Shown piece by piece: positions 1 through 64,000 of a stretch of DNA of 64,000 bases. A program made the position numbers and the translations under genes. The notes under the pieces were generated by a model. The model worked only from the letters and a program-made list of their open reading frames with translations, was not told where the DNA came from and ran no database searches. The stretch is from the NCBI GenBank assembly GCA_028283825.1, contig JAPWJW010000002.1:434001-498000 (forward strand), in the 5' to 3' direction. Numbering within the stretch: position 1 is the first letter of the stretch; each line of letters begins with the position of its first letter. This stretch comes from Azospirillaceae bacterium (lineage in GTDB: Bacteria; Pseudomonadota; Alphaproteobacteria; Azospirillales; Azospirillaceae).

Positions 1-2
1 TG

Positions 3-194
3 TATAAGCTGGATGACATCGAGACCAACCACGAACGTTATGCCGACCGGGGGGAAGTGGTGGCCGCCGCCGCCGTGCGCCGCCATCTGCGGGCCGAGAC
101 GGGCGACGAGGCCAGGAAGCCTTCATCCAAGGCCAAGCCGGCCGCCAAGGGGGCCCGCGCCGCCGACACGCCCGATCCCCAGCCCCACGCCTGA
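3..194 (+). CDS. matA: Malonyl-CoA decarboxylase, C-terminal end (partial)
   Basis: Only the last 63 codons are in the window; the gene begins upstream. The reading frame opens with YKLDDIETNHERYA and continues with VVAAAAVRRHLRAE, which matches the conserved C-terminal helix of malonyl-CoA decarboxylase (malonyl-CoA to acetyl-CoA plus CO2). It ends in a low-complexity Ala/Lys/Pro tail. The gene 40 bp downstream encodes malonyl-CoA synthetase, the usual matA-matB order of malonate utilisation in rhizobia and relatives, which supports the call. Family assignment rests on a short stretch plus context. Confidence 0.75.
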   Translation, partial: YKLDDIETNHERYADRGEVVAAAAVRRHLRAETGDEARKPSSKAKPAAKGARAADTPDPQPHA

Positions 195-234
195 TTATCA
201 AAAGACGCCTTAAGACGCCGGAGTGTGATCCCAA

Positions 235-1776
235 ATGGCCAACCATCTGTTTTCCCTGATCCGTGGCCGCATGCCGGCGCCCGAGACGCCCTTCATCATC
301 GCGCCTGAGACCAAAGGCCAGCCGGAACGGACCCTGACCTACGGCGACGTGGTGGCCCTGTCGGCCCGCCTGGCCAATTTGCTGGTGGCGCGCGGTGTGC
401 TGCCCGGCGACCGCGTGGCGGTGCAGGTGGAAAAAAGTCCCGAGGCCATCGTGCTGTACCTGGCCTGTGTGCGGGCGGGTGCGGTCTACCTGCCGCTGAA
501 CACCGGTTACACCCTGACGGAACTGGACTATTTCATCGGTGACGCCACGCCGCGCCTGGTGGTGTGCGATCCCGCCAAGGCGACGGCCATCGGTGACCTG
601 GCGCGGTCCAAGGGTGTCGCGGCGGTGGAAACCCTGGGCGGGCAGGGGGCGGCGGATGCCGGCACCCTGCTGGCCGACGCGGCGGATCTGTCCGACACCT
701 TCGTCGACGTGGCGCGGGAGGCGGGCGACCTGGCCGCCATCCTCTACACCTCCGGCACCACCGGCCGGTCCAAGGGGGCGATGCTCAGCCATGACAATCT
801 GGCCTCCAACGCCCTGACCCTGGTGGATTACTGGCAGTTCACCGGCAAGGATGTGCTGCTGCACGCCCTGCCCATCTTCCATACCCACGGCCTGTTCGTC
901 GCCACCAACACCCTGCTGCTGGCCGGCGGCACCATGATCTTCCTCGCGAAGTTCGATGCCGATGAGGTGATGCGCCAGTTGCCGCGCGCCACCACCATGA
1001 TGGGTGTACCCACCTTCTACGTCCGCCTGCTGCAGCATCCGGGCCTGACCCAGGCGGCGACGGCGCACATGCGCCTGTTCATCTCCGGCTCCGCCCCCCT
1101 GCTGGCGGAGACCCACGACAGCTGGCGGGAACGCACCGGCCTCGCCATCCTGGAACGCTATGGGATGACCGAGACCAACATGAACACCTCCAACCCCTAT
1201 GACGGGGACCGGGTGGCGGGCACGGTGGGTTTCCCCCTGCCGGGCGTGGCCCTGCGCGTGGTCGATGCGGAAACCGGTGCCGCCATTCCGCAGGGCGAGA
1301 TCGGCATGATCGAGGTGCGCGGCCCCAACGTCTTCAAGGGCTATTGGCAGATGCCGGAGAAGACGGCGGCCGAGTTCCGGGCCGATGGCTTCTTCATCAC
1401 CGGCGATCTGGGCAAGATCGACGGGCGCGGCTACGTCCACATCCTGGGCCGGGGCAAGGACCTGGTGATCTCCGGCGGCTACAATGTCTACCCCAAGGAG
1501 ATCGAGACCGAGATCGACGGCCTGCCCGGTGTGGTGGAGAGCGCCGTCATCGGCGTGGCCCATCCGGACTTCGGCGAGGGCGTGACCGCCGTGGTGGTGC
1601 GCCAGAAGGGGACGGCGGTGGACGAGGCCGCCGTGCTGGCGGCACTGGAAGGGCGGCTGGCCAAGTACAAGCAGCCCAAGCGCGTGCTGTTCGTGGACGA
1701 CCTGCCGCGCAATACCATGGGCAAGGTGCAGAAGAACCTGCTGCGCCAGGAATACCAGGATTTGTATAAGAAATAA
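235..1776 (+). CDS. matB: Malonyl-CoA synthetase (acyl-CoA ligase, ANL superfamily)
   Basis: A 513-residue AMP-forming ligase predicted to convert malonate (or methylmalonate), ATP and CoA to malonyl-CoA in the cytoplasm. The P-loop YTSGTTGRSKG starts near residue 171. YGMTE and the later ITGDLGKID and GRGKDLVISGGYNVYP motifs are all present, and the C-terminal catalytic lysine lies in NTMGKVQK. The length fits MatB. Start ATG 235 follows a GGAGTG site. It lies directly behind the malonyl-CoA decarboxylase gene, so malonate would be activated and decarboxylated to acetyl-CoA. Substrate choice is inferred from this pairing; the fold is certain. Confidence 0.88.
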   Translation: MANHLFSLIRGRMPAPETPFIIAPETKGQPERTLTYGDVVALSARLANLLVARGVLPGDRVAVQVEKSPEAIVLYLACVRAGAVYLPLNTGYTLTELDYFIGDATPRLVVCDPAKATAIGDLARSKGVAAVETLGGQGAADAGTLLADAADLSDTFVDVAREAGDLAAILYTSGTTGRSKGAMLSHDNLASNALTLVDYWQFTGKDVLLHALPIFHTHGLFVATNTLLLAGGTMIFLAKFDADEVMRQLPRATTMMGVPTFYVRLLQHPGLTQAATAHMRLFISGSAPLLAETHDSWRERTGLAILERYGMTETNMNTSNPYDGDRVAGTVGFPLPGVALRVVDAETGAAIPQGEIGMIEVRGPNVFKGYWQMPEKTAAEFRADGFFITGDLGKIDGRGYVHILGRGKDLVISGGYNVYPKEIETEIDGLPGVVESAVIGVAHPDFGEGVTAVVVRQKGTAVDEAAVLAALEGRLAKYKQPKRVLFVDDLPRNTMGKVQKNLLRQEYQDLYKK

Positions 1777-1801
1777 TACGCGGGGCATGAGTTTATAAAA
1801 A

Positions 1802-1836
1802 AAGACCGGATGGGGTAAATCCATCCGGTCTTCATC
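1802..1836 (+). terminator. Intrinsic terminator after matB
   Basis: A 12-bp perfect stem, AAGACCGGATGG (1802-1813) with CCATCCGGTCTT (1821-1832), has a 7-nt loop. An A-rich run precedes it and TTCAT follows, so it could stop transcription from both directions: matB on plus and the DUF465 gene on minus. Confidence 0.8.
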
Positions 1837-1905
1837 ATCTGCTGGCGGGCCGCGCCACAGCGTCGGACCCACCGGGATTTACGTGGCCAATGGCCGCGCG
1901 GCGGA

Positions 1906-2073
1906 TCAGTGCCGCGTGTGTTCGTCGATTCTTTCCTTAAGCCTGAGCTTTTCGAATTTCATGCGCTGCACCTCGGCGCTGTCATGATAAGGGCGGGCCA
2001 GTTCGGCATGGATCCTGTCTTCCAGGCTCGCATGCTTCTGGCGCAGGCTTTCGACGAAATTGTCAGTGGCCAT
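1906..2073 (-). CDS. Small DUF465 (YdcH-like) protein
   Basis: A 55-residue protein, too short for many gene callers, starts at ATG 2073 behind a GGAGGGG site and reads MATDNFVESLRQKHASLED followed by an HAELARPYHDS and KFEKLRLKERIDEH segment. The pattern (xxL..KH..LE..I..E..RP..D...V..LK..KL.LKD.I) is that of the DUF465/YdcH family of small coiled-coil proteins, whose function is unknown. The whole protein is predicted helical. It stands alone on the minus strand and shares the terminator at 1802 with matB. Confidence 0.85.
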   Translation of the reverse strand: MATDNFVESLRQKHASLEDRIHAELARPYHDSAEVQRMKFEKLRLKERIDEHTRH

Positions 2074-2405
2074 AGTCCCCTCCGGTTATCAGTTCAAGGG
2101 ATAGGGGCGGAAGTCGCCTGTAATGTTCGCGATGATGGGCCGGTTCTGGCAGTATTGGTGACCAGATCCCCTTTGACACAACAATTGATGTGGTAAGGGG
2201 CGTTGTTATTTTCCGTGCATCGATCGCTAGACGACGGTTGCCGCCTTGACGCGGTCATGCCGCAGTCACAAATGCTACGCCGATCCCGAGTCGAAGTCTT
2301 CAACAAATTCGGATAGCCATAGACGATTGGGGTAGGGGGCCGGTGGCCGCCCGGCGCAGCCTATGACATACGCCTTGGGGGCGCCGGCTGCGGCCTATGA
2401 TACGC
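2074..2405. other. Intergenic region without a recognised gene
   Basis: No convincing coding region. Contains the minus-strand promoter region for the DUF465 gene and a short imperfect duplication (CCTATGACATACG and CCTATGATACGCG, about 2360-2406) just before repeat copy A. Short ORFs here lack ribosome sites and family features. Confidence 0.5.
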
Positions 2406-2540
2406 GCGGCATTTGAACGTGACCGTTCAAATGCCGCCCCTCAAGCGCCGGGCGCGGCCATCCGGTCGCTTGGCTTCCTCAGTTTCTGGTCCACTTCGTT
2501 CCCCAGAAACTTCCGGCGGACGCGGTCGCGTCCTACAGCG
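2406..2540 (+). repeat. Dispersed multi-hairpin repeat, copy A
   Basis: Consecutive hairpins in the order shared by all copies: a 14-bp 5' hairpin (2406-2419 with 2424-2437, loop TGAC); stem 1 GCGGCC-ATCC-GGTCGC (2454-2469); stem 2 GTTTCTGG with CCAGAAAC (2482-2489, 2503-2510); the constant TCCGGCGG; stem 3 GGACGC-GGTC-GCGTCC (2518-2533). The 3' hairpin found in other copies is missing. It lies upstream of the MFS gene and is open in that gene's frame, so automatic calling may wrongly extend the MFS protein into it. Confidence 0.85.
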
Positions 2541-2628
2541 GAACAGATACGCGTTCTTGTCGGTTCTTGAAATATGGGTAATTGCCCGTATTATGGCCCG
2601 ACCGCATTCCAGCCGGACACATCGCACC

Positions 2629-3975
2629 ATGACCGATAGTCCCGAGACAGCCGCCCCCGGCGCCCATCTGCCCCACCACGGCACCGCCCCCGCCCTGTCC
2701 CGGCGCCTGGCGGCCAGGATGGCGGGCCGCGCGCATTACGGCTGGGTGGTGGCGGCCCTGGTGTTCGCCACCCTGCTGGTGGGTGCGGGGGTGCGGTCCG
2801 CACCCGGCGTGCTGTTCGTGCCGCTGGAACAGGCCTTCGGCTGGGACCGCGCCACCATCGCGGCGGCGGTGTCGCTGAACATCTTCCTCTACGGTTTCAT
2901 GGGGCCGTTCGCCGCGGCGCTGATGCAGGCCATCGGCGTGCGCCGCACCATCCTGATCGGCCTGGGCCTGCTGGCCGCGGCCACCGGGGCCAGCACCTTC
3001 ATGACCGCACCCTGGCAGATGATGCTGTCCTGGGGGCTGCTGGTGGGCCTGGGCAGCGGCGTCATCTCCATGGCGCTGGCGGCCACCGTGGTCACGCGCT
3101 GGTTCGTGACGCAGCGCGGCCTGGTCATGGGCCTGCTGACCGCCAGTTCGGCCACCGGCCAGCTGGTGTTCCTGCCCGGCATGGCGGCGCTGGCCACCCA
3201 TTTCGGCTGGCAGGCGGTGGGCTTGACCGTCTGTGCCGTGGGCCTGGCGCTGATCCCGCTGGTGGCCCTGCTGCTGCCGGACAGCCCGCGGTCCGTCGGC
3301 CTGGTGCCCGTGGGCGGGACGGCGGCCGACGATCTGGGGCCGCGCGCCGGCAACCCCATCGCCATCGCCTTCCTGACCCTGGGCCGGGCGGCCAAGTCGC
3401 GCGACTTCTGGCTGCTGTTCGCCAGCTTTTTCGTCTGCGGCCTGTCGACCAACGGCCTGATCGGCACCCACCTGATCTCCGCCTGTTTCGACCAGGGCAT
3501 TCCCGAGGTGGCGGCGGCCAGCCTGCTGGCGCTGATGGGCCTGTTCGACCTGGTGGGCACCACCGGGTCCGGCTGGCTGTCCGACCGGGTGGACAGCCGC
3601 AAGCTGCTGTCGTGGTATTACGGCCTGCGCGGCCTGTCCTTGTTCTACCTGCCCATGTCGGGCTTCAGCCTGTACGGCCTGTCCCTGTTCGCCGTGTTCT
3701 ACGGCCTGGACTGGATCGCCACCGTGCCGCCCACCGTGCGCCTGATCACCGACCGCTTCGGCCGGCGCGACGCGCCCGTCATCTTCGGCTGGGTCGGCAC
3801 CGGCCACCAGATGGGCGCCGCCCTGGCGGCCTACGGCACCGGCTTCATCCGCACCGAATGGGGCAGCTATTTCCCCGCCTTCCAGGTGGCCGGCCTGGCC
3901 TGCGTCGTCACCGCCATCTTCGTCCTGTTCGTCAACCGGCGGCGCGCGGATGAAGCACTGTCACCGGCTGAGTGA
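2629..3975 (+). CDS. MFS transporter
   Basis: A 448-residue polytopic inner-membrane protein with about 12 hydrophobic segments in two halves. The first TM follows a basic HYGWVVAALVF segment typical of the oxalate/formate antiporter-like (MCT-like) MFS group. SDRVDSRKLL after the mid-protein helices matches the loop motif G-x-x-x-D-R. Substrate cannot be told from sequence. The frame is open back to 2413, but that part is repeat copy A. ATG 2629 (MTDSPETAAPG) is the first start giving a normal N-terminus, though its ribosome site is weak. Convergent with the ABC exporter genes, separated by repeat copy B. Confidence 0.8.
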   Translation: MTDSPETAAPGAHLPHHGTAPALSRRLAARMAGRAHYGWVVAALVFATLLVGAGVRSAPGVLFVPLEQAFGWDRATIAAAVSLNIFLYGFMGPFAAALMQAIGVRRTILIGLGLLAAATGASTFMTAPWQMMLSWGLLVGLGSGVISMALAATVVTRWFVTQRGLVMGLLTASSATGQLVFLPGMAALATHFGWQAVGLTVCAVGLALIPLVALLLPDSPRSVGLVPVGGTAADDLGPRAGNPIAIAFLTLGRAAKSRDFWLLFASFFVCGLSTNGLIGTHLISACFDQGIPEVAAASLLALMGLFDLVGTTGSGWLSDRVDSRKLLSWYYGLRGLSLFYLPMSGFSLYGLSLFAVFYGLDWIATVPPTVRLITDRFGRRDAPVIFGWVGTGHQMGAALAAYGTGFIRTEWGSYFPAFQVAGLACVVTAIFVLFVNRRRADEALSPAE

Positions 3976-3984
3976 CCGATCACC

Positions 3985-4098
3985 TCCGGCACCTGCCATA
4001 GGACGCGACCGCGTCCGCCGGAGCCTTTCGGGGAACGCAGTGGACTGAAAAGGCGAGGATAGCCCAGCCGGCGGATGCCGGCGCCCGGCGCGTGAGGG
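3985..4098 (-). repeat. Dispersed multi-hairpin repeat, copy B
   Basis: Minus-oriented copy between convergent genes. Read on plus: stem 3 GGACGC-GACC-GCGTCC (4001-4016), stem 2 GCCTTTC with GAAAAGGC (4023-4029, 4047-4054, one bulged A), stem 1 GCCGGC-GGAT-GCCGGC (4067-4082; the loop is ATCC on the minus strand). The 5' outer hairpin is not evident and the 3' part is diverged. Confidence 0.8.
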
Positions 4099-4102
4099 AA
4101 AA

Positions 4103-5608
4103 CTAAAGAGGCGTCCGCAGGATGGCCAGCAGGCCCAGCAGGCCGGCGGCGACCAGGCCGGCATAGATGTTGTGGCCCTGCATCATGAAGGCCGTGGCCA
4201 TCCAGCCATAGCCCATCAGCATCTCCACCAGGGTGCGGCCCACGGCCTTGCCGCCGGCCCCCTTCTTGTTGGGCCGCAGCAGGGCCTGCTGCTGGGCAGT
4301 GCCGGTCAGGGGCTGTACCCACAGGCTGGACACCACGCCGCTGACCGTCGCCGCCACGCCGCAGGACAGCACGGTCAGGGCGGTCCAGGGGCTCCAATGC
4401 AGGACGGCCAGGGCCGCGACCGCCACGGCGGCCAGCGGCGGCAGGCTGGCCGCCTCCACCTTGGCCCAGCGCAGGCGGCGGGCCGGGACGGGGGCGGCGT
4501 TGATCAGGTCGGCGGCACCGTCGGTCAGGGCCAGCTTTGCCAGGACGCCGGCCGCCAGGGCCGCCACCGGCACCATCAGCAGGCTGATGACCACGGGCTG
4601 GGCCCGCCAATATTGCTGCATGGACAAGCCCAGGACGATGGCGCCGCTCGCCTGCTGGAACAGCAGCATGGTCAATTGCGGGTGGCGGCGCATCAGGCGC
4701 CATTCCTTGCGGCGCAGGGACGGGCCCAGGCGGTCGTGGAAACGGGCGGCCTTGGCCGCGCGGCCCTTGGGTGTGGCGGCACCGGCGGCGGCGGCCGAGG
4801 CGGCGACGAAGGCGGTGCCCGTCCGCGTCACCACCGCCGCGAAGGTGCCCACGCACACCAGCACCAGCAGCGCCAGGGGCAGCGGGTCGCCCATGAACGC
4901 CCGGCCGGGCCACAGCAGGACGGCGATCCAGCCCTTGCCCAGGTCCTGGCCGCTTGCCCAGGCGACATAGGGCATGGCCAGGCGGGGGATCTGCCCGGCG
5001 AAGGCCATCACCAGGCCGGTCAGGGCCGCCACCGTCTGGCCGACGGCCTTGGCCCGCCGCACCCCCACCCAGCGCACCAGGCCCAGCGACAGCAGCAGGG
5101 CCAGCGCCGTGACCAGCAGGGCCAGGGCCGGCAACGCCAAATAGGCCGCCAGCCATTGCGGATGGCCGAACAGCGCCCCCATGTTGGCGATGGGCAGGAT
5201 GACCACCGCCGGGAACAGCAGCGTGGACAGCGCCACCGCCAGCGCGCGGGCCGGCAGGATGACGGCGGGGGACAGGGGGGAGGCCAGCAGCAGGTCGAAA
5301 TCGCCCCGGCTGTACAGCGCGTCCAGCGCCCGGTACAGCGCGGTGCCGGCCATGAAGCTGCCGGCGATGATCGCCGCGACGGTGCCCCCGACGGCGGTGG
5401 TGAAGGTGCTGGACAGCGACCGGGCCAGCAGGAAACCCAGGCCATGGAACAGCAGCATCATGCCCAGCAGCCAGAACAGGAGCGCGTTGGACGACAGGCG
5501 GACCGAGCGCCAGGCCAGGCGCAGCTCATGCCGCAGCAGCCAGGGCAGCGATCCCGGCCGTGCGAAGCCGCCCGGGGCGGCGTCCGTGGGCATGGCGGCG
5601 TCCGTCAT
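4103..5608 (-). CDS. ABC transporter permease (ABC-2-like)
   Basis: A 501-residue membrane protein with many hydrophobic segments, the first near residues 40-60 and others through the C-terminus. Its start ATG overlaps the stop of the ABC ATPase gene as ATGA (5605-5608), so the two are translationally coupled and should form one exporter. The SRGDFDLLLASPL stretch near residue 100 is typical of ABC-2 type permeases of the drug/Na+ export group. Substrate unknown. ATG 5593 is an alternative start 15 bp downstream. Confidence 0.8.
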   Translation of the reverse strand: MTDAAMPTDAAPGGFARPGSLPWLLRHELRLAWRSVRLSSNALLFWLLGMMLLFHGLGFLLARSLSSTFTTAVGGTVAAIIAGSFMAGTALYRALDALYSRGDFDLLLASPLSPAVILPARALAVALSTLLFPAVVILPIANMGALFGHPQWLAAYLALPALALLVTALALLLSLGLVRWVGVRRAKAVGQTVAALTGLVMAFAGQIPRLAMPYVAWASGQDLGKGWIAVLLWPGRAFMGDPLPLALLVLVCVGTFAAVVTRTGTAFVAASAAAAGAATPKGRAAKAARFHDRLGPSLRRKEWRLMRRHPQLTMLLFQQASGAIVLGLSMQQYWRAQPVVISLLMVPVAALAAGVLAKLALTDGAADLINAAPVPARRLRWAKVEAASLPPLAAVAVAALAVLHWSPWTALTVLSCGVAATVSGVVSSLWVQPLTGTAQQQALLRPNKKGAGGKAVGRTLVEMLMGYGWMATAFMMQGHNIYAGLVAAGLLGLLAILRTPL

Positions 5609-6360
5609 GCCGGCACCGCCGTGGGCTTCGGCGGCGCATCCGCCACCAGATCCAGGAACACCTCTTCCAGCGTGCTGTCGCTGCGGCCCACCCGGCCGCG
5701 CAGTTCGGCCAGCGTGCCTTCCGCCAGCAACTGGCCGTCGCGGATGATGCCGATGCGGCCCACCAGCCGCTCCGCCACGTCCAGGATGTGGGTGGTCAGG
5801 ATGATGGTGGCGCCGGCCTTCACCCGTTCCGTCAGGATATCCTTGACCTCGCGGGCGATGGCGGCGTCCAGGCCGGTCAGCGGCTCATCCAGGATCAGCA
5901 GGCGCGGGTTGTGGATCAGGGCGCCGGCCAGGGCGGTCTTCTGCTTCATGCCGCGGGAGAAGCCCTCGCACCGCTCGGCCCTATGCTCCCACAAATCCAG
6001 GCGGTGCAGCAGCTCATCCGCCCGGGCCAGGGCGTCGGCCGCCGGCACCCCCCACAGCCCGGCCACGAATTCCAGGAATTCCAGCGGGGTCAGCTTGTCA
6101 TAGATCAGCGGCTCGTCCGGCAGCCAGGCGATCTGGCGCTTGGCGGCGATGGGGTCGGCCAGGGCATCGATGCCGAACACCCGCACCGTGCCGGCGTCGG
6201 GCGCCAGCAGGCCCACGATCATGCGCAGCGTGGTGGTCTTGCCGGCACCATTGGGGCCCAGCAGGCCATAAAACTCCCCCGGCGCGATGGTCAGATCCAG
6301 ACCCCGCACCGCCGGCCGGCCAAAACTCTTGGCCAGGCCCCTCACTTCCAACGCCGTCAT
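5605..6360 (-). CDS. ABC transporter ATP-binding protein
   Basis: A 251-residue nucleotide-binding subunit. Walker A GPNGAGKTTT lies near residues 35-44, the signature is FSRGMKQK, and Walker B is LLILDEPLTGLD followed by the H-loop TTHILD. The C-terminal extension is typical of CcmA/NatA-like exporter ATPases. It is the first gene of a two-gene minus-strand operon with the permease (4-nt overlap). The divergent phosphatase gene starts 188 bp away. Exported substrate unknown. Confidence 0.93.
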   Translation of the reverse strand: MTALEVRGLAKSFGRPAVRGLDLTIAPGEFYGLLGPNGAGKTTTLRMIVGLLAPDAGTVRVFGIDALADPIAAKRQIAWLPDEPLIYDKLTPLEFLEFVAGLWGVPAADALARADELLHRLDLWEHRAERCEGFSRGMKQKTALAGALIHNPRLLILDEPLTGLDAAIAREVKDILTERVKAGATIILTTHILDVAERLVGRIGIIRDGQLLAEGTLAELRGRVGRSDSTLEEVFLDLVADAPPKPTAVPA

Positions 6361-6548
6361 GTTCCCCCGCGTGCCAACGATCTCGGCGTTTCCACCTTAA
6401 GTCAGGTGGTGCCGCAGCCACAAGCCGGGCAAATCACATGACATTTCAAAGACAAGGCCAGACACGTGTTGCGATCGGGCCGCCAATGGAAAACAACTGC
6501 GCGGACCCTGCGTGGATTGGTCGCATGGGGTGAGGGGGGAGAAAAGCC

Positions 6549-8219
6549 GTGACGCGTTGGTATTCCAGGATGATGGCGCCGCTGTGCGCCGTGGCGGCCC
6601 TGCTGGCCGCGCCGACCCTCGCCATCGCGGCGGATAGCCCAGCACCTGCGCCCAAGCTGGTGGTGCTGGTGTCGGTCGACCAGTTCTCCACCGACCTGTT
6701 TCAGCAGTATCGCAGCCATTTCACCGGCGGCCTGCGCCGGCTGCTGGATGGCGCGGTGTTCCCCAACGGCTACCAGAGCCACGCGGCGACGGAGACCTGC
6801 CCCGGCCATTCGACGCTGATGACCGGTGACCGCCCGGCCCGCACCGGCATCATCGCCAACGACTGGTACAGTTTCCGCGGGCCCCGGCCGGGCAAGATCT
6901 ACTGCGCCGAGGATGAGAGCAAGGGCAGCTACAAGGCCTACGTCCCCTCGGACGTGCACCTGAAGGTGCCGACCCTGGGCGAACGGCTGAAGGCCGCCGA
7001 TGCCGACGTGCGTACCGTTTCCGTCGCCGGCAAGGACCGGGCGGCCATCATGATGGGCGGCCACGCCGTGGATGAGCTGTGGTTCTGGAAGGACGGCCCG
7101 GGTTTCGTCTCCTACGAGGGCCGCACGGCACCGGCGGCCGTGACCGCCGTCAACCAGGCCGCCTTGGCGGAGATCGCCAAGCCTGCGAAGGAATATGCCG
7201 AGCCAGAGTGGTGCCGGGCCATCGACATGGCCGTCGCGGTGGAACGCAAGGACGATGTCCTCACCGTCGGCAACGGCCGCTTCGCCCGCCAGCCCGGCCC
7301 TAAGGCGGAGGCGCAATGGCGCGCCTCCCCCGCCTTCGACGCCGCCATCGTCGATCTGGCCATCCGGCTGGTCAAGGACATGAAGCTGGGCCATGGCAAA
7401 TCCATCGACGTGCTGACGGTCGGCGCCTCCGCCACCGACTACATCGGCCACAGCTACGGCACCGAAGGGTCGGAGATGTGCATCCAGATGGCCAACCTGG
7501 ACCGCACGCTGGGCAAGCTGGTGGCGGCCCTGGATGCCACGGGGACCGATTACGTCCTGGCCCTGTCGGCCGACCATGGCGGCAACGACATTCCGGAACG
7601 TGAGCGCCTGCGCGGCATGCCGATGGCGGCGCGCGTGGATGACGGGCTGGTGGCCGAGAACTTCGGCAAGAAGGTGGCGCCCCTGGGCGTGGACGGCACG
7701 GACCTGCTGTACGGCGGCAACAACGGCGACGTCTGGGTGGGGCCGTCGGTGGCCGGCGCCTGGCGGACCAAGGTGCTGGCCGATGCGCTGGCCCTGTATC
7801 GCGCCGATCCGCAGGTGGCGGCCGTCTACACCGCCGCCGAGGTGGCGGCGGCACCGGTGCCCACCGGGGCGCCGGACGCCTGGACCCTGCTGGACCGCGC
7901 CCGGGCCTCGTTCGAGCCCAGCCGGTCCGGCGACCTGGTCGTCTTCCTGAAGCCGCGCATCACCGCCATCGCGGCCAAGCCCGCGACCTACATCGCCACC
8001 CACGGCAGCCCCTGGGACTATGACCGGCGCGTGCCCATCCTGTTCTGGCGCAAGGGCATGACGGGCTTCGAACAGCCCCTGTCGATCGAGACGGTGGACA
8101 TCATGCCGACGCTGGCGGCCCTGGTGGGGTTCAAGCTGGAACCGGGCGAGGTCGATGGCCGCTGCGTCGATCTGGACGGCGGGAACGGCGACACCTGCCC
8201 GGCCGCCGCCGCGCAGTGA
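6549..8219 (+). CDS. PafA/PhoK-like alkaline phosphatase, exported
   Basis: A 556-residue alkaline phosphatase/nucleotide pyrophosphatase superfamily protein. A signal peptide (basic start, hydrophobic residues 9-27, AIA-A cleavage) sends it to the periplasm. Metal and nucleophile motifs are visible: LVSVDQF near residue 42, TETCPGH with the catalytic Thr near 81-83, IANDWY (Asn near 104), GKDR (the Lys and Arg that contact phosphate in PafA/PhoK), and ADHGG for the second metal site. Start is GTG 6549 behind AGGGGGGAG. Likely releases phosphate from phosphomonoesters. The gene ends 6 bp before the convergent GGDEF gene. Confidence 0.85.
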   Translation: MTRWYSRMMAPLCAVAALLAAPTLAIAADSPAPAPKLVVLVSVDQFSTDLFQQYRSHFTGGLRRLLDGAVFPNGYQSHAATETCPGHSTLMTGDRPARTGIIANDWYSFRGPRPGKIYCAEDESKGSYKAYVPSDVHLKVPTLGERLKAADADVRTVSVAGKDRAAIMMGGHAVDELWFWKDGPGFVSYEGRTAPAAVTAVNQAALAEIAKPAKEYAEPEWCRAIDMAVAVERKDDVLTVGNGRFARQPGPKAEAQWRASPAFDAAIVDLAIRLVKDMKLGHGKSIDVLTVGASATDYIGHSYGTEGSEMCIQMANLDRTLGKLVAALDATGTDYVLALSADHGGNDIPERERLRGMPMAARVDDGLVAENFGKKVAPLGVDGTDLLYGGNNGDVWVGPSVAGAWRTKVLADALALYRADPQVAAVYTAAEVAAAPVPTGAPDAWTLLDRARASFEPSRSGDLVVFLKPRITAIAAKPATYIATHGSPWDYDRRVPILFWRKGMTGFEQPLSIETVDIMPTLAALVGFKLEPGEVDGRCVDLDGGNGDTCPAAAAQ

Positions 8220-8225
8220 GCCCCA

Positions 8226-9404
8226 TCAAGCCACTTCAGACAGGGTCTGCCGGATGAAGGGCAGGGGGTTGCCGGGGGAGAAGGTATAGCGGTTGCGCCC
8301 CGCCCGCTTGGCGGCATACATGCGCAGGTCGGCCATGGCCACCAGGTCGTGCCAGTCCTGGGTGTTGTCGGAGATGCGTTCGGCCAGGCCGACGCAAGCC
8401 GTCTGCGGCACGCCGTTGGGGCGCGGCCCCAGGCCGGCGGCGGCCAGGCGCTCGATTACCGGCAGGGCGTCGTGGATGGTGGTTTCCGGCAGGATCAGCA
8501 GGAATTCCTCGCCACCCCAGCGGATCAGGGTGTCGCTCTCCCGCACGTTCTCCCGGATGCGCCGCGCGGCCCCTTGCAGCACCTGGTCGCCCGCCTCATG
8601 GCCATAGCGGTCGTTGACGTCCTTGAACTGGTCCAGGTCGATGAAGGCCAGGGTCAGGGGCTGGTCCAGCTGCTGGGCCCGGGCGAAACGGGCGGCCAGC
8701 AACTCCGCGCCGCCCTGGCGGCTGAACGCCCGGGTCAGGCCGTCGCGGTTGGCCTGGTCGGTCAGGGTGATCAGCAGGCGCAACTGGCACATTCCGGCGA
8801 TGCCGGCGATGCCGGCCGTCACCACCACGTGCCACAGGGCGATCACCATCGCCTCCCCCTCCAGCACCTGAGGCCACAGCGTCATGGACAGGGCGGTGGT
8901 GACCACGATGGCCAGGGCCGCCAGCCCGCTTTCCAGCATGGTCAGGGGGAAGATGGCCAGGCCGGCCGCCGTGATATAGGGCAGGTCGTTGTAGGCGGTG
9001 GAACTGGTGGCGCCCAAGCCGGTCACCCCGAACAGCTGCAGCACCGTCTCGGCCCATAGGTAGAAGGCCAGGATGACGCCGATCAGCAGGCTCATGACCG
9101 GGGCGATGCCCAGGCGGCCACGGCGCCAGCGCGGATGACAGGCCAGGGCCAGGAAGGCTGCGGCGGCCACCAGGCGCCCGCCCGCCAGCGCGCCCCACAC
9201 CGGCCAGTCGAACGTCACGAAATCCACCACCGTCCAGGCCAAGGTCAGCGCGCACAGCAGCAGCGCCAGGGTGCGCACCCGCGTCGTGACCAGGCTGTGG
9301 CGTTCGCGCGCCGCCCCGTGGGCATGCGCGCCCGGGTTCAGCAGCTGCCGGCCTTCGCCGGTACCCAGTATCTGACCCAAGGTGATGAACGGTTGCCGCG
9401 GCAC
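8226..9404 (-). CDS. Membrane-bound GGDEF diguanylate cyclase
   Basis: A 392-residue protein with an N-terminal membrane sensor of about six hydrophobic segments (residues 44-210) and a C-terminal GGDEF domain. The active site is GGEEF at 297-301, with the substrate motif DQFKDVNDRYGHEAGD before it. RESD at 288-291 lies exactly five residues before GGEEF, the position of the inhibitory I-site, so both cyclic di-GMP synthesis and product inhibition are predicted. The start used is GTG 9404; no good ribosome site is seen and the true start may be further in. Confidence 0.88.
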   Translation of the reverse strand: MPRQPFITLGQILGTGEGRQLLNPGAHAHGAARERHSLVTTRVRTLALLLCALTLAWTVVDFVTFDWPVWGALAGGRLVAAAAFLALACHPRWRRGRLGIAPVMSLLIGVILAFYLWAETVLQLFGVTGLGATSSTAYNDLPYITAAGLAIFPLTMLESGLAALAIVVTTALSMTLWPQVLEGEAMVIALWHVVVTAGIAGIAGMCQLRLLITLTDQANRDGLTRAFSRQGGAELLAARFARAQQLDQPLTLAFIDLDQFKDVNDRYGHEAGDQVLQGAARRIRENVRESDTLIRWGGEEFLLILPETTIHDALPVIERLAAAGLGPRPNGVPQTACVGLAERISDNTQDWHDLVAMADLRMYAAKRAGRNRYTFSPGNPLPFIRQTLSEVA

Positions 9405-9533
9405 CCCTAAGACTCCAGACAGGAGAAGCGGCCCGGGTTCGGCGTTTTGAAGCGCCTAACCTAAGCCTTCCGGTCTATCTATATCGGGTGGTCTATTAAT
9501 ATTGCGTTTGCGAAGGGTTATCTAACCCTAAGG

Positions 9534-10508
<975 letters not shown>

Positions 10509-10756
10509 GCGGCGGAAAATGTCGTTTTTTCAAGCGGTCGGCGGGGCCCTCCGATGCTGCACCTGCGATGTGATTGTTGACTGACGCCGCAATCCGTCCC
10601 AGGGTGGGGCGTGGTCGATCCGGCCCGCCTTGCCACCGATGTCGTGTTACCTCCGTCGTTTCGTCGCTATTGGAAGCCTACCTCTTTTAGCCATGTCACC
10701 CGACCGGACCCAGACACGCCGTCCTAACGCAGTTCACGCCGATCTCATCCGACCCC

Positions 10757-12652
10757 ATGCAATCCAGCCACTCTAGCGACCAGCACGGTGCCGGCCGCCG
10801 CCACTGGGCCCTGACCCTCGGGGCGCTGGGTGTCGTCTACGGCGACATCGGCACCAGCCCCCTCTACACCATGCACACGGCGTTCGACCCGGTGATCACC
10901 GGCATGCCGCTGACCGAAGGCAACATCTTCGGCTTCCTGTCCATGGTGTTCTGGTCCCTGGTCCTGGTCGTCACCGCCAAGTACGTGGTCCTGATCCTGC
11001 GCGCCGACAACAAGGGCGAGGGCGGCATCCTGTCGCTGTCCACCCTGGCGCTCAGCGGCAAGGACCGGTCGCGCTCGCAACGGCGCCTCATGACCGTGCT
11101 GGCCATGCTGGGCCTGGCGCTGTTCTACGGCGACGGTATGATCACGCCGGCCGTGTCGGTCCTGTCGGCGGTGGAGGGGCTGGAGATTTCCGCCCCCGAT
11201 GTCCAGCACTGGGTGGTGCCCATCACCGTCGTCATCCTGGTGGGCCTGTTCCTGATCCAGAGCGGCGGCACCAACACGGTGGGCCGCGTGTTCGGCCCGG
11301 TGATGACCTTCTGGTTCTTCGGCCTGGCGGTGATGGGCCTGGCCCACATCGTCCAGGTGCCGCACGTGCTGAAGGCGCTGGACCCCCGCTTCGCCCTGGA
11401 CCTGGCCTTCAACCACGGCTGGTCGGTGTTCTACATATTGGGGGCGGCCGTCCTGTCCTTCACCGGGGCGGAGGCGTTGTACGCCGACATGGGCCATTTC
11501 GGCCGCACGCCCATCCGCCACGCCTGGGTGGGCCTGGTCTTCCCCTCATTGGTGCTGAACTATTTCGGCCAGGGCGCCCTGCTGCTGAAGCACCCCGACG
11601 CCATCAGCAACCCCTTCTTCCTGATGGTGCCGGAAGCCCTGCAGCTGCCGCTGGTGGTGCTGTCGACGGCGGCCACCATCATCGCCAGCCAGGCGGTGAT
11701 CTCCGGCGTGTTCTCGCTGACCCGCCAGGCGGTGCAGCTGGGTTACATGCCGCGCATGGAAATTCGCCACACCTCGGAAAGCGAGATCGGCCAGGTCTAC
11801 GTGCCGCGCATCAACTGGGCCCTGCTGGTGGCCGTGGTGGCGCTGGTGCTGGTGTTCGGCAGTTCGGCCAAGCTGACCGACGCCTATGGCCTGGCGGTGA
11901 CCGGCAGCATGGCCATCACCACCATCATGGCGCTGTTCACCGCCCGCGATGTCTGGGGGTGGAGCCGCGCGCGCGCCGGGCTGGTGTTCGGTTTCTTCCT
12001 GATCGTGGATTTCAGCTTCCTGACGGCCAACTGCCTGAAGATCCCCCAGGGTGGCTGGCTGCCCCTGACGGTGGGCCTGCTGGTGTTCACCCTGGTTTCC
12101 ACCTGGCGGGTGGGGCGCAAGGTGCTGTACGACCGCATCTACCGCGACGCCCTGCCGATGTCGTTGTTCCTGGAACGGGCGGACCGCACGCCGGTGCGCG
12201 TGGCCGGCACGGCGGTGTTCATGACCGGCAGCGTCGACAAGGTGCCCCACGCCCTGCTGCATAACCTGAAGCACAACAAGGTGCTGCACGAGCGTGTGGT
12301 GCTGATGCGCGTGCTGACCGAGGAAGTGCCCTGGGTGGTGCGCGAACGCCGCGTGTCGGTGGAAAAGCTGGGCAAGGGCTTCTTCTCCGTCACCGCGCAC
12401 TTCGGCTTCATGGAACAGCCCAACGTGCCGCGGGCCCTGGCCGAATGCCGGCCGCTGGGCCTGGCCATCGACCTGGCGGAGACGTCGTTCTTCCTGGGCC
12501 GTGAAACCCTGGTGCCGTCGTCACGCTCCGACCTCACCCGCTGGCAGGAGCAGGTTTTCATCGCCCTGTCGGCCACCGCCCTCTCCGCGACGACTTTTTT
12601 TGACATCCCCCCCAACCGAGTAGTGGAATTGGGGACCCAAGTCGAAGTTTAA
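10757..12652 (+). CDS. kup: Kup-type potassium uptake protein
   Basis: A 631-residue protein with the family hallmark GVVYGDIGTSPLY near residue 24, about 12 membrane segments through residue 460 and a soluble C-terminal domain of roughly 170 residues. Length fits Kup/TrkD. Known members are H+-coupled K+ importers at the inner membrane. It is transcribed away from the KirBac gene, which suggests joint K+ homeostasis. Downstream bacterioferritin starts 138 bp later with its own ribosome site. Confidence 0.93.
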   Translation: MQSSHSSDQHGAGRRHWALTLGALGVVYGDIGTSPLYTMHTAFDPVITGMPLTEGNIFGFLSMVFWSLVLVVTAKYVVLILRADNKGEGGILSLSTLALSGKDRSRSQRRLMTVLAMLGLALFYGDGMITPAVSVLSAVEGLEISAPDVQHWVVPITVVILVGLFLIQSGGTNTVGRVFGPVMTFWFFGLAVMGLAHIVQVPHVLKALDPRFALDLAFNHGWSVFYILGAAVLSFTGAEALYADMGHFGRTPIRHAWVGLVFPSLVLNYFGQGALLLKHPDAISNPFFLMVPEALQLPLVVLSTAATIIASQAVISGVFSLTRQAVQLGYMPRMEIRHTSESEIGQVYVPRINWALLVAVVALVLVFGSSAKLTDAYGLAVTGSMAITTIMALFTARDVWGWSRARAGLVFGFFLIVDFSFLTANCLKIPQGGWLPLTVGLLVFTLVSTWRVGRKVLYDRIYRDALPMSLFLERADRTPVRVAGTAVFMTGSVDKVPHALLHNLKHNKVLHERVVLMRVLTEEVPWVVRERRVSVEKLGKGFFSVTAHFGFMEQPNVPRALAECRPLGLAIDLAETSFFLGRETLVPSSRSDLTRWQEQVFIALSATALSATTFFDIPPNRVVELGTQVEV

Positions 12653-12789
12653 TAGGCGCCGAAGCCATTGATACGGCTCAATGATACTGCGATGCATTAT
12701 CGAAAACTTGAGCTTGTATTCATGGCCCCTCGTTGATGCTATGCATTTGGCCCGCCGCACCGGGCCCGCCTAAATAAGGAGAATAAGTG

Positions 12790-13266
12790 ATGAAGGGCGA
12801 TCCGCAGGTCATCGCGCACCTGAACAAGATCCTGACCAATGAGCTGACCGCCATTAACCAGTACTTCCTGCATGCCCGCATGCTGAAGAACTGGGGCCTG
12901 ATGCGTCTGGCCAAGAAGGTCTATGAGGAATCGATCGGCGAGATGAAGCACGCCGACAAGCTGATCGAGCGTATCCTGTTCCTGGAAGGCCTGCCCAACC
13001 TGCAGGACCTGCTGAAGCTGAAGATCGGCGAGGACGTGCCGGAGATGTTCGAGGGTGACCTGTCCATCGAAACCTTCAACCGCACCTGCCTGCAGGAAGC
13101 GATGAAGTACGCCGAGTCCGTGCGTGACTTCCAGAGCAAGGAGATCTTCCGGGAGATCCTGGAGGACACCGAGGAACACATCGACTGGCTGGAAACCCAG
13201 CAGGACCTGATCAACCGCGTCGGCCTGCAGAACTACCAGCAGGAACAGATGACCGAAGGGTCGTAA
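12790..13266 (+). CDS. bfr: Bacterioferritin with altered ferroxidase ligand
   Basis: A 158-residue four-helix iron-storage subunit. ATG 12790 has an ideal AAGGAG site and gives the classical MKGDPQVI start; GTG 12787 is less likely. Ferroxidase ligands Glu18, Glu51, His54 and Glu94, Tyr25 and haem ligand Met52 are all at their standard numbers. The sixth ligand position 127, normally Glu three residues before His130, is Thr (DTEEH, codons gac acc gag gaa cac). Some alphaproteobacteria use mixed Bfr subunits in which one lacks part of the ferroxidase site, and this may be such a subunit. A Bfd ferredoxin lies at 22.5 kb. Confidence 0.93.
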
Positions 13267-13293
13267 GGCGAACGCCTTCCCTGGACCATTGCC

Positions 13294-14256
13294 TCAGGAA
13301 AAGGCCGGGCGCGTCGCGTGCCCGGCCTTTTTCATGGGCGGCGGTGGGGCGGGACCGTCCGTGACGTAGCCCAGTTCGGACGCCAGGGCGTGCAGCACCT
13401 GGGCCAGGCGGTCGTCCATGGCCCAGTCCGCCACCCGGCCCAGATCCGTGGGCAATGGCGGCGGCACCAGCGTGGGTGCCGCCTGGAAATGCGGGTCGTT
13501 GCCCAGGCGCGCGTTGCGCGGCCCCGGGTGGGCGTAGGGCGACGCCTCCGGGTGGTGGGCCGCCGCCAGGGCCGCGGCACTCCTGTCCACCCCTAGCCAT
13601 TCGGCCAGGCGGGGCATCACCCCCGCCGGATCGGCCAGCAAATCCTCCCCCCGCAGCAACAGGGTCCGCGCCGGCGGCAGGGCCTGGGTGAAGGTCAGGA
13701 TGCGCGTGTGGCTGGCGCACCAGACCAGGGCCGCCCGCGCCTCACGGCTGCCGGGCTTTCGCGTCCGGCCGCCGCCGGGGGCCATGGCGACATGCCCGCG
13801 CAGCGAGGGCAGGGCGGTCGCCGGATGCCGCGTCACATGCAGGAACCTGGCGTCGGGATAACCGGCGTCCGCCCGGGCCAGCGCCGCCGGGAACAGCGCC
13901 GTCAGAGGGCTTTTGTCGATGGCGGCGCGGGGGGCCACCTCCCGCCGCAGATGGTCGAACAGGTCCCGCACCGGCCAATCCCGCCGCGCTTCCAGCCAGT
14001 CCCGCGCCGCCGCCACGGTGCCGGCCGTCTGGCGCCCCTCATGCACCTGCGCCAGTGCCCGCAACAGCCCGGACATCAGCCCGGCCGGCAGCAGCAGCAG
14101 TTCATCCACCGTGTCGCCCAGGAACAGGTTCAGTTCCGGGAACCCGTACAGGTCCGGATGTTGCCCCAGCATGGCGCAGATGACGGAGGAGAAGGACCGC
14201 GGCGGGCACAGGATGAAGACCGGCGGCGGCAGGGGCCGCTGGCCGGATGCCGGCAT
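13294..14256 (-). CDS. Sulfotransferase family protein
   Basis: A 320-residue protein of the PAPS-dependent sulfotransferase fold. The 5'-phosphosulfate loop is PPRSFSSV near residues 18-25, and a second PAPS-contact region is FLHVTRHPATALPS near 135-148. An acidic DKSP follows the expected helix. It is the last gene of a minus-strand operon behind the radical SAM enzyme and two small leader-like proteins, starting 9 bp after the second small gene, so it may sulfate their product (inference). Its final codons overlap the terminator hairpin of bfr. Confidence 0.75.
   Translation of the reverse strand: MPASGQRPLPPPVFILCPPRSFSSVICAMLGQHPDLYGFPELNLFLGDTVDELLLLPAGLMSGLLRALAQVHEGRQTAGTVAAARDWLEARRDWPVRDLFDHLRREVAPRAAIDKSPLTALFPAALARADAGYPDARFLHVTRHPATALPSLRGHVAMAPGGGRTRKPGSREARAALVWCASHTRILTFTQALPPARTLLLRGEDLLADPAGVMPRLAEWLGVDRSAAALAAAHHPEASPYAHPGPRNARLGNDPHFQAAPTLVPPPLPTDLGRVADWAMDDRLAQVLHALASELGYVTDGPAPPPPMKKAGHATRPAFS
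13299..13331 (+). terminator. Intrinsic terminator of bfr
   Basis: Stem AAAAGGCCGGGC (13299-13310) pairs with GCCCGGCCTTTTT (13320-13331), followed by TTTTTC. It serves bfr on plus. On minus it encodes the last residues of the sulfotransferase, so one sequence does both jobs. Confidence 0.85.
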
Positions 14257-14265
14257 GCCGGCCGC

Positions 14266-14661
14266 CTATTTCGGCGTTTCCTTCGCCGCCTTGGCGGTGA
14301 TGGTCGTCGTCCTTGCGCGCGTCTTCTTGATGGCGGCGATGCTGTCCGACAGCTCCACGATGCTTTCGTCCACCTTGGTGCCGATCATGATGACCACGCC
14401 CACCACGACGTAGACATAGGTCTGGGCGACCTGGCCGCCGCTGCCGCCGATGTCGCGGGGGATCAACTGCGACAGGCGCTTGCCCGCCAGCGCCGCGCGG
14501 TCGGCGGAATCGATCTGCACGCCCAGTTCCCGCAAGGTCTCGGCGGGGTGCAGGTCCAGCTTCTGCCGGAAATGCGGATCGCTGGCGACGCGGTCCAGCG
14601 CCGTGGCGAAGGTATGCGGATCCAGCTTGGTGGTCCGCGCGGGGACGGCCTTGGTGACCAT
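14266..14661 (-). CDS. Leader-like small protein 1 with membrane segment
   Basis: A 131-residue protein, start ATG 14661 behind GGAGG. Residues 28-64 form a helical domain (DPHFRQKL, then HPAETLRELGV, then AALAGKRLS) clearly paralogous to the small protein encoded at 14858-15103. Such DPxfRxxLxxxPxxxLxxLGV domains resemble Nif11/NHLP-type leader domains of RiPP precursors. A GGSGG linker, a strong hydrophobic segment (TYVYVVVGVVIMIG, 81-94) and a Lys/Thr-rich tail follow. No known product is recognised. It lies between its paralogue and the sulfotransferase gene in one operon. Confidence 0.7.
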   Translation of the reverse strand: MVTKAVPARTTKLDPHTFATALDRVASDPHFRQKLDLHPAETLRELGVQIDSADRAALAGKRLSQLIPRDIGGSGGQVAQTYVYVVVGVVIMIGTKVDESIVELSDSIAAIKKTRARTTTITAKAAKETPK

Positions 14662-14706
14662 GGCTCAGTGCCTCCTTCCTGGTGGTTCCGATGCAGGCAT
14701 ACGCAC

Positions 14707-14853
14707 GGGCATTTGATCGTGACCGCTCAAATGCCCCCTCAGGCGGCGGGCGCCGGCATCCGCCGGCTAGGGCTTCCTCGCTTTCCAGTCCGCTTCGCTA
14801 CCCGCAAAGCTCCGGCGGCCCCGCTTGGGGCCTACGGCGGCATTCATGCCGCC
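14707..14853 (+). repeat. Dispersed multi-hairpin repeat, copy C
   Basis: 5' hairpin GGGCATTTGA with TCAAATGCCC (14707-14716, 14727-14736); stem 1 GCCGGC-ATCC-GCCGGC (14752-14767); stem 2 GCTTT with AAAGC (14780-14784, 14806-14810); stem 3 GGCCCC-GCTT-GGGGCC (14817-14832); 3' hairpin GGCGGCAT-TC-ATGCCGCC (14836-14853). This copy sits inside an operon, between the two small paralogous genes. Confidence 0.85.
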
Positions 14854-14857
14854 GGCG

Positions 14858-15103
14858 TCAGAACATCAGCATCCAGTCGGCGTTGACGCCCAGCGACCGG
14901 GACAGCCGCCGGCCCGCCACGGCCGCCTGTTCGCGGGGATTGAGCGCGACACCCAGTTGGCCCAGCGCCGCGACGGGATCGTCCTCCAGCCGCCGGCGCA
15001 AATCCGGGTCTAGCGCCACCTGGCGGAGGACCACGGCCAGCCGCCGCTGCCGGTCACCGCCGGCGGGACGGCGCCGCAGCCGGGGGGCCCGCGTCACGGC
15101 CAT
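14858..15103 (-). CDS. Leader-like small protein 2
   Basis: An 81-residue protein whose ATG overlaps the radical SAM stop codon by one base (TGATG, 15101-15105), so it is translationally coupled. It begins Arg-rich, then residues 32-69 (DPDLRRRL, DPVAALGQLGV, AAVAGRRLS) match the domain of the other small protein. It ends after a short tail, RSLGVNADWMLMF. The conserved AG[KR]RLS before the tail and the coupling to a radical SAM enzyme suggest a leader with a short C-terminal core, but no precursor family was identified with certainty. Confidence 0.72.
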   Translation of the reverse strand: MAVTRAPRLRRRPAGGDRQRRLAVVLRQVALDPDLRRRLEDDPVAALGQLGVALNPREQAAVAGRRLSRSLGVNADWMLMF

Positions 15104-16656
15104 CAGTCCACCCCCACGAAGTGGCGCTGGGGGATGCCGACCTCCATGGGGGGCAACCCGGCCGATGGCGGCATCGGGGCCGCCGCCGGCGCCCGCCCGG
15201 GGTGGGCGATCTGGCGCAGGCTGGCCAGGCCGGTGTCGGTGGTATCCAGGCTTTCGCGGGGGAAACTCTGGTGGATGGCCAGGGGGAAGGCGAATTCGAT
15301 CATCTTGCGGCCGGGCGTCATCAGCTTGGCCAGCCACTTCAGCTGTTCCACCATGTCGCCCACCTCCCATATCTCCGCGGGCGTCAGTTGCACGCCGCTG
15401 CGGAACATGTAGGGGTCGCGGAAGAAGCCGTAATCGTCGTACATGGCCTCGGTCACCACGGCCCGGCGGCGGTCCTCTTCCCACAGGCGCGAGCCGGGGA
15501 TCTGGCAGTACCATTGCAGCAGGACGCGCACGCCGTAGGTGGCGTGCAGGTGCATGGCGAAGCGGATGGTCTTCTCCACCTCCGCCCGGGTTTCCCAGGG
15601 CAGGCCCAGGATGAAGGAATAATCCACCTGTTCGCTGAGGTTATGCTGGTGCAGCACCCGGGCCGCGTCCTCCAGGATCTTGCAGGTCGATCCCTTGCCG
15701 ATGCGTTTCAGCCCCTCGTCATAGCCGCATTCAGCCCCTACCAGGAACTGGCAGGTGAACTCCGCGATGCTGTCGACGAAGCCGGGCCACAGCAGGTCGG
15801 TGGCCCGGCTGTCGTAGACCAGCTTGGGATGCAGGCCCCGCTGCCGAATGACGGTGGCGATCTCGATGGCCCGCTTCGGGTTCATGGAGAATTCGTCGTC
15901 GATGATGTGGGTGGTGCGATAGCGCGTGCGCGGCAAATGCGCCATGACGGCTTCCAGCCGGTCCACGAACCGCTCCGCCGCCATGCCGCGCCAGCTTTGC
16001 CGGTAGGACGTGCTGCAGAAGGAACAGTCGAAGGCGCAGCCGCGCGAGGATTCGATGGCCAGGCCCTTATAGATTCCGGCCGGCAGGGCGGCGTAGTCGG
16101 GCAGGGGGAATTCCGGCAGGGCGCTCTTGTCGATCTTGGGCGCCACCGCGTTGCGCACGATCTCCCCCTCCGCCGTGCGCCAGGACAGGTTGGGCACGGC
16201 GCTCAGGTCGCCCTTGCCCTCCAAGGCCGCGCACAGGGTGGGCAGCGCCACCTCGCCCTCGCCGCGCACCACGTACTGGACGTCGAAATTGCGCAGCAGG
16301 TGCCGGTCGAACATGGTGGGGTGGATGCCGCCCAGCACGATGGGCGCGTCCACGCCGGCACGGCGCAACTGCCGGATCACGTCATGCGCGGTGGGCCAGG
16401 ACATGGAGGTGGCGCCGATGCCGATCAGCCCGCACTGGCCCAGATCCTCCAGCCAGGGCCGGACGCTGCGGGAACCGGCGGCAATCAGGTCGACCAGGGT
16501 GACGTCGTGCCCGGCGCTGCCCAGCACCCCCGCCAGCATGTAGATGCCGTAGGGCGGGCATTCCCGCACCGCGTCCATGGCGATGGGCCGCAGCCGGCCC
16601 CAGGACCGTCCGCCTTGATAATCCATGATGGGGGGTGCAATCAGCGCAACTTTCAC
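15103..16656 (-). CDS. B12-binding radical SAM protein
   Basis: A 517-residue protein. The N-terminal cobalamin-binding-like domain carries VLGGIHPTMF. The radical SAM core has CAFDCSFC (a CxxxCxxC cluster motif near residues 207-214) inside an ESSRG context, and a C-terminal extension of about 120 residues follows. GTG 16656 has GGAGG five bases upstream and is preferred over ATG 16674, which has no ribosome site. Family members methylate or rearrange unactivated carbons. It heads a minus-strand operon with two small leader-like proteins and a sulfotransferase, which suggests peptide maturation. Substrate unproven. Confidence 0.85.
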   Translation of the reverse strand: MKVALIAPPIMDYQGGRSWGRLRPIAMDAVRECPPYGIYMLAGVLGSAGHDVTLVDLIAAGSRSVRPWLEDLGQCGLIGIGATSMSWPTAHDVIRQLRRAGVDAPIVLGGIHPTMFDRHLLRNFDVQYVVRGEGEVALPTLCAALEGKGDLSAVPNLSWRTAEGEIVRNAVAPKIDKSALPEFPLPDYAALPAGIYKGLAIESSRGCAFDCSFCSTSYRQSWRGMAAERFVDRLEAVMAHLPRTRYRTTHIIDDEFSMNPKRAIEIATVIRQRGLHPKLVYDSRATDLLWPGFVDSIAEFTCQFLVGAECGYDEGLKRIGKGSTCKILEDAARVLHQHNLSEQVDYSFILGLPWETRAEVEKTIRFAMHLHATYGVRVLLQWYCQIPGSRLWEEDRRRAVVTEAMYDDYGFFRDPYMFRSGVQLTPAEIWEVGDMVEQLKWLAKLMTPGRKMIEFAFPLAIHQSFPRESLDTTDTGLASLRQIAHPGRAPAAAPMPPSAGLPPMEVGIPQRHFVGVD

Positions 16657-16888
16657 GTTGGCCTCCGCGTTCATGGGGCCACTATTGGTGGATGATTGCT
16701 ATGTTGCAACCTTTAATCGGCTAAAATGGACGCCAGACACGCCATGGGTACAACTAAAGGTCATGTCGCGCCTGGTGTCCCGATGGTCGGCTCCATTGTG
16801 GTTTTGTGACAATGCCAGGTTGCGGCGGCGGCCCCCGCCCCCGCTGTGCTATCCCATCGTCATCCCAGGCGACCCTTGAGATGCCGCA

Positions 16889-17401
16889 ATGTTCCGCCGC
16901 CCGCCGTTTCCCCGCCTTTCCCCGCCATCGCGCCGGGATTTGATGCTGGGGGCGGTCGTGGTGATGGCGATGACGCCGGCGGGCTGGGCGCAAGCGGCCG
17001 CACTGCCCGTGACGGTGGTGGGGGACCTGCCGGGGTTCCTGCCGCGCGAGGCCGCACCCTTCCTGGCCACCGTGATGACCACGGCCGGCATGAACACGCC
17101 CGGCGGCGGCCAGTCCTTCATCCCGGCCGGCCTTGCCGCCCCCGACCGGGTGGAATGGACCTTCCGCCCCAACCCCTATGCCGGTGGCGCCTCACGCAGC
17201 GTGGGCCCGCCCCGGTCCAGCGCCGGCCGGCTGTTCGGCGTGCACCGCCTGATCTCCGCCGAACTGCGCCTTTACCAGGGCGGCCGCTACCAGACCGAGG
17301 TGTTTGGTGAGGCGGAGGTGCAGGGTGGCCGCCGGGACGCCGATTTGCAGACCTTCGTGTGCGACATGACCCGGCGTCTGCTGGACGCGGCGGCGCAATA
17401 G
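16889..17401 (+). CDS. Exported protein of unknown function
   Basis: A 170-residue protein with an N-terminal signal: RRPPFPRLSPPSRRDLML then a hydrophobic stretch ending in WAQA-A. The RRDLML part could be Tat-like. The mature part contains VVGDLPGFLPREA and a C-terminal LQTFVCDMTRRLLDAA. It ends 12 bp before the OprB porin gene in the same direction, so the two are probably co-transcribed. Not recognised as a named family; a periplasmic role beside the porin is inference. Confidence 0.65.
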   Translation: MFRRPPFPRLSPPSRRDLMLGAVVVMAMTPAGWAQAAALPVTVVGDLPGFLPREAAPFLATVMTTAGMNTPGGGQSFIPAGLAAPDRVEWTFRPNPYAGGASRSVGPPRSSAGRLFGVHRLISAELRLYQGGRYQTEVFGEAEVQGGRRDADLQTFVCDMTRRLLDAAAQ

Positions 17402-17413
17402 GGGGCATGGGCG

Positions 17414-18808
17414 ATGGCGCGACGTACCCTGTTCCCCCTCCTGCTGGCCGGTCTGCTGCTGGCCCTGCCGGCCCGGGCGCAGGACGCGGCCCCCGATGCG
17501 GCGAGCGCGGAGGGTCCCGGCTTCCGGGATCGCGACAGTCTGACGGGCGACTGGGGCGGTGTGCGCACCCGCCTGCTGGACGACGGCCTGTCCCTGAACC
17601 TGGTCTATGTGGGGGAGGCGCTGACCCTGGCGCAGGGCGGCGTGCAGCGGGAAACGGTGGGCGAGGGCCGGCTGGAGGCGACGGTGGAACTGGACGCCCA
17701 GGCGGCGTTCGGCTGGCACGGCCTGCTGCTGCACGCCACCGCCTACGGCATCCACGGCGCGGGGCTCAGCCGCTGCTGCCTGCAGAACATCGCCACCGTC
17801 AGCAATATCGAGGCGCTGCCCGGCCCGCGCCTGTTCACCCTGTGGGCGCAGCAGACTCTGTGGGACGGCCAGGTTTCCGTCCGGGTCGGCCAACTGGCGG
17901 CGGATGACGAATTCGTCACCAGTCGGGGGGCGGCGCTGTTCGTCAACGGCACCTTCGGTTGGCAGGCCATCACCGGCGCCGACCTGCCGGGCGGCGGCCC
18001 CGCATATCCCCTGGCCACCCCCGGCGCCCGGGTCAGCGTCTCGGCGACGCCGGAACTGTCCTTCCTGGGGGCGGTCTTCGCCGGCAATCCGGCGGCCAGT
18101 GCGGTGGGCGAGGCCCAGGCCCAGGATGCCAGCGGCACCACCTTCAGCTTTTCCGGCGACGTCTTCGCGGTGATGGAGGCGCAGTACCAGCCGGTGATCG
18201 CCGGCGCCGACGACCGGCTGTCCCCCACCTTCAAGCTGGGCGCCTGGTTCCACGGCGGCCCCTTCCATGATGAGCGCCAGGCCGCCGACGGCCTGACCCA
18301 GGCCGATCCCAGCTCGGGCGGCGTGCCCGCCACCGACACCAACGACTGGGGCGTCTACGGCGTGGCCGACGTCCAGCTGTGGCACAGGGGCGACAAGCCG
18401 GATGCGGGCCTGTCGGCCTTCCTGCGCCTGGCGGGCGCGCCGGCGGACCGCAACCTGATTGCCTTCTACGCCGACGGCGGCCTGACCTGGAAGGCCCTGC
18501 TGCCCGGCCGGGCCGACGATACGCTGGGCCTGGCGGTGGCCTACGCCCAGATCGGCTCGGCCGCCAGCGGCCTGGACCAGGACTACCGCCACTACGGGCG
18601 TCCCTTCTACCCGGTGCGCGACCATGAGGTGCTGCTGGAACTCAGCTACCAGGCGGTGGTGGCCGGCTGGGCCACCATCCAGCCGGACGTGCAGTACGTC
18701 ATCCACCCCGGCGGCAACGTGCCGCTGCCCGGCCAGGCCGCGGGGACGGGCGCCAGCGTGGTGGGCAACGGCCTGGTCCTGGGCCTGCGCACCAGCATCC
18801 GGTTATAG
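17414..18808 (+). CDS. OprB-family carbohydrate porin
   Basis: A 464-residue outer-membrane barrel with a signal peptide (LLLAGLLLALPARAQ-D). The mature N-terminus RDSLTGDWGGVRTRLLDDGL is the OprB family signature. The rest alternates aromatic beta-strands, ending in a terminal strand GLVLGLRTSIRL. OprB-type porins let sugars and related solutes across the outer membrane. It follows a small exported protein gene by 12 bp and converges with a minus-strand membrane-protein gene 20 bp downstream. Confidence 0.88.
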   Translation: MARRTLFPLLLAGLLLALPARAQDAAPDAASAEGPGFRDRDSLTGDWGGVRTRLLDDGLSLNLVYVGEALTLAQGGVQRETVGEGRLEATVELDAQAAFGWHGLLLHATAYGIHGAGLSRCCLQNIATVSNIEALPGPRLFTLWAQQTLWDGQVSVRVGQLAADDEFVTSRGAALFVNGTFGWQAITGADLPGGGPAYPLATPGARVSVSATPELSFLGAVFAGNPAASAVGEAQAQDASGTTFSFSGDVFAVMEAQYQPVIAGADDRLSPTFKLGAWFHGGPFHDERQAADGLTQADPSSGGVPATDTNDWGVYGVADVQLWHRGDKPDAGLSAFLRLAGAPADRNLIAFYADGGLTWKALLPGRADDTLGLAVAYAQIGSAASGLDQDYRHYGRPFYPVRDHEVLLELSYQAVVAGWATIQPDVQYVIHPGGNVPLPGQAAGTGASVVGNGLVLGLRTSIRL

Positions 18809-18827
18809 AGGCATGTGGCGCGGGTGC

Positions 18828-19346
18828 CTAAGAGCAGCCTATGTCCATGGAAAAGATGATCCATCGGTTGAAGGGCTTGAACATCCAGGCGTCACCCCCG
18901 CAATTCGGCGAATGGACGTTCACCAGTGCGACCCGCCACATCAGCATGCGGACCAGATTGGCGGACAATATTTTCCCCGCCTTGCACTTGAAGCGGGGAG
19001 CATTGTAAAAGATAGCACCTTCTTGGCATTCTACGTATTTTGTATTCTCGCTTCCATTGTGTATTATTATGCCAGGGTGTCGGCTCTCAAGATATTTAAT
19101 GACTCCGTCATCAGGGTCATTATAATCAATTGATAAATAAAACTCTTCACGATAATCCCCGCTCCATAGGTTATTACCTTCCGTATAAGCATAGATAGCT
19201 GTTAAAGCCGGTTGCACCCTGTCTTCCTCGGAAATGGAAAACGGGCGAAATTCCCACATGAGGAAAAGACAGAGAAGTATTGAACATGAAAGGCTCGATA
19301 TGATTTTGCATATCGGCAGGCGGTCTATCATGTCAGCGATTCCCAT
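18828..19346 (-). CDS. Small membrane-anchored protein, possible immunity partner
   Basis: A 172-residue protein whose ATG 19346 overlaps the end of the metallopeptidase gene by 14 bases in another frame. The N-terminus has one hydrophobic anchor (about residues 13-31), followed by a soluble, probably periplasmic domain with several Cys residues. The DNA is visibly richer in A/T than its neighbours, a sign of recent transfer. No family recognised. The order (putative peptidase effector, then overlapping small membrane protein) is that of effector/immunity pairs, which is inference. Confidence 0.6.
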   Translation of the reverse strand: MGIADMIDRLPICKIISSLSCSILLCLFLMWEFRPFSISEEDRVQPALTAIYAYTEGNNLWSGDYREEFYLSIDYNDPDDGVIKYLESRHPGIIIHNGSENTKYVECQEGAIFYNAPRFKCKAGKILSANLVRMLMWRVALVNVHSPNCGGDAWMFKPFNRWIIFSMDIGCS

Positions 19347-20289
19347 TTCCGCCCCCCATATGGCGAAGCGCGAAGCTGTCCGCGCAGCACTCTTCGTTCC
19401 CTCCGTTCCCTCCGCAATGGCCACCTTGGTTCTGGTGTCCCCACTCATGCATGATTGCGAATTCCATTGTCTCAGCCGGTGTGGTGTCACCCAGTCCGGG
19501 GATATACGCGGCGGCGGCAGATGTCCGGTAAATCTCGCTATAGCCGCCACGCGTAAAGCCGCCCACGATTTTGTAGCCGTTGTCGTCGTGATCCTTATCC
19601 GCCCCTTTCAAGGACGGATATTTTCTGGGGTTGCCGTCCGGCCCCACAGTGGTGAAGTACGGCACAAACTTGAAATCCGGGAACAGCTTGTCCATCAGCG
19701 TGCTCTGGGTCGGCAGGGTGCCGGCGTCACGCAGCTTCTTCAGGACGTCATTGAACAGCTTTTCCCCGTCTTGCGCGTTAAGTAGCGTGCCGGCCTTGGG
19801 ATAGAAGATGCCGCAGGTCTTTCCGCCTGCCGCTTGGGGCTGGGTTCCGGCAGCCAACGCGTATCCTTCATGGGACTGTGCCGTGTCCGCCGCCCCGTCA
19901 TTCCCCGTCCAGCGTCCGTGGTCATCGCGTGGCTGATCGGGGCTGTACTTCGCCAAATCGTCGTTGGCCCGCGCCAGGCGGGCGGCCGCGTCCCAATCCA
20001 GTTCGGGCAGGCGCAGATGCACGGCGCGGATCATGGCATGCGCCAGTTCCCCCCGGTTCAGCGCGTCGGCGATCTTGGCAAGGCCGGGCAGCACGGCGGC
20101 GCCCGGGTCCGTTCCGGCGTAGGCCCGGCGCAACAGCGTCGTCACCTCTACCGCCGGACGGACCTGCAAGCCGCCGGCGCCTTTGGTCAGCAGGGGCACG
20201 CCAGCCAAGGCCAGGCCATCGTCCGTGCAACGGACACCCAAACCGCCCGGGCTGCTGTCCAGGCGGTAACGGCGCTGCCAACCATCCAT
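19333..20289 (-). CDS. Putative zinc metallopeptidase (HEWGH), effector-like
   Basis: A 318-residue protein; ATG 20289 is preceded by AGGAGAG. The extreme C-terminus holds HEWGH at 281-285 and, 15 residues on, EECCADSFALRH, where Glu299/300 or Asp304 could be the third zinc ligand. The central part contains YSPDQPRDDHGRWT, a short motif I associate with phage-derived proteins. The N-terminal 120 residues are not recognised. There is no signal peptide. Placed before a small membrane protein that overlaps its 3' end, it could be a toxin or an ordinary peptidase; only the zinc motif is firm. Confidence 0.62.
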   Translation of the reverse strand: MDGWQRRYRLDSSPGGLGVRCTDDGLALAGVPLLTKGAGGLQVRPAVEVTTLLRRAYAGTDPGAAVLPGLAKIADALNRGELAHAMIRAVHLRLPELDWDAAARLARANDDLAKYSPDQPRDDHGRWTGNDGAADTAQSHEGYALAAGTQPQAAGGKTCGIFYPKAGTLLNAQDGEKLFNDVLKKLRDAGTLPTQSTLMDKLFPDFKFVPYFTTVGPDGNPRKYPSLKGADKDHDDNGYKIVGGFTRGGYSEIYRTSAAAAYIPGLGDTTPAETMEFAIMHEWGHQNQGGHCGGNGGNEECCADSFALRHMGGGNGNR

Positions 20290-20371
20290 GCTCGCTCTCC
20301 TCGGTTGATGGAAGAGCACCTTATGTTCTTATTTCGTTCTTGTCAACCTAGGCGCGAGTGGCTGTTCCCCA

Positions 20372-20704
20372 TCAATCCTCCGGCGCCACCGTCACCGTCA
20401 GCCCGTCCAGCGCGTCGATCAGGGGGATTTGGCAGGATAGGCGGGATCGGCCGTCGCGGTGGGATGAGCTGTCCAGCAGATCGTCCTCGTCCCCGCCGAC
20501 AGGCGGCAGGGCGCCTACCCAAGCGGGATCGACATAAACGTGGCAGGTGGCGCAGGAACAGCACCCGCCGCACAGCGCCAGGATGCCGTCCACCCCGGCA
20601 TCGCGCAGCGCCTCCATCAACGTGACGCCGCTGGCGGCCTCCACCACTTGAGACGCGCCGTCGCGGGTTTGGACATGGATCCTGATCTCGGGGTTGGGGG
20701 GCAT
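20372..20704 (-). CDS. [2Fe-2S] ferredoxin
   Basis: A 110-residue plant/vertebrate-type ferredoxin domain. The cluster ligands [10 protein letters not shown] sit near residues 45-54, with the fourth Cys in RLSCQIPL near 90. The gene starts 5 bp after the stop of a Rieske oxygenase, so it almost certainly passes electrons to that enzyme. A reductase gene is not adjacent. Acts in the cytoplasm. Confidence 0.87.
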
Positions 20705-20709
20705 GGGGC

Positions 20710-21804
20710 TCAGTCCGCCATTTCCAGGGCCCTGTCGGGCGCCAGGCCCTTCTCGGCGGCGATCATCTTTTCGATCTCACGCACCGCCATGACGGGGGCG
20801 CGGTCGATGGCGATGGCGGTGAACTGGCGCACGCCGGTGCGTTCCTGCTCCACCTGGATGGCCGACGCCATCTCGTTGTCCTCGACATAGGTCTTGTCCA
20901 GGTTGATGCGCAACTGCGTCTCCCACTCCGCGTCGCCGACGCGGTAGTTGCGGACGTGCAGCCAGAAGAAGTGGGTGGCCTTCTCGCTTTCCGGGGTCAG
21001 GAACTTGTAGCTGAAGGTGCGCAGGCCCCGGTCCATGTTCTCGTCCGTGTACTCCAGGCCGGACGGCATGGACACGATCTCCACCAGCGACACGGTGGGC
21101 AGGAAGAAGGCGAAGAACTGGCCGCGATCCACCTTGGTCCCGTCGCTGAACGCGCCGCTCTGCCGGTCGAAGGGGGAGGGCGGGGTGTTCTTCAGCCAGC
21201 GATAGGCGACGATGCCCTTCCGCCCGTTCTCATCCACCCGCTTGACGTTGACCGGTTCGTCCTTGGCGGCGGGGTTGCCGATGGTCTGCTTGTGCAGGAA
21301 GGTGGTGTGGGCCGGATCCATCAGGTTCTCCACCTCGATCCGGTAGTTGGCGGCGTGGTGCTGATAGCCGTGGTCCAGCACCGCCCAGCCCGGTTCCCCA
21401 TGCTTGCGCACCAGGGGCAGCAGGGCCTCGTCCGCCAGCGCCCTGTCGCCCATCCACACCCAGATCAGGTTGTAGCGTTCCACCGCCGGGAAGCTGCGGG
21501 TCTTCGCGGTGGGCGGGATCATGGCCTGGCCGGGCACGTGCACGCAGTCGCCGGCGCCATTGAACTCCAGCCCATGATAGCCGCAGCGCAGATGGCCGTT
21601 GACGCAATCGCCCATGGACAGGGGCGCCAGGCGGTGGGGGCAGCGGTCGGTCAGGGCGGCGATGCGCCCGTCGCCCTGGCGGAACAGCACGATGCGCTCA
21701 TCCAGCATCTGGCGGGCGAACGGCTTGTCCGTCACCTCCCCCGACCAGGCGGCGGCGTACCATTGGTTCATGACGTACTTGCCGACGGACTGCGGTAGTT
21801 CCAT
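20710..21804 (-). CDS. Rieske-type aromatic ring-hydroxylating/demethylating oxygenase
   Basis: A 364-residue oxygenase subunit of the VanA-like group. The Rieske ligands are CPHR near residue 54 and CGYHG near 74. The mononuclear iron site is expected in [14 protein letters not shown] near 158-172 (Asp and two His). The family O-demethylates or hydroxylates methoxylated or aromatic substrates, and the ferredoxin immediately downstream is its electron donor. The actual substrate cannot be read from sequence. Probably first gene of a two-gene minus-strand operon. Confidence 0.86.
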
Positions 21805-21921
21805 CGCACCCTCCCTGGTTTATTTTCACCCAGGCTAAGGGGCGCGCCGCCGGCCCGGCAATGGCCATTTCCCGTGAACTTCTGTTGCAGGATCGGGGAC
21901 AATGACGGTTAAGCCGCCGCA

Positions 21922-22320
21922 TCACCGCAGGGGAAGTTGCGGGCCTTTCAGGTAGATGGCGTCGCGGGCGGACGTCTCGATGATGATGCCGCCCCCCGGA
22001 TCCAGTATCCACGGATAGGTCTTGCCGGAGGTCGTGGACAAATGCCCCTTGGCGGAGCATTGCGTGATGGTGGCGGTTTCATAGAAGGCCGGCGCGGACA
22101 CCTCCTTGGCCTTGGCCAGCCAGGCCAGCACCTGGGCGTCGGACGGCCTGAAGCGCCCGCAAACCTCTTCCGATTCGATGTTGGTCTGCTGCGGCCGGAA
22201 AAGGCCGGTTTCCTCCACCACGACCGTCTGGACCGTGATGGATCGCGGCTTGGCCCAGCTTGGTGCCGGACAGAGGACAAGGGCGGCCGTCAGCGCCCAT
22301 CCATGCCACTTTCCCATCAT
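21922..22320 (-). CDS. Hypothetical secreted protein
   Basis: A 132-residue protein; ATG 22320 follows a GGGGGG-type site and gives a clean signal peptide (KWHGWALTAALVLCPAPSWA). The mature part has two Cys (EEVCGRF and ITQCSAKGH) that could form a disulfide, and a central FRPSDAQVLAWLAKAKEV segment. No family recognised. It stands alone on minus, 117 bp upstream of the Rieske gene. Confidence 0.6.
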   Translation of the reverse strand: MMGKWHGWALTAALVLCPAPSWAKPRSITVQTVVVEETGLFRPQQTNIESEEVCGRFRPSDAQVLAWLAKAKEVSAPAFYETATITQCSAKGHLSTTSGKTYPWILDPGGGIIIETSARDAIYLKGPQLPLR

Positions 22321-22464
22321 GCTACCCCCCTGATGGCCCGGCTTTTTCAAGGTGCGTCACCGTGACCCCACCCATACGCGAATGCCTCGCAGAATCACGA
22401 TTGCCAATGCGAACGCTTCTCAGTATTTTGGGCATCAGTCTCGCGATGGGTGGATGCCTACTCC

Positions 22465-22665
22465 ATGTATGTCTGTGTCTGTAACGCGATCAACTGCCGT
22501 ACCGTCCGTAGCCATGTCGGCGCGGGGGCGCAGAGCGTGGGGGCGGTGTTCAAGGCCCAGGGGTGCTCGCCCCGCTGCGGCCGCTGCTTCGACACGATGC
22601 GTGAGATGATCCAGGAAGGCCAGCCGGCCAATACCTCCGAGGCGGTGATGGTGGCGGCGGAATAA
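22465..22665 (+). CDS. bfd: Bacterioferritin-associated ferredoxin (Bfd-like)
   Basis: A 66-residue [2Fe-2S] protein. It begins MYVCVCNAINCRTV, and the second ligand pair is CSPRCGRC, giving the CxC...CxxC pattern of the BFD domain. Bfd reduces the haem of bacterioferritin to release stored iron, and a bfr gene lies about 9 kb upstream. The frame is open from GTG 22450, but ATG 22465 gives the family start. A strong terminator follows. Confidence 0.85.
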   Translation: MYVCVCNAINCRTVRSHVGAGAQSVGAVFKAQGCSPRCGRCFDTMREMIQEGQPANTSEAVMVAAE

Positions 22666-22695
22666 ACGCCCCCGTTCCAGCCCGCTCCCAAAGGA

Positions 22696-22735
22696 AAAGC
22701 CACCGACCCTGCCGGATCGGCGGCTTTGTTTTTTT
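22696..22735 (+). terminator. Intrinsic terminator after bfd
   Basis: Stem AAAGCCaCCGA (22696-22706) with TCGGcGGCTTT (22717-22727), one mismatch, followed by a run of seven T (22729-22735). An A-rich 5' side may let it also serve the DUF5076 gene on minus. Confidence 0.75.
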
Positions 22736-22740
22736 CAGCC

Positions 22741-23052
22741 TCAGTGCCGCCGGACGAAGCCGCCCGTCACGGGTGGCGGGACTTTGTCCAGTTCGGCGTT
22801 GAAGCGCCGGCGGATGCCCTCCAGCGTCTCGGCGGCGTCCAGGCCGTATCCTGTCTCCAGGGCATGGGCCAAATGGCGGGCGACGCCGGCCAGGATGGTG
22901 CCCCAGGCCCCATCCTCCGGAATGGCACCACCCTCCTGGTACATCCCGATCTTCATGGCGCAGTGGAGTTCCTGGCCCGCGATCCACACCCGCAGCATCT
23001 CCACGGCATCGGGGTCGTGCAGGGCGGCGTCGGGGATGGGGCGTTCGTTCAT
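22741..23052 (-). CDS. DUF5076-like small protein
   Basis: A 103-residue soluble protein. The stretch DAVEMLRVWIAGQELHC followed by WGTILAGVARHLAHA is the pattern of DUF5076, a family of unknown function. It continues with a helical C-terminus. It lies 53 bp downstream of the DPP-IV-like peptidase gene on the same strand and may be co-transcribed with it. Confidence 0.72.
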   Translation of the reverse strand: MNERPIPDAALHDPDAVEMLRVWIAGQELHCAMKIGMYQEGGAIPEDGAWGTILAGVARHLAHALETGYGLDAAETLEGIRRRFNAELDKVPPPVTGGFVRRH

Positions 23053-23105
23053 CGTGGCCTCTTCAATGGACCGCCGGGGACGCGGGCCCCCGGCGGTCGC
23101 GGTCC

Positions 23106-25415
23106 TTACGGCGCCCCGCCCACCGTCACGGCACCGGGGCTGCCCGCCGGCCGCAGGGTGCGGTCGAAGAAGTCCAGCATGGTGTCGTAGCGGTGGATGT
23201 TGGCGTACAGGTCGTAGAAGCCGTGCCGCTGGCCGGGATAGGTCATCAGGTCGAACTGCGTGCCCTGCTGCTGCAATGCCCGGATCAGCTTGGTGGTGTT
23301 GTCGAAGAAGACGTTGTCGTCCGCCATGCCGTGGATGACCATCAGGCGGCCCTTGATGTTCTTCAAATCCTTGAAGACGCTGCTGTCGTCATAGGCGGGT
23401 CCCTGCGCCGGGTCGCCCAGGTAGCGTTCGGTGTAGGCGGTGTCGTACAGGCGCCAGTCGGTCACCGGCGCGCCGGCCGCACCGGCCGCGAACACGCCCG
23501 GCGCCCGGGTCAGCATGATGACGGTCATGAAGCCGCCATGGCTGTGCCCGTAGAAGCCGACATGGTCACCATCGACGAAGGGCAGGGACTTCAGGTAGGT
23601 CGCCCCCTTCACCTGGTCCGCCACCTCGACCGAGCCGAAATGATGATAGGTCGCCGACAGGAAAGCCTGGCCCCGGTGCGGCGTGCCCCGGTTGTCCAGC
23701 ACCATGACGACGTAGCCGCGCCGCGCCAGCACCTGGTTGAAGCCTGACTGGGCGTCGCCCCAGGCGTGGTTGACCAGGGCCGCCGCCGGGCCGCCATAGG
23801 CGTTCATGATGGCGGGGTACTTGCGGCCCTGCTTCGCCGCCTCACGCGCGCCGGGCGGCACCAGCATCATGTAGTGCAGGTCGCTGCCGTCGTCGGCCTT
23901 CAGAACGCCGAATTCCGGCTGGATCTCGGTCGCCAGGTAGGGGGCGAAGGGATGGCCGGCATCCAGCTTGTTCTCGATGATCCAGGTGACCAGCTTGCCG
24001 TCGCCGTCCACCACCGACAGCTGCGGCGGCTGGTGGGGGCCGGAGAAGCTGTGCAGCCAGTTGCTGCCCTTCTTGGCCATGGTGATGCCGTGCCAGCCGT
24101 CCTCGGTGGTCAGGGCCGTCACCTCGCCGTTGCCCAGGCGCACGCTGTAGACATGGTGGTCCAGCGGGCCCTCGCGGAAGCCGGTGAAGAAGACGCGGCC
24201 GCTGGCCTCGTCCACGCCGGCCACGCTGTCGACCATCCAGTCGCCCTTGGTCAGCTGGCGGCAGCGGGCGGCGTCATGGTCGCACAGGAACAGATGCTCG
24301 AAGCCTGTGCGTTCCGAACCCCAGACGAAGCTGCCGCTCTTCAGCGGCCGGATGTCCTCGTTCAGGTTCAGGAAGGTCTTGCTCTGCTCCGTCAGCAGCA
24401 CGTGGCCGGCGCCGCTGGCCGGGTTGACGGCCAGCAGGTCCAGCCGTTTCTGGTCGCGGGTCAGGCGCTGTACCAGCATTTCCGAGCTGTCGCGGCGCCA
24501 GTCCACCCGCGCCAGGTACAGGCCGGCGGGATCGCCCAGATCCACGTTCGATACCTTGCCGGTGGCCAATTCCATGACGTGCAGCGTCACCCTGGCGTTG
24601 GGGCCGCCGGCGAAGGGATAACGCTGCGGCACCACGGTCACGCCCTCCGCACCGTAGTCATAGCGGCTGACCAGCGGCACGCTGGACTCGTCCACGCGGG
24701 TGTAGGCGACGTAGCGGGCGTCGGGCGACCACCAGTAGCCGGTGTTGCGCTTCAGCTCCTCCTGCGCCACGAACTCCGCCGTGCCGTAGGACAGGGCGCC
24801 GGCGCCGTCCTGGGTCAGGGCGCGTTCCTTTCCCTGGTCCAGGTCATAGACGTACAGGTTGTTGCCGCGGACATAGGACACCAGGCGCCCGCCCGGCGCG
24901 AAACGCGCGTCGATGGCGGCGTCCTTGGTAGCGGCGCTGTCGGTGATGCGGCGCGGCGTGCTCCCGGGTGTCAGGACGAAGACGTCGCCCGACATGGGGA
25001 AAAGCAGGGTGCGCCCCTCCTCATCCCAAGAATAGTCGACGATGCCGGTATCGCGGATGCGCTGGCGCTCGCGGCGGCCACGCTCCTCCTCGCTTTCCTT
25101 GGCGCTGAACTGGTTGCTGTCGACCAGCAGGCGATGTTCGCCCTTCTGGATGTCGTAGGCCCACAGGTCGGTCTTGTTGGCGTCGTCGGCCTTGGCCTTC
25201 AGGTAGGTCACCAGGTTCCCGTCGGGGGAGAACTTCACCCCGCGCGCCCGGGGGCCGTTCAGCGACGGGCTGCCCAGCATGCGCTCCACCGTCAGCTGGG
25301 GGGCGCCGGCATCCTGCGCCAGGGCGGCCCCGGCGCCCATCAGCGTGCCGACCAGACCCGCCGCCAGGCCGGCCCTCACCAAGCGCGACGTCAGGCCACG
25401 CAGCATCATTCCCAT
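23106..25415 (-). CDS. Dipeptidyl-peptidase IV-like S9 serine peptidase, exported
   Basis: A 769-residue protein: signal peptide (to about residue 34, ALA-Q), beta-propeller of about 450 residues, then a C-terminal alpha/beta hydrolase. Ser625 is in GHSHGG, where classical DPP-IV has GWSYGG. Asp lies in HGMADDNV and His in GQRHGFYD. The double-Glu motif that anchors the substrate N-terminus is visible in QEELKRNTGYWWSPD. It should cleave dipeptides from periplasmic peptides. ATG 25415 follows GGGGGAGAG. Divergent from the LuxR-type regulator. Confidence 0.92.
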   Translation of the reverse strand: MGMMLRGLTSRLVRAGLAAGLVGTLMGAGAALAQDAGAPQLTVERMLGSPSLNGPRARGVKFSPDGNLVTYLKAKADDANKTDLWAYDIQKGEHRLLVDSNQFSAKESEEERGRRERQRIRDTGIVDYSWDEEGRTLLFPMSGDVFVLTPGSTPRRITDSAATKDAAIDARFAPGGRLVSYVRGNNLYVYDLDQGKERALTQDGAGALSYGTAEFVAQEELKRNTGYWWSPDARYVAYTRVDESSVPLVSRYDYGAEGVTVVPQRYPFAGGPNARVTLHVMELATGKVSNVDLGDPAGLYLARVDWRRDSSEMLVQRLTRDQKRLDLLAVNPASGAGHVLLTEQSKTFLNLNEDIRPLKSGSFVWGSERTGFEHLFLCDHDAARCRQLTKGDWMVDSVAGVDEASGRVFFTGFREGPLDHHVYSVRLGNGEVTALTTEDGWHGITMAKKGSNWLHSFSGPHQPPQLSVVDGDGKLVTWIIENKLDAGHPFAPYLATEIQPEFGVLKADDGSDLHYMMLVPPGAREAAKQGRKYPAIMNAYGGPAAALVNHAWGDAQSGFNQVLARRGYVVMVLDNRGTPHRGQAFLSATYHHFGSVEVADQVKGATYLKSLPFVDGDHVGFYGHSHGGFMTVIMLTRAPGVFAAGAAGAPVTDWRLYDTAYTERYLGDPAQGPAYDDSSVFKDLKNIKGRLMVIHGMADDNVFFDNTTKLIRALQQQGTQFDLMTYPGQRHGFYDLYANIHRYDTMLDFFDRTLRPAGSPGAVTVGGAP

Positions 25416-25706
25416 CTTTACTCTCCCCCGGCGGCGCGCTTTTGGCCCGTGCCCCCGATCTCGGGTTCAAACTGTGGCCGGCACGGTATCGAAGGGCGTA
25501 TCGCCTGTAAACGCCGCTGGCCTTCGGACGCGGGAAGGCCACCTGCGACGGTTTGGCCCCGCCGCTTCGGACCCTACCGTTTCGAAGATGTTGTTTTGGC
25601 GACAGCGGGGGCGGAGTATGGGCCCAGAGGCGACGCGCCGGGACAAGGCGCGCGGGGGCGGACCGATCGATGGGGGAATTGAACCAAGCCGTGGGGGGTC
25701 TTGAGG

Positions 25707-26375
25707 GTGGAGCTTGCGGGGAATAGGCCGGTACGGGTGCTGGTGGCCGACGATCACCCGATGTACCGGGACGCGCTGGAACTGTACCTGATGCGCGACT
25801 GGCCGGAGGCCACGCTGGTTTCCATCGGCTCGCTGGAGGAACTGGACGCCCTGGCGGCCCAGACGGACGGCGGGGCCGATTTCGACCTGATCGTCATGGA
25901 CTGGCAATTGCCGGGGGGTGAGGGCGGGGCCGGGCTGGACCGGCTGGACGCCGCCGGCATCGACGCGCCCGTCGCCGTGGTCACGGGCCATGAGGACATC
26001 GCCGTCGCGCGTGAGGCGCTGACCCGCGGCGCCTGCGCCTTCCTGCCCAAGACCCTGCCCAGCGTGGCGCTGGTGCAGATGCTGAAGGTGGTGGCCTTCG
26101 GCGGCACGGTGGTGCCGGCCGACGTGGCCCTGCGCATGGCCGGCGCCCTGGCGCCCGTGCTGCCGTCGCAGGACAATGGCGGCCTGCTGACGGATCGCGA
26201 ACGCGAGGTGCTGTCCCACCTGGCCGGTGGTGCCACCAACAAGGAAATCGGGCGCATCCTGGATTTGCAGGAGGTGACGATCAAGCTGCACACCCGCCGC
26301 ATCCTGCGCAAGCTGGGCGCCAAGAACCGGGTGGAGGCCGTGACCAAGGCCCGCGACATGGGGTTGTTGGTTTGA
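25707..26375 (+). CDS. NarL/LuxR-type response regulator
   Basis: A 222-residue two-domain regulator. Receiver: acidic pair ADDHP near the start, phospho-acceptor Asp about residue 65 in LIVMDWQLPGG, and the conserved Lys in FLPKTLP. The C-terminal helix-turn-helix reads LTDREREVLSHLAGG then NKEIGRIL. GTG 25707 with GGGGGG eight bases upstream is preferred to TTG 25701. No cognate kinase overlaps it, but a hybrid kinase and another receiver follow, so they may form one circuit. Confidence 0.88.
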   Translation: MELAGNRPVRVLVADDHPMYRDALELYLMRDWPEATLVSIGSLEELDALAAQTDGGADFDLIVMDWQLPGGEGGAGLDRLDAAGIDAPVAVVTGHEDIAVAREALTRGACAFLPKTLPSVALVQMLKVVAFGGTVVPADVALRMAGALAPVLPSQDNGGLLTDREREVLSHLAGGATNKEIGRILDLQEVTIKLHTRRILRKLGAKNRVEAVTKARDMGLLV

Positions 26376-26635
26376 GTTTCCCCAAACGCCGGCAGGCCCG
26401 TCCGTCAGGCATCCTTAAGTATATGAAATAACAGGGGCGCGCCGGGCTGATCGGCGGCGGGCGCGGGGCATGGCACGCATGCCGTCGCGTGGGATATCGG
26501 CGGCACTATCCCCGCTATCCCTCTTCCCCGGCGCGATAGCCTTCGCGAAGGATGCGGGGGCGAACGGTTGGGGTGTTAATGCGGTTTGAACCTGTCCCTC
26601 TTCCGACCGCCGCATCACCCCCGAAAGCTATCCCG

Positions 26636-27040
26636 ATGAGCGCCATCCTGATCGTCGACGACAACGCCTATTTCCGCGACTATCTCTGCGAGGCGGTGCG
26701 GCGCTTGGGGGGTACCCCGATCATGGCGGCCTCGGCCCGCGAGGGCCTGCAGGTGCTGGCGTCCCAATCGGTGGACGCCGTCATTTCGGATTTGTTGATG
26801 CCGGAGATGGATGGGTTGGAACTGGCCAGGGAAATTCGGACCATGTACCCGGACATGCCCCTGCTGATGCTGAGCGACGGGCCGGAGGGCATCACCGCCC
26901 CCTGCCTGCGCGCCGCCCAGCTGATCTATGGCGCCGCCATTTCGGAAAAAAGCCGGGGCGGCTTAAGCGCCACGCTGGCGGAATTCCTGGACGTGCCGGG
27001 TGTCCTGCCGGGGAAGGAGGCGCGTGAGCCTGCCGCCTAG
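26636..27040 (+). CDS. Single-domain response regulator (CheY-like)
   Basis: A 134-residue lone receiver domain: ILIVDDNAYF, phospho-acceptor in AVISDLLMPEMDG and Lys in AISEKSRGG. The preferred start is ATG 26636, since the extra upstream frame lacks family sequence. Its last 17 bp overlap the hybrid kinase gene, so the two are translationally coupled and the kinase is its likely phosphodonor or partner. Confidence 0.82.
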   Translation: MSAILIVDDNAYFRDYLCEAVRRLGGTPIMAASAREGLQVLASQSVDAVISDLLMPEMDGLELAREIRTMYPDMPLLMLSDGPEGITAPCLRAAQLIYGAAISEKSRGGLSATLAEFLDVPGVLPGKEAREPAA

Positions 27041-29915
27041 CGCGCTGGCCTCGCGGGCCAGCGTCACCACCCGCCTGCTGATGGTTCTGGTGCCGCTGGT
27101 GCTGCTGGCGGCCTTCGGCACCGCTTTCGTCGCGATGCGGGTCAGCCGGACGGTGGTGGAGCGCTTCGCGATCGACTACGGCCAGGATCTGGCCAACAAA
27201 CAGGCGGGTGAGATCGCCGCCATCACCCGGGAAAAGATCGCCTTCGTCGAGGGCCTGTCCCGCCAGGTGGAATCCATGGTGGCCACCGGCACCCGGGACC
27301 GCCGGCTGGTGGCCGAATACATCCGGCGCACGACGCTGGCCCATCCCAACATGGTGGGCTTCTGGTTCCTGGCGGAACCGGACTTCATGGGCGCCGACCG
27401 CGATTTCATGGACCGTGACGGCAAGGACGGCGAACCCGTCCTGGGCCTGCCCGGCACCGGCCGCTTCGCGACATACTATGTGTCGGACGAGGGCACGGCC
27501 AAGCCGGGGGAAGTCCGTCCCGACTTCTACCACGACGAATATTACACCCGGCCGGCGGAGACGCGGACGCGCCAGGCCATCCCCCCCTATCTTTACACCG
27601 TGCTGGGCCGCCCGGTCTGGATGATCTCCTACACCCTGCCGGTGATCGTCGATGGCCGGCTGGTGGGCGTGGCCGGCACCGACCTGTCGCTGGAACAGCG
27701 CGCGGCGGAGCTGGACGCCCGCCGCCCCCTGGGCGGCAGCATCTACATGATCAACCGCGAGGGCAACTGGACCTACCACCCCGACCATACCCTGCTGGCC
27801 ACCAAGGCCACGGTGGGCGACGGGCCGCAGTTCCAGCTGAGCCCGGATGAACTGGCCAAGGTTCTGGCGGTCCGGCCCTATGAGGTTGAACGGCTGGACA
27901 CCGCCGGCCGCCGCATCCGCCGCTATGCCGTGCCCATGACCTTCTTCGACGGCGACAACCGCCGCGTCCTGCTGCTGGACGTGCCGGTGGAGGAATTGAG
28001 CGCGCCCTTCGCCGGCATCGGCACGGCCATCGTGCTGACCGCCCTGCTGGCGGGTGCGCTGATCAGCCTGGTGCTGGTGGTCATCGTGCGGGCGCTGGTG
28101 GGGGCGCCCCTGTCGCGCATGGCGCTGGCCATCGGCCGGCTGGAGGGGAACCTCCCCGGGGGTCCCGGGACCGACACCATGCCCGACATTGGCCGGGGCG
28201 ATGAATTCGGCGGCATCGCCCGCACACTGGACCGTTTCCGCGGCGCCCTGGCGGAGCGCGACCGCCTGCGCGCCCAGCTGGAGGAACGCACGGGCGAGTT
28301 GGAGCGCATGCTGGGCGGCGTGGCGGCGGCCAAGGACGCCATCGTGCTGTTCGACCGCGACTATCGCGTGCTGTTCGCCAACCCGGCGGCCATCGGGATG
28401 CTGGGCGCGCCGGACGCGGCGGCCGTGATCGGCCGGCTGTGGCCGGACTGCCTGACCCCGGAAACCAATGCGATGGCGGCCGAGGGCCGGGCCCGGCGGC
28501 GCGCCGACCTGGACAGCACCGGCTATTCCCACATGGTGGCGGAAGGTTGGGCCAGCATCTGGGGCCGCACCGCCGAGGTGTATGAGACCACGCTGAACCT
28601 GCGGCCCAACGGCGACATCGTCATGGTGTTGCGCGACATCTCCGCCCTGCGGCGGGCGGCGCGGGAGCGCGAGGGACTGCAGCACCAGGTGCTGCAGCAG
28701 GACAAGATGGAGGCCATCGGCCGGCTGGCCGGCGGCGTCGCCCACGATTTCAACAACCTGCTGGGCGCCATGCTGGGCTATGTGGAGTTCCTGCTGGACG
28801 ACCTGGACCCGCAGGACCGGGCGCACAGCTACGTGGCGCGCATCGCCGCCGTGGGCCGGCGGGCCAAGGATCTGGTGGGCCAGATCCTGACCTTCGCCCG
28901 CTCCGACAAGGGGGAATTCCAGGCGGTGTCGCCGGTGGCGGTGGTGGAGGATGCACGCGGCATCCTGCGCTCCGCCGTGCCGGCCACCACCGAGATGGTT
29001 TTCCAGATCGCGGGCTCCGTGCCCAACGTCCGCGCCAATCCCACCCAGCTGGTCCAGATCCTGATGAACCTGGTGATCAACGCCCACGACGCGCGGCGGG
29101 CGGACAGCGGGCGCATCCACATCCGTCTGTTCCCGGGGCCGGTCCCGGAGGATACGCGCGGTCGGGACGGCGGTCCGGAAGGGACCCAAACGGACGGCTG
29201 GGCGGAAGTGGTGGCCCTGCCGTTCGACACCGTGCGCCCGCACGTGGTGCTGGAGGTGGAGGATGAGGGCCACGGCATGTCGGCCGAGGTCATGGCCCGG
29301 CTGTTCGAACCCTTCTTCACCACCAAGGGCAAGGGCCGGGGCACCGGCCTTGGCATGCCGGTGGTCTATGGCATCGTCAAGGCCCATGGCGGCGGCCTGA
29401 CCGTGATGGCCCGTGAGGGTGCCGGCAGCCTGCTGCGCGTCATCCTGCCCGTGGGGGGGCCGGTCTCCGCGCCGGTGCCGGGCCTGGCAGCCGGTTCGTC
29501 GGCGGCACCCCGGCTGGTACCGCCCCGCCGCCTGCGCATCCTGGTGGTGGACGACGCGGCGGAGATGGGCGACATGCTGCTGGAAGGGCTGTCGCGCCGG
29601 GGGCATGAGGTCGCCATCTGCGAAACCCCGGCCGAGGCGCTGGAGGTGTTCGAGGAAAATCCCCGGGCCTTCGACGCCGTGGTCAGCGACCAGACCATGC
29701 CCGGCATGACCGGCATGGCCCTGATCGCCCTGCTGAAGACGCGGCGTCCGGACCTGCCTTGCGTGCTCTACACCGGCTATAGCGAGCGCTCCGACGAAAA
29801 GGCGGTGCTGGCCGCCGGCGCCGATGCCTTCTTCCTGAAGCCCGTGGTGGTGGAGCGCCTGGCCGCGAAGGTGGAGACGCTGTGCGCCGTGGGTCGTGAT
29901 GCGCGCGACCTTTGA
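27024..29915 (+). CDS. Hybrid sensor histidine kinase (dCache-HAMP-PAS-HisKA-HATPase-REC)
   Basis: A 963-residue inner-membrane sensor. GTG 27024 follows AAGGAGG. TM1 is near residues 18-40; a periplasmic dCache domain (YYTRPAETRTRQ, then GVAGTDLSLE) runs to about 315; TM2 is near 335-357; then a HAMP-like linker and a PAS-like region. The phospho-acceptor His574 lies in GGVAHDFNNLLG. The ATPase shows NLVINAHDA and GRGTGLGMPVVYGIV. A C-terminal receiver has Asp889 in VVSDQTMPG. Overlaps the CheY-like gene upstream. The stop codon lies inside the first hairpin of repeat copy D. Ligand unknown. Confidence 0.92.
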   Translation: MSLPPSALASRASVTTRLLMVLVPLVLLAAFGTAFVAMRVSRTVVERFAIDYGQDLANKQAGEIAAITREKIAFVEGLSRQVESMVATGTRDRRLVAEYIRRTTLAHPNMVGFWFLAEPDFMGADRDFMDRDGKDGEPVLGLPGTGRFATYYVSDEGTAKPGEVRPDFYHDEYYTRPAETRTRQAIPPYLYTVLGRPVWMISYTLPVIVDGRLVGVAGTDLSLEQRAAELDARRPLGGSIYMINREGNWTYHPDHTLLATKATVGDGPQFQLSPDELAKVLAVRPYEVERLDTAGRRIRRYAVPMTFFDGDNRRVLLLDVPVEELSAPFAGIGTAIVLTALLAGALISLVLVVIVRALVGAPLSRMALAIGRLEGNLPGGPGTDTMPDIGRGDEFGGIARTLDRFRGALAERDRLRAQLEERTGELERMLGGVAAAKDAIVLFDRDYRVLFANPAAIGMLGAPDAAAVIGRLWPDCLTPETNAMAAEGRARRRADLDSTGYSHMVAEGWASIWGRTAEVYETTLNLRPNGDIVMVLRDISALRRAAREREGLQHQVLQQDKMEAIGRLAGGVAHDFNNLLGAMLGYVEFLLDDLDPQDRAHSYVARIAAVGRRAKDLVGQILTFARSDKGEFQAVSPVAVVEDARGILRSAVPATTEMVFQIAGSVPNVRANPTQLVQILMNLVINAHDARRADSGRIHIRLFPGPVPEDTRGRDGGPEGTQTDGWAEVVALPFDTVRPHVVLEVEDEGHGMSAEVMARLFEPFFTTKGKGRGTGLGMPVVYGIVKAHGGGLTVMAREGAGSLLRVILPVGGPVSAPVPGLAAGSSAAPRLVPPRRLRILVVDDAAEMGDMLLEGLSRRGHEVAICETPAEALEVFEENPRAFDAVVSDQTMPGMTGMALIALLKTRRPDLPCVLYTGYSERSDEKAVLAAGADAFFLKPVVVERLAAKVETLCAVGRDARDL

Positions 29916-30068
29916 TCGGGACCGATCAAAGGTCGCCCCTCAGGCGGCGGGCGGGCGCATCCGCGCCCTTACCTGATCCTCGATTTCCAGTCCGCCTTCG
30001 GCTCCCCAGAAATCTCCGGCGGCCCCGGTCGGGGCCTACAGCGGCATGAGGGAAGTCTCATGCCGCTG
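29905..30068 (+). repeat. Dispersed multi-hairpin repeat, copy D
   Basis: The most complete copy. 5' hairpin of 14 bp (29905-29918 with 29923-29936, loop GGAC) containing the kinase stop codon; stem 1 GGGCGC-ATCC-GCGCCC (29953-29968); stem 2 GATTTC with GAAATC (29982-29987, 30009-30014); stem 3 GGCCCC-GGTC-GGGGCC (30021-30036); 3' hairpin CAGCGGCATGAG with CTCATGCCGCTG (30039-30068). Lies between convergent kinase genes. Confidence 0.9.
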
Positions 30069-30115
30069 TTTCGTGGCGGTGAACCTGCTCGCGGACAGTC
30101 TCACGCGGCATGAAT

Positions 30116-31336
30116 TCAGACCACGGCCCGTGCCGGCAGGCGCAAGGTGGCGACCGTGCCGTTCAACAGCGAACTCGCCAGGTCCAGTTGCCCGCCCAGC
30201 ATGCAGGCGATGCTCTGCGCGATGGGCAGGCCCAGGCCCAGGCCCTGCTGGCGGGTGCGGGCCTGCAGGATGACGCTGCCGAAGGGGATGGAGGCCGCCC
30301 GCAATTCCTCATCCGACATGCCGCCGCCCTGGTCGATGACGCGCAGGATGACGCCGTCGGCGCGCTGGCCGATCTCCACCACCACCGGCCGGTCCAGGGG
30401 GGCATGGGCCAGCGCGTTGGTCAGCAGTTCGCTGAGCGCGCGGCCCAGCAGGTTGCCGTCCACCTCCAGCACGCAGGGTGCCGTCGTCTCATCGTCATGG
30501 CGGACGCGCACCCGTTTCTCCCGGTCGCTGCCCAGCTGGCGCACGGTGCGGGCGATGAAGGGCTCAAGCTCGATCAGTTGCACTTCCGTCGGGGTGGAAC
30601 CGGAGGCCAGGCGGGTATAGTCCAGCAGGCGGTTGATGGTGCGCAACAGCCGGTTGCCGGCGCTGGTGATCTCCCGCAGGTAATCGTCGCGTTCCGCGCC
30701 CTCGTCCTGGTCCAGCTGGGCGATCAGGTCGCCGAAGCCCAGGATGGCGTGCAGGGGGGTGCGCAACTCGTGCGTCACCAGGCCCAGGAAGCGTTCCTTG
30801 GCCTCGTTGGCGCGCTGGGCCTTCTCATTGGCGGCGCGCAGCGCCTGCTCCGCCTCCTTGCGGGTGGTGATCTCCTCCACCGTGCCCTCGTAATAGAGGG
30901 GCTGGCCGCCGGCGTCGCGCACCTCGCGGCAGTTCTCCGAAATCCAGATGATGGTGCCGTCGCGCCGGCGGATGCGGGATTCGAAACCCTGGATGACGCC
31001 GCGCTCCCGCATCTCGGCCACGAAGGCCTCGCGCCGGCCGGCATCGACATACAGCTGCGCCCCGATGTCGGTCAGGGCGCCCAGCATCTCCTCCCGGCAT
31101 TCATAGCCGTACAGCCGGGCCAGGGCGGGGTTGGCATCCAGATAGCGGCCGTCGATGGTGGTCTGGAACAGGCCCCAGGGCGCCTGCTCGAACAGGCGGC
31201 GATAGCGGTCCTCGGGGTGGGCGGCGTCGCCCGGCTCATTCACGCCCCCTGGGACGCCTCCCGGGACGCCCCCCGGTTCATTGGCGGGTGGGGGCAGGGC
31301 GTGCTCGGCGCGCAAAGGTATGGGGAAACTCGTCAC
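30116..31336 (-). CDS. PAS-domain sensor histidine kinase
   Basis: A 406-residue soluble kinase with no membrane segment. A Pro/Gly-rich N-terminal linker (GGVPGGVPGGV, coded by short tandem repeats) precedes a PAS domain (RYRRLFEQAPWGLFQT to about 155). HisKA has His189 in VTHELRTPLH, followed by an ATPase with GLGLGLPIAQS. GTG 31336 with GGAGG seven bases upstream is preferred over the upstream ATG 31375. Convergent with the hybrid kinase. No regulator gene is adjacent on its strand. Confidence 0.87.
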   Translation of the reverse strand: MTSFPIPLRAEHALPPPANEPGGVPGGVPGGVNEPGDAAHPEDRYRRLFEQAPWGLFQTTIDGRYLDANPALARLYGYECREEMLGALTDIGAQLYVDAGRREAFVAEMRERGVIQGFESRIRRRDGTIIWISENCREVRDAGGQPLYYEGTVEEITTRKEAEQALRAANEKAQRANEAKERFLGLVTHELRTPLHAILGFGDLIAQLDQDEGAERDDYLREITSAGNRLLRTINRLLDYTRLASGSTPTEVQLIELEPFIARTVRQLGSDREKRVRVRHDDETTAPCVLEVDGNLLGRALSELLTNALAHAPLDRPVVVEIGQRADGVILRVIDQGGGMSDEELRAASIPFGSVILQARTRQQGLGLGLPIAQSIACMLGGQLDLASSLLNGTVATLRLPARAVV

Positions 31337-31398
31337 CTGCCTGCCTCCACCGGCCCGGCTGCGGACCGCCCCCAAAGATCTCGGTTCATCAAAGGGTT

Positions 31399-31437
31399 CT
31401 GAAAACGAAAAATCGGCGCCGGTGGCTATCCAGCGCC
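31399..31437 (-). terminator. Probable terminator of the BBP2 porin gene
   Basis: Read on plus, CGGCGC-cgg-TGG (31413-31424) pairs with CCAGCGCCG (31429-31437), with a 3-nt bulge. An A-rich run (31399-31410) precedes it and becomes the U tract on the minus transcript. Located 80 bp downstream of the porin stop. Confidence 0.6.
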
Positions 31438-31518
31438 GTGCCCAAATAGTTCTGTCGGTGAGCGGACGGTTCCAAAGGAAAACCGATGAAACCGCCCCCC
31501 ACCGTCATAGTAGCCGGT

Positions 31519-32853
31519 TTAGCCGCCGAAGGGCAGGATCAAATCAAGGCCGAAGGTGACCTGGTCATCCTTGCTCAGGTTGTCGTAGGCGTTGTGGTTG
31601 GCCTTGTCATAGCGCACTTCCGGCCGGATGGTCAGGCCGTCCACCACGCCCAGGTCCGCCGGCTTCCAGGTGACGCCGAAGGTCAGCTCGGCATAGCTGG
31701 TGCCGACGCCGGGGCCGATGGCGCCGATCTCCAGCGGCTGGCCCTTTTCCAGGAAGACGAAGTCGCGGTTGCCGGGGAAGGCCGCCACGAAGAAGCCGTG
31801 GCCGTCCCGCCAGTACTCGGCGCGCAGGTTGGCGGTCAGTTCCGGCGTCAGGGCGTAGCTGACGTATTGGGCGATGCCGCCGCCATCGACGTTGAACAGA
31901 TCGTCCTTGATGTAGTTCAGCTCGGTGATCAGCGTCAGCTCGTCCGTCGCCTTGAAGGTGGCGGTGATGTCGTTGATCCAGCGGTTCTCGTTGTTGGCGT
32001 CGGCGTAGCCCAGCGGTTCCTTCAGGCTGGGGTTTTCCGGGCCCACGTGGGTCAGGGCCAGCACCGTGAACTTGCCGTCGAACAGGTTCAGGCCCAGGCC
32101 GAAGATGCCGGCCGCGGCGCTGTTGTTGTCGCCGTCGCTGAAGGTCGTATTGGTGCCGCTGTCGATGCCGCCATAGAGGTCGACCTCGGGCGTCAGGTGC
32201 AGGGTCGCCAGGGCGCCGCTGTGCTTCAGCGGCAGGCCGAAGTTGAAGATGTAGGAATGGCTGTAGAACAGGTTGCTGGGGGCGGAGATGACCTCGGCGC
32301 CCAGGGGGGTGGAATAGGCGCCCACCTTCAGGTCCAGGCCGCCGGCGCCGATGTTGGGGAAGTGCAGGATGACGTTGGCTTCCACCAGGTCCAGCTGCGT
32401 GCGTTCCTTGATGCCGGTGTCGAAGATGCCCAGGAAGTGGGTGTAGCGGGCGTCGGTGCCGTACATGGCCTGGACCTTGAAGCCCCAGTCGAAGCCTTCG
32501 GCCTTGGGGTCCAGGTCCTTGGAGATGGTGCCCACCAGCTGGTTCAGGACCAGCTGGTTGGTCTTGTCGGTGAACAGTTGCCCGAAGTTGGTGCCGCCGG
32601 TGGGGCCGTCGCTGTTGAAGGTGGCGCCGGCCTCGACGTAAGCCGACCACTTGATGCCGGGCGGAGGGGTGTCGGCGGCGGCGGGGGTTTCATCCGCCAG
32701 GGCCGGGGTGGCGACGGCCGACAGTCCAACCATCAGGCCGATCGCGGCCGCGGCCGTGGCCGCCAACAGGAAGGCCTTGGTGGCCCGCCGGCGCGGGGCC
32801 GGCGCTTGGGCGGCGAACGGATAGCGGACTTCAATCTCCCGTACTGAGGCCAT
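31519..32853 (-). CDS. Outer-membrane beta-barrel porin, BBP2-like
   Basis: A 444-residue protein with a long N-terminal signal (hydrophobic segment about residues 28-50, ALA-D cleavage) and a barrel of alternating strands. Sequence such as WSAYVEAGATFNSD, GLDLKVGAYSTPLGAEV and a final DQVTFGLDLILPFGG matches the putative beta-barrel porin-2 (OmpL-like) family. Transport substrate unknown. Divergent from amtB across a 670-bp spacer; joint nitrogen-related regulation is possible but unproven. Confidence 0.78.
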   Translation of the reverse strand: MASVREIEVRYPFAAQAPAPRRRATKAFLLAATAAAAIGLMVGLSAVATPALADETPAAADTPPPGIKWSAYVEAGATFNSDGPTGGTNFGQLFTDKTNQLVLNQLVGTISKDLDPKAEGFDWGFKVQAMYGTDARYTHFLGIFDTGIKERTQLDLVEANVILHFPNIGAGGLDLKVGAYSTPLGAEVISAPSNLFYSHSYIFNFGLPLKHSGALATLHLTPEVDLYGGIDSGTNTTFSDGDNNSAAAGIFGLGLNLFDGKFTVLALTHVGPENPSLKEPLGYADANNENRWINDITATFKATDELTLITELNYIKDDLFNVDGGGIAQYVSYALTPELTANLRAEYWRDGHGFFVAAFPGNRDFVFLEKGQPLEIGAIGPGVGTSYAELTFGVTWKPADLGVVDGLTIRPEVRYDKANHNAYDNLSKDDQVTFGLDLILPFGG

Positions 32854-33525
32854 TTGTTATTCTCCGTGAGGCTTGTTGTTTTATGTGCGCAATGACTGCG
32901 TATTGCGATGCAGCAAGATCGATGCCAGTGGACGTTGTTTGCCCCAAAAACAGGCAAGCCGGCTCATGGCCGCAGTCTACAACCTAAGAGGGGCTGTTTG
33001 TCGCAGGATGGAGATTTCGGCGACAAAAGGTTGATTTGCCGGGGTTAAGCCCTAAGGGGCCGGACTCGGCGATGCAAAGTTGTAAATATGCCGGCCGGCG
33101 GTGAAACTGGTTTCCATAAGTTGTGAGATGTCGGGCGAAATTGAAAAAATATGCACAAAATTTACGCTCAAACCGAAATTGTCTATTCCGTCCGCTAGGC
33201 GGACATGCAACCCATGCGGTCAGTCTGTTGAAACAGCTTCAAAATATCCTGAAACCGGAGGCTGCGGCATTGCCTAAATAAAAGGCAACTAGTGGGTTGA
33301 GCCCTTCCCCGGCATTAAAACCGTGCGTTTTTTTTAACCTTTCGGCAATAAACGGCCACCGCTGGCCTATTGGCGGTAACCCCAGCGTTCCCGCCATCCC
33401 GCGACCTTTCACAACTCCGGCACGAAGTTTGAAAGGGTTGAGGGTTGGCTGATGGCCGGACCGGTCCTGCGGGGGCAGACCCCGGGGCCCGGAACCGGCT
33501 TTAATGAACGGGAATGGGGAGCCAG
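32854..33525. other. Long regulatory spacer between porin and amtB
   Basis: No gene seen. The DNA is more A/T-rich than its surroundings. It holds a hairpin GTCCGC-TAG-GCGGAC (33190-33204), an inverted repeat TTGCCT/AGGCAA (33270-33288) and a weak sigma-54-like element near 33418. The length and composition suggest several regulator sites for the two divergent genes. Confidence 0.5.
33418..33432 (+). promoter_or_regulatory. Weak sigma-54-like promoter element upstream of amtB
   Basis: CGGCACG-AAGT-TTGA resembles the -24/-12 consensus TGGCACG-N4-TTGC, but the first T is C and the critical GC at -12 is GA. It lies about 94 bp before amtB, a gene that is commonly NtrC/sigma-54 controlled. Confidence 0.3.
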
Positions 33526-34932
33526 ATGAACCGTTTGCTTGGGAACATACTTCGAATGGCGGCAATGGCGCTGGCCGGGCTGGCGCCCGCGCTGGCCTTC
33601 GCACAGGACGCCGCGGCACCCGCCGCTGCGGCCGCCGCCGCCGCGCCGGCATCGCCGATCAGCGGTGGTGACACCGCCTGGATGCTGACGTCCACGGCGC
33701 TGGTGCTGTTGATGACCATCCCCGGCCTGGCGCTGTTCTACGGCGGCATGGTGCGGAAGTTCAACGTGCTGACCATCGTGATGCAGAGCTTCGCCATCAC
33801 CTGCCTGGTGACGGTGCTGTGGGCGCTGGTGGAATACAGCCTGGCCTTCACGGCGGCCAGCGACGCGGCCGATGCCAAGGAGTTCATCGGCGGATTCAGC
33901 CGTATCCTGCTGGCCGGCATGGACCCGGCCGGGACCCATCCGCTGGCCGGGACGATCCCCGAGCCGGTGTTCATGATGTACCAGATGACCTTCGCGATCA
34001 TCACGCCGGCGCTGATCACCGGCGCCTTCGCCGATCGCATGAAGTTCTCGGCCCTGCTGGTCTTCATCACCTTGTGGTCGCTGGTCGTCTACGCGCCCAT
34101 CGCCCACACCGTCTGGCACCCCAACGGCTATCTGGCCAAGCTGGGCGTGCTGGACTTCGCCGGCGGCACCGTGGTGCACATCAACGCCGGCGTGGCCGGC
34201 CTGGTGGCCTGCCTGGTCATCGGCAAGCGCAAGGGTTATCCCAACGCCGACTTCAGCCCGCACAACCTGGTGCTGAGCCTGATCGGCGCCTCCTTGCTGT
34301 GGGTGGGCTGGTTCGGCTTCAACGCCGGTTCGGCCGTGACTGCCGGTCCGCGCGCCGGCATGGCCATGACCGTGACCCAGGTCGCCACCGCCGCCGCCGC
34401 CCTGTCGTGGGTGTTCGTCGAGTGGGCGGTGAAGGGCAAGCCGTCGGTGCTGGGCATCATCTCCGGCGCCGTCGCCGGCCTGGTGGCCATCACGCCGGCG
34501 GCCGGCTTCGTCGATACCGTTGGCGCCTTCGCCATCGGCATCGCCGTCGGCATCATCTGCTTCTTCTCCGCCACCTCGCTGAAGAAGTTGCTGGGGTATG
34601 ACGACAGCCTGGACGCCTTTGGCGTGCATGGCATCGGCGGCATCGTCGGCGCCGTGCTGACGGGCGTCTTCGCCAAGATCGCGATCGCCAACAGCGAAGG
34701 CGCCTTCGCCGCCACCCTGAAGGACGACCCCACCGCCAAGCTGGGTCTGCTGGAAGGCAATGCCGGCCAGGTGCTGATCCAGCTGGAAGGCATCGCCTTC
34801 ACTGTTGTCTGGTGCGGCGTCATCACCTTCGTGCTGCTGAAGATCATCGACCTGGTGATCGGGCTGCGCGTCGATGAGGAAACCGAGCGTGACGGCCTGG
34901 ACATCGCCCTGCACGGCGAGTCCATCCACTAA
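33526..34932 (+). CDS. amtB: Ammonium transporter AmtB
   Basis: A 468-residue protein with a signal-like N-terminus (LAPALAFAQ), an Ala-rich linker and 11 membrane segments. Family features: LALFYGGMVRKFNVL, HINAGVAGLVAC with the first pore His, and FGVHGIGGIVGAVLTGVFA with the second. ATG 33526 follows GGGGAG. Conducts NH4+/NH3 across the inner membrane and is gated by PII. A PII gene lies 189 bp downstream, the reverse of the usual glnK-amtB order. Confidence 0.96.
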   Translation: MNRLLGNILRMAAMALAGLAPALAFAQDAAAPAAAAAAAAPASPISGGDTAWMLTSTALVLLMTIPGLALFYGGMVRKFNVLTIVMQSFAITCLVTVLWALVEYSLAFTAASDAADAKEFIGGFSRILLAGMDPAGTHPLAGTIPEPVFMMYQMTFAIITPALITGAFADRMKFSALLVFITLWSLVVYAPIAHTVWHPNGYLAKLGVLDFAGGTVVHINAGVAGLVACLVIGKRKGYPNADFSPHNLVLSLIGASLLWVGWFGFNAGSAVTAGPRAGMAMTVTQVATAAAALSWVFVEWAVKGKPSVLGIISGAVAGLVAITPAAGFVDTVGAFAIGIAVGIICFFSATSLKKLLGYDDSLDAFGVHGIGGIVGAVLTGVFAKIAIANSEGAFAATLKDDPTAKLGLLEGNAGQVLIQLEGIAFTVVWCGVITFVLLKIIDLVIGLRVDEETERDGLDIALHGESIH

Positions 34933-35026
34933 GCCCGGTGCCATGAGGCTGGTCCACCCGGGGGGCCTATCCCTAAGGGCCTGAAGTATAAAGGGTCCGA
35001 AGGGAATACCCTGGGGGGAACTTAAA

Positions 35027-35061
35027 GTCGGCCGGTGATGTTATAAACTGATCCGGCCGAC
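35027..35061. promoter_or_regulatory. Inverted repeat in the amtB-glnK spacer
   Basis: GTCGGCCGG (35027-35035) and CCGGCCGAC (35053-35061) form a perfect 9-bp stem around a 17-nt A/T-rich centre. No T tract follows, so it is either an operator or a transcript-stabilising hairpin between amtB and the PII gene. Confidence 0.5.
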
Positions 35062-35121
35062 AGGCTCCTCGGGCGACCAGGACTATCCAATCCCAGGAAT
35101 CTCCAATCAGGGAGTGGTCTG

Positions 35122-35460
35122 ATGAAGTTCATTATCGCGGTGATCAAGCCGTTCAAGCTGGATGAGGTGCGTGACGCCCTGACCGGCTTGGGTGTTCAGG
35201 GCCTGACCGTGACCGAGGTCAAGGGCTACGGCCGCCAGAAGGGCCAGACCGAGATCTATCGCGGCGCCGAATACGCCGTCAGTTTCCTGCCCAAGATGAA
35301 GATCGAGGTCGCTGTGCCCGACGACATCGCCGACAAGGCGGTGGAGGCCATCCAGGCCGCCGCCAACACCGGGAAGATCGGCGACGGCAAGATCTTCGTC
35401 CTGGAACTGGCCCAGGCGGTGCGTATCCGCACGGGTGAGGTCGACGCCGACGCCCTGTAA
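35122..35460 (+). CDS. glnK: PII nitrogen-regulatory protein (GlnK/GlnB)
   Basis: A 112-residue PII trimer subunit. The T-loop reads EVKGYGRQKGQTEIYRGAEY with the uridylylation site Tyr51 and also Tyr46. The C-terminal signature GKIGDGKIFVLE is present. PII binds ATP/2-oxoglutarate and controls AmtB and nitrogen enzymes. Placement beside amtB favours the GlnK name, though sequence alone does not separate GlnB from GlnK. A strong terminator follows. Confidence 0.95.
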   Translation: MKFIIAVIKPFKLDEVRDALTGLGVQGLTVTEVKGYGRQKGQTEIYRGAEYAVSFLPKMKIEVAVPDDIADKAVEAIQAAANTGKIGDGKIFVLELAQAVRIRTGEVDADAL

Positions 35461-35577
35461 GGGGCGGGATTTTCCGGCCCTGCCGATGCCCGGGGCCCAC
35501 CCCGACAGCTTCCCGAACGGGGTGGCAACGGGGTGGCTTTGCGCCCGGCGGAACGGGTGGTCGAATGACCAATGAAA

Positions 35578-35618
35578 CAGGGCGGTGATCCCGGCGACGG
35601 GCGCCGCCCTGTTTTTTT
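35578..35618 (+). terminator. Intrinsic terminator after the PII gene
   Basis: CAGGGCGG (35578-35585) pairs with CCGCCCTG (35604-35611), followed directly by seven T (35612-35618). Confidence 0.85.
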
Positions 35619-35805
35619 GCGTCTCGGGAACCGCGCGGGGCAGGTGATTATAACCCCGGTTAAAACTTTTATCCGGGCGCCTTTTGTTTTGGATATTTGA
35701 TATTCTCCCCGCCCATCGGGCCGCCCCCACCGGGGCCGGCCGGGGATAGGGGAGCGGGGCCCCATTCCTGGCCGCAGGCCCGGGCAATGAAGAATGGGGG
35801 TCTTT

Positions 35806-37377
35806 ATGACGAAAAGGCGTTGGGGACTGCTGGTGGCCGCGGTGTTGACCGTGACCGTGCCGGCGGTCCTGTCCTCGGCCGTGATGGGCACCGCACAGGA
35901 GAAGAAGGACGACAAGCGTCCGGAGCAGGACCACAAGGACGGCGACAAGAAGCCGGTGGAGGCGCCCAAGCGCGTGTCGGTCGACCGCTCCGGCACCTTC
36001 AACGGCAAGCGGGTCGATTACACCGTCACGGCGGGTGAGACCTTCCTGAAGGACGACAAGGGCGACGCGGTCGCCAGCATCTTCTCCGTCGCCTATACCA
36101 AGAAGGGCGCCAGCCCCGGCACCCGTCCGGTGACCTTCCTTTATAATGGCGGCCCCGGTTCCGCCAGCCTGTGGATCCACATGGGCGTGTTTGGCCCGAA
36201 GCGCGTGGTGATCCCGGCCGATGCCGAGAACCCGGGCCCGCCCCCCTATCCCATCGTCGACAACATCTATTCCATCCTCGACGTGACCGACCTGGTGTTC
36301 ATCGACCCGGTCGCCACCGGTTACAGCCACGCCATCGGCAAGGGCGAGGAGAAGGACTTCCTGGGCGTGAAGGAGGATGCGAAGTCCATCGCCCAGTTCG
36401 TGCGCCTGTGGCTGGGCGACAACAAGCGCTGGAACAGCCCCAAGTTCTTAGGCGGTGAAAGCTACGGCGGCATCCGCACTGGCTCCATGCTGCCGGAACT
36501 GAACGGCACCACCTCCACCGTGTCGCTGAACGGCCTGATCCTGATCTCCCCGGCCATGGACTACACCTCGCTGACCTTCGCGCGGGGCAATCTGGTGCCG
36601 TACTGGTCCTTCCTGCCCAGCTACGCCGCCACCGCCTGGTACCATAAGAAGGTCCAGGACACGTCCATGGGCTTCGACAAGTTCCTGGCCGACGCCCGCC
36701 AGTTCGCGGCGACGGAGTACGCCTCCGCCCTCATCCAGGGCAACCGCCTGACGCCGGAACAGCACAAGGACGTGGTGGCCAAGCTGGCCCACTTCACCGG
36801 CCTGACCCCGGCCTTCATCGAGCAGTCAAACCTGAAGATCCAGGATCACCGCTTCATGAAGGAACTGCTGCGGGACGAGGGCAAGTCCATCGGCCGCATC
36901 GACGGCCGCTATCTGGGCGACGACTACGACAGTTCCGGCGACCGGCCGGACGTCGATCCTTCGCTCAACGGCATGAGCGGGGCGTTCAGCGCGGTGGTGA
37001 ACACCTATTTCCGCAATGATTTGGGCCTGGACATGGGCCGGGAATACAAGGTCCTCGGTTCCCTCTACCGCCGCTGGAACTACAACCAGGGTGAGGGTGG
37101 CGAGCCCTATCGCGGCACCGACGTCGGCCCGCTGGTGGGCGACGCCATGCGCCAGAACAAGGGCCTCAAGGCCTTCATCGCCATGGGCTATTACGACCTG
37201 GCCACGCCGTTCTTCCATACGGAGAACAGCCTGAACAGCGCCGGCGTGCCCACCAACCGGGTGTCGTTCAACTACTACCCCGGCGGGCACATGATGTACG
37301 TGCAGCCCCAGGCCATCGAGAAGCTGACCCAGGACATCCGCAAGTTCATCGTGTCGGCCAGCCCGGCACAAAACTGA
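35806..37377 (+). CDS. Serine carboxypeptidase-like S10 peptidase, exported
   Basis: A 523-residue protein with a signal peptide and then a charged Lys/Asp linker. S10 motifs: TFLYNGGPGSAS (oxyanion region), catalytic Ser219 in GGESYGG, and the C-terminal His in YPGGHMMYV with an Asp upstream in MGYYDLATP. These enzymes remove C-terminal residues at acid pH. ATG 35806 has GGGGG six bases upstream; ATG 35794 is less likely. Monocistronic, ending 7 bp before repeat copy E. Confidence 0.88.
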   Translation: MTKRRWGLLVAAVLTVTVPAVLSSAVMGTAQEKKDDKRPEQDHKDGDKKPVEAPKRVSVDRSGTFNGKRVDYTVTAGETFLKDDKGDAVASIFSVAYTKKGASPGTRPVTFLYNGGPGSASLWIHMGVFGPKRVVIPADAENPGPPPYPIVDNIYSILDVTDLVFIDPVATGYSHAIGKGEEKDFLGVKEDAKSIAQFVRLWLGDNKRWNSPKFLGGESYGGIRTGSMLPELNGTTSTVSLNGLILISPAMDYTSLTFARGNLVPYWSFLPSYAATAWYHKKVQDTSMGFDKFLADARQFAATEYASALIQGNRLTPEQHKDVVAKLAHFTGLTPAFIEQSNLKIQDHRFMKELLRDEGKSIGRIDGRYLGDDYDSSGDRPDVDPSLNGMSGAFSAVVNTYFRNDLGLDMGREYKVLGSLYRRWNYNQGEGGEPYRGTDVGPLVGDAMRQNKGLKAFIAMGYYDLATPFFHTENSLNSAGVPTNRVSFNYYPGGHMMYVQPQAIEKLTQDIRKFIVSASPAQN

Positions 37378-37384
37378 CGCGTAC

Positions 37385-37532
37385 GGCCGCTGATCGTGAA
37401 CGATCAGCGGCCCCCTCAAGCGGCGGGCGGCCACATCCGTGGCCTTGCCTTATCCTCGCTTTCCAGTCCGCCTGCGGCTCCCCGGAAAGCTCCGGCGGAC
37501 GCCGTCGCGTCCTACAGCGGCTCATGCCGCTG
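37385..37532 (+). repeat. Dispersed multi-hairpin repeat, copy E
   Basis: 5' hairpin GGCCGCTGATCG with CGATCAGCGGCC (37385-37396, 37401-37412, loop TGAA); stem 1 GGCCAC-ATCC-GTGGCC (37429-37444); stem 2 GCTTTC with GAAAGC (37458-37463, 37485-37490); stem 3 GGACGC-CGTC-GCGTCC (37497-37512); 3' hairpin CAGCGGC-TCAT-GCCGCTG (37515-37532). Between convergent genes. Confidence 0.9.
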
Positions 37533-37587
37533 GAGCAACAGGGCTCAATCCGAATGGCGGGCGGGAAGGCGACTTTCCGCCCGTCTC

Positions 37588-38091
37588 TCACCGCTCCCGC
37601 ACCACGCTCAGGCTGTAGGACAGGTCGCCCACCTGCAGCTGATAGCCCATGCCCAGCATGGAATGGGACACGATGGCGACGTCGCCGTCCTTCAGATGGA
37701 TGCGCGCACTTTCCTGGGATCGCCAGACCTGGCCGTTTTCCAGGACGAAGGTGGGGCGGCCACCGGCGTCCAGGCGCATGGACGTGATCCGCGATTGGAT
37801 GGTGTCCACTGTCGGTACCGGTGGTGGCGCCTCATGCTTGCCGAAGTCGGCCTCCGTCCGGTCGCCGCCGGCGAACAGGCCGCCGAACCAGGACTCCCCG
37901 GCCTTCTTCATCTCCGCCTCCAGGCTGTCGCTGCTGCGGTCGAAGCAGGCCAGGCGCTGGTCGCGGTCGGCGATCTTCTTGCACGCCACCACGTCGGTCG
38001 CGGCGGTGGTGGTCGCACCGGCCGGCACGGCGGTCACCAGCAGGGCCGACAGCAGCATCAGGGGAAAACGACGGATCATCACGTCATCCAT
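37588..38091 (-). CDS. Hypothetical exported protein
   Basis: A 167-residue protein with a signal peptide (LMLLSALLVTAVPAGA). The mature start contains CKKIADRDQRLACFDR, a two-Cys motif common at the N-terminus of small proteobacterial periplasmic proteins. A C-terminal beta-rich part (PTFVLENGQVWRSQESARI, then IVSHSMLGMGYQLQ) looks like a small barrel domain. The start may be ATG 38079 instead. It follows the TonB-dependent receptor gene by 47 bp on the same strand. Function unknown. Confidence 0.65.
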   Translation of the reverse strand: MDDVMIRRFPLMLLSALLVTAVPAGATTTAATDVVACKKIADRDQRLACFDRSSDSLEAEMKKAGESWFGGLFAGGDRTEADFGKHEAPPPVPTVDTIQSRITSMRLDAGGRPTFVLENGQVWRSQESARIHLKDGDVAIVSHSMLGMGYQLQVGDLSYSLSVVRER

Positions 38092-38138
38092 GAAGGGGAA
38101 GGGTGCCCGGCCCCACCGGAACCGGGCACCCGCCTGGA

Positions 38139-41100
38139 TCAGAACTTCACCGTCGTGCCGACGAAGAAGGTGCGGCCGACGATGTCATACGAACCGCCCG
38201 CGCCGGTGGTGACCGGGAAGGTGCCGAACGCGCCGCCCTGGTACGAACCCTGGTACAGGTAGGGCACGGTCGGGGGCATCTTGTCCGCCAGGTTGTTGAT
38301 GCCGCCGAAGACGGTGATGTTGCGCCAGCGGTACCGGGCCGAGATGTCGTGATACCAGTAGGTCGGGATCACGTTGAAATCGGTCAGGCTGGCCGCCTGG
38401 TTGGGGAAGGTCTGGGATTCGCCGATGAAGCGGCTGGTCCAGGTGACCGCCAGGTTGTTCCAGTCCCACACGCCCCGGAAGGTGCCCTTCAGGTGCGGGT
38501 AGCCGACGGTGCCGGCGCGGTACAGCTTGTTCTCCGCATGCGCCGGATCCTGGATGATGATGCTCTCGGGCACCCAGGTGCCGTCGAAGCCCAGGTTCAG
38601 GCCGCCGGCGTCACGCAGGCCCACCTGCTCCAGGTCGAAGGCGTAACTGACGCCCACGTCCAGGCCGCGCACCACTTCCTTGCCGATGTTGATGGTGTTG
38701 CCGACGATGGTGGCGATGGACCCGTCGGCCCGCCGGTTGATCAGGCCGCACTGCGCGGTGGCGCTGAGGTCGTAGCAGTTGGCCAGGATGGAGTTGGAGG
38801 TCAGCGCCGCTTGGCCCTGGGTGATCTTGACCAGCCAATAGTCGGCGGTCAGGTTCAGCCCCGGAACGAAGGTCGGCGTGAAGACGGCGCCGGCCGTCAG
38901 GGTGCGGCCGATCTCGGGCTTCAGGTTGGGGTTGCCGCCCGTGCGGGTGGACGGGTTGCCGAAGTCGGTGGACTTGTACCCGGTCGGAACCACCTTGCCG
39001 CAATTGGCGGCGCGGGTGGCGTTGGCGTTGATGTTCTCGATGGAGCAGGGATCGCTGACGCCCAGGTAGTTGTCGCCGGCGGGTGAGAACAGATCGTCGA
39101 TGTTGGGGGCGCGCACGGCGCGGGCGATGCCGCCGCGCAGCTTCACATCGTCGTTGACCGCCCAGCCGGCCTGGACGTTCCAGGTGCTGGCGGGGCCGGA
39201 GGTGGAATAGTCGGAATACCGATAGGCCAGGTCCAAATCCACCGCCTTGGCCAGCGGCACGTCGCGCAGGACCGGCACGCTCAACTCACCATACCATTCG
39301 CTGGTGTGGTAGGCGCCGGAGACGGAGCCGTTCTGGTTGCCGTAGATGTAGCCGGAGGGCTGGTTCTGCAGGAAGTCGGTCTTGTCCACCGACTCTTCCT
39401 TCCGGTACTCGAAGCCGGCGGCGAAGCTGACCGGGGCCACGGTGCCGCTGAACAGCGCCGGGAACTTGAACAGGTCGCCGTTCAGGTTGAAGGCCGCGTC
39501 GTGCTGCTGCAGCGTCGCGATTTCCTTGGTGTAGGTGAAGGCGTAGTTCTTCTGTGCTGCGGTCAGCGGCCCGACCACGAAGGGGTTGATGGGCACGCAG
39601 CCGTTGGCCCGGGCGGTGGTGTCGCGGCAGACGATGCTGCCGTCGGCCAGCTTCACCGCGTCCAGCTGCTGGTTGTACAGGCTGACGACGCGGTCGCTGT
39701 TAACCAGGGTGGTGTGGTTGCGGCCGTAATCGTAATAGGCTTCATAGTGCCAGCCGTTGGTGAACTCACCATTCAGGCCGAACACGCCGCGCATCACCTC
39801 ATACTCGTAGCTGTATTCGCGCGGGCCGTACCAGTCCTCGTTCAGGCGTGTCATGGTGAAGCTGCTGAGGCCGTCGGCGGTCAGCAGCGTCTTCAGGTCC
39901 GACGGCAGATAGGCGTTGTCGGCCTGGATGGTCATGGCGCCGGTGCCCGACACGCCGTTGAAGCCGGTGGGCGGGGTGCCCGTGCTGTTCGACATGGGCG
40001 AGGACCGGCTGGTGCCCCGGCTGTTGGAATACTTCAGGTCGCTGAAGAAGTTCAGGGTCTCGATGGGGCCCAGGTCATTGGCCAGCTGATAGTTGACCAG
40101 CGTGTCGGCGACCTGGCGCAGGTTGGGCGTGCGCAGGGTGAAATACTGCGACGTGTTCACGCCGTCGCCGCCCACCGACACGGTGTCGCCGGCACTGGTC
40201 GGGCTGGTCGGCTTGTTGTAGACGGTGCCGCGATCGAAGGGGATCAGGCCCGAGCCGTCGGGCTTGAAGGTCAGGCTGTACTGCGGGTGGGCCGCGTCCA
40301 GGTACGTCCGGATGACGGGCGCGCCGCTGGCGGCGATGACCGAGGACCGGGTGGGCGCGATGGTGATGCGGCTGGGCGTGCCGCCGGCCACCGGATTGGC
40401 GATCAGCGAATAATTGTACAGCGCCTCCGGCCGGTCGCGGCCGTACAGGCCCAGGTCGTGGTTGTAGTCGAAGGCGAAGGTGATGTTGCCCCTGCCGCCG
40501 TCGAAATTGTGGCCGATGATGGCGTTGACGTCGGTGGACTGGAAGCCGTCGCCCTGCGACCAGTTGTGCTGGATGGTGGCCTCGGCCCCTTCGTAGTTCT
40601 TCTTCAGGATGACGTTGACGACACCGCCCACGGCGTCGGCGCCATAAACGGCGGAGGTGCCGCCGGTCACGACCTCGATACGTTCCACCAGCGACGGCGG
40701 GATGCTGTTCATATCGACCAGCGAGGTGCCGCCCGACCCGTTGCGGCCCGACAGCGAGCCCACGTGCCGCTTGCCGTCCACCAGGGTCAGGGTGCGGTAT
40801 TCACCCAGGCCGCGCAGGTTGGCGAAGTTCACGCCGGCGCCGTTGATGAACCGCGCGCTGGTCGACGGGCCCATGTCGTTCTGGGTCTGCGGCAGCTGGC
40901 TCAGCACGTCGATGGTGGAGGTCAGGCCGGTGGCCTGGATGGTTTCGGCGTTGATGACCTGGACGGGGGTGGGCTGCGTCAGGTTGGGGCGCGCGATGCG
41001 CGAGCCGGTGACGACGATCTCTTCCAGCGCGTCATCGGCGGCGGCGACCTGCTTCTGCTCCTGCGCCTGGGCAACGGTGGCAGTGGCAACGCTCAGCGCC

Positions 41101-41168
41101 ATCAAGGTGCCCGCAGCAATGCCTTGTCGCCACGCCTGGCGGCGGGCGTTAATGGAAATCTCCCTCAT
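38139..41168 (-). CDS. TonB-dependent receptor
   Basis: A 1009-residue outer-membrane receptor. After the signal peptide (ATATVAQAQ) a TonB-box-like EEIVVTGSRI precedes the plug (NLRGLGEYRTLTLVDGKRHV, RIEVVTGGTSAVYGADAVGG). The long barrel ends in FVGTTVKF with a terminal Phe. The TTGSRI-like start and large size suit receptors for oligosaccharides or peptides rather than simple siderophores, but no substrate is evident. ATG 41168 follows GAGGAG. The nearby PepSY protein at 45.4 kb suggests possible iron links, which is weak. Confidence 0.92.
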   Translation of the reverse strand: MREISINARRQAWRQGIAAGTLMALSVATATVAQAQEQKQVAAADDALEEIVVTGSRIARPNLTQPTPVQVINAETIQATGLTSTIDVLSQLPQTQNDMGPSTSARFINGAGVNFANLRGLGEYRTLTLVDGKRHVGSLSGRNGSGGTSLVDMNSIPPSLVERIEVVTGGTSAVYGADAVGGVVNVILKKNYEGAEATIQHNWSQGDGFQSTDVNAIIGHNFDGGRGNITFAFDYNHDLGLYGRDRPEALYNYSLIANPVAGGTPSRITIAPTRSSVIAASGAPVIRTYLDAAHPQYSLTFKPDGSGLIPFDRGTVYNKPTSPTSAGDTVSVGGDGVNTSQYFTLRTPNLRQVADTLVNYQLANDLGPIETLNFFSDLKYSNSRGTSRSSPMSNSTGTPPTGFNGVSGTGAMTIQADNAYLPSDLKTLLTADGLSSFTMTRLNEDWYGPREYSYEYEVMRGVFGLNGEFTNGWHYEAYYDYGRNHTTLVNSDRVVSLYNQQLDAVKLADGSIVCRDTTARANGCVPINPFVVGPLTAAQKNYAFTYTKEIATLQQHDAAFNLNGDLFKFPALFSGTVAPVSFAAGFEYRKEESVDKTDFLQNQPSGYIYGNQNGSVSGAYHTSEWYGELSVPVLRDVPLAKAVDLDLAYRYSDYSTSGPASTWNVQAGWAVNDDVKLRGGIARAVRAPNIDDLFSPAGDNYLGVSDPCSIENINANATRAANCGKVVPTGYKSTDFGNPSTRTGGNPNLKPEIGRTLTAGAVFTPTFVPGLNLTADYWLVKITQGQAALTSNSILANCYDLSATAQCGLINRRADGSIATIVGNTINIGKEVVRGLDVGVSYAFDLEQVGLRDAGGLNLGFDGTWVPESIIIQDPAHAENKLYRAGTVGYPHLKGTFRGVWDWNNLAVTWTSRFIGESQTFPNQAASLTDFNVIPTYWYHDISARYRWRNITVFGGINNLADKMPPTVPYLYQGSYQGGAFGTFPVTTGAGGSYDIVGRTFFVGTTVKF

Positions 41169-41530
41169 GCCTCTCCTCAATCACTTCTGTTTTGATCGTT
41201 CCGGCCGCTGTGCGCCCGGGCCTCTCTGCATCGCGTGCAGAATTGCGATCATTAGCATTTGCAGAAGTGCAACTGAGTAAGGGGGCTTTTTGTAACGCCG
41301 CGCTTCAACCGGTGGGTGTGGGAAATTTACCACAATCTTTGTAATGGCAGAAAAGTGACAGCATCAAAAAATGAAACGATGTTTCCTAAGGCCTATGACC
41401 TTAGGCTGCGACAAACTGTTCATTGCCCGATCAGATGATGGTTTGACGGGGTACCACCCGACTCACCAACCGCGTGGGGGACGCGGCCGGCGGGCCGGGA
41501 TTACGCGACGAAGCCGTTCGTAAACAGCTT
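41169..41530. other. Spacer between TonB receptor and methyltransferase genes
   Basis: No gene seen. Partly A/T-rich (41220-41440), as expected for the receptor promoter on minus. A hairpin CCGCGT-GGGGG-ACGCGG (41470-41486) lies downstream of the methyltransferase gene and may end or protect its transcript, although no T tract follows. Confidence 0.45.
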
Positions 41531-42361
41531 CTATTTTAGGGGTTTGCGGAACTTCAGCACGAAGTTGTCGGCCTCGCCCACTGCCAGGTACTTGTCCCTG
41601 TCCTGGTCCTTCAGCGCCAGCGACGGCGGCAGGGTCCATACGCCCTTTGGCCAATCCTTGGTGTCCTTGGGGTTGGCGTCGATCTCCGATGTGGCCACCA
41701 GTTCGAAGCCGGCTTTGCGGGCCAGGGCGATGGCGTAATCCTGGCGGACGTAACCGTTGGTTGCCTTCGGATCCTGGGGCTGGGCCTCGCTGGCGCGGTG
41801 GTCCTCAATGCCCAGGATGCCGCCGGGCTTCAGCGCGCGGAAGAAGGCGGCCATGGCCTCGTCCGCGTAACCTTCCTCCATCCAGTTGTGCAGGTTGCGG
41901 AAGGTCACCACCAGGTCGGCGCTGCCCGGCGGGGCGATGTCCAGGTGGCCCTTGCCGAATTCCGTCACCTTGACCTTGCCGAAGCGGGCGGGGTCGCTCG
42001 CCAGCTTGGCGTCGAAGGTGGCGTTGTCGCGGTTGGCCTCGGCATCGTCGGTGCCACGCGGGGCGCCGGCGGCGTAATAGGTGCCGTGGTCGGCCAAGTA
42101 AGGCGCCAGGATCTCCGTCCAATAGCCGCCGGACGGGCTGATCTCCACCACCGTCTGCTTGGGGGCCAGTCCGAAGAAGGCCAGTTCCTCCGCCGGGTGG
42201 CGGGCGCCGTCGCGCGCCACGAACTTCGGCGTGCGGGTGGGTGCCGCCACGGCCTGCGCCAATGCCGCGTCCGGCGGCGCGTCGGCCGCGTGGGCGCCGG
42301 TGATGGCCAGGCCCAGCAGGCCGGACAGGATGGTCGTACGCAGGATGGCGCGTGGGCGCAT
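41531..42361 (-). CDS. Predicted exported SAM-dependent methyltransferase
   Basis: A 276-residue protein with a signal peptide (LSGLLGLAITGAHAA-D). The Rossmann motif is VVEISPSGGYWTEIL, with NLHNWM and ALKPGGILGIEDHR later. This matches the group of predicted periplasmic methyltransferases (COG4798 type). How such an enzyme would get SAM outside the cytoplasm is unclear. ATG 42361 has GGAGA nine bases upstream. It starts 20 bp after the LysR-type regulator gene and is probably co-transcribed with it. Confidence 0.78.
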   Translation of the reverse strand: MRPRAILRTTILSGLLGLAITGAHAADAPPDAALAQAVAAPTRTPKFVARDGARHPAEELAFFGLAPKQTVVEISPSGGYWTEILAPYLADHGTYYAAGAPRGTDDAEANRDNATFDAKLASDPARFGKVKVTEFGKGHLDIAPPGSADLVVTFRNLHNWMEEGYADEAMAAFFRALKPGGILGIEDHRASEAQPQDPKATNGYVRQDYAIALARKAGFELVATSEIDANPKDTKDWPKGVWTLPPSLALKDQDRDKYLAVGEADNFVLKFRKPLK

Positions 42362-42381
42362 GGGCGTGTCTCTCCTCAAGG

Positions 42382-43299
42382 TTATTGCCGCTGGGGCGCC
42401 AGCAGATGGTCGGCCAGCAGTTTGGCGAAGCGGGGCAGATGGCTGTTGCCGCGGGTGCAGACCTTCAGGTCGCGCTCCGCCCAGGCGTCGGCCAAGGCGA
42501 CGCAGCGGATGTCCATGGTGCGGGCCGCCCGCCGGGCCGTCGTCTCCGGCACGATGCCGATGCCGACGTTCCCTTCCACCAGGCGGCAGATGGCGTCGAA
42601 ACTGCGCAGTTGCACCCGCAGGCGGATGCGCCGCCCGGCGCGGGCCGCCCGTTCCGACAGGAAGCGTTGCAGGGCGGACGCCCGATCCAGCCCGACGAAG
42701 TCGTGGTCCAGCACCTCGGCGAAGGTGACGGTGTCGCGCTGGCCGTCGGGATGGCGCGCCGGATCCACCAGCGGGTGGCCGGGGGCGGCCACCAGGACGA
42801 AGCGGTCGCGGCGGAAGGGATGGGTCTCGAGATCTCCCGTCTCCACCGTGCCGGCGACGATGCCGATGTCGCCGGTGCCGTCGGCGATGGCGGCCACGAT
42901 CTCATCGCTCAGCCGCTCCTCCACATCCACCGTCACCAGCGGATGGGCGGTCAGGAAGCCGCCCAGCAGTTCGGGCAGGAATTCGGTCAGCGCGTTGGTG
43001 TTGCACAGGATGCGCACCGTGCCCGCCGCCCCGCCGGCATAGACGCCCAGATCCTCCCGCAGGCGGTCGGCCTGGTCCAGGATGGTGCGGGCATGGGCCA
43101 GCAGGGCGCGGCCCGCCGGCGTGGGCGTCACCCCGTGCCGTCCCCGGTCCAGCAGGGTGGCGCCCAGCGACACCTCCATATTGCGGATGCGGGTGCTGGC
43201 CGCCGCCAGCGCCAGGTGCGCCCGTTCCGCCCCCCAGGTGATGCTGCCGGCCTCCACCACATGGCGGAACAGGGCAAGGTCGGTCAGGTCGAATTGCAT
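42382..43299 (-). CDS. LysR-type transcriptional regulator
   Basis: A 305-residue LysR protein. The N-terminal winged HTH is LTDLALFRHVVEAGSITWGA followed by AASTRIRNMEVSLGATLLDR, and the effector-binding domain follows. ATG 43299 gives the family start; the upstream in-frame extension is not LysR sequence. Divergent from an 83-residue membrane ORF at 43467 with 167 bp between, the usual place for its operator. The exported methyltransferase follows. Confidence 0.9.
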   Translation of the reverse strand: MQFDLTDLALFRHVVEAGSITWGAERAHLALAAASTRIRNMEVSLGATLLDRGRHGVTPTPAGRALLAHARTILDQADRLREDLGVYAGGAAGTVRILCNTNALTEFLPELLGGFLTAHPLVTVDVEERLSDEIVAAIADGTGDIGIVAGTVETGDLETHPFRRDRFVLVAAPGHPLVDPARHPDGQRDTVTFAEVLDHDFVGLDRASALQRFLSERAARAGRRIRLRVQLRSFDAICRLVEGNVGIGIVPETTARRAARTMDIRCVALADAWAERDLKVCTRGNSHLPRFAKLLADHLLAPQRQ

Positions 43300-43466
43300 G
43301 GGGGGCGCATCCTTCGCCGTTGGCGAAGGCAGACTGCGCGCATTACGCATTGTTGCCAAGGGCACGCTTTGCCAATCTTCGCCCGGGACGGAGGGTCGCC
43401 GCATCGGCCCTTCGTCCCGGGGCCGGCGCGCCGCCCCCCAAAACACACCCTTTGAAAGAAACCGCC

Positions 43467-43718
43467 ATGACCGGCCGCCCCGTGCGCGCCGCCGGCGCGC
43501 CTGAACGCGCGCTGCCGGCCCTGACCCTGCTCGCCCTCATCCTGCTGCCGCTGGCCGTCGCCCTGATCCATCCGCGCCCGGCGGAGGTCGCCGTGGATGC
43601 CCAGGGCCGGACTTGCGTCGTGATGCACCTGCAGCAGCCCGACCCTGACCAGTTGCCGCCCACGGTGGTGGCCCGTCCCGGCGCACCCTCCTTCGGGCCG
43701 GACGCCTATGGCGACTGA
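43467..43718 (+). CDS. Small single-TM hypothetical protein
   Basis: An 83-residue ORF with one membrane segment (ALTLLALILLPLAVALI, about 17-33) and a C-terminal part with VAVDAQGRTCVVMHLQQ. A modest GAAAGA ribosome site precedes ATG 43467. No family recognised. It diverges from the LysR gene, so it may be that regulator's target. Confidence 0.5.
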   Translation: MTGRPVRAAGAPERALPALTLLALILLPLAVALIHPRPAEVAVDAQGRTCVVMHLQQPDPDQLPPTVVARPGAPSFGPDAYGD

Positions 43719-43854
43719 GCGACGCGCCTGCGATGTTTTGACGCATGTCGCACATCCTCGACCCTGCGGCTGCACCCGTTGCCCCATCGGGCATCGCCAG
43801 GATTTCCGCCGCCCTGCGCGGATACCGGGCACCCTGCGCGGTCAGGTTGTGATG

Positions 43855-43898
43855 TGTGAATAATAACAAAATAAATCGGTAAATATAAATTATTCACA
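43855..43898. promoter_or_regulatory. Inverted repeat upstream of the YeiH-type transporter unit
   Basis: TGTGAATAAT (43855-43864) and ATTATTCACA (43889-43898) are perfect 10-bp arms around 24 bp of very A/T-rich DNA. Placed about 105 bp before the 44-residue ORF, it looks like a regulator operator or promoter region. Confidence 0.5.
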
Positions 43899-44002
43899 TT
43901 GACAGGATGTCGCGCGGACGGAACCGTATCGCCTTCGGATAGGGCGGCCGCCAGCGGGGATCGTGCGGTGGACCGCCGAAATACTGAAGTCGGGGGAATA
44001 CC

Positions 44003-44137
44003 ATGTCAGGTGATGTAGAAAAGAACGGGGGCGGGGCTGTGCCCCGCTGGCTGAACCTGGACGTGCTGTCCGTGGTGGCGGCCATGGCCCTGGTGCTGTT
44101 GGCCAAGTCGGGCGTCCTGCCCGCCATTCCGTGGTGA
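44003..44137 (+). CDS. 44-residue membrane protein preceding YeiH-type gene
   Basis: A very short ORF with a clear GGGGGA site seven bases before ATG 44003. It reads MSGDVEKNGGGAVPRWLNLD, then one membrane helix (VLSVVAAMALVLLAKSG). It ends 7 bp before the transporter gene, so it is translationally close to it and may be a small accessory subunit or leader peptide. Not recognised as a named family. Confidence 0.6.
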   Translation: MSGDVEKNGGGAVPRWLNLDVLSVVAAMALVLLAKSGVLPAIPW

Positions 44138-44144
44138 GGGCGCG

Positions 44145-45221
44145 ATGACCGCCATTACCCTGGACCGGGTTGAACGCGGGCCCCTGCGCGGTCTTCAGGT
44201 CCTGCCCGGCATCGCCCTGCTGGCCGTGATCGGCTACGGCGGCAAGGTCATCGAACAGAGCATCACCGCCTACGGCAAGGCGAACCATCTGGCCCTGCCC
44301 AATTTCGAATACGTGCTGTGGGCCATCCTGATCGGCCTGGTCGTCGCCAACACGGTGGGCGTGCACCGCATCTTCAAGGCCGGCATCGACACCTATGAGT
44401 TCTGGCTGAAGGTCGGCATCGTCCTGCTGGGCGTACGCTTCCTGCTGGGCGATGTGCTGAAGCTGGGGGGTGTCAGCCTGGTGGCGGTGGCCCTGGAACT
44501 GTCGCTGTCCATCATCCTGATGACCTGGCTGGGCAAGACCTTCAAGCTGAAGCCCAAGCTGATCAGCCTGCTGGCCATCGGCTCCTCCATCTGCGGCGTC
44601 TCCGCCATCATCGCCGCCAAGGGGGCGATCGAGGCGGAGGATGAGGATGCCTCGTTCGCCATCGCCGCCATCCTGGCGCTGGGCGCCATCAGCCTGTTCA
44701 CCTTCCCCCTGATCGGCCACGCCCTGGGCCTCAGCGACCAGGCCTATGGCCTGTGGGCGGGCCTCGGCATCGACAACACGGCGGAGGCGACGGCGGCTGG
44801 CGCCCTGTGGTCGGAAAGCGCCTCCAAGGTGGCGGTGCTGGCCAAGACCACGCGCAACGCCATGATCGGCTTCGTCGTGCTGGGCTACGCCGCCTATTGG
44901 GCGGGCAAGGGCCAGGCGGGCGTGGTCCAGAACAAGGCCGCCTTCCTGGTGGCCAAGTTCCCCAAGTTCGTGCTGGGTTTCCTGCTGGTGTCCCTGCTGG
45001 CCACCCTGGGCTGGTTCGACAAGGGGCAGTCCGCCCAAATCGCCAACCTGTCGCGCTGGGCCTTCCTGCTGACCTTCGCCGGCGTGGGCCTGCGCACCGA
45101 CCTGCGGGAGATGCGCAAGCAGGGTTATTATCCCTTCATCGTCGGCGTGGTGGGTGAGATCGGCATCGCCCTGTTGACCCTGGGCATCGTCGTCGTCGCC
45201 CAGCCCTGGCTGGCGCCTTGA
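44145..45221 (+). CDS. YeiH/UPF0324 family putative sulfate exporter
   Basis: A 358-residue protein with about ten membrane segments. Family features include GVRFLLGDVLKLGG, GSSICGVSAIIAAKGAIEA and GLGIDNTAEATAAG. Members are annotated as putative sulfate exporters, some linked to LysR regulators, as here (LysR gene at 42.4 kb). Function in this organism is inferred. The stop codon is the start of repeat copy F. Confidence 0.85.
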   Translation: MTAITLDRVERGPLRGLQVLPGIALLAVIGYGGKVIEQSITAYGKANHLALPNFEYVLWAILIGLVVANTVGVHRIFKAGIDTYEFWLKVGIVLLGVRFLLGDVLKLGGVSLVAVALELSLSIILMTWLGKTFKLKPKLISLLAIGSSICGVSAIIAAKGAIEAEDEDASFAIAAILALGAISLFTFPLIGHALGLSDQAYGLWAGLGIDNTAEATAAGALWSESASKVAVLAKTTRNAMIGFVVLGYAAYWAGKGQAGVVQNKAAFLVAKFPKFVLGFLLVSLLATLGWFDKGQSAQIANLSRWAFLLTFAGVGLRTDLREMRKQGYYPFIVGVVGEIGIALLTLGIVVVAQPWLAP

Positions 45222-45355
45222 TCTAAGATCTCCTCAATCGCCGGGCGCGGCCATCCGGCCGCTGGGCTTCCTCAGTTTCCGGTCCGCTACGCTCCCCGGA
45301 AACTTCCGGCGGCCCCGTCGGGGCCTACGGCATGAGTGGTAATCTCATGCCGCTG
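45220..45355 (+). repeat. Dispersed multi-hairpin repeat, copy F
   Basis: The 5' hairpin is reduced to GATC-TAA-GATC (45220-45230). Stem 1 GCGGCC-ATCC-GGCCGC (45247-45262); stem 2 GTTTCCGG with CCGGAAAC (45275-45282, 45296-45303); stem 3 GGCCCC-GTC-GGGGCC (45311-45325); 3' hairpin GGCATGAG with CTCATGCC (45329-45336, 45344-45351). Between convergent genes. Confidence 0.88.
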
Positions 45356-45380
45356 CTATGGGAACTGTTCCGGGGCCGCC

Positions 45381-46601
45381 TCAGTTCAGGGCGGCCCCGT
45401 CCGCATCCGCCGCCCCGGCCCCGGTGCGACGGCGGGCGATCCACAGGTACAGGCCGCTGGCCAGGACGATGATGGTCACCACATCCAGCAGGGCCCACAG
45501 GATCTTCAGCGGCATGCCGCCATAATCGCCGAAGTGCAGCGGGCGCGACACCTCCAGTGCCCGCAAGTACCACGGCATGGGCGCCACCACGTCCACCGCG
45601 CCGGTGCGCGCGGCGGCCAGCACCGGCGTCAGCAGGCGGCTGGTCAGGGTGGTGTCGCCCTTGGTCCAGATGACGTAGTGCTGCGGGCTGCCGAAGGGGG
45701 AACCGGGGAAGACCACGCTGGTGGTCGCCATGCCGGGCAGGGCCGCCCGGGCGTTGGCCAGCGCCGTTTCCACCGGCGCCAGTTCCTCTGCGGATGGCGA
45801 CGGCTTGCCCTGCCAGGGCGCCAGGATGGCGCGCACGTCGGTCATCTGCCACAGGCCGAACAGGGGGGTGGACAGCTCATTCATCACGCCGGTGGCGCCC
45901 ACCACCAGGGCCCAGGCCAGGGTGGTGACGCCCAGCAGGTTGTGCAGGTCCAGCCAGCGCACGCGGCGTGTCCGCCGGGTGCGCACGGTGCCGAAGTCCA
46001 GCTTGCGGGTGAAGGGACCGTACAGCACCACGCCGGACACGATGGCGACGACGAACAGCAGGGCCATGAAACCCATGAACAGCTCACCCGGCAAGCCGGC
46101 GAACAAATCCATGTGCAGGTTCAGCATGATGGACAGGAAGTCGGACTTCTGTTGGCCCGGCGGCGGCGATTCCGCCAGCACGTCGCCGGTGCGGCTGTCG
46201 AACTTTACCCAGGTGCGGTTGTCCGGGTCCAGGAAGGCCGGCCACGATGGCGTCATGAACACCACCACCTTGGGCTCGTCATCATCCATGAAGAGGGAGG
46301 TGACGATGCGGTCGGGGTGCAGCGCCCGCGCCTTGGCCACCAGGCCGTCGATGTTGGCCAAGGGGGCGTTGGCCGGCAGCGTGGCATAGGGCGGATCGTC
46401 GCTCAGCCAGCCGTCGATCTCATCCCGGAACACCAGCGGCAGGCCGGTCAGGCAGATCACCAGCAGGAACAGGGTGCAGACCAGGCTGGTCCATTTGTGG
46501 ACCGCCCCCCAGGTGCGGATGCTGCTGGCGGACATGCCGTGCGCCCGGCCAGGTGCGTGCGCCTGGGTGCCCGTGCCTTCGATTTCCTGCCAACCGCTCA
46601 C
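45381..46601 (-). CDS. PepSY-associated membrane protein
   Basis: A 406-residue protein with four or more TM helices. The first follows WGAVHKWTSLVCTLFLLVICLTG, and a PepSY-like extracytoplasmic domain is next (WVKFDSRTGDVL). A second TM pair contains NLHMDLFAGLPGELFMGF and a third WLDLHNLLGV, and a C-terminal helix follows RPLHFGDYGGMPLK. The His residues at helix ends are typical of PepSY_TM proteins that act as membrane reductases, often in iron uptake. GTG 46601 has a GGGAGAG site. Substrate unknown. Confidence 0.82.
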   Translation of the reverse strand: MSGWQEIEGTGTQAHAPGRAHGMSASSIRTWGAVHKWTSLVCTLFLLVICLTGLPLVFRDEIDGWLSDDPPYATLPANAPLANIDGLVAKARALHPDRIVTSLFMDDDEPKVVVFMTPSWPAFLDPDNRTWVKFDSRTGDVLAESPPPGQQKSDFLSIMLNLHMDLFAGLPGELFMGFMALLFVVAIVSGVVLYGPFTRKLDFGTVRTRRTRRVRWLDLHNLLGVTTLAWALVVGATGVMNELSTPLFGLWQMTDVRAILAPWQGKPSPSAEELAPVETALANARAALPGMATTSVVFPGSPFGSPQHYVIWTKGDTTLTSRLLTPVLAAARTGAVDVVAPMPWYLRALEVSRPLHFGDYGGMPLKILWALLDVVTIIVLASGLYLWIARRRTGAGAADADGAALN

Positions 46602-46751
46602 ATCCGCTCTCCCTCATCCAGGCGGGGTCCAAGGCTGCGATTACGACGCAAGCTTGATGCCCCATCACTTAAGACGATTCCGCCGGCGGATTTTTCCCAA
46701 GAAATCTTGCGGGCCAGATTTTCGCCCAGGATCGGCAGGGCGTTGGGGCCG

Positions 46752-48068
46752 TCACTCACGGATGGTGGCGTATGCTGCGCGCTCCAGCCCCTCGCGGAAG
46801 TCGGGATGGGCGATGCCGATCAGGGCCCGGGCCCGCTCCGCCAGCGTCAGGCCGCGCAGGTTCACGATGCCGTATTCGGTGGCGACGTACTGGACGTCGT
46901 TGCGCGGCGTCGTCACCGGCCCGCTCAGGCGGGGCACGATGCGCGACGCGGTGCCGCCTGCCGCCGTGGCGTGGCAGGCGATGATGGACTTGCCGCCCTT
47001 GGAGGCGGAGGCACCGCGCACGAAATCCAGCTGCCCGCCGGCGGCACTGTACTGCCAGCCCGTAAGGCATTCCGAATTGCAGGCGCCCTGCAAGTCGATC
47101 TCCAGCGTGGCGTTGACGGAGACCATGCTGTCGTTGCGGGCGATCACCGCCGGGTTGTTCACATAATCGACCGGCTGGGCCTCAATGGCGGGATTGTCGT
47201 CCAGGAAGTCGTACAGCGCCCGGTCGCCCATGGCGAAGGTGAACACCGTGCGCCCGGTGTGGATGGCCTTGCGGCTGTTGTCCACTGCCCCCCGGCGCAT
47301 CAGTTCCGCCAGGCCTGGTGTCATCAATTCGGTGTGGATGCCCATGTGCCGCCGGTCGTGCAGGGCGGCGCACACCGCGTCGGGCAGGGCGCCGATGCCC
47401 ATCTGCAGGCAGGCGCCGTCCTCCACCAAATCCGCGATCAGCTTGCCGATGATGGTGTCGTTCTCCCGGATCTTCGCGGGCGGGATTTCCAGCAGCGGCA
47501 CCGGGTTTTCCACCAGGGCCGTCACGCGTTCCAGCGGGATGCGGCAGTTGCCCCGGGCGCGCGGCATCGCCGGATTGACCTCCAGGATCACCTGGCGGGC
47601 GGTCTGTGACACCGCCAGGGCATAGTCGGTGTTGGTGCCCAGGCTGAAACAGCCGTCTTCGTCCATCGGCGACACGGTGGTCAGCAGCACGTCGGCGTCC
47701 ACCTGCCGGCTCAGCACATCGGGCGCTTGGCTGAACGCCGTGGGGATGAAGTCCACCGGCGGCAGGCCCAGCGGCCCCGCCTCCTTGTCCAGGGCGCGTT
47801 CGATGGCGCCGTGGAACAGGCTCACCGGCCGGATGCGGTGGCGCAGATCCGACCGCAGGACGGGGGCAGCGTTCTTGAAGGCCAGCAGGTAATAAAGCGA
47901 CAGGTCGCCGACCTCCCCTGTCCCCGCCCGGGCGCCCAGGGCCGCCAGCAGCGCCGGCGGCTGGGAAACACCCAGGCCCATGGCGATGCGCGATCCTGAC
48001 GGGATCAGCCGCACGGCATCCTCCGCCGATATGCGGCGCGCGGCATAGGCTTCCGCCGTTGATTCCAT
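46752..48068 (-). CDS. Acetyl-CoA hydrolase/CoA-transferase family protein
   Basis: A 438-residue class I CoA-transferase. Features: SRIAMGLGVSQPPALL near the start, MGIGALPDAV, the expected catalytic Glu in the HTELMTPGLAELM region, and the C-terminal VATEYGIVNLRGLTLAERA with GIAHPDFRE. Closest in type to 4-hydroxybutyrate/acetate CoA-transferases. The acid used cannot be told from sequence. Upstream of the PepSY gene by 150 bp on the same strand. Confidence 0.87.
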   Translation of the reverse strand: MESTAEAYAARRISAEDAVRLIPSGSRIAMGLGVSQPPALLAALGARAGTGEVGDLSLYYLLAFKNAAPVLRSDLRHRIRPVSLFHGAIERALDKEAGPLGLPPVDFIPTAFSQAPDVLSRQVDADVLLTTVSPMDEDGCFSLGTNTDYALAVSQTARQVILEVNPAMPRARGNCRIPLERVTALVENPVPLLEIPPAKIRENDTIIGKLIADLVEDGACLQMGIGALPDAVCAALHDRRHMGIHTELMTPGLAELMRRGAVDNSRKAIHTGRTVFTFAMGDRALYDFLDDNPAIEAQPVDYVNNPAVIARNDSMVSVNATLEIDLQGACNSECLTGWQYSAAGGQLDFVRGASASKGGKSIIACHATAAGGTASRIVPRLSGPVTTPRNDVQYVATEYGIVNLRGLTLAERARALIGIAHPDFREGLERAAYATIRE

Positions 48069-48229
48069 GCCTTCCCCTCCCGTGGTGCCCGTTTCTTGGT
48101 ACGAAGCTATTGGGCCGACATCCTGGCACGAAGGCCGGCGTTCGCCTCGCCCTGTACAGAGACGGTTATACCCTGACAGCTTCCCCTTCCGGCAAGGCTA
48201 TCAGGCGGTCGGGTTCTCAAGACCACGGG

Positions 48230-50302
48230 TCACCAGACGCGCACCCGCTCCGTCGGGGCGAGATAGAGCCTGTCGCCGGGCCGCACGGCGAATGCGTCGT
48301 ACCAGGCATCCAGGTTGCGCACGACGCCGTTGACGCGGAACTCGGCAGGGCTGTGGGGATCGGTCATCACGTCCTGTCGCAACTGGGCCTCGCGGACCTT
48401 TTCGCGATAGGTCTGCGACCAGGAGAGGAAAAAGCGCTGCTCGGCCGTGAAGCCGTCGAGGACGGGCGCCGGCCTGCCGCCAAGCGAGATCCGATAGGCA
48501 TCCAGCGCGATGCTCAGCCCGCTGTTGTCGCCGATGTTCTCGCCCAGGGTCAGGGCGCCCTTGAGGTGCAGGCCGGGCAGGGGCTCATAGCGCGAATACT
48601 GCGCCGCCAGGGCATCGGCTCGCGCGCGGAAGCGGGTGACATCTTCATCGGTCCACCAGGCGCGCAGCACGCCGTTCTCATCCGACTTGGCGCCCTGGTC
48701 GTCGAAGCCGTGACCGATCTCGTGACCGATCACCCCGCCGATCCCGCCATAGTTGACCGCGGCGTCCGCGGCCGGGTCGAAATAGGGCGGCTGCAGGATG
48801 GCCGCCGGAAACACGATCTCGTTGAAGAAGGCGTTGTAGTAGGCGTTGACCGTCTGGGGCGTCATGCCCCATTCGTCCCGATCCGTGGGCCTGCCCAGAC
48901 GGCCGGCCTTGCGCCGCCACTCCCACAGCCTGGCGCGGGCCCGGTTGCCGACCGGATCGCCGGCCCGGACCTCCAGCGTCGCATAGTCGCGCCAGGTGTC
49001 GGGATAGCCGATCTTCACCCGCAGCTTGTCGAGCTTGCGCAGCGCCGCCTGCCGGGTCGCCGGCGCCATCCAGTCGGCCTGGACGATACGCGTCCGGTAG
49101 GCCATGCGCAGCGTTCCGACCAGGGCGACCATCTGCGCCTTGGCGTCGGCGCTGAAATGACGGCGGACGTAGAGTTCACCGACCGCCTCCCCCAGTGCCG
49201 TATTGAGGGCCGTGGTCGCGCGTTTCCAGCGTTCCCGCTTCTGGGGCTGCCCGGACAGGGTGCGGCCGTTGAAATCGAACGCCAGGTCGTCGAAGGCCAG
49301 CGGCAGCAGGTCCGCCGTCGCGTTCAGGCAATGGAACGTCAGATAGTTGCGCCATGTCCGGACCGGGATGGCGCGAAACAGTTTCGCCAGCCCCTGGATC
49401 GCGTCGGGCTGCTTGGCGCCGAACAGGTCGTGATCGTCCGGGATATCCAGCGTCGCGAAGACGTCATCCCAGGGGAACTCGGGCGCCAGCGCCTTCAGGC
49501 CGGCGCGCGTCTTCGGATTGTAGGTGAGGTTGCGGTCGCCCCGCTTCTCGGCAGGCCAGTGCAGGGTGGCGATGGCGGTCTCGACCTCCAGGATCGACGC
49601 CGTGGCCGATGCCGGCTCGGGCTCACCGGCCAGCGACAGCACCGTTTCGATATAGTTTCGATACTTGTCCCGTGCGCCGGTGAAGCTCGCCTCAGCGTTC
49701 AGGTAATAGTCGCGGCCCGGCATGCCCAGGCCGGCCTGGCTGACGTTGACGGTATAGCGGCCGGGGTCCTTGTCGTCGGCCCAGATGTCGATCGAGAAGG
49801 GCCCGCCGATGCCGAGGTCGACGCGCGCCATCAGTCGCGCGATGTCCTCATGCGACCCGGCTTGGGCGATCGCGGCGAGGGTCGCCTGGATGGGGCCGAG
49901 GCCGGCCTTTTCGATCGCGGCCGTGTCGAGATAGGCGGTGTAGAAGTCGGCGATCTTCTGCTCCGGGCTGCCCGGCGCGTGGGGCTGCCGGACCAGATCA
50001 TCGAGGATCGCCCCCACATCGGCCTCGGCCTTTGCGCGCAGGGCGAAGAACGGCCCCCACGACGCGCGGTCCGCTGGAATCCGGGTGTCCTTCAGCCACG
50101 AACCGCTGCCATAGCGGAAGAAGTCGTCGCCCGGCCTGACCGTCGGGTCCATGCCCCTGATGTCGAAACCCCAATCGCCGATCGCCGGCCTGATCACCGC
50201 GGCCACCATTCGCTTCGGCAGGAGTTGAAGGCAAAGCGCCGCACCGGCGGCAGCCAGAAGGCCGCGCCGGCTGGCCCCTTTGGTTTGACCCTTGATGTTC
50301 AT
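48230..50302 (-). CDS. M13 (neprilysin-like) zinc metallopeptidase
   Basis: A 690-residue peptidase with a Tat-like signal (SRRGLLAAAGAALCL). The zinc site is HEIGH at 527-531, with GHGFDDQGAKSDENG after it and the third ligand Glu in LTLGENIGDNSGL. The substrate-binding NAYYN and C-terminal CxxW-less end fit bacterial PepO/M13 enzymes. Expected in the periplasm, where it cuts short peptides. ATG 50302 is preferred over the upstream start. Stands alone on minus. Confidence 0.93.
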   Translation of the reverse strand: MNIKGQTKGASRRGLLAAAGAALCLQLLPKRMVAAVIRPAIGDWGFDIRGMDPTVRPGDDFFRYGSGSWLKDTRIPADRASWGPFFALRAKAEADVGAILDDLVRQPHAPGSPEQKIADFYTAYLDTAAIEKAGLGPIQATLAAIAQAGSHEDIARLMARVDLGIGGPFSIDIWADDKDPGRYTVNVSQAGLGMPGRDYYLNAEASFTGARDKYRNYIETVLSLAGEPEPASATASILEVETAIATLHWPAEKRGDRNLTYNPKTRAGLKALAPEFPWDDVFATLDIPDDHDLFGAKQPDAIQGLAKLFRAIPVRTWRNYLTFHCLNATADLLPLAFDDLAFDFNGRTLSGQPQKRERWKRATTALNTALGEAVGELYVRRHFSADAKAQMVALVGTLRMAYRTRIVQADWMAPATRQAALRKLDKLRVKIGYPDTWRDYATLEVRAGDPVGNRARARLWEWRRKAGRLGRPTDRDEWGMTPQTVNAYYNAFFNEIVFPAAILQPPYFDPAADAAVNYGGIGGVIGHEIGHGFDDQGAKSDENGVLRAWWTDEDVTRFRARADALAAQYSRYEPLPGLHLKGALTLGENIGDNSGLSIALDAYRISLGGRPAPVLDGFTAEQRFFLSWSQTYREKVREAQLRQDVMTDPHSPAEFRVNGVVRNLDAWYDAFAVRPGDRLYLAPTERVRVW

Positions 50303-50459
50303 GGCATCCACCACCGCGTTGAGCAGCCCGGTGGCGCATCGGATATTTCCCGCCCGCGCCCAGGGTCGGCATGATATTAGTAGGTGCCTACGGAATCTCC
50401 AAGGTCAAATGAAAATCCGGACGGGACCGCCGCAGGCGGATTGCCCGGCCTGTCGGGGT

Positions 50460-51347
50460 TCAGGACGCTGTTGGCGCGGTTTCCAAATGCCGGCGGCGTT
50501 TCCGCCACTGTGCGGGACCCAGTCCGATGGCCGCCGTAAACGCCCGGGTGAAATGGCTTTGATCGGAAAAGCCGCACGCGACCGCGATTTGAGCGAGCGG
50601 CGTATCGTCCCGCAGCATGAGATCCCTGGCGTGGTTGAGCCGCCTTTGGATGAGCCATTGGTAAGGCGGCAGGCCGGTGCTGCAGGCGAAAGCCCGTGAG
50701 AAATGGCTGGTCGAGAGGCCGCAATCCCGCGCCACGGTATCAATCGACACCACGTTCCCCAGATGCTCTTCGAAGACATTTCGCGCCAGGCGCAATTGCC
50801 ATGGCTTCAACCCGCCGCGCTCAGCGCGGGGGGGAAGGGAGAAATCCCCGTATCGTTGGGCGATATGGAGGTTCAACGCCGACGCGATGTGATCGACGAT
50901 CGTTTGGCTGTTCGTCCTGGTCTGCTCAACAGCGCAGCTCAGGCTGGCCCCCAAATGGCGCATCACCGAATCCTCGGCCGCGATTCCGGGTTTGACCTCC
51001 AGTGTCGTAAGGCGGGGAACGCCATGCTCATCGGTGATCGCGTCGAAGGTCTCCCTGGGTAGCAGAAGGTTGACCGCGTCGCCGCCCGCGCCGACAGGGT
51101 GGCGGGTTCCGGTGGCGAGGCGAACCAGCGCCTGGCTTCCCGCCGGGAACGGGATGATCGGTGTCGTCACGCCATCGACCACACTCCGGCATGAGGGGAT
51201 TTCCCGACGCTGAAGATCAAGCACGAGACTGGCGTTGGCGCTGCCAAAGCGCGGCCGGTCGCCGGGGATTTCCGTGAACAGGTCAGCGGGCGCCCGAAGG
51301 TGGAAAAAGTCCCGTCCCAATCGTTGGGTGGATTGCCGCGCGACCAT
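50460..51347 (-). CDS. AraC-family regulator (1)
   Basis: A 295-residue regulator. The C-terminal double HTH reads VARDCGLSTSHFSRAFACSTG and IAVACGFSDQSHFTRAF. The N-terminal sensor of about 180 residues is not typical of sugar-binding AraC proteins. ATG 51347 has GGGAGA seven bases upstream. It is paralogous to the divergent AraC gene at 51675, sharing the GLxPWQ linker before the HTH. Effector unknown. Confidence 0.88.
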   Translation of the reverse strand: MVARQSTQRLGRDFFHLRAPADLFTEIPGDRPRFGSANASLVLDLQRREIPSCRSVVDGVTTPIIPFPAGSQALVRLATGTRHPVGAGGDAVNLLLPRETFDAITDEHGVPRLTTLEVKPGIAAEDSVMRHLGASLSCAVEQTRTNSQTIVDHIASALNLHIAQRYGDFSLPPRAERGGLKPWQLRLARNVFEEHLGNVVSIDTVARDCGLSTSHFSRAFACSTGLPPYQWLIQRRLNHARDLMLRDDTPLAQIAVACGFSDQSHFTRAFTAAIGLGPAQWRKRRRHLETAPTAS

Positions 51348-51674
51348 GCCAGTCTCTCCCAGAACCCAATGTCGTCCAGAACGAAGTGCCGGCGGCAACG
51401 GCACCGACCACCGTCTTCGCCGGCCGGATCAGTGTTAAGACCGATCACGGGCCCGTCCTGAGTTAAGGGTTGTAAAAATCTGGTAGCGCCCCGTTTTCAC
51501 CGGGGCGTCAGGCCCCGCAGGCGGGTTTACCCCCAGATTGCGAGGAGCGAAATCAGGTGCGGTTCAGACATCCAGGGGCGGAAGCCCACAATCCAGGCGG
51601 CGTGGTCGTCCTTATCCATAAGGCCAAGGTTCACGTGCCGGCGTCCTGCCGGCCCATCGGGACGACCAAAGCCC
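51348..51674. other. Shared regulatory spacer of the two AraC genes
   Basis: A 327-bp divergent region without genes. Holds a hairpin CGCCCCG with CGGGGCG (51487-51493, 51501-51507) and a short palindrome CTTAT-CC-ATAAG (51611-51622). Operators for both regulators are expected here. Confidence 0.5.
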
Positions 51675-52625
51675 ATGCGCGCCAGGAGCAGTTATGAAAG
51701 TAGCATCAGTGACAAGTTCAAGGTCCACGCCCCTTCCCTGGTCTCGCACGTCGGGCGCTCCGCGCCGATCGGCTTCAGCCTGATCCGCGGCCATGGCACC
51801 GGTGAGTTCACCAAACCGACGCAAGCGCAGGACGCCTACGCGATCTCGATCTTCCTGCAGCCATCCCCGAAGCTGGCGATGAAGGTCAATGGCCGGGTAC
51901 TGGCCCCCCAGAGCGTGGCCGCCGGTGGGGTGATCATCAGTCATCTCGAGACCGTCCCCGGCGTCCGCTTCAACGGACCTTTCGATTTTGTCCGGTGTTA
52001 CGTGACCAAGGAGACGCTTGATGAACTGGCCGAACCGGCGCGAACGCCGCCTCTCGACGGTCTGAGGCGTCCGGATTTCGGGACCAAGGATCTGGTCCTG
52101 TATCATCTGGCCGTGTCCGCGGCGCCGCTGATTGAACGGGGCGATCCGACGGACCAGCTGGTCCTGGATCAGATCGCGCTGGCGGTCTGCAGCCGCTTGA
52201 CCCTGGCCTATGCGGGCGCGCCCCGCGATCCACGTGGCCTCGGGCGGGGGCGGGGGGGATTGGCGCCTTGGCAGGAAAGGCGCGCCAAGGACTTCATCGA
52301 AGCCAACCTTGGCCGGCCCGTCGGTCTGGCGGAGATCGCCACGCAATGTGGCCTCTCGCCCAGCTATTTCTCACGCGCCTTCCGCAACAACACCGGCCGT
52401 CCCCCCCACCGGTGGCTTACCGAACGGCGGATCGAGCAGGCCAAGTTGGCGCTTGCCGCCGATAATGAGGAATTGTCGCAGATCGCCGGCCGCCTCGGGT
52501 TCTCCGACACCAGCCATTTCTCCCGGGTGTTCTCCAGCCTTACCGGACTGACGCCGGCCGTCTGGCGCCGCAACCGCGGTTCCGGCCACACCGACGGGAC
52601 GGATGGTTTGATGGGGCAAGCCTGA
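51675..52625 (+). CDS. AraC-family regulator (2)
   Basis: A 316-residue regulator. HTH pair: IATQCGLSPSYFSRAFRNNTG and IAGRLGFSDTSHFSRVF, preceded by GLAPWQERRAKDFI. The N-terminal half contains FLQPSPKLAMKVNGR. Divergent from its paralogue and convergent with the hydrolase gene, so it probably controls one or both neighbouring units. Confidence 0.88.
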   Translation: MRARSSYESSISDKFKVHAPSLVSHVGRSAPIGFSLIRGHGTGEFTKPTQAQDAYAISIFLQPSPKLAMKVNGRVLAPQSVAAGGVIISHLETVPGVRFNGPFDFVRCYVTKETLDELAEPARTPPLDGLRRPDFGTKDLVLYHLAVSAAPLIERGDPTDQLVLDQIALAVCSRLTLAYAGAPRDPRGLGRGRGGLAPWQERRAKDFIEANLGRPVGLAEIATQCGLSPSYFSRAFRNNTGRPPHRWLTERRIEQAKLALAADNEELSQIAGRLGFSDTSHFSRVFSSLTGLTPAVWRRNRGSGHTDGTDGLMGQA

Positions 52626-52682
52626 GCGCTGCCCCCTCGCCATCGGCCTGGCCGGCGGACGGCGAGAGGGCAGGGGGATTTT

Positions 52683-53579
52683 CTACAGATGTTCCTTGAA
52701 CCACCCGACCGCGGCTTGCGAGGCGGCCGCGAATTCGTCGAGATAGGGATCGAAGTGGCCGCCCGAGATCATCACCAGCTTCTTGGGATGAAGCGCGCGC
52801 TCATACGCCTTCAAGGCCAGGTCGGTCACGGCGATGTGATCGTGCGCGGCCACCACCATCAGCAGCGGCGTCGGTGAGACGCGGTCGACGAAGTCGCCCG
52901 GGCTGTACATGCGGGCCCAGCGGTTGGACCGCACGGTGATCTTGTTTTCCCAAATGCCGTCCGGAACCGGTTGCAGATAGAAGCTGACCGCGTCGGCCGC
53001 CTTGTAGGACGCCGCCTTCGTGGTGTCCTCGCTGACGATGGACTGCGTCGCGGGCGGTTCGCCCCGAAGCTGGGCCCGGTCATCCGCGGCGAAGCGGGCT
53101 TCGAGATCGGCCACCGCCTCGGCGGGAACGCGGCGAAGGCCGGCTTCGTGCCCGTCTATGGTCGGGACCTGCGCCACGATCGCCTTGAGCCGGCGGTCGG
53201 TCGCGCCCAGCACGATGGAATGCCCGCCGGCGAAGCTGGTCCCCCACAGGCCGATCCGGTTCTCATCGATTTCCGGACGGGCCTGCAGGTAGGAGATGCA
53301 GCGCCGCCAGTCGGTGATCTGCTGCCAGGGATTGATATCCTGGCGCGGCTCGCCCCCGCTGTCGCCGAAACCGCGGTGATCATGCAGCAGGACGGCCAGT
53401 CCCGCCTCGGCGAACGCCATCGCGATGCGGTCGAGCCCGTGAAATTTCGTGCCGCCGAAGCCGTGGGCCATGGTGACGGCGGGAAGCGGGCCCGGCGCAT
53501 CCGGCAGGTAGAGCCACGCCGCCAGTTCCACGCCGCCTTCGGCGGGGATTTTGACATCATGCTTGGTGATTTTCGGCAT
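52683..53579 (-). CDS. Alpha/beta hydrolase (X-Pro peptidase/acyl esterase-like)
   Basis: A 298-residue cytoplasmic hydrolase. HGFGGTK near residue 40 is the oxyanion region, the nucleophile Ser is in GLWGTSFAGGH, Asp in VVAAHDHIAV, and His in ISGGHFDPY near the end. The HDHRGFGDSGGEP segment is typical of the DUF/dienelactone-hydrolase-like alpha/beta group. Substrate unknown. Probably co-transcribed with the enoyl-CoA hydratase-like gene 4 bp upstream. Confidence 0.83.
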   Translation of the reverse strand: MPKITKHDVKIPAEGGVELAAWLYLPDAPGPLPAVTMAHGFGGTKFHGLDRIAMAFAEAGLAVLLHDHRGFGDSGGEPRQDINPWQQITDWRRCISYLQARPEIDENRIGLWGTSFAGGHSIVLGATDRRLKAIVAQVPTIDGHEAGLRRVPAEAVADLEARFAADDRAQLRGEPPATQSIVSEDTTKAASYKAADAVSFYLQPVPDGIWENKITVRSNRWARMYSPGDFVDRVSPTPLLMVVAAHDHIAVTDLALKAYERALHPKKLVMISGGHFDPYLDEFAAASQAAVGWFKEHL

Positions 53580-53583
53580 CGAC

Positions 53584-54417
53584 TTACTCCTGGTTCAGGG
53601 AAAGGGAGGGGAACATGTCGCCGAGGTCGATCTCGGCCTCGCGGGTCTGAAAGCCGCGCTTCATCGCGGCCTGGATGCGGCGCTGCGTTTCCGGAACCTT
53701 CACGCCGTCGCCGAAAAGATCGGAGTCACGGCGGAAATCCTCGATCGGCGCCAGGGAGATGGCGTTGACCCGCTCCTTGACCAGGGCCAGGCCGGCGGTG
53801 GGGAACTGCGCGATCCGAAGGGCGAGGGCCCTCACGAACGGTTCCAGCTCATCCGGCGCGAAGCTGCGGTTGACCCAGCCGTAGCGTTCGGCCAGGTCCG
53901 CGTCGAAATCCGCCGCGCTGAGCATCACCTCCAGCGCCCGGCCACGGCCCAGCATCCGGACCAGGTGCTGCGCCCCGCCACCACCAGGGACAAGACCGAG
54001 GCCAGCCTCGTTCTGCGCGAAGAAGGCACGGCCCCGCGCGGCGAAGCGCATGTCGCAATTCAGGACGAACTCGCTGCCCGCCCCCCGCGTCCGGCCCTCC
54101 ACCTGGGCGATGGTCACCGCCTTGGTCTGGGCCAGCCGGCGGAACAGCAGCGCGATCGAGGCCTCGCCGGTCAGCTTGGCGGCCTCCTGCCGATAGGCCG
54201 CGATCTGGGTCACATCGACATGGGAGATGAAAAAGTCGGGATCGGCGCTTTTGAAGACGACGACCTTGTAAGGTTCGCCCCGATCCAGCAGCGTGATGAG
54301 CCGGACGAGGTCACGCACAAGCGCCGGCCCCAGCAGGTTCATCGGCGGCGTGTCGATCGTCACGAAGAGTGCCGCACCCTGGTCCTCCAGCGTCAGCGTC
54401 TCAAAATCAGCAGACAT
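53584..54417 (-). CDS. Enoyl-CoA hydratase/isomerase family protein
   Basis: A 277-residue crotonase-fold protein. TIDTPPMNLLG at the start, the oxyanion region EGRTRGAGSEFVLNCDMRFA near residues 105-125, and GLGLVPGGGGAQHLVRMLGR follow the family order. The usual catalytic Glu position in GLGLVPGGG is not plainly conserved, so a hydratase, isomerase or hydrolase role cannot be chosen. It lies 4 bp ahead of the alpha/beta hydrolase gene, one operon. Confidence 0.82.
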   Translation of the reverse strand: MSADFETLTLEDQGAALFVTIDTPPMNLLGPALVRDLVRLITLLDRGEPYKVVVFKSADPDFFISHVDVTQIAAYRQEAAKLTGEASIALLFRRLAQTKAVTIAQVEGRTRGAGSEFVLNCDMRFAARGRAFFAQNEAGLGLVPGGGGAQHLVRMLGRGRALEVMLSAADFDADLAERYGWVNRSFAPDELEPFVRALALRIAQFPTAGLALVKERVNAISLAPIEDFRRDSDLFGDGVKVPETQRRIQAAMKRGFQTREAEIDLGDMFPSLSLNQE

Positions 54418-54730
54418 TCTATCCTCCGAACATCGGTTCCGGTCTGTGGGGCCCGAGGGGGGCGCCTACGGGTTCAAGGGTGGCGATGCGTGGTTGTTAA
54501 GATGCCGCCACGGTACCGGGGCCGGCCGGCCGGACCTTGAAGAAGGGATGCGAAATTGTGAAATCGTGGCGCGGTATTGGCGTCGCCGGTGCCGGGCCCG
54601 CGTGAAAATTCTTGCGCCGCGATTGTTCAAAAGAAGTCAGAACCTACCAGCGCGCCCGGCCCCGTCGGCCGATCTAGAAGGCGCGCCGACGTCCGGCGTC
54701 TTGCAACGCCTCATCATCAGGAGCGACCCG
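54418..54730. other. Divergent spacer
   Basis: A 313-bp region between the enoyl-CoA hydratase-like gene (minus) and an exported hydrolase (plus). No ORF with supporting features and no clear hairpin. It must carry the promoters of both. Confidence 0.4.
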
Positions 54731-55498
54731 ATGCGCGCCCCCCACCACCTTCGCAACCTGTGCCTCGCCGCGGCGGCCTTCTTCAGCATGGCGGCGGCAC
54801 CCGCCGTCGCGTCAGCCGAGCCCGCCAAGAACGTGATCCTCGTCCACGGCGCCTGGGGCGATGGGTCGAGCTGGTCCAAGATCATTCCGATCCTGAAGGC
54901 CAAGGGCCTGAACGTGACGGCGGTTCAGCTGCCGCTGACCTCCCTGGCCGATGATGCCGCCACGGTCAGCCGGGCCATCGCGCTTGAGGACGGCCCGGTC
55001 GTCCTGGTCGGCCATTCCTACGGCGGTGCCGTGATCACCGAGGCCGGCAGCGATCCCAAGGTCTCAGCCCTGGTCTATGTCGCCGCCTTCGCGCCCGACG
55101 CGGGGCAATCCGCCGGCAGCGTCAGCGCCGCGGTCCCGCCCGCCCCGATGGGGGCGGAGGTCCGGCCCGATGCCCAGGGCTTCCTGAAGCTGACCAAGAC
55201 GGGTGTGTACGACGACTTCGCCCAGGATGTGACGCCGGCCGAGAAGCTTCTTCTGCTGGCCACCCAGTCGCCGACCAACGTCAAGGCCCTGGGCGGCACC
55301 GTCACCGTCGCCGCCTGGCATTCGAAGCCGTCCTGGTACATCGTCGCTTCGCAGGATCGGGCCATCCCCCCGGCGCTTGAGGCCCAGATGGCCAAGACCA
55401 TCGGCGCCAAGACCACTACCGTTTCCGGCAGCCATATGATCATGCTGTCGCAATCGTCGGCGGTGGCGTCGGTCATCGAGGACGCGGCGGCCAAGTAG
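54731..55498 (+). CDS. Exported alpha/beta hydrolase
   Basis: A 255-residue hydrolase with a signal peptide (LAAAAFFSMAAAPAVASA). Oxyanion-region VILVHGAWGDGSSW, nucleophile Ser in LVGHSYGGAV, Asp in ASQDRAIPP and His in SGSHMIMLSQ. The pattern is that of small esterase/HNL-like hydrolases (RsbQ/EstC type). ATG 54731 follows AGGAG; an upstream open frame from 54293 is not coding. Periplasmic location predicted; substrate unknown. Confidence 0.85.
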   Translation: MRAPHHLRNLCLAAAAFFSMAAAPAVASAEPAKNVILVHGAWGDGSSWSKIIPILKAKGLNVTAVQLPLTSLADDAATVSRAIALEDGPVVLVGHSYGGAVITEAGSDPKVSALVYVAAFAPDAGQSAGSVSAAVPPAPMGAEVRPDAQGFLKLTKTGVYDDFAQDVTPAEKLLLLATQSPTNVKALGGTVTVAAWHSKPSWYIVASQDRAIPPALEAQMAKTIGAKTTTVSGSHMIMLSQSSAVASVIEDAAAK

Positions 55499-55588
55499 GC
55501 GGCCTGCCGGATCGAACGGCGCCCGGGCGGTGGCAAAAGCCGCCCGGGGTGCCCGGGACGGGGTACATCCCAACCAATGGAGGTCGTG

Positions 55589-57229
55589 ATGAATGGACAA
55601 GGATCAGGCGGGACCATGGGTTGGCCGCTGCTTCGCGATCCCAGGCGCAACCGCGGCAGCGCCTACACCGAGGCGGAGCGCCAGCACTACGGGCTGGAAG
55701 GGCTGCTGCCGCCGGCGGTGAGTTCGCTGGAACATCAGGTCGCCCGCATCCGCGCGGAACTCGACCGGGTGGAGGACGACCTGCAGAAGTATCTCGTGCT
55801 GTCAGACCTGCAATCCCGCAACGAGACCCTGTTCTTCGCCGTGCTCATGTCCGATCCGGCACGCTTCATGCCAATCGTCTACACGCCGACGGTGGGTGAG
55901 GCCTGCCAGAAGTTTGATCACATATTCCGCGCGGCGCGCGGCGTTTACCTGCCCATCACCGCCAAGGGCCGGCTGCGGACGCTGCTCGGCAACTGGCCCC
56001 AGAAGGACGTCCGTTTCATCGTGGTGACCGACGGCGAACGCATCCTGGGGCTTGGCGACCTGGGCGTCGGCGGCATGGGCATCCCCATCGGGAAACTGGC
56101 CCTCTACACCGCCTGCGCCGGCGTCCCTCCGGAATACTGCCTGCCGGTGACCCTGGATGTCGGCACCAATACCCAGAGCCTGATCGACGATCCCCTCTAT
56201 CTGGGCTTGCGCCAGCCGCGCGTGCGCGGCGCGGCCTACGATGCCTTCATCGATGAATTCGTCGCGGCCGTGCAGGACCTTTATCCCCGCTGCTGCATCC
56301 AGTGGGAGGATTTCGCCAACTTCAACGCCGTGTCGATCCTGAACCGCTACCGCGACCAGGTCTGCACCTACAACGATGATATCCAGGGCACCGCCGCTGT
56401 GGCCCTGGCGGGGATTTACGGCGCTCTGCGCCTCACCGGCACGGCGCTGACCGAGCAGCGCTTCCTGTTCTGCGGCGGCGGATCCGCCGCCACCGGCATC
56501 GCCGAATTGATCAGCCAGGCCATGGTTCTGGAGGGGCTGTCGCTGGATGAGGCGCGGGCGCGCAACGCCCTGTTCGATGTCAATGGCCTGATGACGGCCG
56601 CCCGCGACGACCTGGCGGATTTCCAGAAGCCGTTCGCCATCGACCATCCGCCGGTCGGGGCCTTCGCCGACGCCGTCCGGGCGCTGAAACCGACCGCCAT
56701 CATCGGCGTGTCCACCGTGCCGAAGCTGTTCAACCAGGAGGTCATCGCCGCCATGGCGGCGATCAACGACCGGCCGATCATATTCCCCTTCACCAACCCC
56801 ACCTCCCGTTCGGAATGCACGGCGCGGGAGGCCTATCAGTGGTCAGGGGGCCGGGCGATCTTCGCCAGCGGCAGCCCCTTTCCGCCGCTCACCGTCGATG
56901 GCCGCAGCTTCACGCCGGGGCAGGGCAACAACGTCTACATCTTCCCCGCCATGGGCCTTGCCGTCTACGCGACCGAGGCGACGCGGGTGACCCAGGAGAT
57001 GTTCATCATCGCGGCCAAGGCCGTGGCCGAGCAGGTTCCCGGGGAGAACCTCGACATCGGGCTGATCTATCCGGCCCAGGACCGGATCTTCGAAGCCTCG
57101 GTCCATGTCGCGGCGAAGGTCGCGGAGTATATTTTCGACCAGGGCCTGGCCCGTTGTCCGCGTCCGGCCGACGTGGCCGCCCATATCGCCGCCATGACTT
57201 ACAAGGCGGAATACGGGCAACCCGCTTGA
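55589..57229 (+). CDS. NAD(P)-dependent malic enzyme (SfcA/MaeA-like)
   Basis: A 546-residue malic enzyme of the large single-enzyme type, without the phosphotransacetylase tail. The Tyr catalytic region is MPIVYTPTVGEAC, the malate site TDGERILGLGDLGVGGMGIPIGK region (about 155-175), the metal site WEDFANFNA, and the NAD fold FLFCGGGSAATGIA. It makes pyruvate and CO2 from malate. ATG 55589 follows GGAGG. NAD versus NADP preference not decided. Confidence 0.92.
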   Translation: MNGQGSGGTMGWPLLRDPRRNRGSAYTEAERQHYGLEGLLPPAVSSLEHQVARIRAELDRVEDDLQKYLVLSDLQSRNETLFFAVLMSDPARFMPIVYTPTVGEACQKFDHIFRAARGVYLPITAKGRLRTLLGNWPQKDVRFIVVTDGERILGLGDLGVGGMGIPIGKLALYTACAGVPPEYCLPVTLDVGTNTQSLIDDPLYLGLRQPRVRGAAYDAFIDEFVAAVQDLYPRCCIQWEDFANFNAVSILNRYRDQVCTYNDDIQGTAAVALAGIYGALRLTGTALTEQRFLFCGGGSAATGIAELISQAMVLEGLSLDEARARNALFDVNGLMTAARDDLADFQKPFAIDHPPVGAFADAVRALKPTAIIGVSTVPKLFNQEVIAAMAAINDRPIIFPFTNPTSRSECTAREAYQWSGGRAIFASGSPFPPLTVDGRSFTPGQGNNVYIFPAMGLAVYATEATRVTQEMFIIAAKAVAEQVPGENLDIGLIYPAQDRIFEASVHVAAKVAEYIFDQGLARCPRPADVAAHIAAMTYKAEYGQPA

Positions 57230-57747
57230 GGGGGCGTCCAGCATTTGAGTGGGCGCCGAGGTGGAATCCCGGAAATTGCGGGCCACCTTGGTGAAGATCG
57301 CAACCGCCGGATGGGGCGGATGCCATGGCGAACGGCACGTCCGCAGCACCGCACCACGGGGATTCCGGACGCGCCCCCTGACACGCAGGTGGGTCACCTC
57401 CCTGATGGTCGCAATCATTTCGGACGTTCGGTTAATAATTTCTCCCGCTATAGGATAGCTTGACTCTCAAAAATAAACCTGCGATTTTACCGCGAAGCAT
57501 GGGTGGCATTGACCGATCCCGCTTATTGTTCCATTTACGTCCGGCTTTTCGGAAGCTTCCAAAATATTGAAGCGAATGCGTGATACGTACTGAGAGATCA
57601 GTAGATGTCGCCTGTAAGTGGTACGCACGCCTTTCCGGCCTGATTTCCCATTTTTATCATGACCGTATGGGTCATTTCGGGAATCCGAATCTCAATCATA
57701 TTACATGCGGCGCCGGTGGTTTATCCAAGGCGCACTGATGGTTCTGA

Positions 57748-57777
57748 TTGTCATAAAATATTTATATATTGCATAAT
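57748..57777 (+). promoter_or_regulatory. Probable sigma-70 promoter of the NRPS cluster
   Basis: TTGTCA (57748-57753), an 18-bp spacer and CATAAT (57772-57777) match the -35/-10 consensus closely. Transcription would start near 57784 and give a leader of about 125 nt. Confidence 0.5.
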
Positions 57778-57841
57778 GTATTCATATAAAAATGAATCTA
57801 TATTGGTATGTGTTTCATTTTTTAATAAAAAATACTGCATG

Positions 57842-57864
57842 TCGGCAAGTCTTTGCCGATTTTT
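57842..57864 (+). terminator. Leader terminator (possible attenuator) before the NRPS cluster
   Basis: TCGGCAA (57842-57848), loop GTCT, TTGCCGA (57853-57859), then TTTTT. It lies between the promoter and the first gene, 45 bp before its start. A competing pairing of TTTGCC (57852-57857) with GGCAAA (57881-57886) could break the stem, so conditional read-through is possible. Confidence 0.6.
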
Positions 57865-57909
57865 ATCTTCATTTTCTGCAGGCAAATGAACCTTTTAAAG
57901 GAGGAAGCC

Positions 57910-58641
57910 ATGTCTGTTGCGGAAGTTCTGCCGAACAACGCCGCTGGGTTGAAAATCGACCAGATCGAAGCCATTCGGCAGCGTGTCGATGCGCGGCGCA
58001 TGTTGCGTATTCCGTTCTTCGTCGAACTCAAGGACCGGGCCTTGAATCAGGACGAGATGCGGGATTTCTTTCTTCAGTATTACTCTATCGTGAAAACATC
58101 ATATCGCATGCTGGCGGCCGGCATATTGAACGCGCAGCCGGAAGATACCGACACCATTGGGCATCTTCTGCGTTTTCTCGATACGGAGTCCGGTGGCGAG
58201 ACCAACCACCTCACGCACTATTTGCGCTGGGCGGAGCACTTCGGCGTCAGCGTCGAGGACTTGGCCTCCAGCCAGCCCAACCAGACGTCGCGTGCGTTCG
58301 ACGAAATCCTGATGGGCTATTTCTCCACCAACGACAGTTTTGTCCATCGCGCCGCCCAGCTGGGGCTTGAGGATTGCGCCCAGGTCCTGATCGAAGGGCT
58401 GGACCAGGGCTTCCGCAAATACGACATCCCCACGCGCGCCTACGGCTATCTGATGATCCACCTGCTGCTGGAAAATGACGAAGACGGCCACAGCCGCTGG
58501 GCCATTGACTCCCTGGCCGGCGCGCCGGATCTGGCCGCGCGTCGGCAGGAACTCGAGGCCATCTACAACCGCGTCTATGGCGCTTTCGAGAATGTCTTCA
58601 ATGGCATTCACGAGGAATGGCAGCGGCGCACCCGTCACTAG
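57910..58641 (+). CDS. Haem-oxygenase-fold protein, putative diiron oxygenase/oxidase
   Basis: A 243-residue helical protein with a perfect AAAGGAGG site before ATG 57910. The spacing Glu93-x6-His100 (DTESGGETNH) matches the first ligand pair of haem-oxygenase-like diiron oxygenases (CADD/SznF type). The second set is approximate: His184, Glu188 and His194 in HLLLENDEDGH, with three residues more than the usual H-x3-D-x2-H. Related proteins include TenA/PqqC-like enzymes. It opens the NRPS cluster, so it may oxidise an amino acid or peptide intermediate. Function not certain. Confidence 0.65.
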   Translation: MSVAEVLPNNAAGLKIDQIEAIRQRVDARRMLRIPFFVELKDRALNQDEMRDFFLQYYSIVKTSYRMLAAGILNAQPEDTDTIGHLLRFLDTESGGETNHLTHYLRWAEHFGVSVEDLASSQPNQTSRAFDEILMGYFSTNDSFVHRAAQLGLEDCAQVLIEGLDQGFRKYDIPTRAYGYLMIHLLLENDEDGHSRWAIDSLAGAPDLAARRQELEAIYNRVYGAFENVFNGIHEEWQRRTRH

Positions 58642-58665
58642 GCGCTGTGCGCCCGCCTGAGGACG

Positions 58666-58697
58666 CCCGGCCCCAACCGTCCGCAACCGGGGCCGGG
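58666..58697. other. Hairpin between first NRPS-cluster gene and mbtH
   Basis: CCCGGCCCC (58666-58674) and GGGGCCGGG (58689-58697) form a 9-bp stem without a T tract. A second GGCGCC/GGCGCC pairing follows. May protect or partly block the transcript between the two genes. Confidence 0.45.
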
Positions 58698-58770
58698 TGC
58701 CGGAAGGGCGCCGCCGGGCGGGCGCCGGAATCGGTACCCGCGCAACCAACGCGTTGCAGGAGCATTTGCC

Positions 58771-59010
58771 ATGCCGAACGATGACGACGACGCGGCGTTG
58801 TACCTAGTGGTGGTCAACGACGAGGAACAATATTCGATTTGGCCAACCGGTCGCGACCTGCCCAGCGGCTGGCGGGGGGTGACCGGGCCGGCGATCAAGG
58901 CCGACTGCCTGGCCCATATCTCGCGGGTCTGGGTTGATATGCGACCGGCTTCGCTGCGCCGTCCGGTCGGGGGTGGAACGGATGCGGCGGGGACGATGCC
59001 GAATGGCTGA
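58771..59010 (+). CDS. MbtH-family NRPS helper protein
   Basis: A 79-residue protein with the MbtH pattern: NDEEQYSIWP near residues 16-25, SGWRGV, CLAHISRVWVDMRPASLR. MbtH proteins bind the adenylation domain and activate it. The three expected Trp are present. ATG 58771 has AGGAG eight bases upstream. The stop overlaps the start of the condensation-domain gene by 8 bp, so expression is coupled. Confidence 0.93.
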   Translation: MPNDDDDAALYLVVVNDEEQYSIWPTGRDLPSGWRGVTGPAIKADCLAHISRVWVDMRPASLRRPVGGGTDAAGTMPNG

Positions 59011-60559
59011 CCTCGCCGCCCGCCTCTCCAATCTTTCAGTGGACCAACGGGCCTTGCTGCAAAGCCGCTTGCAGGCGGCCCGCGCCGGACAGGCGTCGAC
59101 CGCGGGCACGTCGGCCGCCATCACACGGCTGACGCGCGACCGCGACGTCTTCCCCCTATCCTTCGCCCAGGAACGGCTCTGGTTCCTGGATCAGCTTCAG
59201 CCTTACAGCGCCGCTTACAACATACCGGAGGTCTACAGCTTCTCCGGCCCGCTGAACGTGGAGGCGCTGGAGCGTGCCCTGCAGGAGATCCTGCGCCGGC
59301 ACGAGGTGTTGCGCAGCCGCTTCGTGGTGCGGGAAGGACAGCCGGCGCAGTGCATCGACCCGCCCCCGGCGCCGGTCCTGCGCATGGTGGATTTGCGGCC
59401 GCTGGCGGCCGACGCCCGGCCGGCCGCATTGCAGCGCCTGGTCATGGAGGCGGCGGGCACCGTGTTCGATCTGTCCGCGGGCCTATTGCTGCGGGCGACC
59501 CTGGTCGCGCTGGGCGACGCCGACCACGTCCTGCTGGTGACGATGCACCACATCGTGTCGGACGGGTGGTCGATGGCCATCTTCGCCCGCGAGTTGACCC
59601 AGCTCTACCAGGCCTATTACGCCGGACAGCCCTCACCCCTGGCGGAGCTTCCGATCCAATATGTGGACTTCGCCCACTGGCAACGGCACTGGCTGTCCGG
59701 TGCGGTGCTTCAACGCCTGCTGGACTATTGGCGCGGACAGCTGGCCGGCGCCCCCGCCATCCTCGCCCTGCCCACGGACCGGCCCCGTCCGCCCATGCAG
59801 ACCTTTGTCGGGGCCCAGTACAATTTTAATGTCGCGCCCGAGGTCACCGCCGCCCTGACCGCCCTGGCGCGGCAGGAAGGTGCCACCCTGTTCATGGTGC
59901 TGCTGGCGACCTTCAAGGCGCTGCTCTACCGCTGGTCCGGGCAGGAGGACATCGTGGTCGGCACCCTGACGGCCGGTCGCAACCGGGTCGACATCGAGGG
60001 GTTGATCGGCTTTTTCGTCAACACCCTGGCGCTGCGCACCGACCTGTCGGGCAACCCCCGTTTCCGCGACCTTGTGCGCCGGGTCCGCACCGTGACGCTG
60101 GAGGGGTTCGCCCACCAGGATCTGCCGTTTGAGAAACTGGTGGGTGAATTGCGGCCGGAGCGGCGCCTCAGCCAGCATCCGCTGTTCCAGGTGCTGTTCG
60201 CCCTGCAGAACATTTCGGCCCAAACCGCGGCGCCGCCGCAAGGGGCATCGCCGCCGCCGGCCGCCGACCCGGCGCCGGTGGCCGCGCGCACGGCGAAGTT
60301 CGACGTGGCCTTGTTCATGAGCCCGTCGGGGGCCGGCCTTGCGGCCTCGTTCGAATACAACGTCGACCTGTTCGACGCGGCGACCATCGCGCGCATGGCG
60401 GCGCATCTGGTGACCCTGCTTGATGGCGTCGTCGCCACGCCGGATCGCCCGATCCTGGACATCCCGCTCGAGGCCGCCGTCCCGTCCGCCGCCGGCCGGG
60501 AACACAGACGCGGCCGGCTGGAAGAAACCTTCGATTTCGAACTGACGCCATCAAGCTGA
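59003..60559 (+). CDS. Free-standing NRPS condensation domain
   Basis: A 518-residue single condensation domain of LCL type. After an N-terminal helical stretch (about 45 residues), C1 is SFAQERLWFLDQL, the catalytic motif is HHIVSDG with His182/His183 and Asp187, and the later IEGLIGFFVNTLALR and HQDLPFEKLV motifs are present. Intact active site. No adenylation or carrier domain is fused, so it must act in trans. The neighbouring NRPS starts with only half a C domain, which this protein could complement (inference). Confidence 0.9.
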   Translation: MADLAARLSNLSVDQRALLQSRLQAARAGQASTAGTSAAITRLTRDRDVFPLSFAQERLWFLDQLQPYSAAYNIPEVYSFSGPLNVEALERALQEILRRHEVLRSRFVVREGQPAQCIDPPPAPVLRMVDLRPLAADARPAALQRLVMEAAGTVFDLSAGLLLRATLVALGDADHVLLVTMHHIVSDGWSMAIFARELTQLYQAYYAGQPSPLAELPIQYVDFAHWQRHWLSGAVLQRLLDYWRGQLAGAPAILALPTDRPRPPMQTFVGAQYNFNVAPEVTAALTALARQEGATLFMVLLATFKALLYRWSGQEDIVVGTLTAGRNRVDIEGLIGFFVNTLALRTDLSGNPRFRDLVRRVRTVTLEGFAHQDLPFEKLVGELRPERRLSQHPLFQVLFALQNISAQTAAPPQGASPPPAADPAPVAARTAKFDVALFMSPSGAGLAASFEYNVDLFDAATIARMAAHLVTLLDGVVATPDRPILDIPLEAAVPSAAGREHRRGRLEETFDFELTPSS

Positions 60560-60569
60560 GGACCGTCCC

Positions 60570-63500
60570 ATGAGCATGGTTACGGAAGACAAGCTGATTT
60601 TCGACGCGCAGTTGAACGAGGCGCGACGCTATTGGCTGGACACGCTTCCCGCCGGCATCACCCCGACGACCCTGCCCCAGGACGGGTCCCAGGATGGAAC
60701 CGCGCCGGCGTCCACCGCCAGGCCATGGGACGCGGTCATCCTTGAGGGCCTGGGGTCACCGGCCCTCGCGCGCCTCACCAAGGGATCGCCCTTCCTGCTG
60801 TTCAGTTATCTCACCACCGTGGTGGCGCTCTGCCTGCATCGCCATACCGGCAGCGGGACCATCGCCCTGGGCACCCCCGCCCTGGACGGCGTCAACGCCG
60901 TGACCGTCGTGACCGGGGTGACGGACGCCATGCCGGTGCGCCGGCTTCTGGCCGATATGCGCGAAAACCTGCGGCAGGCCTATGACCACGACCACTATCC
61001 GGTCTCGCGGCTGGTCAAGGAATTGGAACTGCCGGCGTCGGGGCCATTCCCGCTGTTCGCGGTCGCGCTGACCCTGGCGGGGCTGCATGGCGAACTTCCG
61101 CCGCTGAACCTGGACCTCATCATCCGCTTCGCCGGGCGGGACGGCGACCTGACGGCGCGGATTGAGTATCGCCGCGATCTTTTCAGTCGCGCCGCGATCG
61201 ACCGTTTCGCCGGCCATCTGCACCAGGTCGCCCAGGCGGCGGTGGCCGACCTGGAACGTCCGGTGGGCGATGTCCCCCTGCTTACGGCCATGGAACACCG
61301 GCAACTGGTCGGCGACTGGAACGACACGGCGGCCGACTATCCGCGGGAAGCGGGCATTCACACCCTGGTCGAACAGCAGGCCGCCCGCACCCCCGATGCG
61401 CCGGCGGTGCGGCAGGGGGGCCGGGTGCTCTCCTACGCCGACCTGAACCGCCGTGCCAACCGGCTGGCGCGGCGGCTGCGCCAGCTGGGTGCCGGCCCGG
61501 ACGTCGCCGTCGGCCTGCTGATGGAACGGTCGCCGGATCTGCTGGTCGCCATCCTGGGAATTCTGAAGGCGGGGGCGGCGTATCTGCCGCTGGACCCGGC
61601 CTGGCCTGACGACCGGCTGGCCCTTGTCGCCGGCGACAGCGCCATACGCCTGATGGTCAGCCGGGCGGACCACGCCCCCCGCCTGCGCCACCTGGAAGGC
61701 GCCCCGCCCCTCACCGTCGTCGCCGTCGATGATCCGGAACTGGAGGCTCTTGAGGGGGCGGATTTGGCGCTGCCGGTCGGCCCCGGCGACGCCGCCTACA
61801 TCCTCTATACCTCCGGCACCACCGGCAAGCCCAAGGGCACCATCGTCCCACACCAGGGGGTGGTCAATTACTGCCACTGGGCGGCGGGCGCCTATCTGGA
61901 TGACCGGCGTCTGGCCTTTCCCCTGTTCTCGCCCATCACCTTCGACCTGACCGTGACCTCGATCTTCGTGCCGTTGATCACGGGGGGCAGCATCGTCGTC
62001 TATCCTGACGACGGCGCCGGCGGCACGCCGTCGATCCTGGCGGTGATGCAGGATGACGCGGTCGATATCATCAAGCTGACCCCGGCCCACCTGCAGCTGG
62101 TCCGCGACGCCGGCATCCGCGCCCCGCGGGTGCGCAAGCTGATCCTGGGCGGCGAGGATCTGAAGACGGCGCTATGCGGTTCGCTGAACGGCGTTTTCCG
62201 CGGCGACATCGAGATATTCAATGAATATGGGCCGACCGAGACCGTCGTCGGCTGCATGATCCATCGCTTCGACCCCGCCGCCGACCGGGGGGGCGCCGTC
62301 CCCATCGGCCGGGCGATCAGCAACGTCCGGCTCTATGTGCTGGACAAGGCGCTGCGCCCGGTGCCCATCGGGGCGCGCGGCGAAATCTTCATCGCCGGGG
62401 ACGGCGTGGCGCGCGGCTATCTGGGCCGGCCGGAGCTGACGGCCGAACGGTTCCTGCCCGACCCCTTCCATGCCGGCGCGCGGATGTATCGCACCGGTGA
62501 CATCGCCCGCTGGCGCGCCTCCGGGGTGATGGAATATTTCGGCCGCGCCGACCACCAGGTCAAGATCCGGGGCGCGCGGGTGGAACTGGGCGAGGTCGAG
62601 GCGGCGCTGGCCGCCCATCCCGCGGTCCGGGAATGCGTGGTCGATGTCGTCCATCACGGCAAGGTCGGGGGCGGGGACCGGCCGCTTGCGCCGACCTACT
62701 GCGCGCGCTGCGGCCTGCCCTCCAACTATCCCGGCGTCAGCTTCGACGGGGAGGGCGTCTGCAACCATTGCCACAACTTCGAGTTCTATCGGGACAAGGC
62801 CAAAGCCTATTTCCGCCCCATGGACGATCTCAGCGGGCTGTTCGCCGAGGCCAAGGCCCGCAGCCGCGGCGACTACGACTGCATGGTGCTGTACAGTGGC
62901 GGCAAGGACAGCACCTATGTGCTGTGCCGGGTCGTGGCCATGGGCATGCGGGTCCTGGCCTTCACCCTGGACAACGGCTACCTGTCGGAGCAGGCGAAGG
63001 ACAACATCCGCCGCGTGGTGGGGGCGCTGGGCGTCGATCACGTCTTCGGCGAAACGCCGTTCATGCGCGATATCTTCGCCGAAAGCCTGCGGCGCAACAG
63101 CAACGTCTGCAACGGCTGTTTCAAGACCATCTACACCATCGCCATCAACCTGGCCAAGGAAAGGGGCATACCCTGCATCGTGACCGGCCTGTCACGGGGC
63201 CAGCTCTTTGAAACGCGGCTGGCCGAACTGTACCAGAACAACGTTTTCGATCCCGACACCATCGACCGCATGGTCCTGGATGCCCGGAAACTCTATCACC
63301 GGGCCGAGGACGTCATTTCCCGGTCGCTCGACGTCCGCATCTTCCAGGACGACGCGACCTTTGAGATCGTCAAGATCATCGATTTCTATCGCTATTGCGA
63401 CGTGGAGCTGGACGAGCTTTATCGCTTCATCAAGGCCCAGGTGCCCTGGAGCCGGCCCATGGACACCGGCCGGTCGACCAACTGCCTCATCAATGAGGTG

Positions 63501-64000
63501 GGCATCTATGTCCATAAGAAGACGCGGGGTTTCCACAACTATGCCCTGCCCTATTGCTGGGATGTCCGCCTGGGCCACAAGACGCGGGACGCGGCGCTGG
63601 CCGAACTGGACGAGCAGATCGACGTCGCCAACGTCACCAGCATCCTGACCGAGATCGGCTACGAATGGGATGGGGACGGGGATAAGACCGAGACGGCGCT
63701 CGTGGGTTACTACGTCGCCGACCGCCGCATCGCCCTGGAGGATCTGAAACATTTCCTGGCGCGGAAACTTCCGGCCTACATGGTGCCCAGCTATTTCATC
63801 CGGCTGGACGCCATCCCCCTGACCGCCAACGGCAAGGTGGATCGCAAGGCGCTGGTGCGGCCGATGGGCAAGCGCCCCGACCTGGCCCGGGAATTCGTGG
63901 CGCCGACGACGCCGGTGGAGGCGGAACTGTGCCGCATATGGTCCGGCCTCCTGGGGGTGGTCCAGGTCGGCATCCACGATAATTTCTTTGACCTGGGGGG
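60570..64000 (+). CDS. NRPS with PP-loop ATPase inserted in the adenylation domain (partial)
   Basis: At least 1143 residues; it runs off the window. Residues 1-230 match only the C-terminal half of a condensation domain (no HHxxxDG). The adenylation core follows: A3 YTSGTTGKPKG at 413, A4 FDLTVTSIF at 458, YGPTET, A8 VKIRGARVELGEVE at 664. About 330 residues are then inserted (roughly 705-1038): a zinc ribbon with Cys711/714/731/734, SGGKDS at 776-781 and CNGC at 847-850. The A domain resumes with A9 LPAYMVP at 1067 and A10 NGKVDR at 1087. A carrier domain begins and the window ends in DLGG. The specificity positions read DLTKIGEVGK, one conservative change from the published Asn code. ATG 60570 follows GAGG. 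Confidence 0.9.
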   Translation, partial: MSMVTEDKLIFDAQLNEARRYWLDTLPAGITPTTLPQDGSQDGTAPASTARPWDAVILEGLGSPALARLTKGSPFLLFSYLTTVVALCLHRHTGSGTIALGTPALDGVNAVTVVTGVTDAMPVRRLLADMRENLRQAYDHDHYPVSRLVKELELPASGPFPLFAVALTLAGLHGELPPLNLDLIIRFAGRDGDLTARIEYRRDLFSRAAIDRFAGHLHQVAQAAVADLERPVGDVPLLTAMEHRQLVGDWNDTAADYPREAGIHTLVEQQAARTPDAPAVRQGGRVLSYADLNRRANRLARRLRQLGAGPDVAVGLLMERSPDLLVAILGILKAGAAYLPLDPAWPDDRLALVAGDSAIRLMVSRADHAPRLRHLEGAPPLTVVAVDDPELEALEGADLALPVGPGDAAYILYTSGTTGKPKGTIVPHQGVVNYCHWAAGAYLDDRRLAFPLFSPITFDLTVTSIFVPLITGGSIVVYPDDGAGGTPSILAVMQDDAVDIIKLTPAHLQLVRDAGIRAPRVRKLILGGEDLKTALCGSLNGVFRGDIEIFNEYGPTETVVGCMIHRFDPAADRGGAVPIGRAISNVRLYVLDKALRPVPIGARGEIFIAGDGVARGYLGRPELTAERFLPDPFHAGARMYRTGDIARWRASGVMEYFGRADHQVKIRGARVELGEVEAALAAHPAVRECVVDVVHHGKVGGGDRPLAPTYCARCGLPSNYPGVSFDGEGVCNHCHNFEFYRDKAKAYFRPMDDLSGLFAEAKARSRGDYDCMVLYSGGKDSTYVLCRVVAMGMRVLAFTLDNGYLSEQAKDNIRRVVGALGVDHVFGETPFMRDIFAESLRRNSNVCNGCFKTIYTIAINLAKERGIPCIVTGLSRGQLFETRLAELYQNNVFDPDTIDRMVLDARKLYHRAEDVISRSLDVRIFQDDATFEIVKIIDFYRYCDVELDELYRFIKAQVPWSRPMDTGRSTNCLINEVGIYVHKKTRGFHNYALPYCWDVRLGHKTRDAALAELDEQIDVANVTSILTEIGYEWDGDGDKTETALVGYYVADRRIALEDLKHFLARKLPAYMVPSYFIRLDAIPLTANGKVDRKALVRPMGKRPDLAREFVAPTTPVEAELCRIWSGLLGVVQVGIHDNFFDLG

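What the first reader, a model, noticed from the sequence alone, without database searches (positions are those of the whole stretch)
60570..64000. Adenylation domain split by a zinc-ribbon/PP-loop ATPase between A8 and A9
Sequence shows an NRPS A domain interrupted after VKIRGARVELGEVE and resumed at LPAYMVP. The insert of about 330 residues has a four-Cys zinc ribbon (YCARC, VCNHC), an N-type PP-loop SGGKDS and a central CNGC. Known interrupted A domains carry methyltransferases, oxidases or ketoreductases at this site. The insert instead resembles WbpG-type N-acetyl sugar amidotransferases (amidine formation) and, through its Cys pairs, TtcA/TtuA-type tRNA thiolases. It could adenylate an amide or carboxylate on the bound amino acid and replace oxygen with nitrogen or sulfur. 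The chemistry is inference; the fusion is direct.
Basis: partly seen in the sequence, partly recalled or inferred. Interest (0 to 1): 0.92.

Follow-up and report, generated by a model that had tools for sequence, protein, structure and literature searches.

The report
Sulfur-inserting domain inside a peptide synthetase
A bacterial enzyme that strings amino acids into small molecules carries, inside the domain that probably selects asparagine, an extra domain resembling enzymes that swap oxygen for sulfur, and the same arrangement turns up across many bacterial phyla.

Summary
One 1218-residue ORF (window 60570-64226, ending 226 bases past the window) encodes partial C, A core, a ~330-residue zinc-ribbon/PP-loop domain, A C-terminal subdomain and PCP. 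It is no assembly join: in 78 of the 80 best relatives fetched (18 named phyla) both A-domain halves flank the insert; contig ends cut the other two. All seven insert cysteines are invariant (81 of 81 rows). The host A domain reads as asparagine-type (75 of 79 rows exact, 4 near). HisH/HisF, beside 5 of 6 amidotransferase-like genes examined, are absent from the 80 fetched loci. Best reading: a cis thioamide synthetase making thioasparagine on the carrier protein, perhaps for metal-binding peptides (HupE/UreJ or TonB genes beside 47 of 80). Amidine or nitrile formation remains possible: 2 of 5 amidotransferases compared share the Fe-S-type cysteines, the best fold match is an amidotransferase, and no product is known.

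The parts
60570..64000 (+). NRPS gene, partial C - A(core) - PP-loop insert - A(C-term) - PCP; 1218 aa, continues 226 bases beyond the window (C2:494570-498226)
60606..61310 (+). C-terminal half of a condensation domain (profile positions 189-456)
   Evidence: Pfam PF00668
61371..62642 (+). A-domain core, asparagine-type pocket code DLTKIGEVG(K)
   Evidence: PF00501/TIGR01733; code (that this code means Asn is recalled)
62685..63674 (+). Inserted zinc-ribbon/PP-loop (AANH superfamily) domain, residues about 706-1035, bounded by low-confidence linkers
62700..62771 (+). Four-cysteine zinc ribbon, C711 C714 C731 C734, invariant in 81 of 81 rows
62895..62912 (+). PP-loop SGGKDS, residues 776-781 (D780, S781 align with D77, S78 of the protein taken for CtaC)
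63108..63119 (+). CNGC, C847 and C850 (align with Fe-S cysteines C154, C157 of CtaC)
63483..63485 (+). C972 (aligns with Fe-S cysteine C284 of CtaC)
63687..63836 (+). A-domain C-terminal subdomain with A10 NGKVD
   Evidence: PF13193; motif
63993..64000 (+). Start of PCP core motif LGGHS; the phosphopantetheine serine lies just outside the window
58934..60559 (+). Stand-alone condensation domain gene directly upstream
   Evidence: PF00668 380 bits
58771..59010 (+). MbtH-like protein gene
   Evidence: PF03621
57853..58641 (+). Haem-oxygenase-like (iron-containing redox enzyme family) protein; a relative lies beside the closest homologue locus L020
   Evidence: PF14518; cluster

Best explanation
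The gene encodes an asparagine-activating NRPS module whose A domain carries, at the A8-A9 insertion point, a cis-acting thioamide synthetase of the [4Fe-4S] AANH (TtcA/TtuA/CtaC-like) type. The A domain loads Asn on the adjoining PCP. The insert then binds ATP at SGGKDS, adenylates the oxygen of the Asn side-chain carboxamide and lets sulfide, held at the open iron of a cluster on C847, C850 and C972, displace AMP, leaving a primary thioamide (thioasparagine) that is passed to the next modules. Shown: the fused architecture, its conservation, the invariant residues, the Asn-type pocket and the alignment with CtaC. Inferred: the Fe-S cluster, the sulfur donor, the side-chain position and the timing before condensation. 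In many hosts the cluster sits with HupE/UreJ or TonB-receptor genes, so a soft-metal-binding peptide is a plausible product (inference).
For: Seven cysteines and the PP-loop invariant in 81 of 81 rows. A 355-aa PP-loop protein in an unnamed 4,068,724-base genome (G287, locus L140) has D77, S78, C154, C157 and C284 exactly as given for CtaC in PMC6772006, beside chorismate-lyase-like, ATP-grasp and (just below Pfam's cut-off) transglutaminase-like genes, functions the paper assigns to CtaA, CtaD and CtaJ; I take it for CtaC. These five residues and its four ribbon cysteines all align with the insert. CtaC acted only on PCP-bound substrate, lost activity without its cluster, and its gene cluster encodes no sulfur-mobilising enzyme (PMC6772006, parts 1-2 of 3 read). 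Tree: inserts lie with 7 of 9 stand-alone AANH proteins including CtaC, apart from 5 of 5 WbpG, support 88/86. hhalign 272 against the CtaC-type set, 243 against the WbpG set. TIGR03573: the three WbpG given reach 281-358 bits, the insert 143 and CtaC 124, cut-off 203.2. No HisH/HisF in the fetched stretches of 80 loci nor in 60 kb of the own genome, nor beside 9 of 9 stand-alone AANH proteins. Asn-type code: 75 of 79 readable rows DLTK[IV]GEVG, the other four one or two letters off, and 2 of 2 further fused relatives; an enzyme for any backbone amide would not need one amino acid (inference). The one paralogue with a broken PP-loop has a non-Asn code (L142). After WbpG, the fold hits include TtuA, LarE, NcsA and YcfA (YcfA's role in thioguanine is recalled).
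Against: The tri-cysteine pattern also occurs in 2 of 5 WbpG that have HisH/HisF (L105, L141) and is absent in the other 3, so it does not by itself prove thiolation. One further WbpG-like gene (L143) has neither HisH/HisF within its 19-kb stretch nor the extra CxxC, so lack of HisH is not peculiar to sulfur enzymes. Raw identity does not favour CtaC: 19% with CtaC against 21-23% with the five WbpG; hhalign identity 20% against 23%. The best fold hit is a WbpG-type amidotransferase. Two stand-alone AANH proteins fall on the WbpG side of the tree, and several branches are long. Where the domain occurs in trans (L019, Streptomyces), the neighbouring A domain is not Asn-type. In L017/L018 a true WbpG-HisF-HisH set lies about 12-15 kb away on the same plasmid. 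CtaC lost activity in air and most CtaC homologues were in anaerobes (PMC6772006), whereas hosts here include Zobellia and cyanobacteria. No sulfur donor was identified and no product is known.
Confidence: 0.58

Rival explanations
1. Amidine synthetase: as in WbpG, the domain adenylates the Asn carboxamide (or another amide) and ammonia replaces oxygen, giving 3-amidinoalanine.
For: Best named PP-loop family and best fold hit are N-acetyl sugar amidotransferases; 2 of 5 WbpG with HisH/HisF share the CxxC...C pattern; one WbpG-like gene has no HisH/HisF in its fetched 19 kb (L143). QueC uses ammonia directly (PMC13060819 passages), so a glutaminase is not strictly required.
Against: Below the TIGR03573 cut-off whereas the three WbpG given pass; no HisH/HisF near any of 80 fetched loci; exactly one HisH above cut-off in each of 7 genomes examined; no TIGR03573 match above cut-off in the own genome; tree places the inserts with CtaC.
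Confidence: 0.17
2. Thioamidation of a backbone amide of the growing peptide (as CtaC does on PCP-bound oligo-beta-alanine amides) rather than of the Asn side chain.
For: CtaC precedent.
Against: The constant Asn-type code. Nested methyltransferases are described as acting on the T-bound amino acid (PMC8949500 and PMC11355689 passages).
Confidence: 0.12
3. Nitrile formation: ATP-dependent dehydration of the Asn side-chain amide to beta-cyanoalanine, as ArtA/NitB or the second step of QueC.
For: QueC is a weak profile match and a PDB entry titled nitrile synthetase (9leh, E 0.05) a weak sequence match; ATP-dependent amide-to-nitrile enzymes exist for an NRPS product, auranthine (PMC13060819 passages).
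Against: No reason for the invariant CxxC and late Cys (inference); QueC match 24.9 bits against a cut-off of 150.3.
Confidence: 0.06
4. Assembly or annotation artefact joining two genes.
For: None found; 0 of 6 congeners have the insert, which fits horizontal acquisition as well.
Against: Both A-domain halves flank the insert in 78 of 80 fetched loci and in the complete plasmid record L018.
Confidence: 0.01

Closest known systems
CtaC, NRP thioamide synthetase of closthioamide (Ruminiclostridium cellulolyticum, PMC6772006)
   Same: AANH superfamily, zinc-ribbon pairs, SGGKDS, CxxC and late Cys all at aligned positions; thiotemplate context; no glutaminase nearby; sub-cut-off TIGR03573 match.
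   Different: CtaC is a free-standing 355-aa protein acting on backbone amides in an NRPS-independent pathway; here the domain is nested in an Asn-type A domain; 19% identity over 324 columns.
WbpG / N-acetyl sugar amidotransferase (TIGR03573; PDB 8wex)
   Same: Zinc ribbon, PP-loop, overall fold; 21-23% identity; 2 of 5 share CxxC...C.
   Different: Insert scores below the cut-off; no HisH/HisF partners; CxxC...C is absent in 8wex and in 3 of 5 WbpG compared.
Interrupted A domains with methyltransferase, oxidase, monooxygenase or ketoreductase inserts (e.g. TioS AMA4, 5wmm)
   Same: Insertion between A8 and A9, adjoining PCP; 5wmm is fold hit 11 for the whole module.
   Different: The inserted domain is a PP-loop ATPase, a type not mentioned in the passages that I saw of three reviews.
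TtuA / TtcA / NcsA / LarE [4Fe-4S] sulfurtransferases; YcfA
   Same: PP-loop fold; three cysteines as cluster ligands in the TtcA/TtuA family (PMC6772006); TtuA, NcsA, LarE and YcfA are fold hits.
   Different: Act on tRNA, cofactor or nucleotide substrates (recalled); sequence match weak (TtuA E 0.79).

Membership tests
Interrupted NRPS adenylation domain (A8-A9 type) | A core and A C-terminal subdomain in one ORF, separated by a folded domain after A8 | tested here: met
Interrupted NRPS adenylation domain (A8-A9 type) | Inserted domain acts on the amino acid bound to the adjoining PCP | not testable with these tools
   needs biochemistry
N-acetyl sugar amidotransferase (WbpG, TIGR03573) | Score above curated cut-off 203.2 | tested here: not met
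   142.8 bits; 3 of 3 WbpG given pass
N-acetyl sugar amidotransferase (WbpG, TIGR03573) | HisH/HisF-type partners encoded nearby | tested here: not met
   none in 80 fetched loci or own 60 kb; one HisH above cut-off in own genome; present beside 5 of 6 WbpG-like genes checked
[4Fe-4S] thiotemplated thioamide synthetase (CtaC-type) | PP-loop Asp/Ser and three cluster cysteines | tested here: met
   D780, S781, C847, C850, C972 align with CtaC D77, S78, C154, C157, C284; invariant 81 of 81
[4Fe-4S] thiotemplated thioamide synthetase (CtaC-type) | Phylogenetic grouping with CtaC apart from WbpG | tested here: inconclusive
   grouped so, but support 88/86 and long branches
[4Fe-4S] thiotemplated thioamide synthetase (CtaC-type) | Binds a [4Fe-4S] cluster and forms a thioamide on a PCP-bound substrate | not testable with these tools
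   needs biochemistry
QueC / LarE | Scores above curated cut-offs (150.3 / 150) | tested here: not met
   24.9 and 33.2 bits

The most novel reading that the evidence does not exclude
A previously unrecognised, widely spread class of NRPS module that makes thioasparagine in cis with a [4Fe-4S] AANH domain nested in its Asn A domain, feeding a family of thioamide metallophores (HupE/UreJ or TonB genes beside 47 of 80 loci) found in at least 18 bacterial phyla.
Probability: 0.4. Interest if true: 0.92.

Novelty: new variant of a known kind. Interest (0 to 1): 0.82.

Why it matters
The CtaC paper calls thioamide-containing nonribosomal peptides exceedingly rare (PMC6772006 abstract). If the reading is right, thioamide chemistry is built into assembly lines of cyanobacteria, Bacteroidota, Actinomycetota, Acidobacteriota and others, one ORF predicts both the residue (Asn) and its modification, and a new kind of insert joins the A-domain toolbox. 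The metal-transport genes beside many loci suggest copper- or other soft-metal-binding peptides (inference) that could be sought directly in culturable strains such as Zobellia.

Tried and rejected
Assembly join: rejected by conservation. Straight WbpG membership: rejected by the TIGR03573 cut-off and missing partners. The three cysteines alone as proof of thiolation: rejected, because 2 of 5 HisH/HisF-linked WbpG share them. Lack of HisH as a clean test: weakened on checking, because WbpG-like L143 also has none in its 19 kb; for this I lowered the main confidence from 0.60 to 0.58, raised the amidine rival from 0.16 to 0.17 and the backbone rival from 0.11 to 0.12, and lowered the novel case from 0.42 to 0.40. 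Prediction that the trans relative L019 would sit beside an Asn A domain: failed (code DARHASLMT), though an asparagine synthase gene lies upstream; asparagine synthase is near 2 of 80 fused loci. Cysteine geometry in 3D could not be measured, since no coordinates are laid in the Python box. Identifying the host: 25 kb of the window found only short plasmid matches, 4 of 11 records Azospirillum; left unnamed. Pocket codes of the stand-alone A genes were too varied to assign a substrate. Literature: the nine searches of one open-access library listed no paper that, by title, start of abstract or the passages read, describes a PP-loop or thioamide insert in an A domain; the main categorisation paper (Lundy 2020, PMC8341866) is not held and the CtaC paper's supplement was not looked at, so earlier notice cannot be excluded.
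Full report
Observation. The frame opens at 60570, runs without a stop to the window end, and in the parent genome (window = G000:C2:434001-498000) ends at C2:498226, giving 1218 residues. Pfam and NCBIfam find a partial C domain (13-247), an A core (268-691), a WbuX-like PP-loop domain (709-1017) and AMP-binding_C (1040-1089); the LGGHS motif of a PCP follows. The A8-to-A10 spacing is 423 residues against 85 and 86 in the next two modules of the operon.

Structure. AlphaFold2 with 68 sequences gives the insert a mean pLDDT of 93.4 and pTM of 0.90. Foldseek finds first the Legionella N-acetyl sugar amidotransferase 8wex (E 2e-11), then YcfA, TtuA with Fe-S cluster, LarE and NcsA among the best 50. 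The whole A-insert-PCP model (54 sequences, pLDDT 88.9, pTM 0.69) shows the insert joined by two short low-confidence linkers at about residues 699-705 and 1036-1038; its hits are A domains and NRPS modules, with the methyltransferase-interrupted A domain 5wmm at rank 11.

Distribution. The A core lies upstream in 79 of 80, A C-term downstream in 79 of 80, both in 78, PCP in 78; the gaps (L031, L043, L074) are at contig ends; in L058 the ORF begins inside the A core. The loci come from 18 named phyla and one unassigned. Two repeat records fetched otherwise (L098, L099). Three plasmid records carry close relatives: two fused (L017, L018) and one in trans (L019, Streptomyces). Of 386 genomes searched as relatives, 4 including the own have it at E <= 1e-60, and 0 of 6 congeners do, which suggests horizontal acquisition (inference).

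Invariant features. In 81 rows (80 loci plus the window), C711, C714, C731, C734, S776, G777, G778, K779, D780, S781, C847, C850 and C972 are all invariant. The pocket code was readable in 79 of 83 rows: DLTK[IV]GEVG in 75, DLTKIGEVA in 2 (the same sequence twice), DLSKIGEVG in 1 and DMTKIGEVA in 1; an NGK motif for the A10 lysine was not found by the simple pattern in 13 of 79. Two more fused relatives, L149 and L150, are also Asn-type. That the code means Asn (DLTKLGEVGK, against Asp DLTKVGHIGK) is recalled, not from a call. A clostridial paralogue whose PP-loop has decayed (SGGRGAAN) has a different code, DPWMLGTIN.

Relation to CtaC. Dunbar et al. 2019 (PMC6772006; parts 1 and 2 of 3 read) showed that CtaC, an Fe-S AANH protein, thioamidates a PCP-bound substrate, and that changes at D77, S78 (activity abrogated), C154, C157 and C284 (diminished) matter. 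Its neighbours include a chorismate-lyase-like, an ATP-grasp and a transglutaminase-like protein (the last at 21.5 bits, cut-off 23) and, by eye, carrier proteins, an aminotransferase and a decarboxylase. I take it to be CtaC; this is inference from numbering and gene content, as the tools name no G genome and the paper's figures are not held. Its functional residues and ribbon cysteines (8, 11, 30, 33) all fall on those of the insert, at 19% identity over 324 columns.

Sulfur or nitrogen. For nitrogen: the best-scoring named PP-loop family and fold are amidotransferases; 2 of 5 WbpG with HisH/HisF (L105, L141) carry CxxC...C, while 3 of 5 and both GlmS-fused PP-loop proteins lack it, as does 8wex; raw identity with the five WbpG is 21-23% against 19% with CtaC. 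For sulfur: the insert (143 bits) and CtaC (124) miss the TIGR03573 cut-off of 203.2, while the three WbpG given reach 281-358; the tree puts the inserts with 7 of 9 stand-alone AANH proteins including CtaC and apart from all 5 WbpG, support 88/86, with long branches; hhalign scores 272 against CtaC-type and 243 against WbpG-type profiles, with 20% and 23% identity; HisH/HisF stand beside 5 of 6 WbpG-like genes checked (not L143), beside 0 of 9 stand-alone AANH genes, and in none of the 80 fetched loci nor in 60 kb of the own genome. One HisH above cut-off was found in each of 7 genomes. In L017/L018 a WbpG-HisF-HisH set lies on the same plasmid about 12-15 kb from the NRPS, which weakens the point for those two. 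Many fetched loci are short, so absence is for the stretch held.

Context. In the own genome the upstream genes are a haem-oxygenase-like protein, MbtH and a free C domain; downstream come two uninterrupted C-A-T modules (codes DVQFIAHHL and DIMQIGL--, the first Pro-like from memory), then DUF2946, TonB-receptor and PepSY genes. Elsewhere HupE/UreJ or TonB-receptor genes lie beside 47 of 80 loci, and a free A domain together with an acyl-CoA dehydrogenase beside 27 of 80 (families checked on one or two representatives). Neighbour counts rest on a simple ORF picker, single-linkage clusters and contigs of uneven length. A metal-binding product is therefore a lead, not a result.

Verdict. A real, widespread and, as far as I could search, unreported kind of interrupted A domain, most likely a cis thioamide synthetase making thioasparagine. 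Novelty is rated a new variant of a known kind because both halves (interrupted A domains and CtaC-type AANH enzymes) are known and the combination and its spread are what is new. The statement that it is unreported rests on nine searches of one open-access library and on passages of three reviews.

Noticed in passing
L142 4830-11258 (also L116): Clostridial NRPS with a decayed PP-loop insert (SGGRGAAN) that keeps its cysteines and, by eye, a B12-binding-like segment before the A3 motif of the same A domain.
   Followed up: partly
L103 4251-6065; L104 4122-6086: Proteins that join a glutaminase-like N-terminal part (by eye) to a WbpG-like PP-loop domain, annotated as glucosamine 6-phosphate synthetase and 7-cyano-7-deazaguanine synthase; perhaps cis-glutaminase amidotransferases in sugar loci.
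   Followed up: no
L101 5755-6903: Streptomyces stand-alone PP-loop protein with the CxxC...C pattern but only one zinc-ribbon pair, near an acyl carrier protein and a ketoacyl synthase gene.
   Followed up: partly
L019 16190-22882: PP-loop domain at the N-terminus of a protein annotated as condensation domain-containing (in trans), with asparagine synthase and amino acid racemase genes, in a stretch that also has a tyrosine aminomutase gene.
   Followed up: partly
L010 5811-10400: DUF2946 (His-rich), TonB receptor and PepSY_TM genes downstream of the NRPS operon; possible copper or other metal uptake.
   Followed up: partly
L077 11485-11970 and relatives: Small (~150 aa) His-containing protein, clustered in 17 loci, all Bacteroidota; no Pfam match in the one representative scanned (L045); in L077 it lies between the NRPS gene and a TonB receptor.
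   Followed up: no
L134 and L135: Stand-alone AANH proteins with CxxC and a late Cys, with PEP-synthase-like and AMP-ligase-like genes nearby (by eye); they fall on the WbpG side of the tree but have no HisH/HisF in the stretch.
   Followed up: no
L143 (complement strand, 381-residue frame): WbpG-like protein without the extra CxxC and without HisH/HisF in its 19-kb stretch.
   Followed up: no
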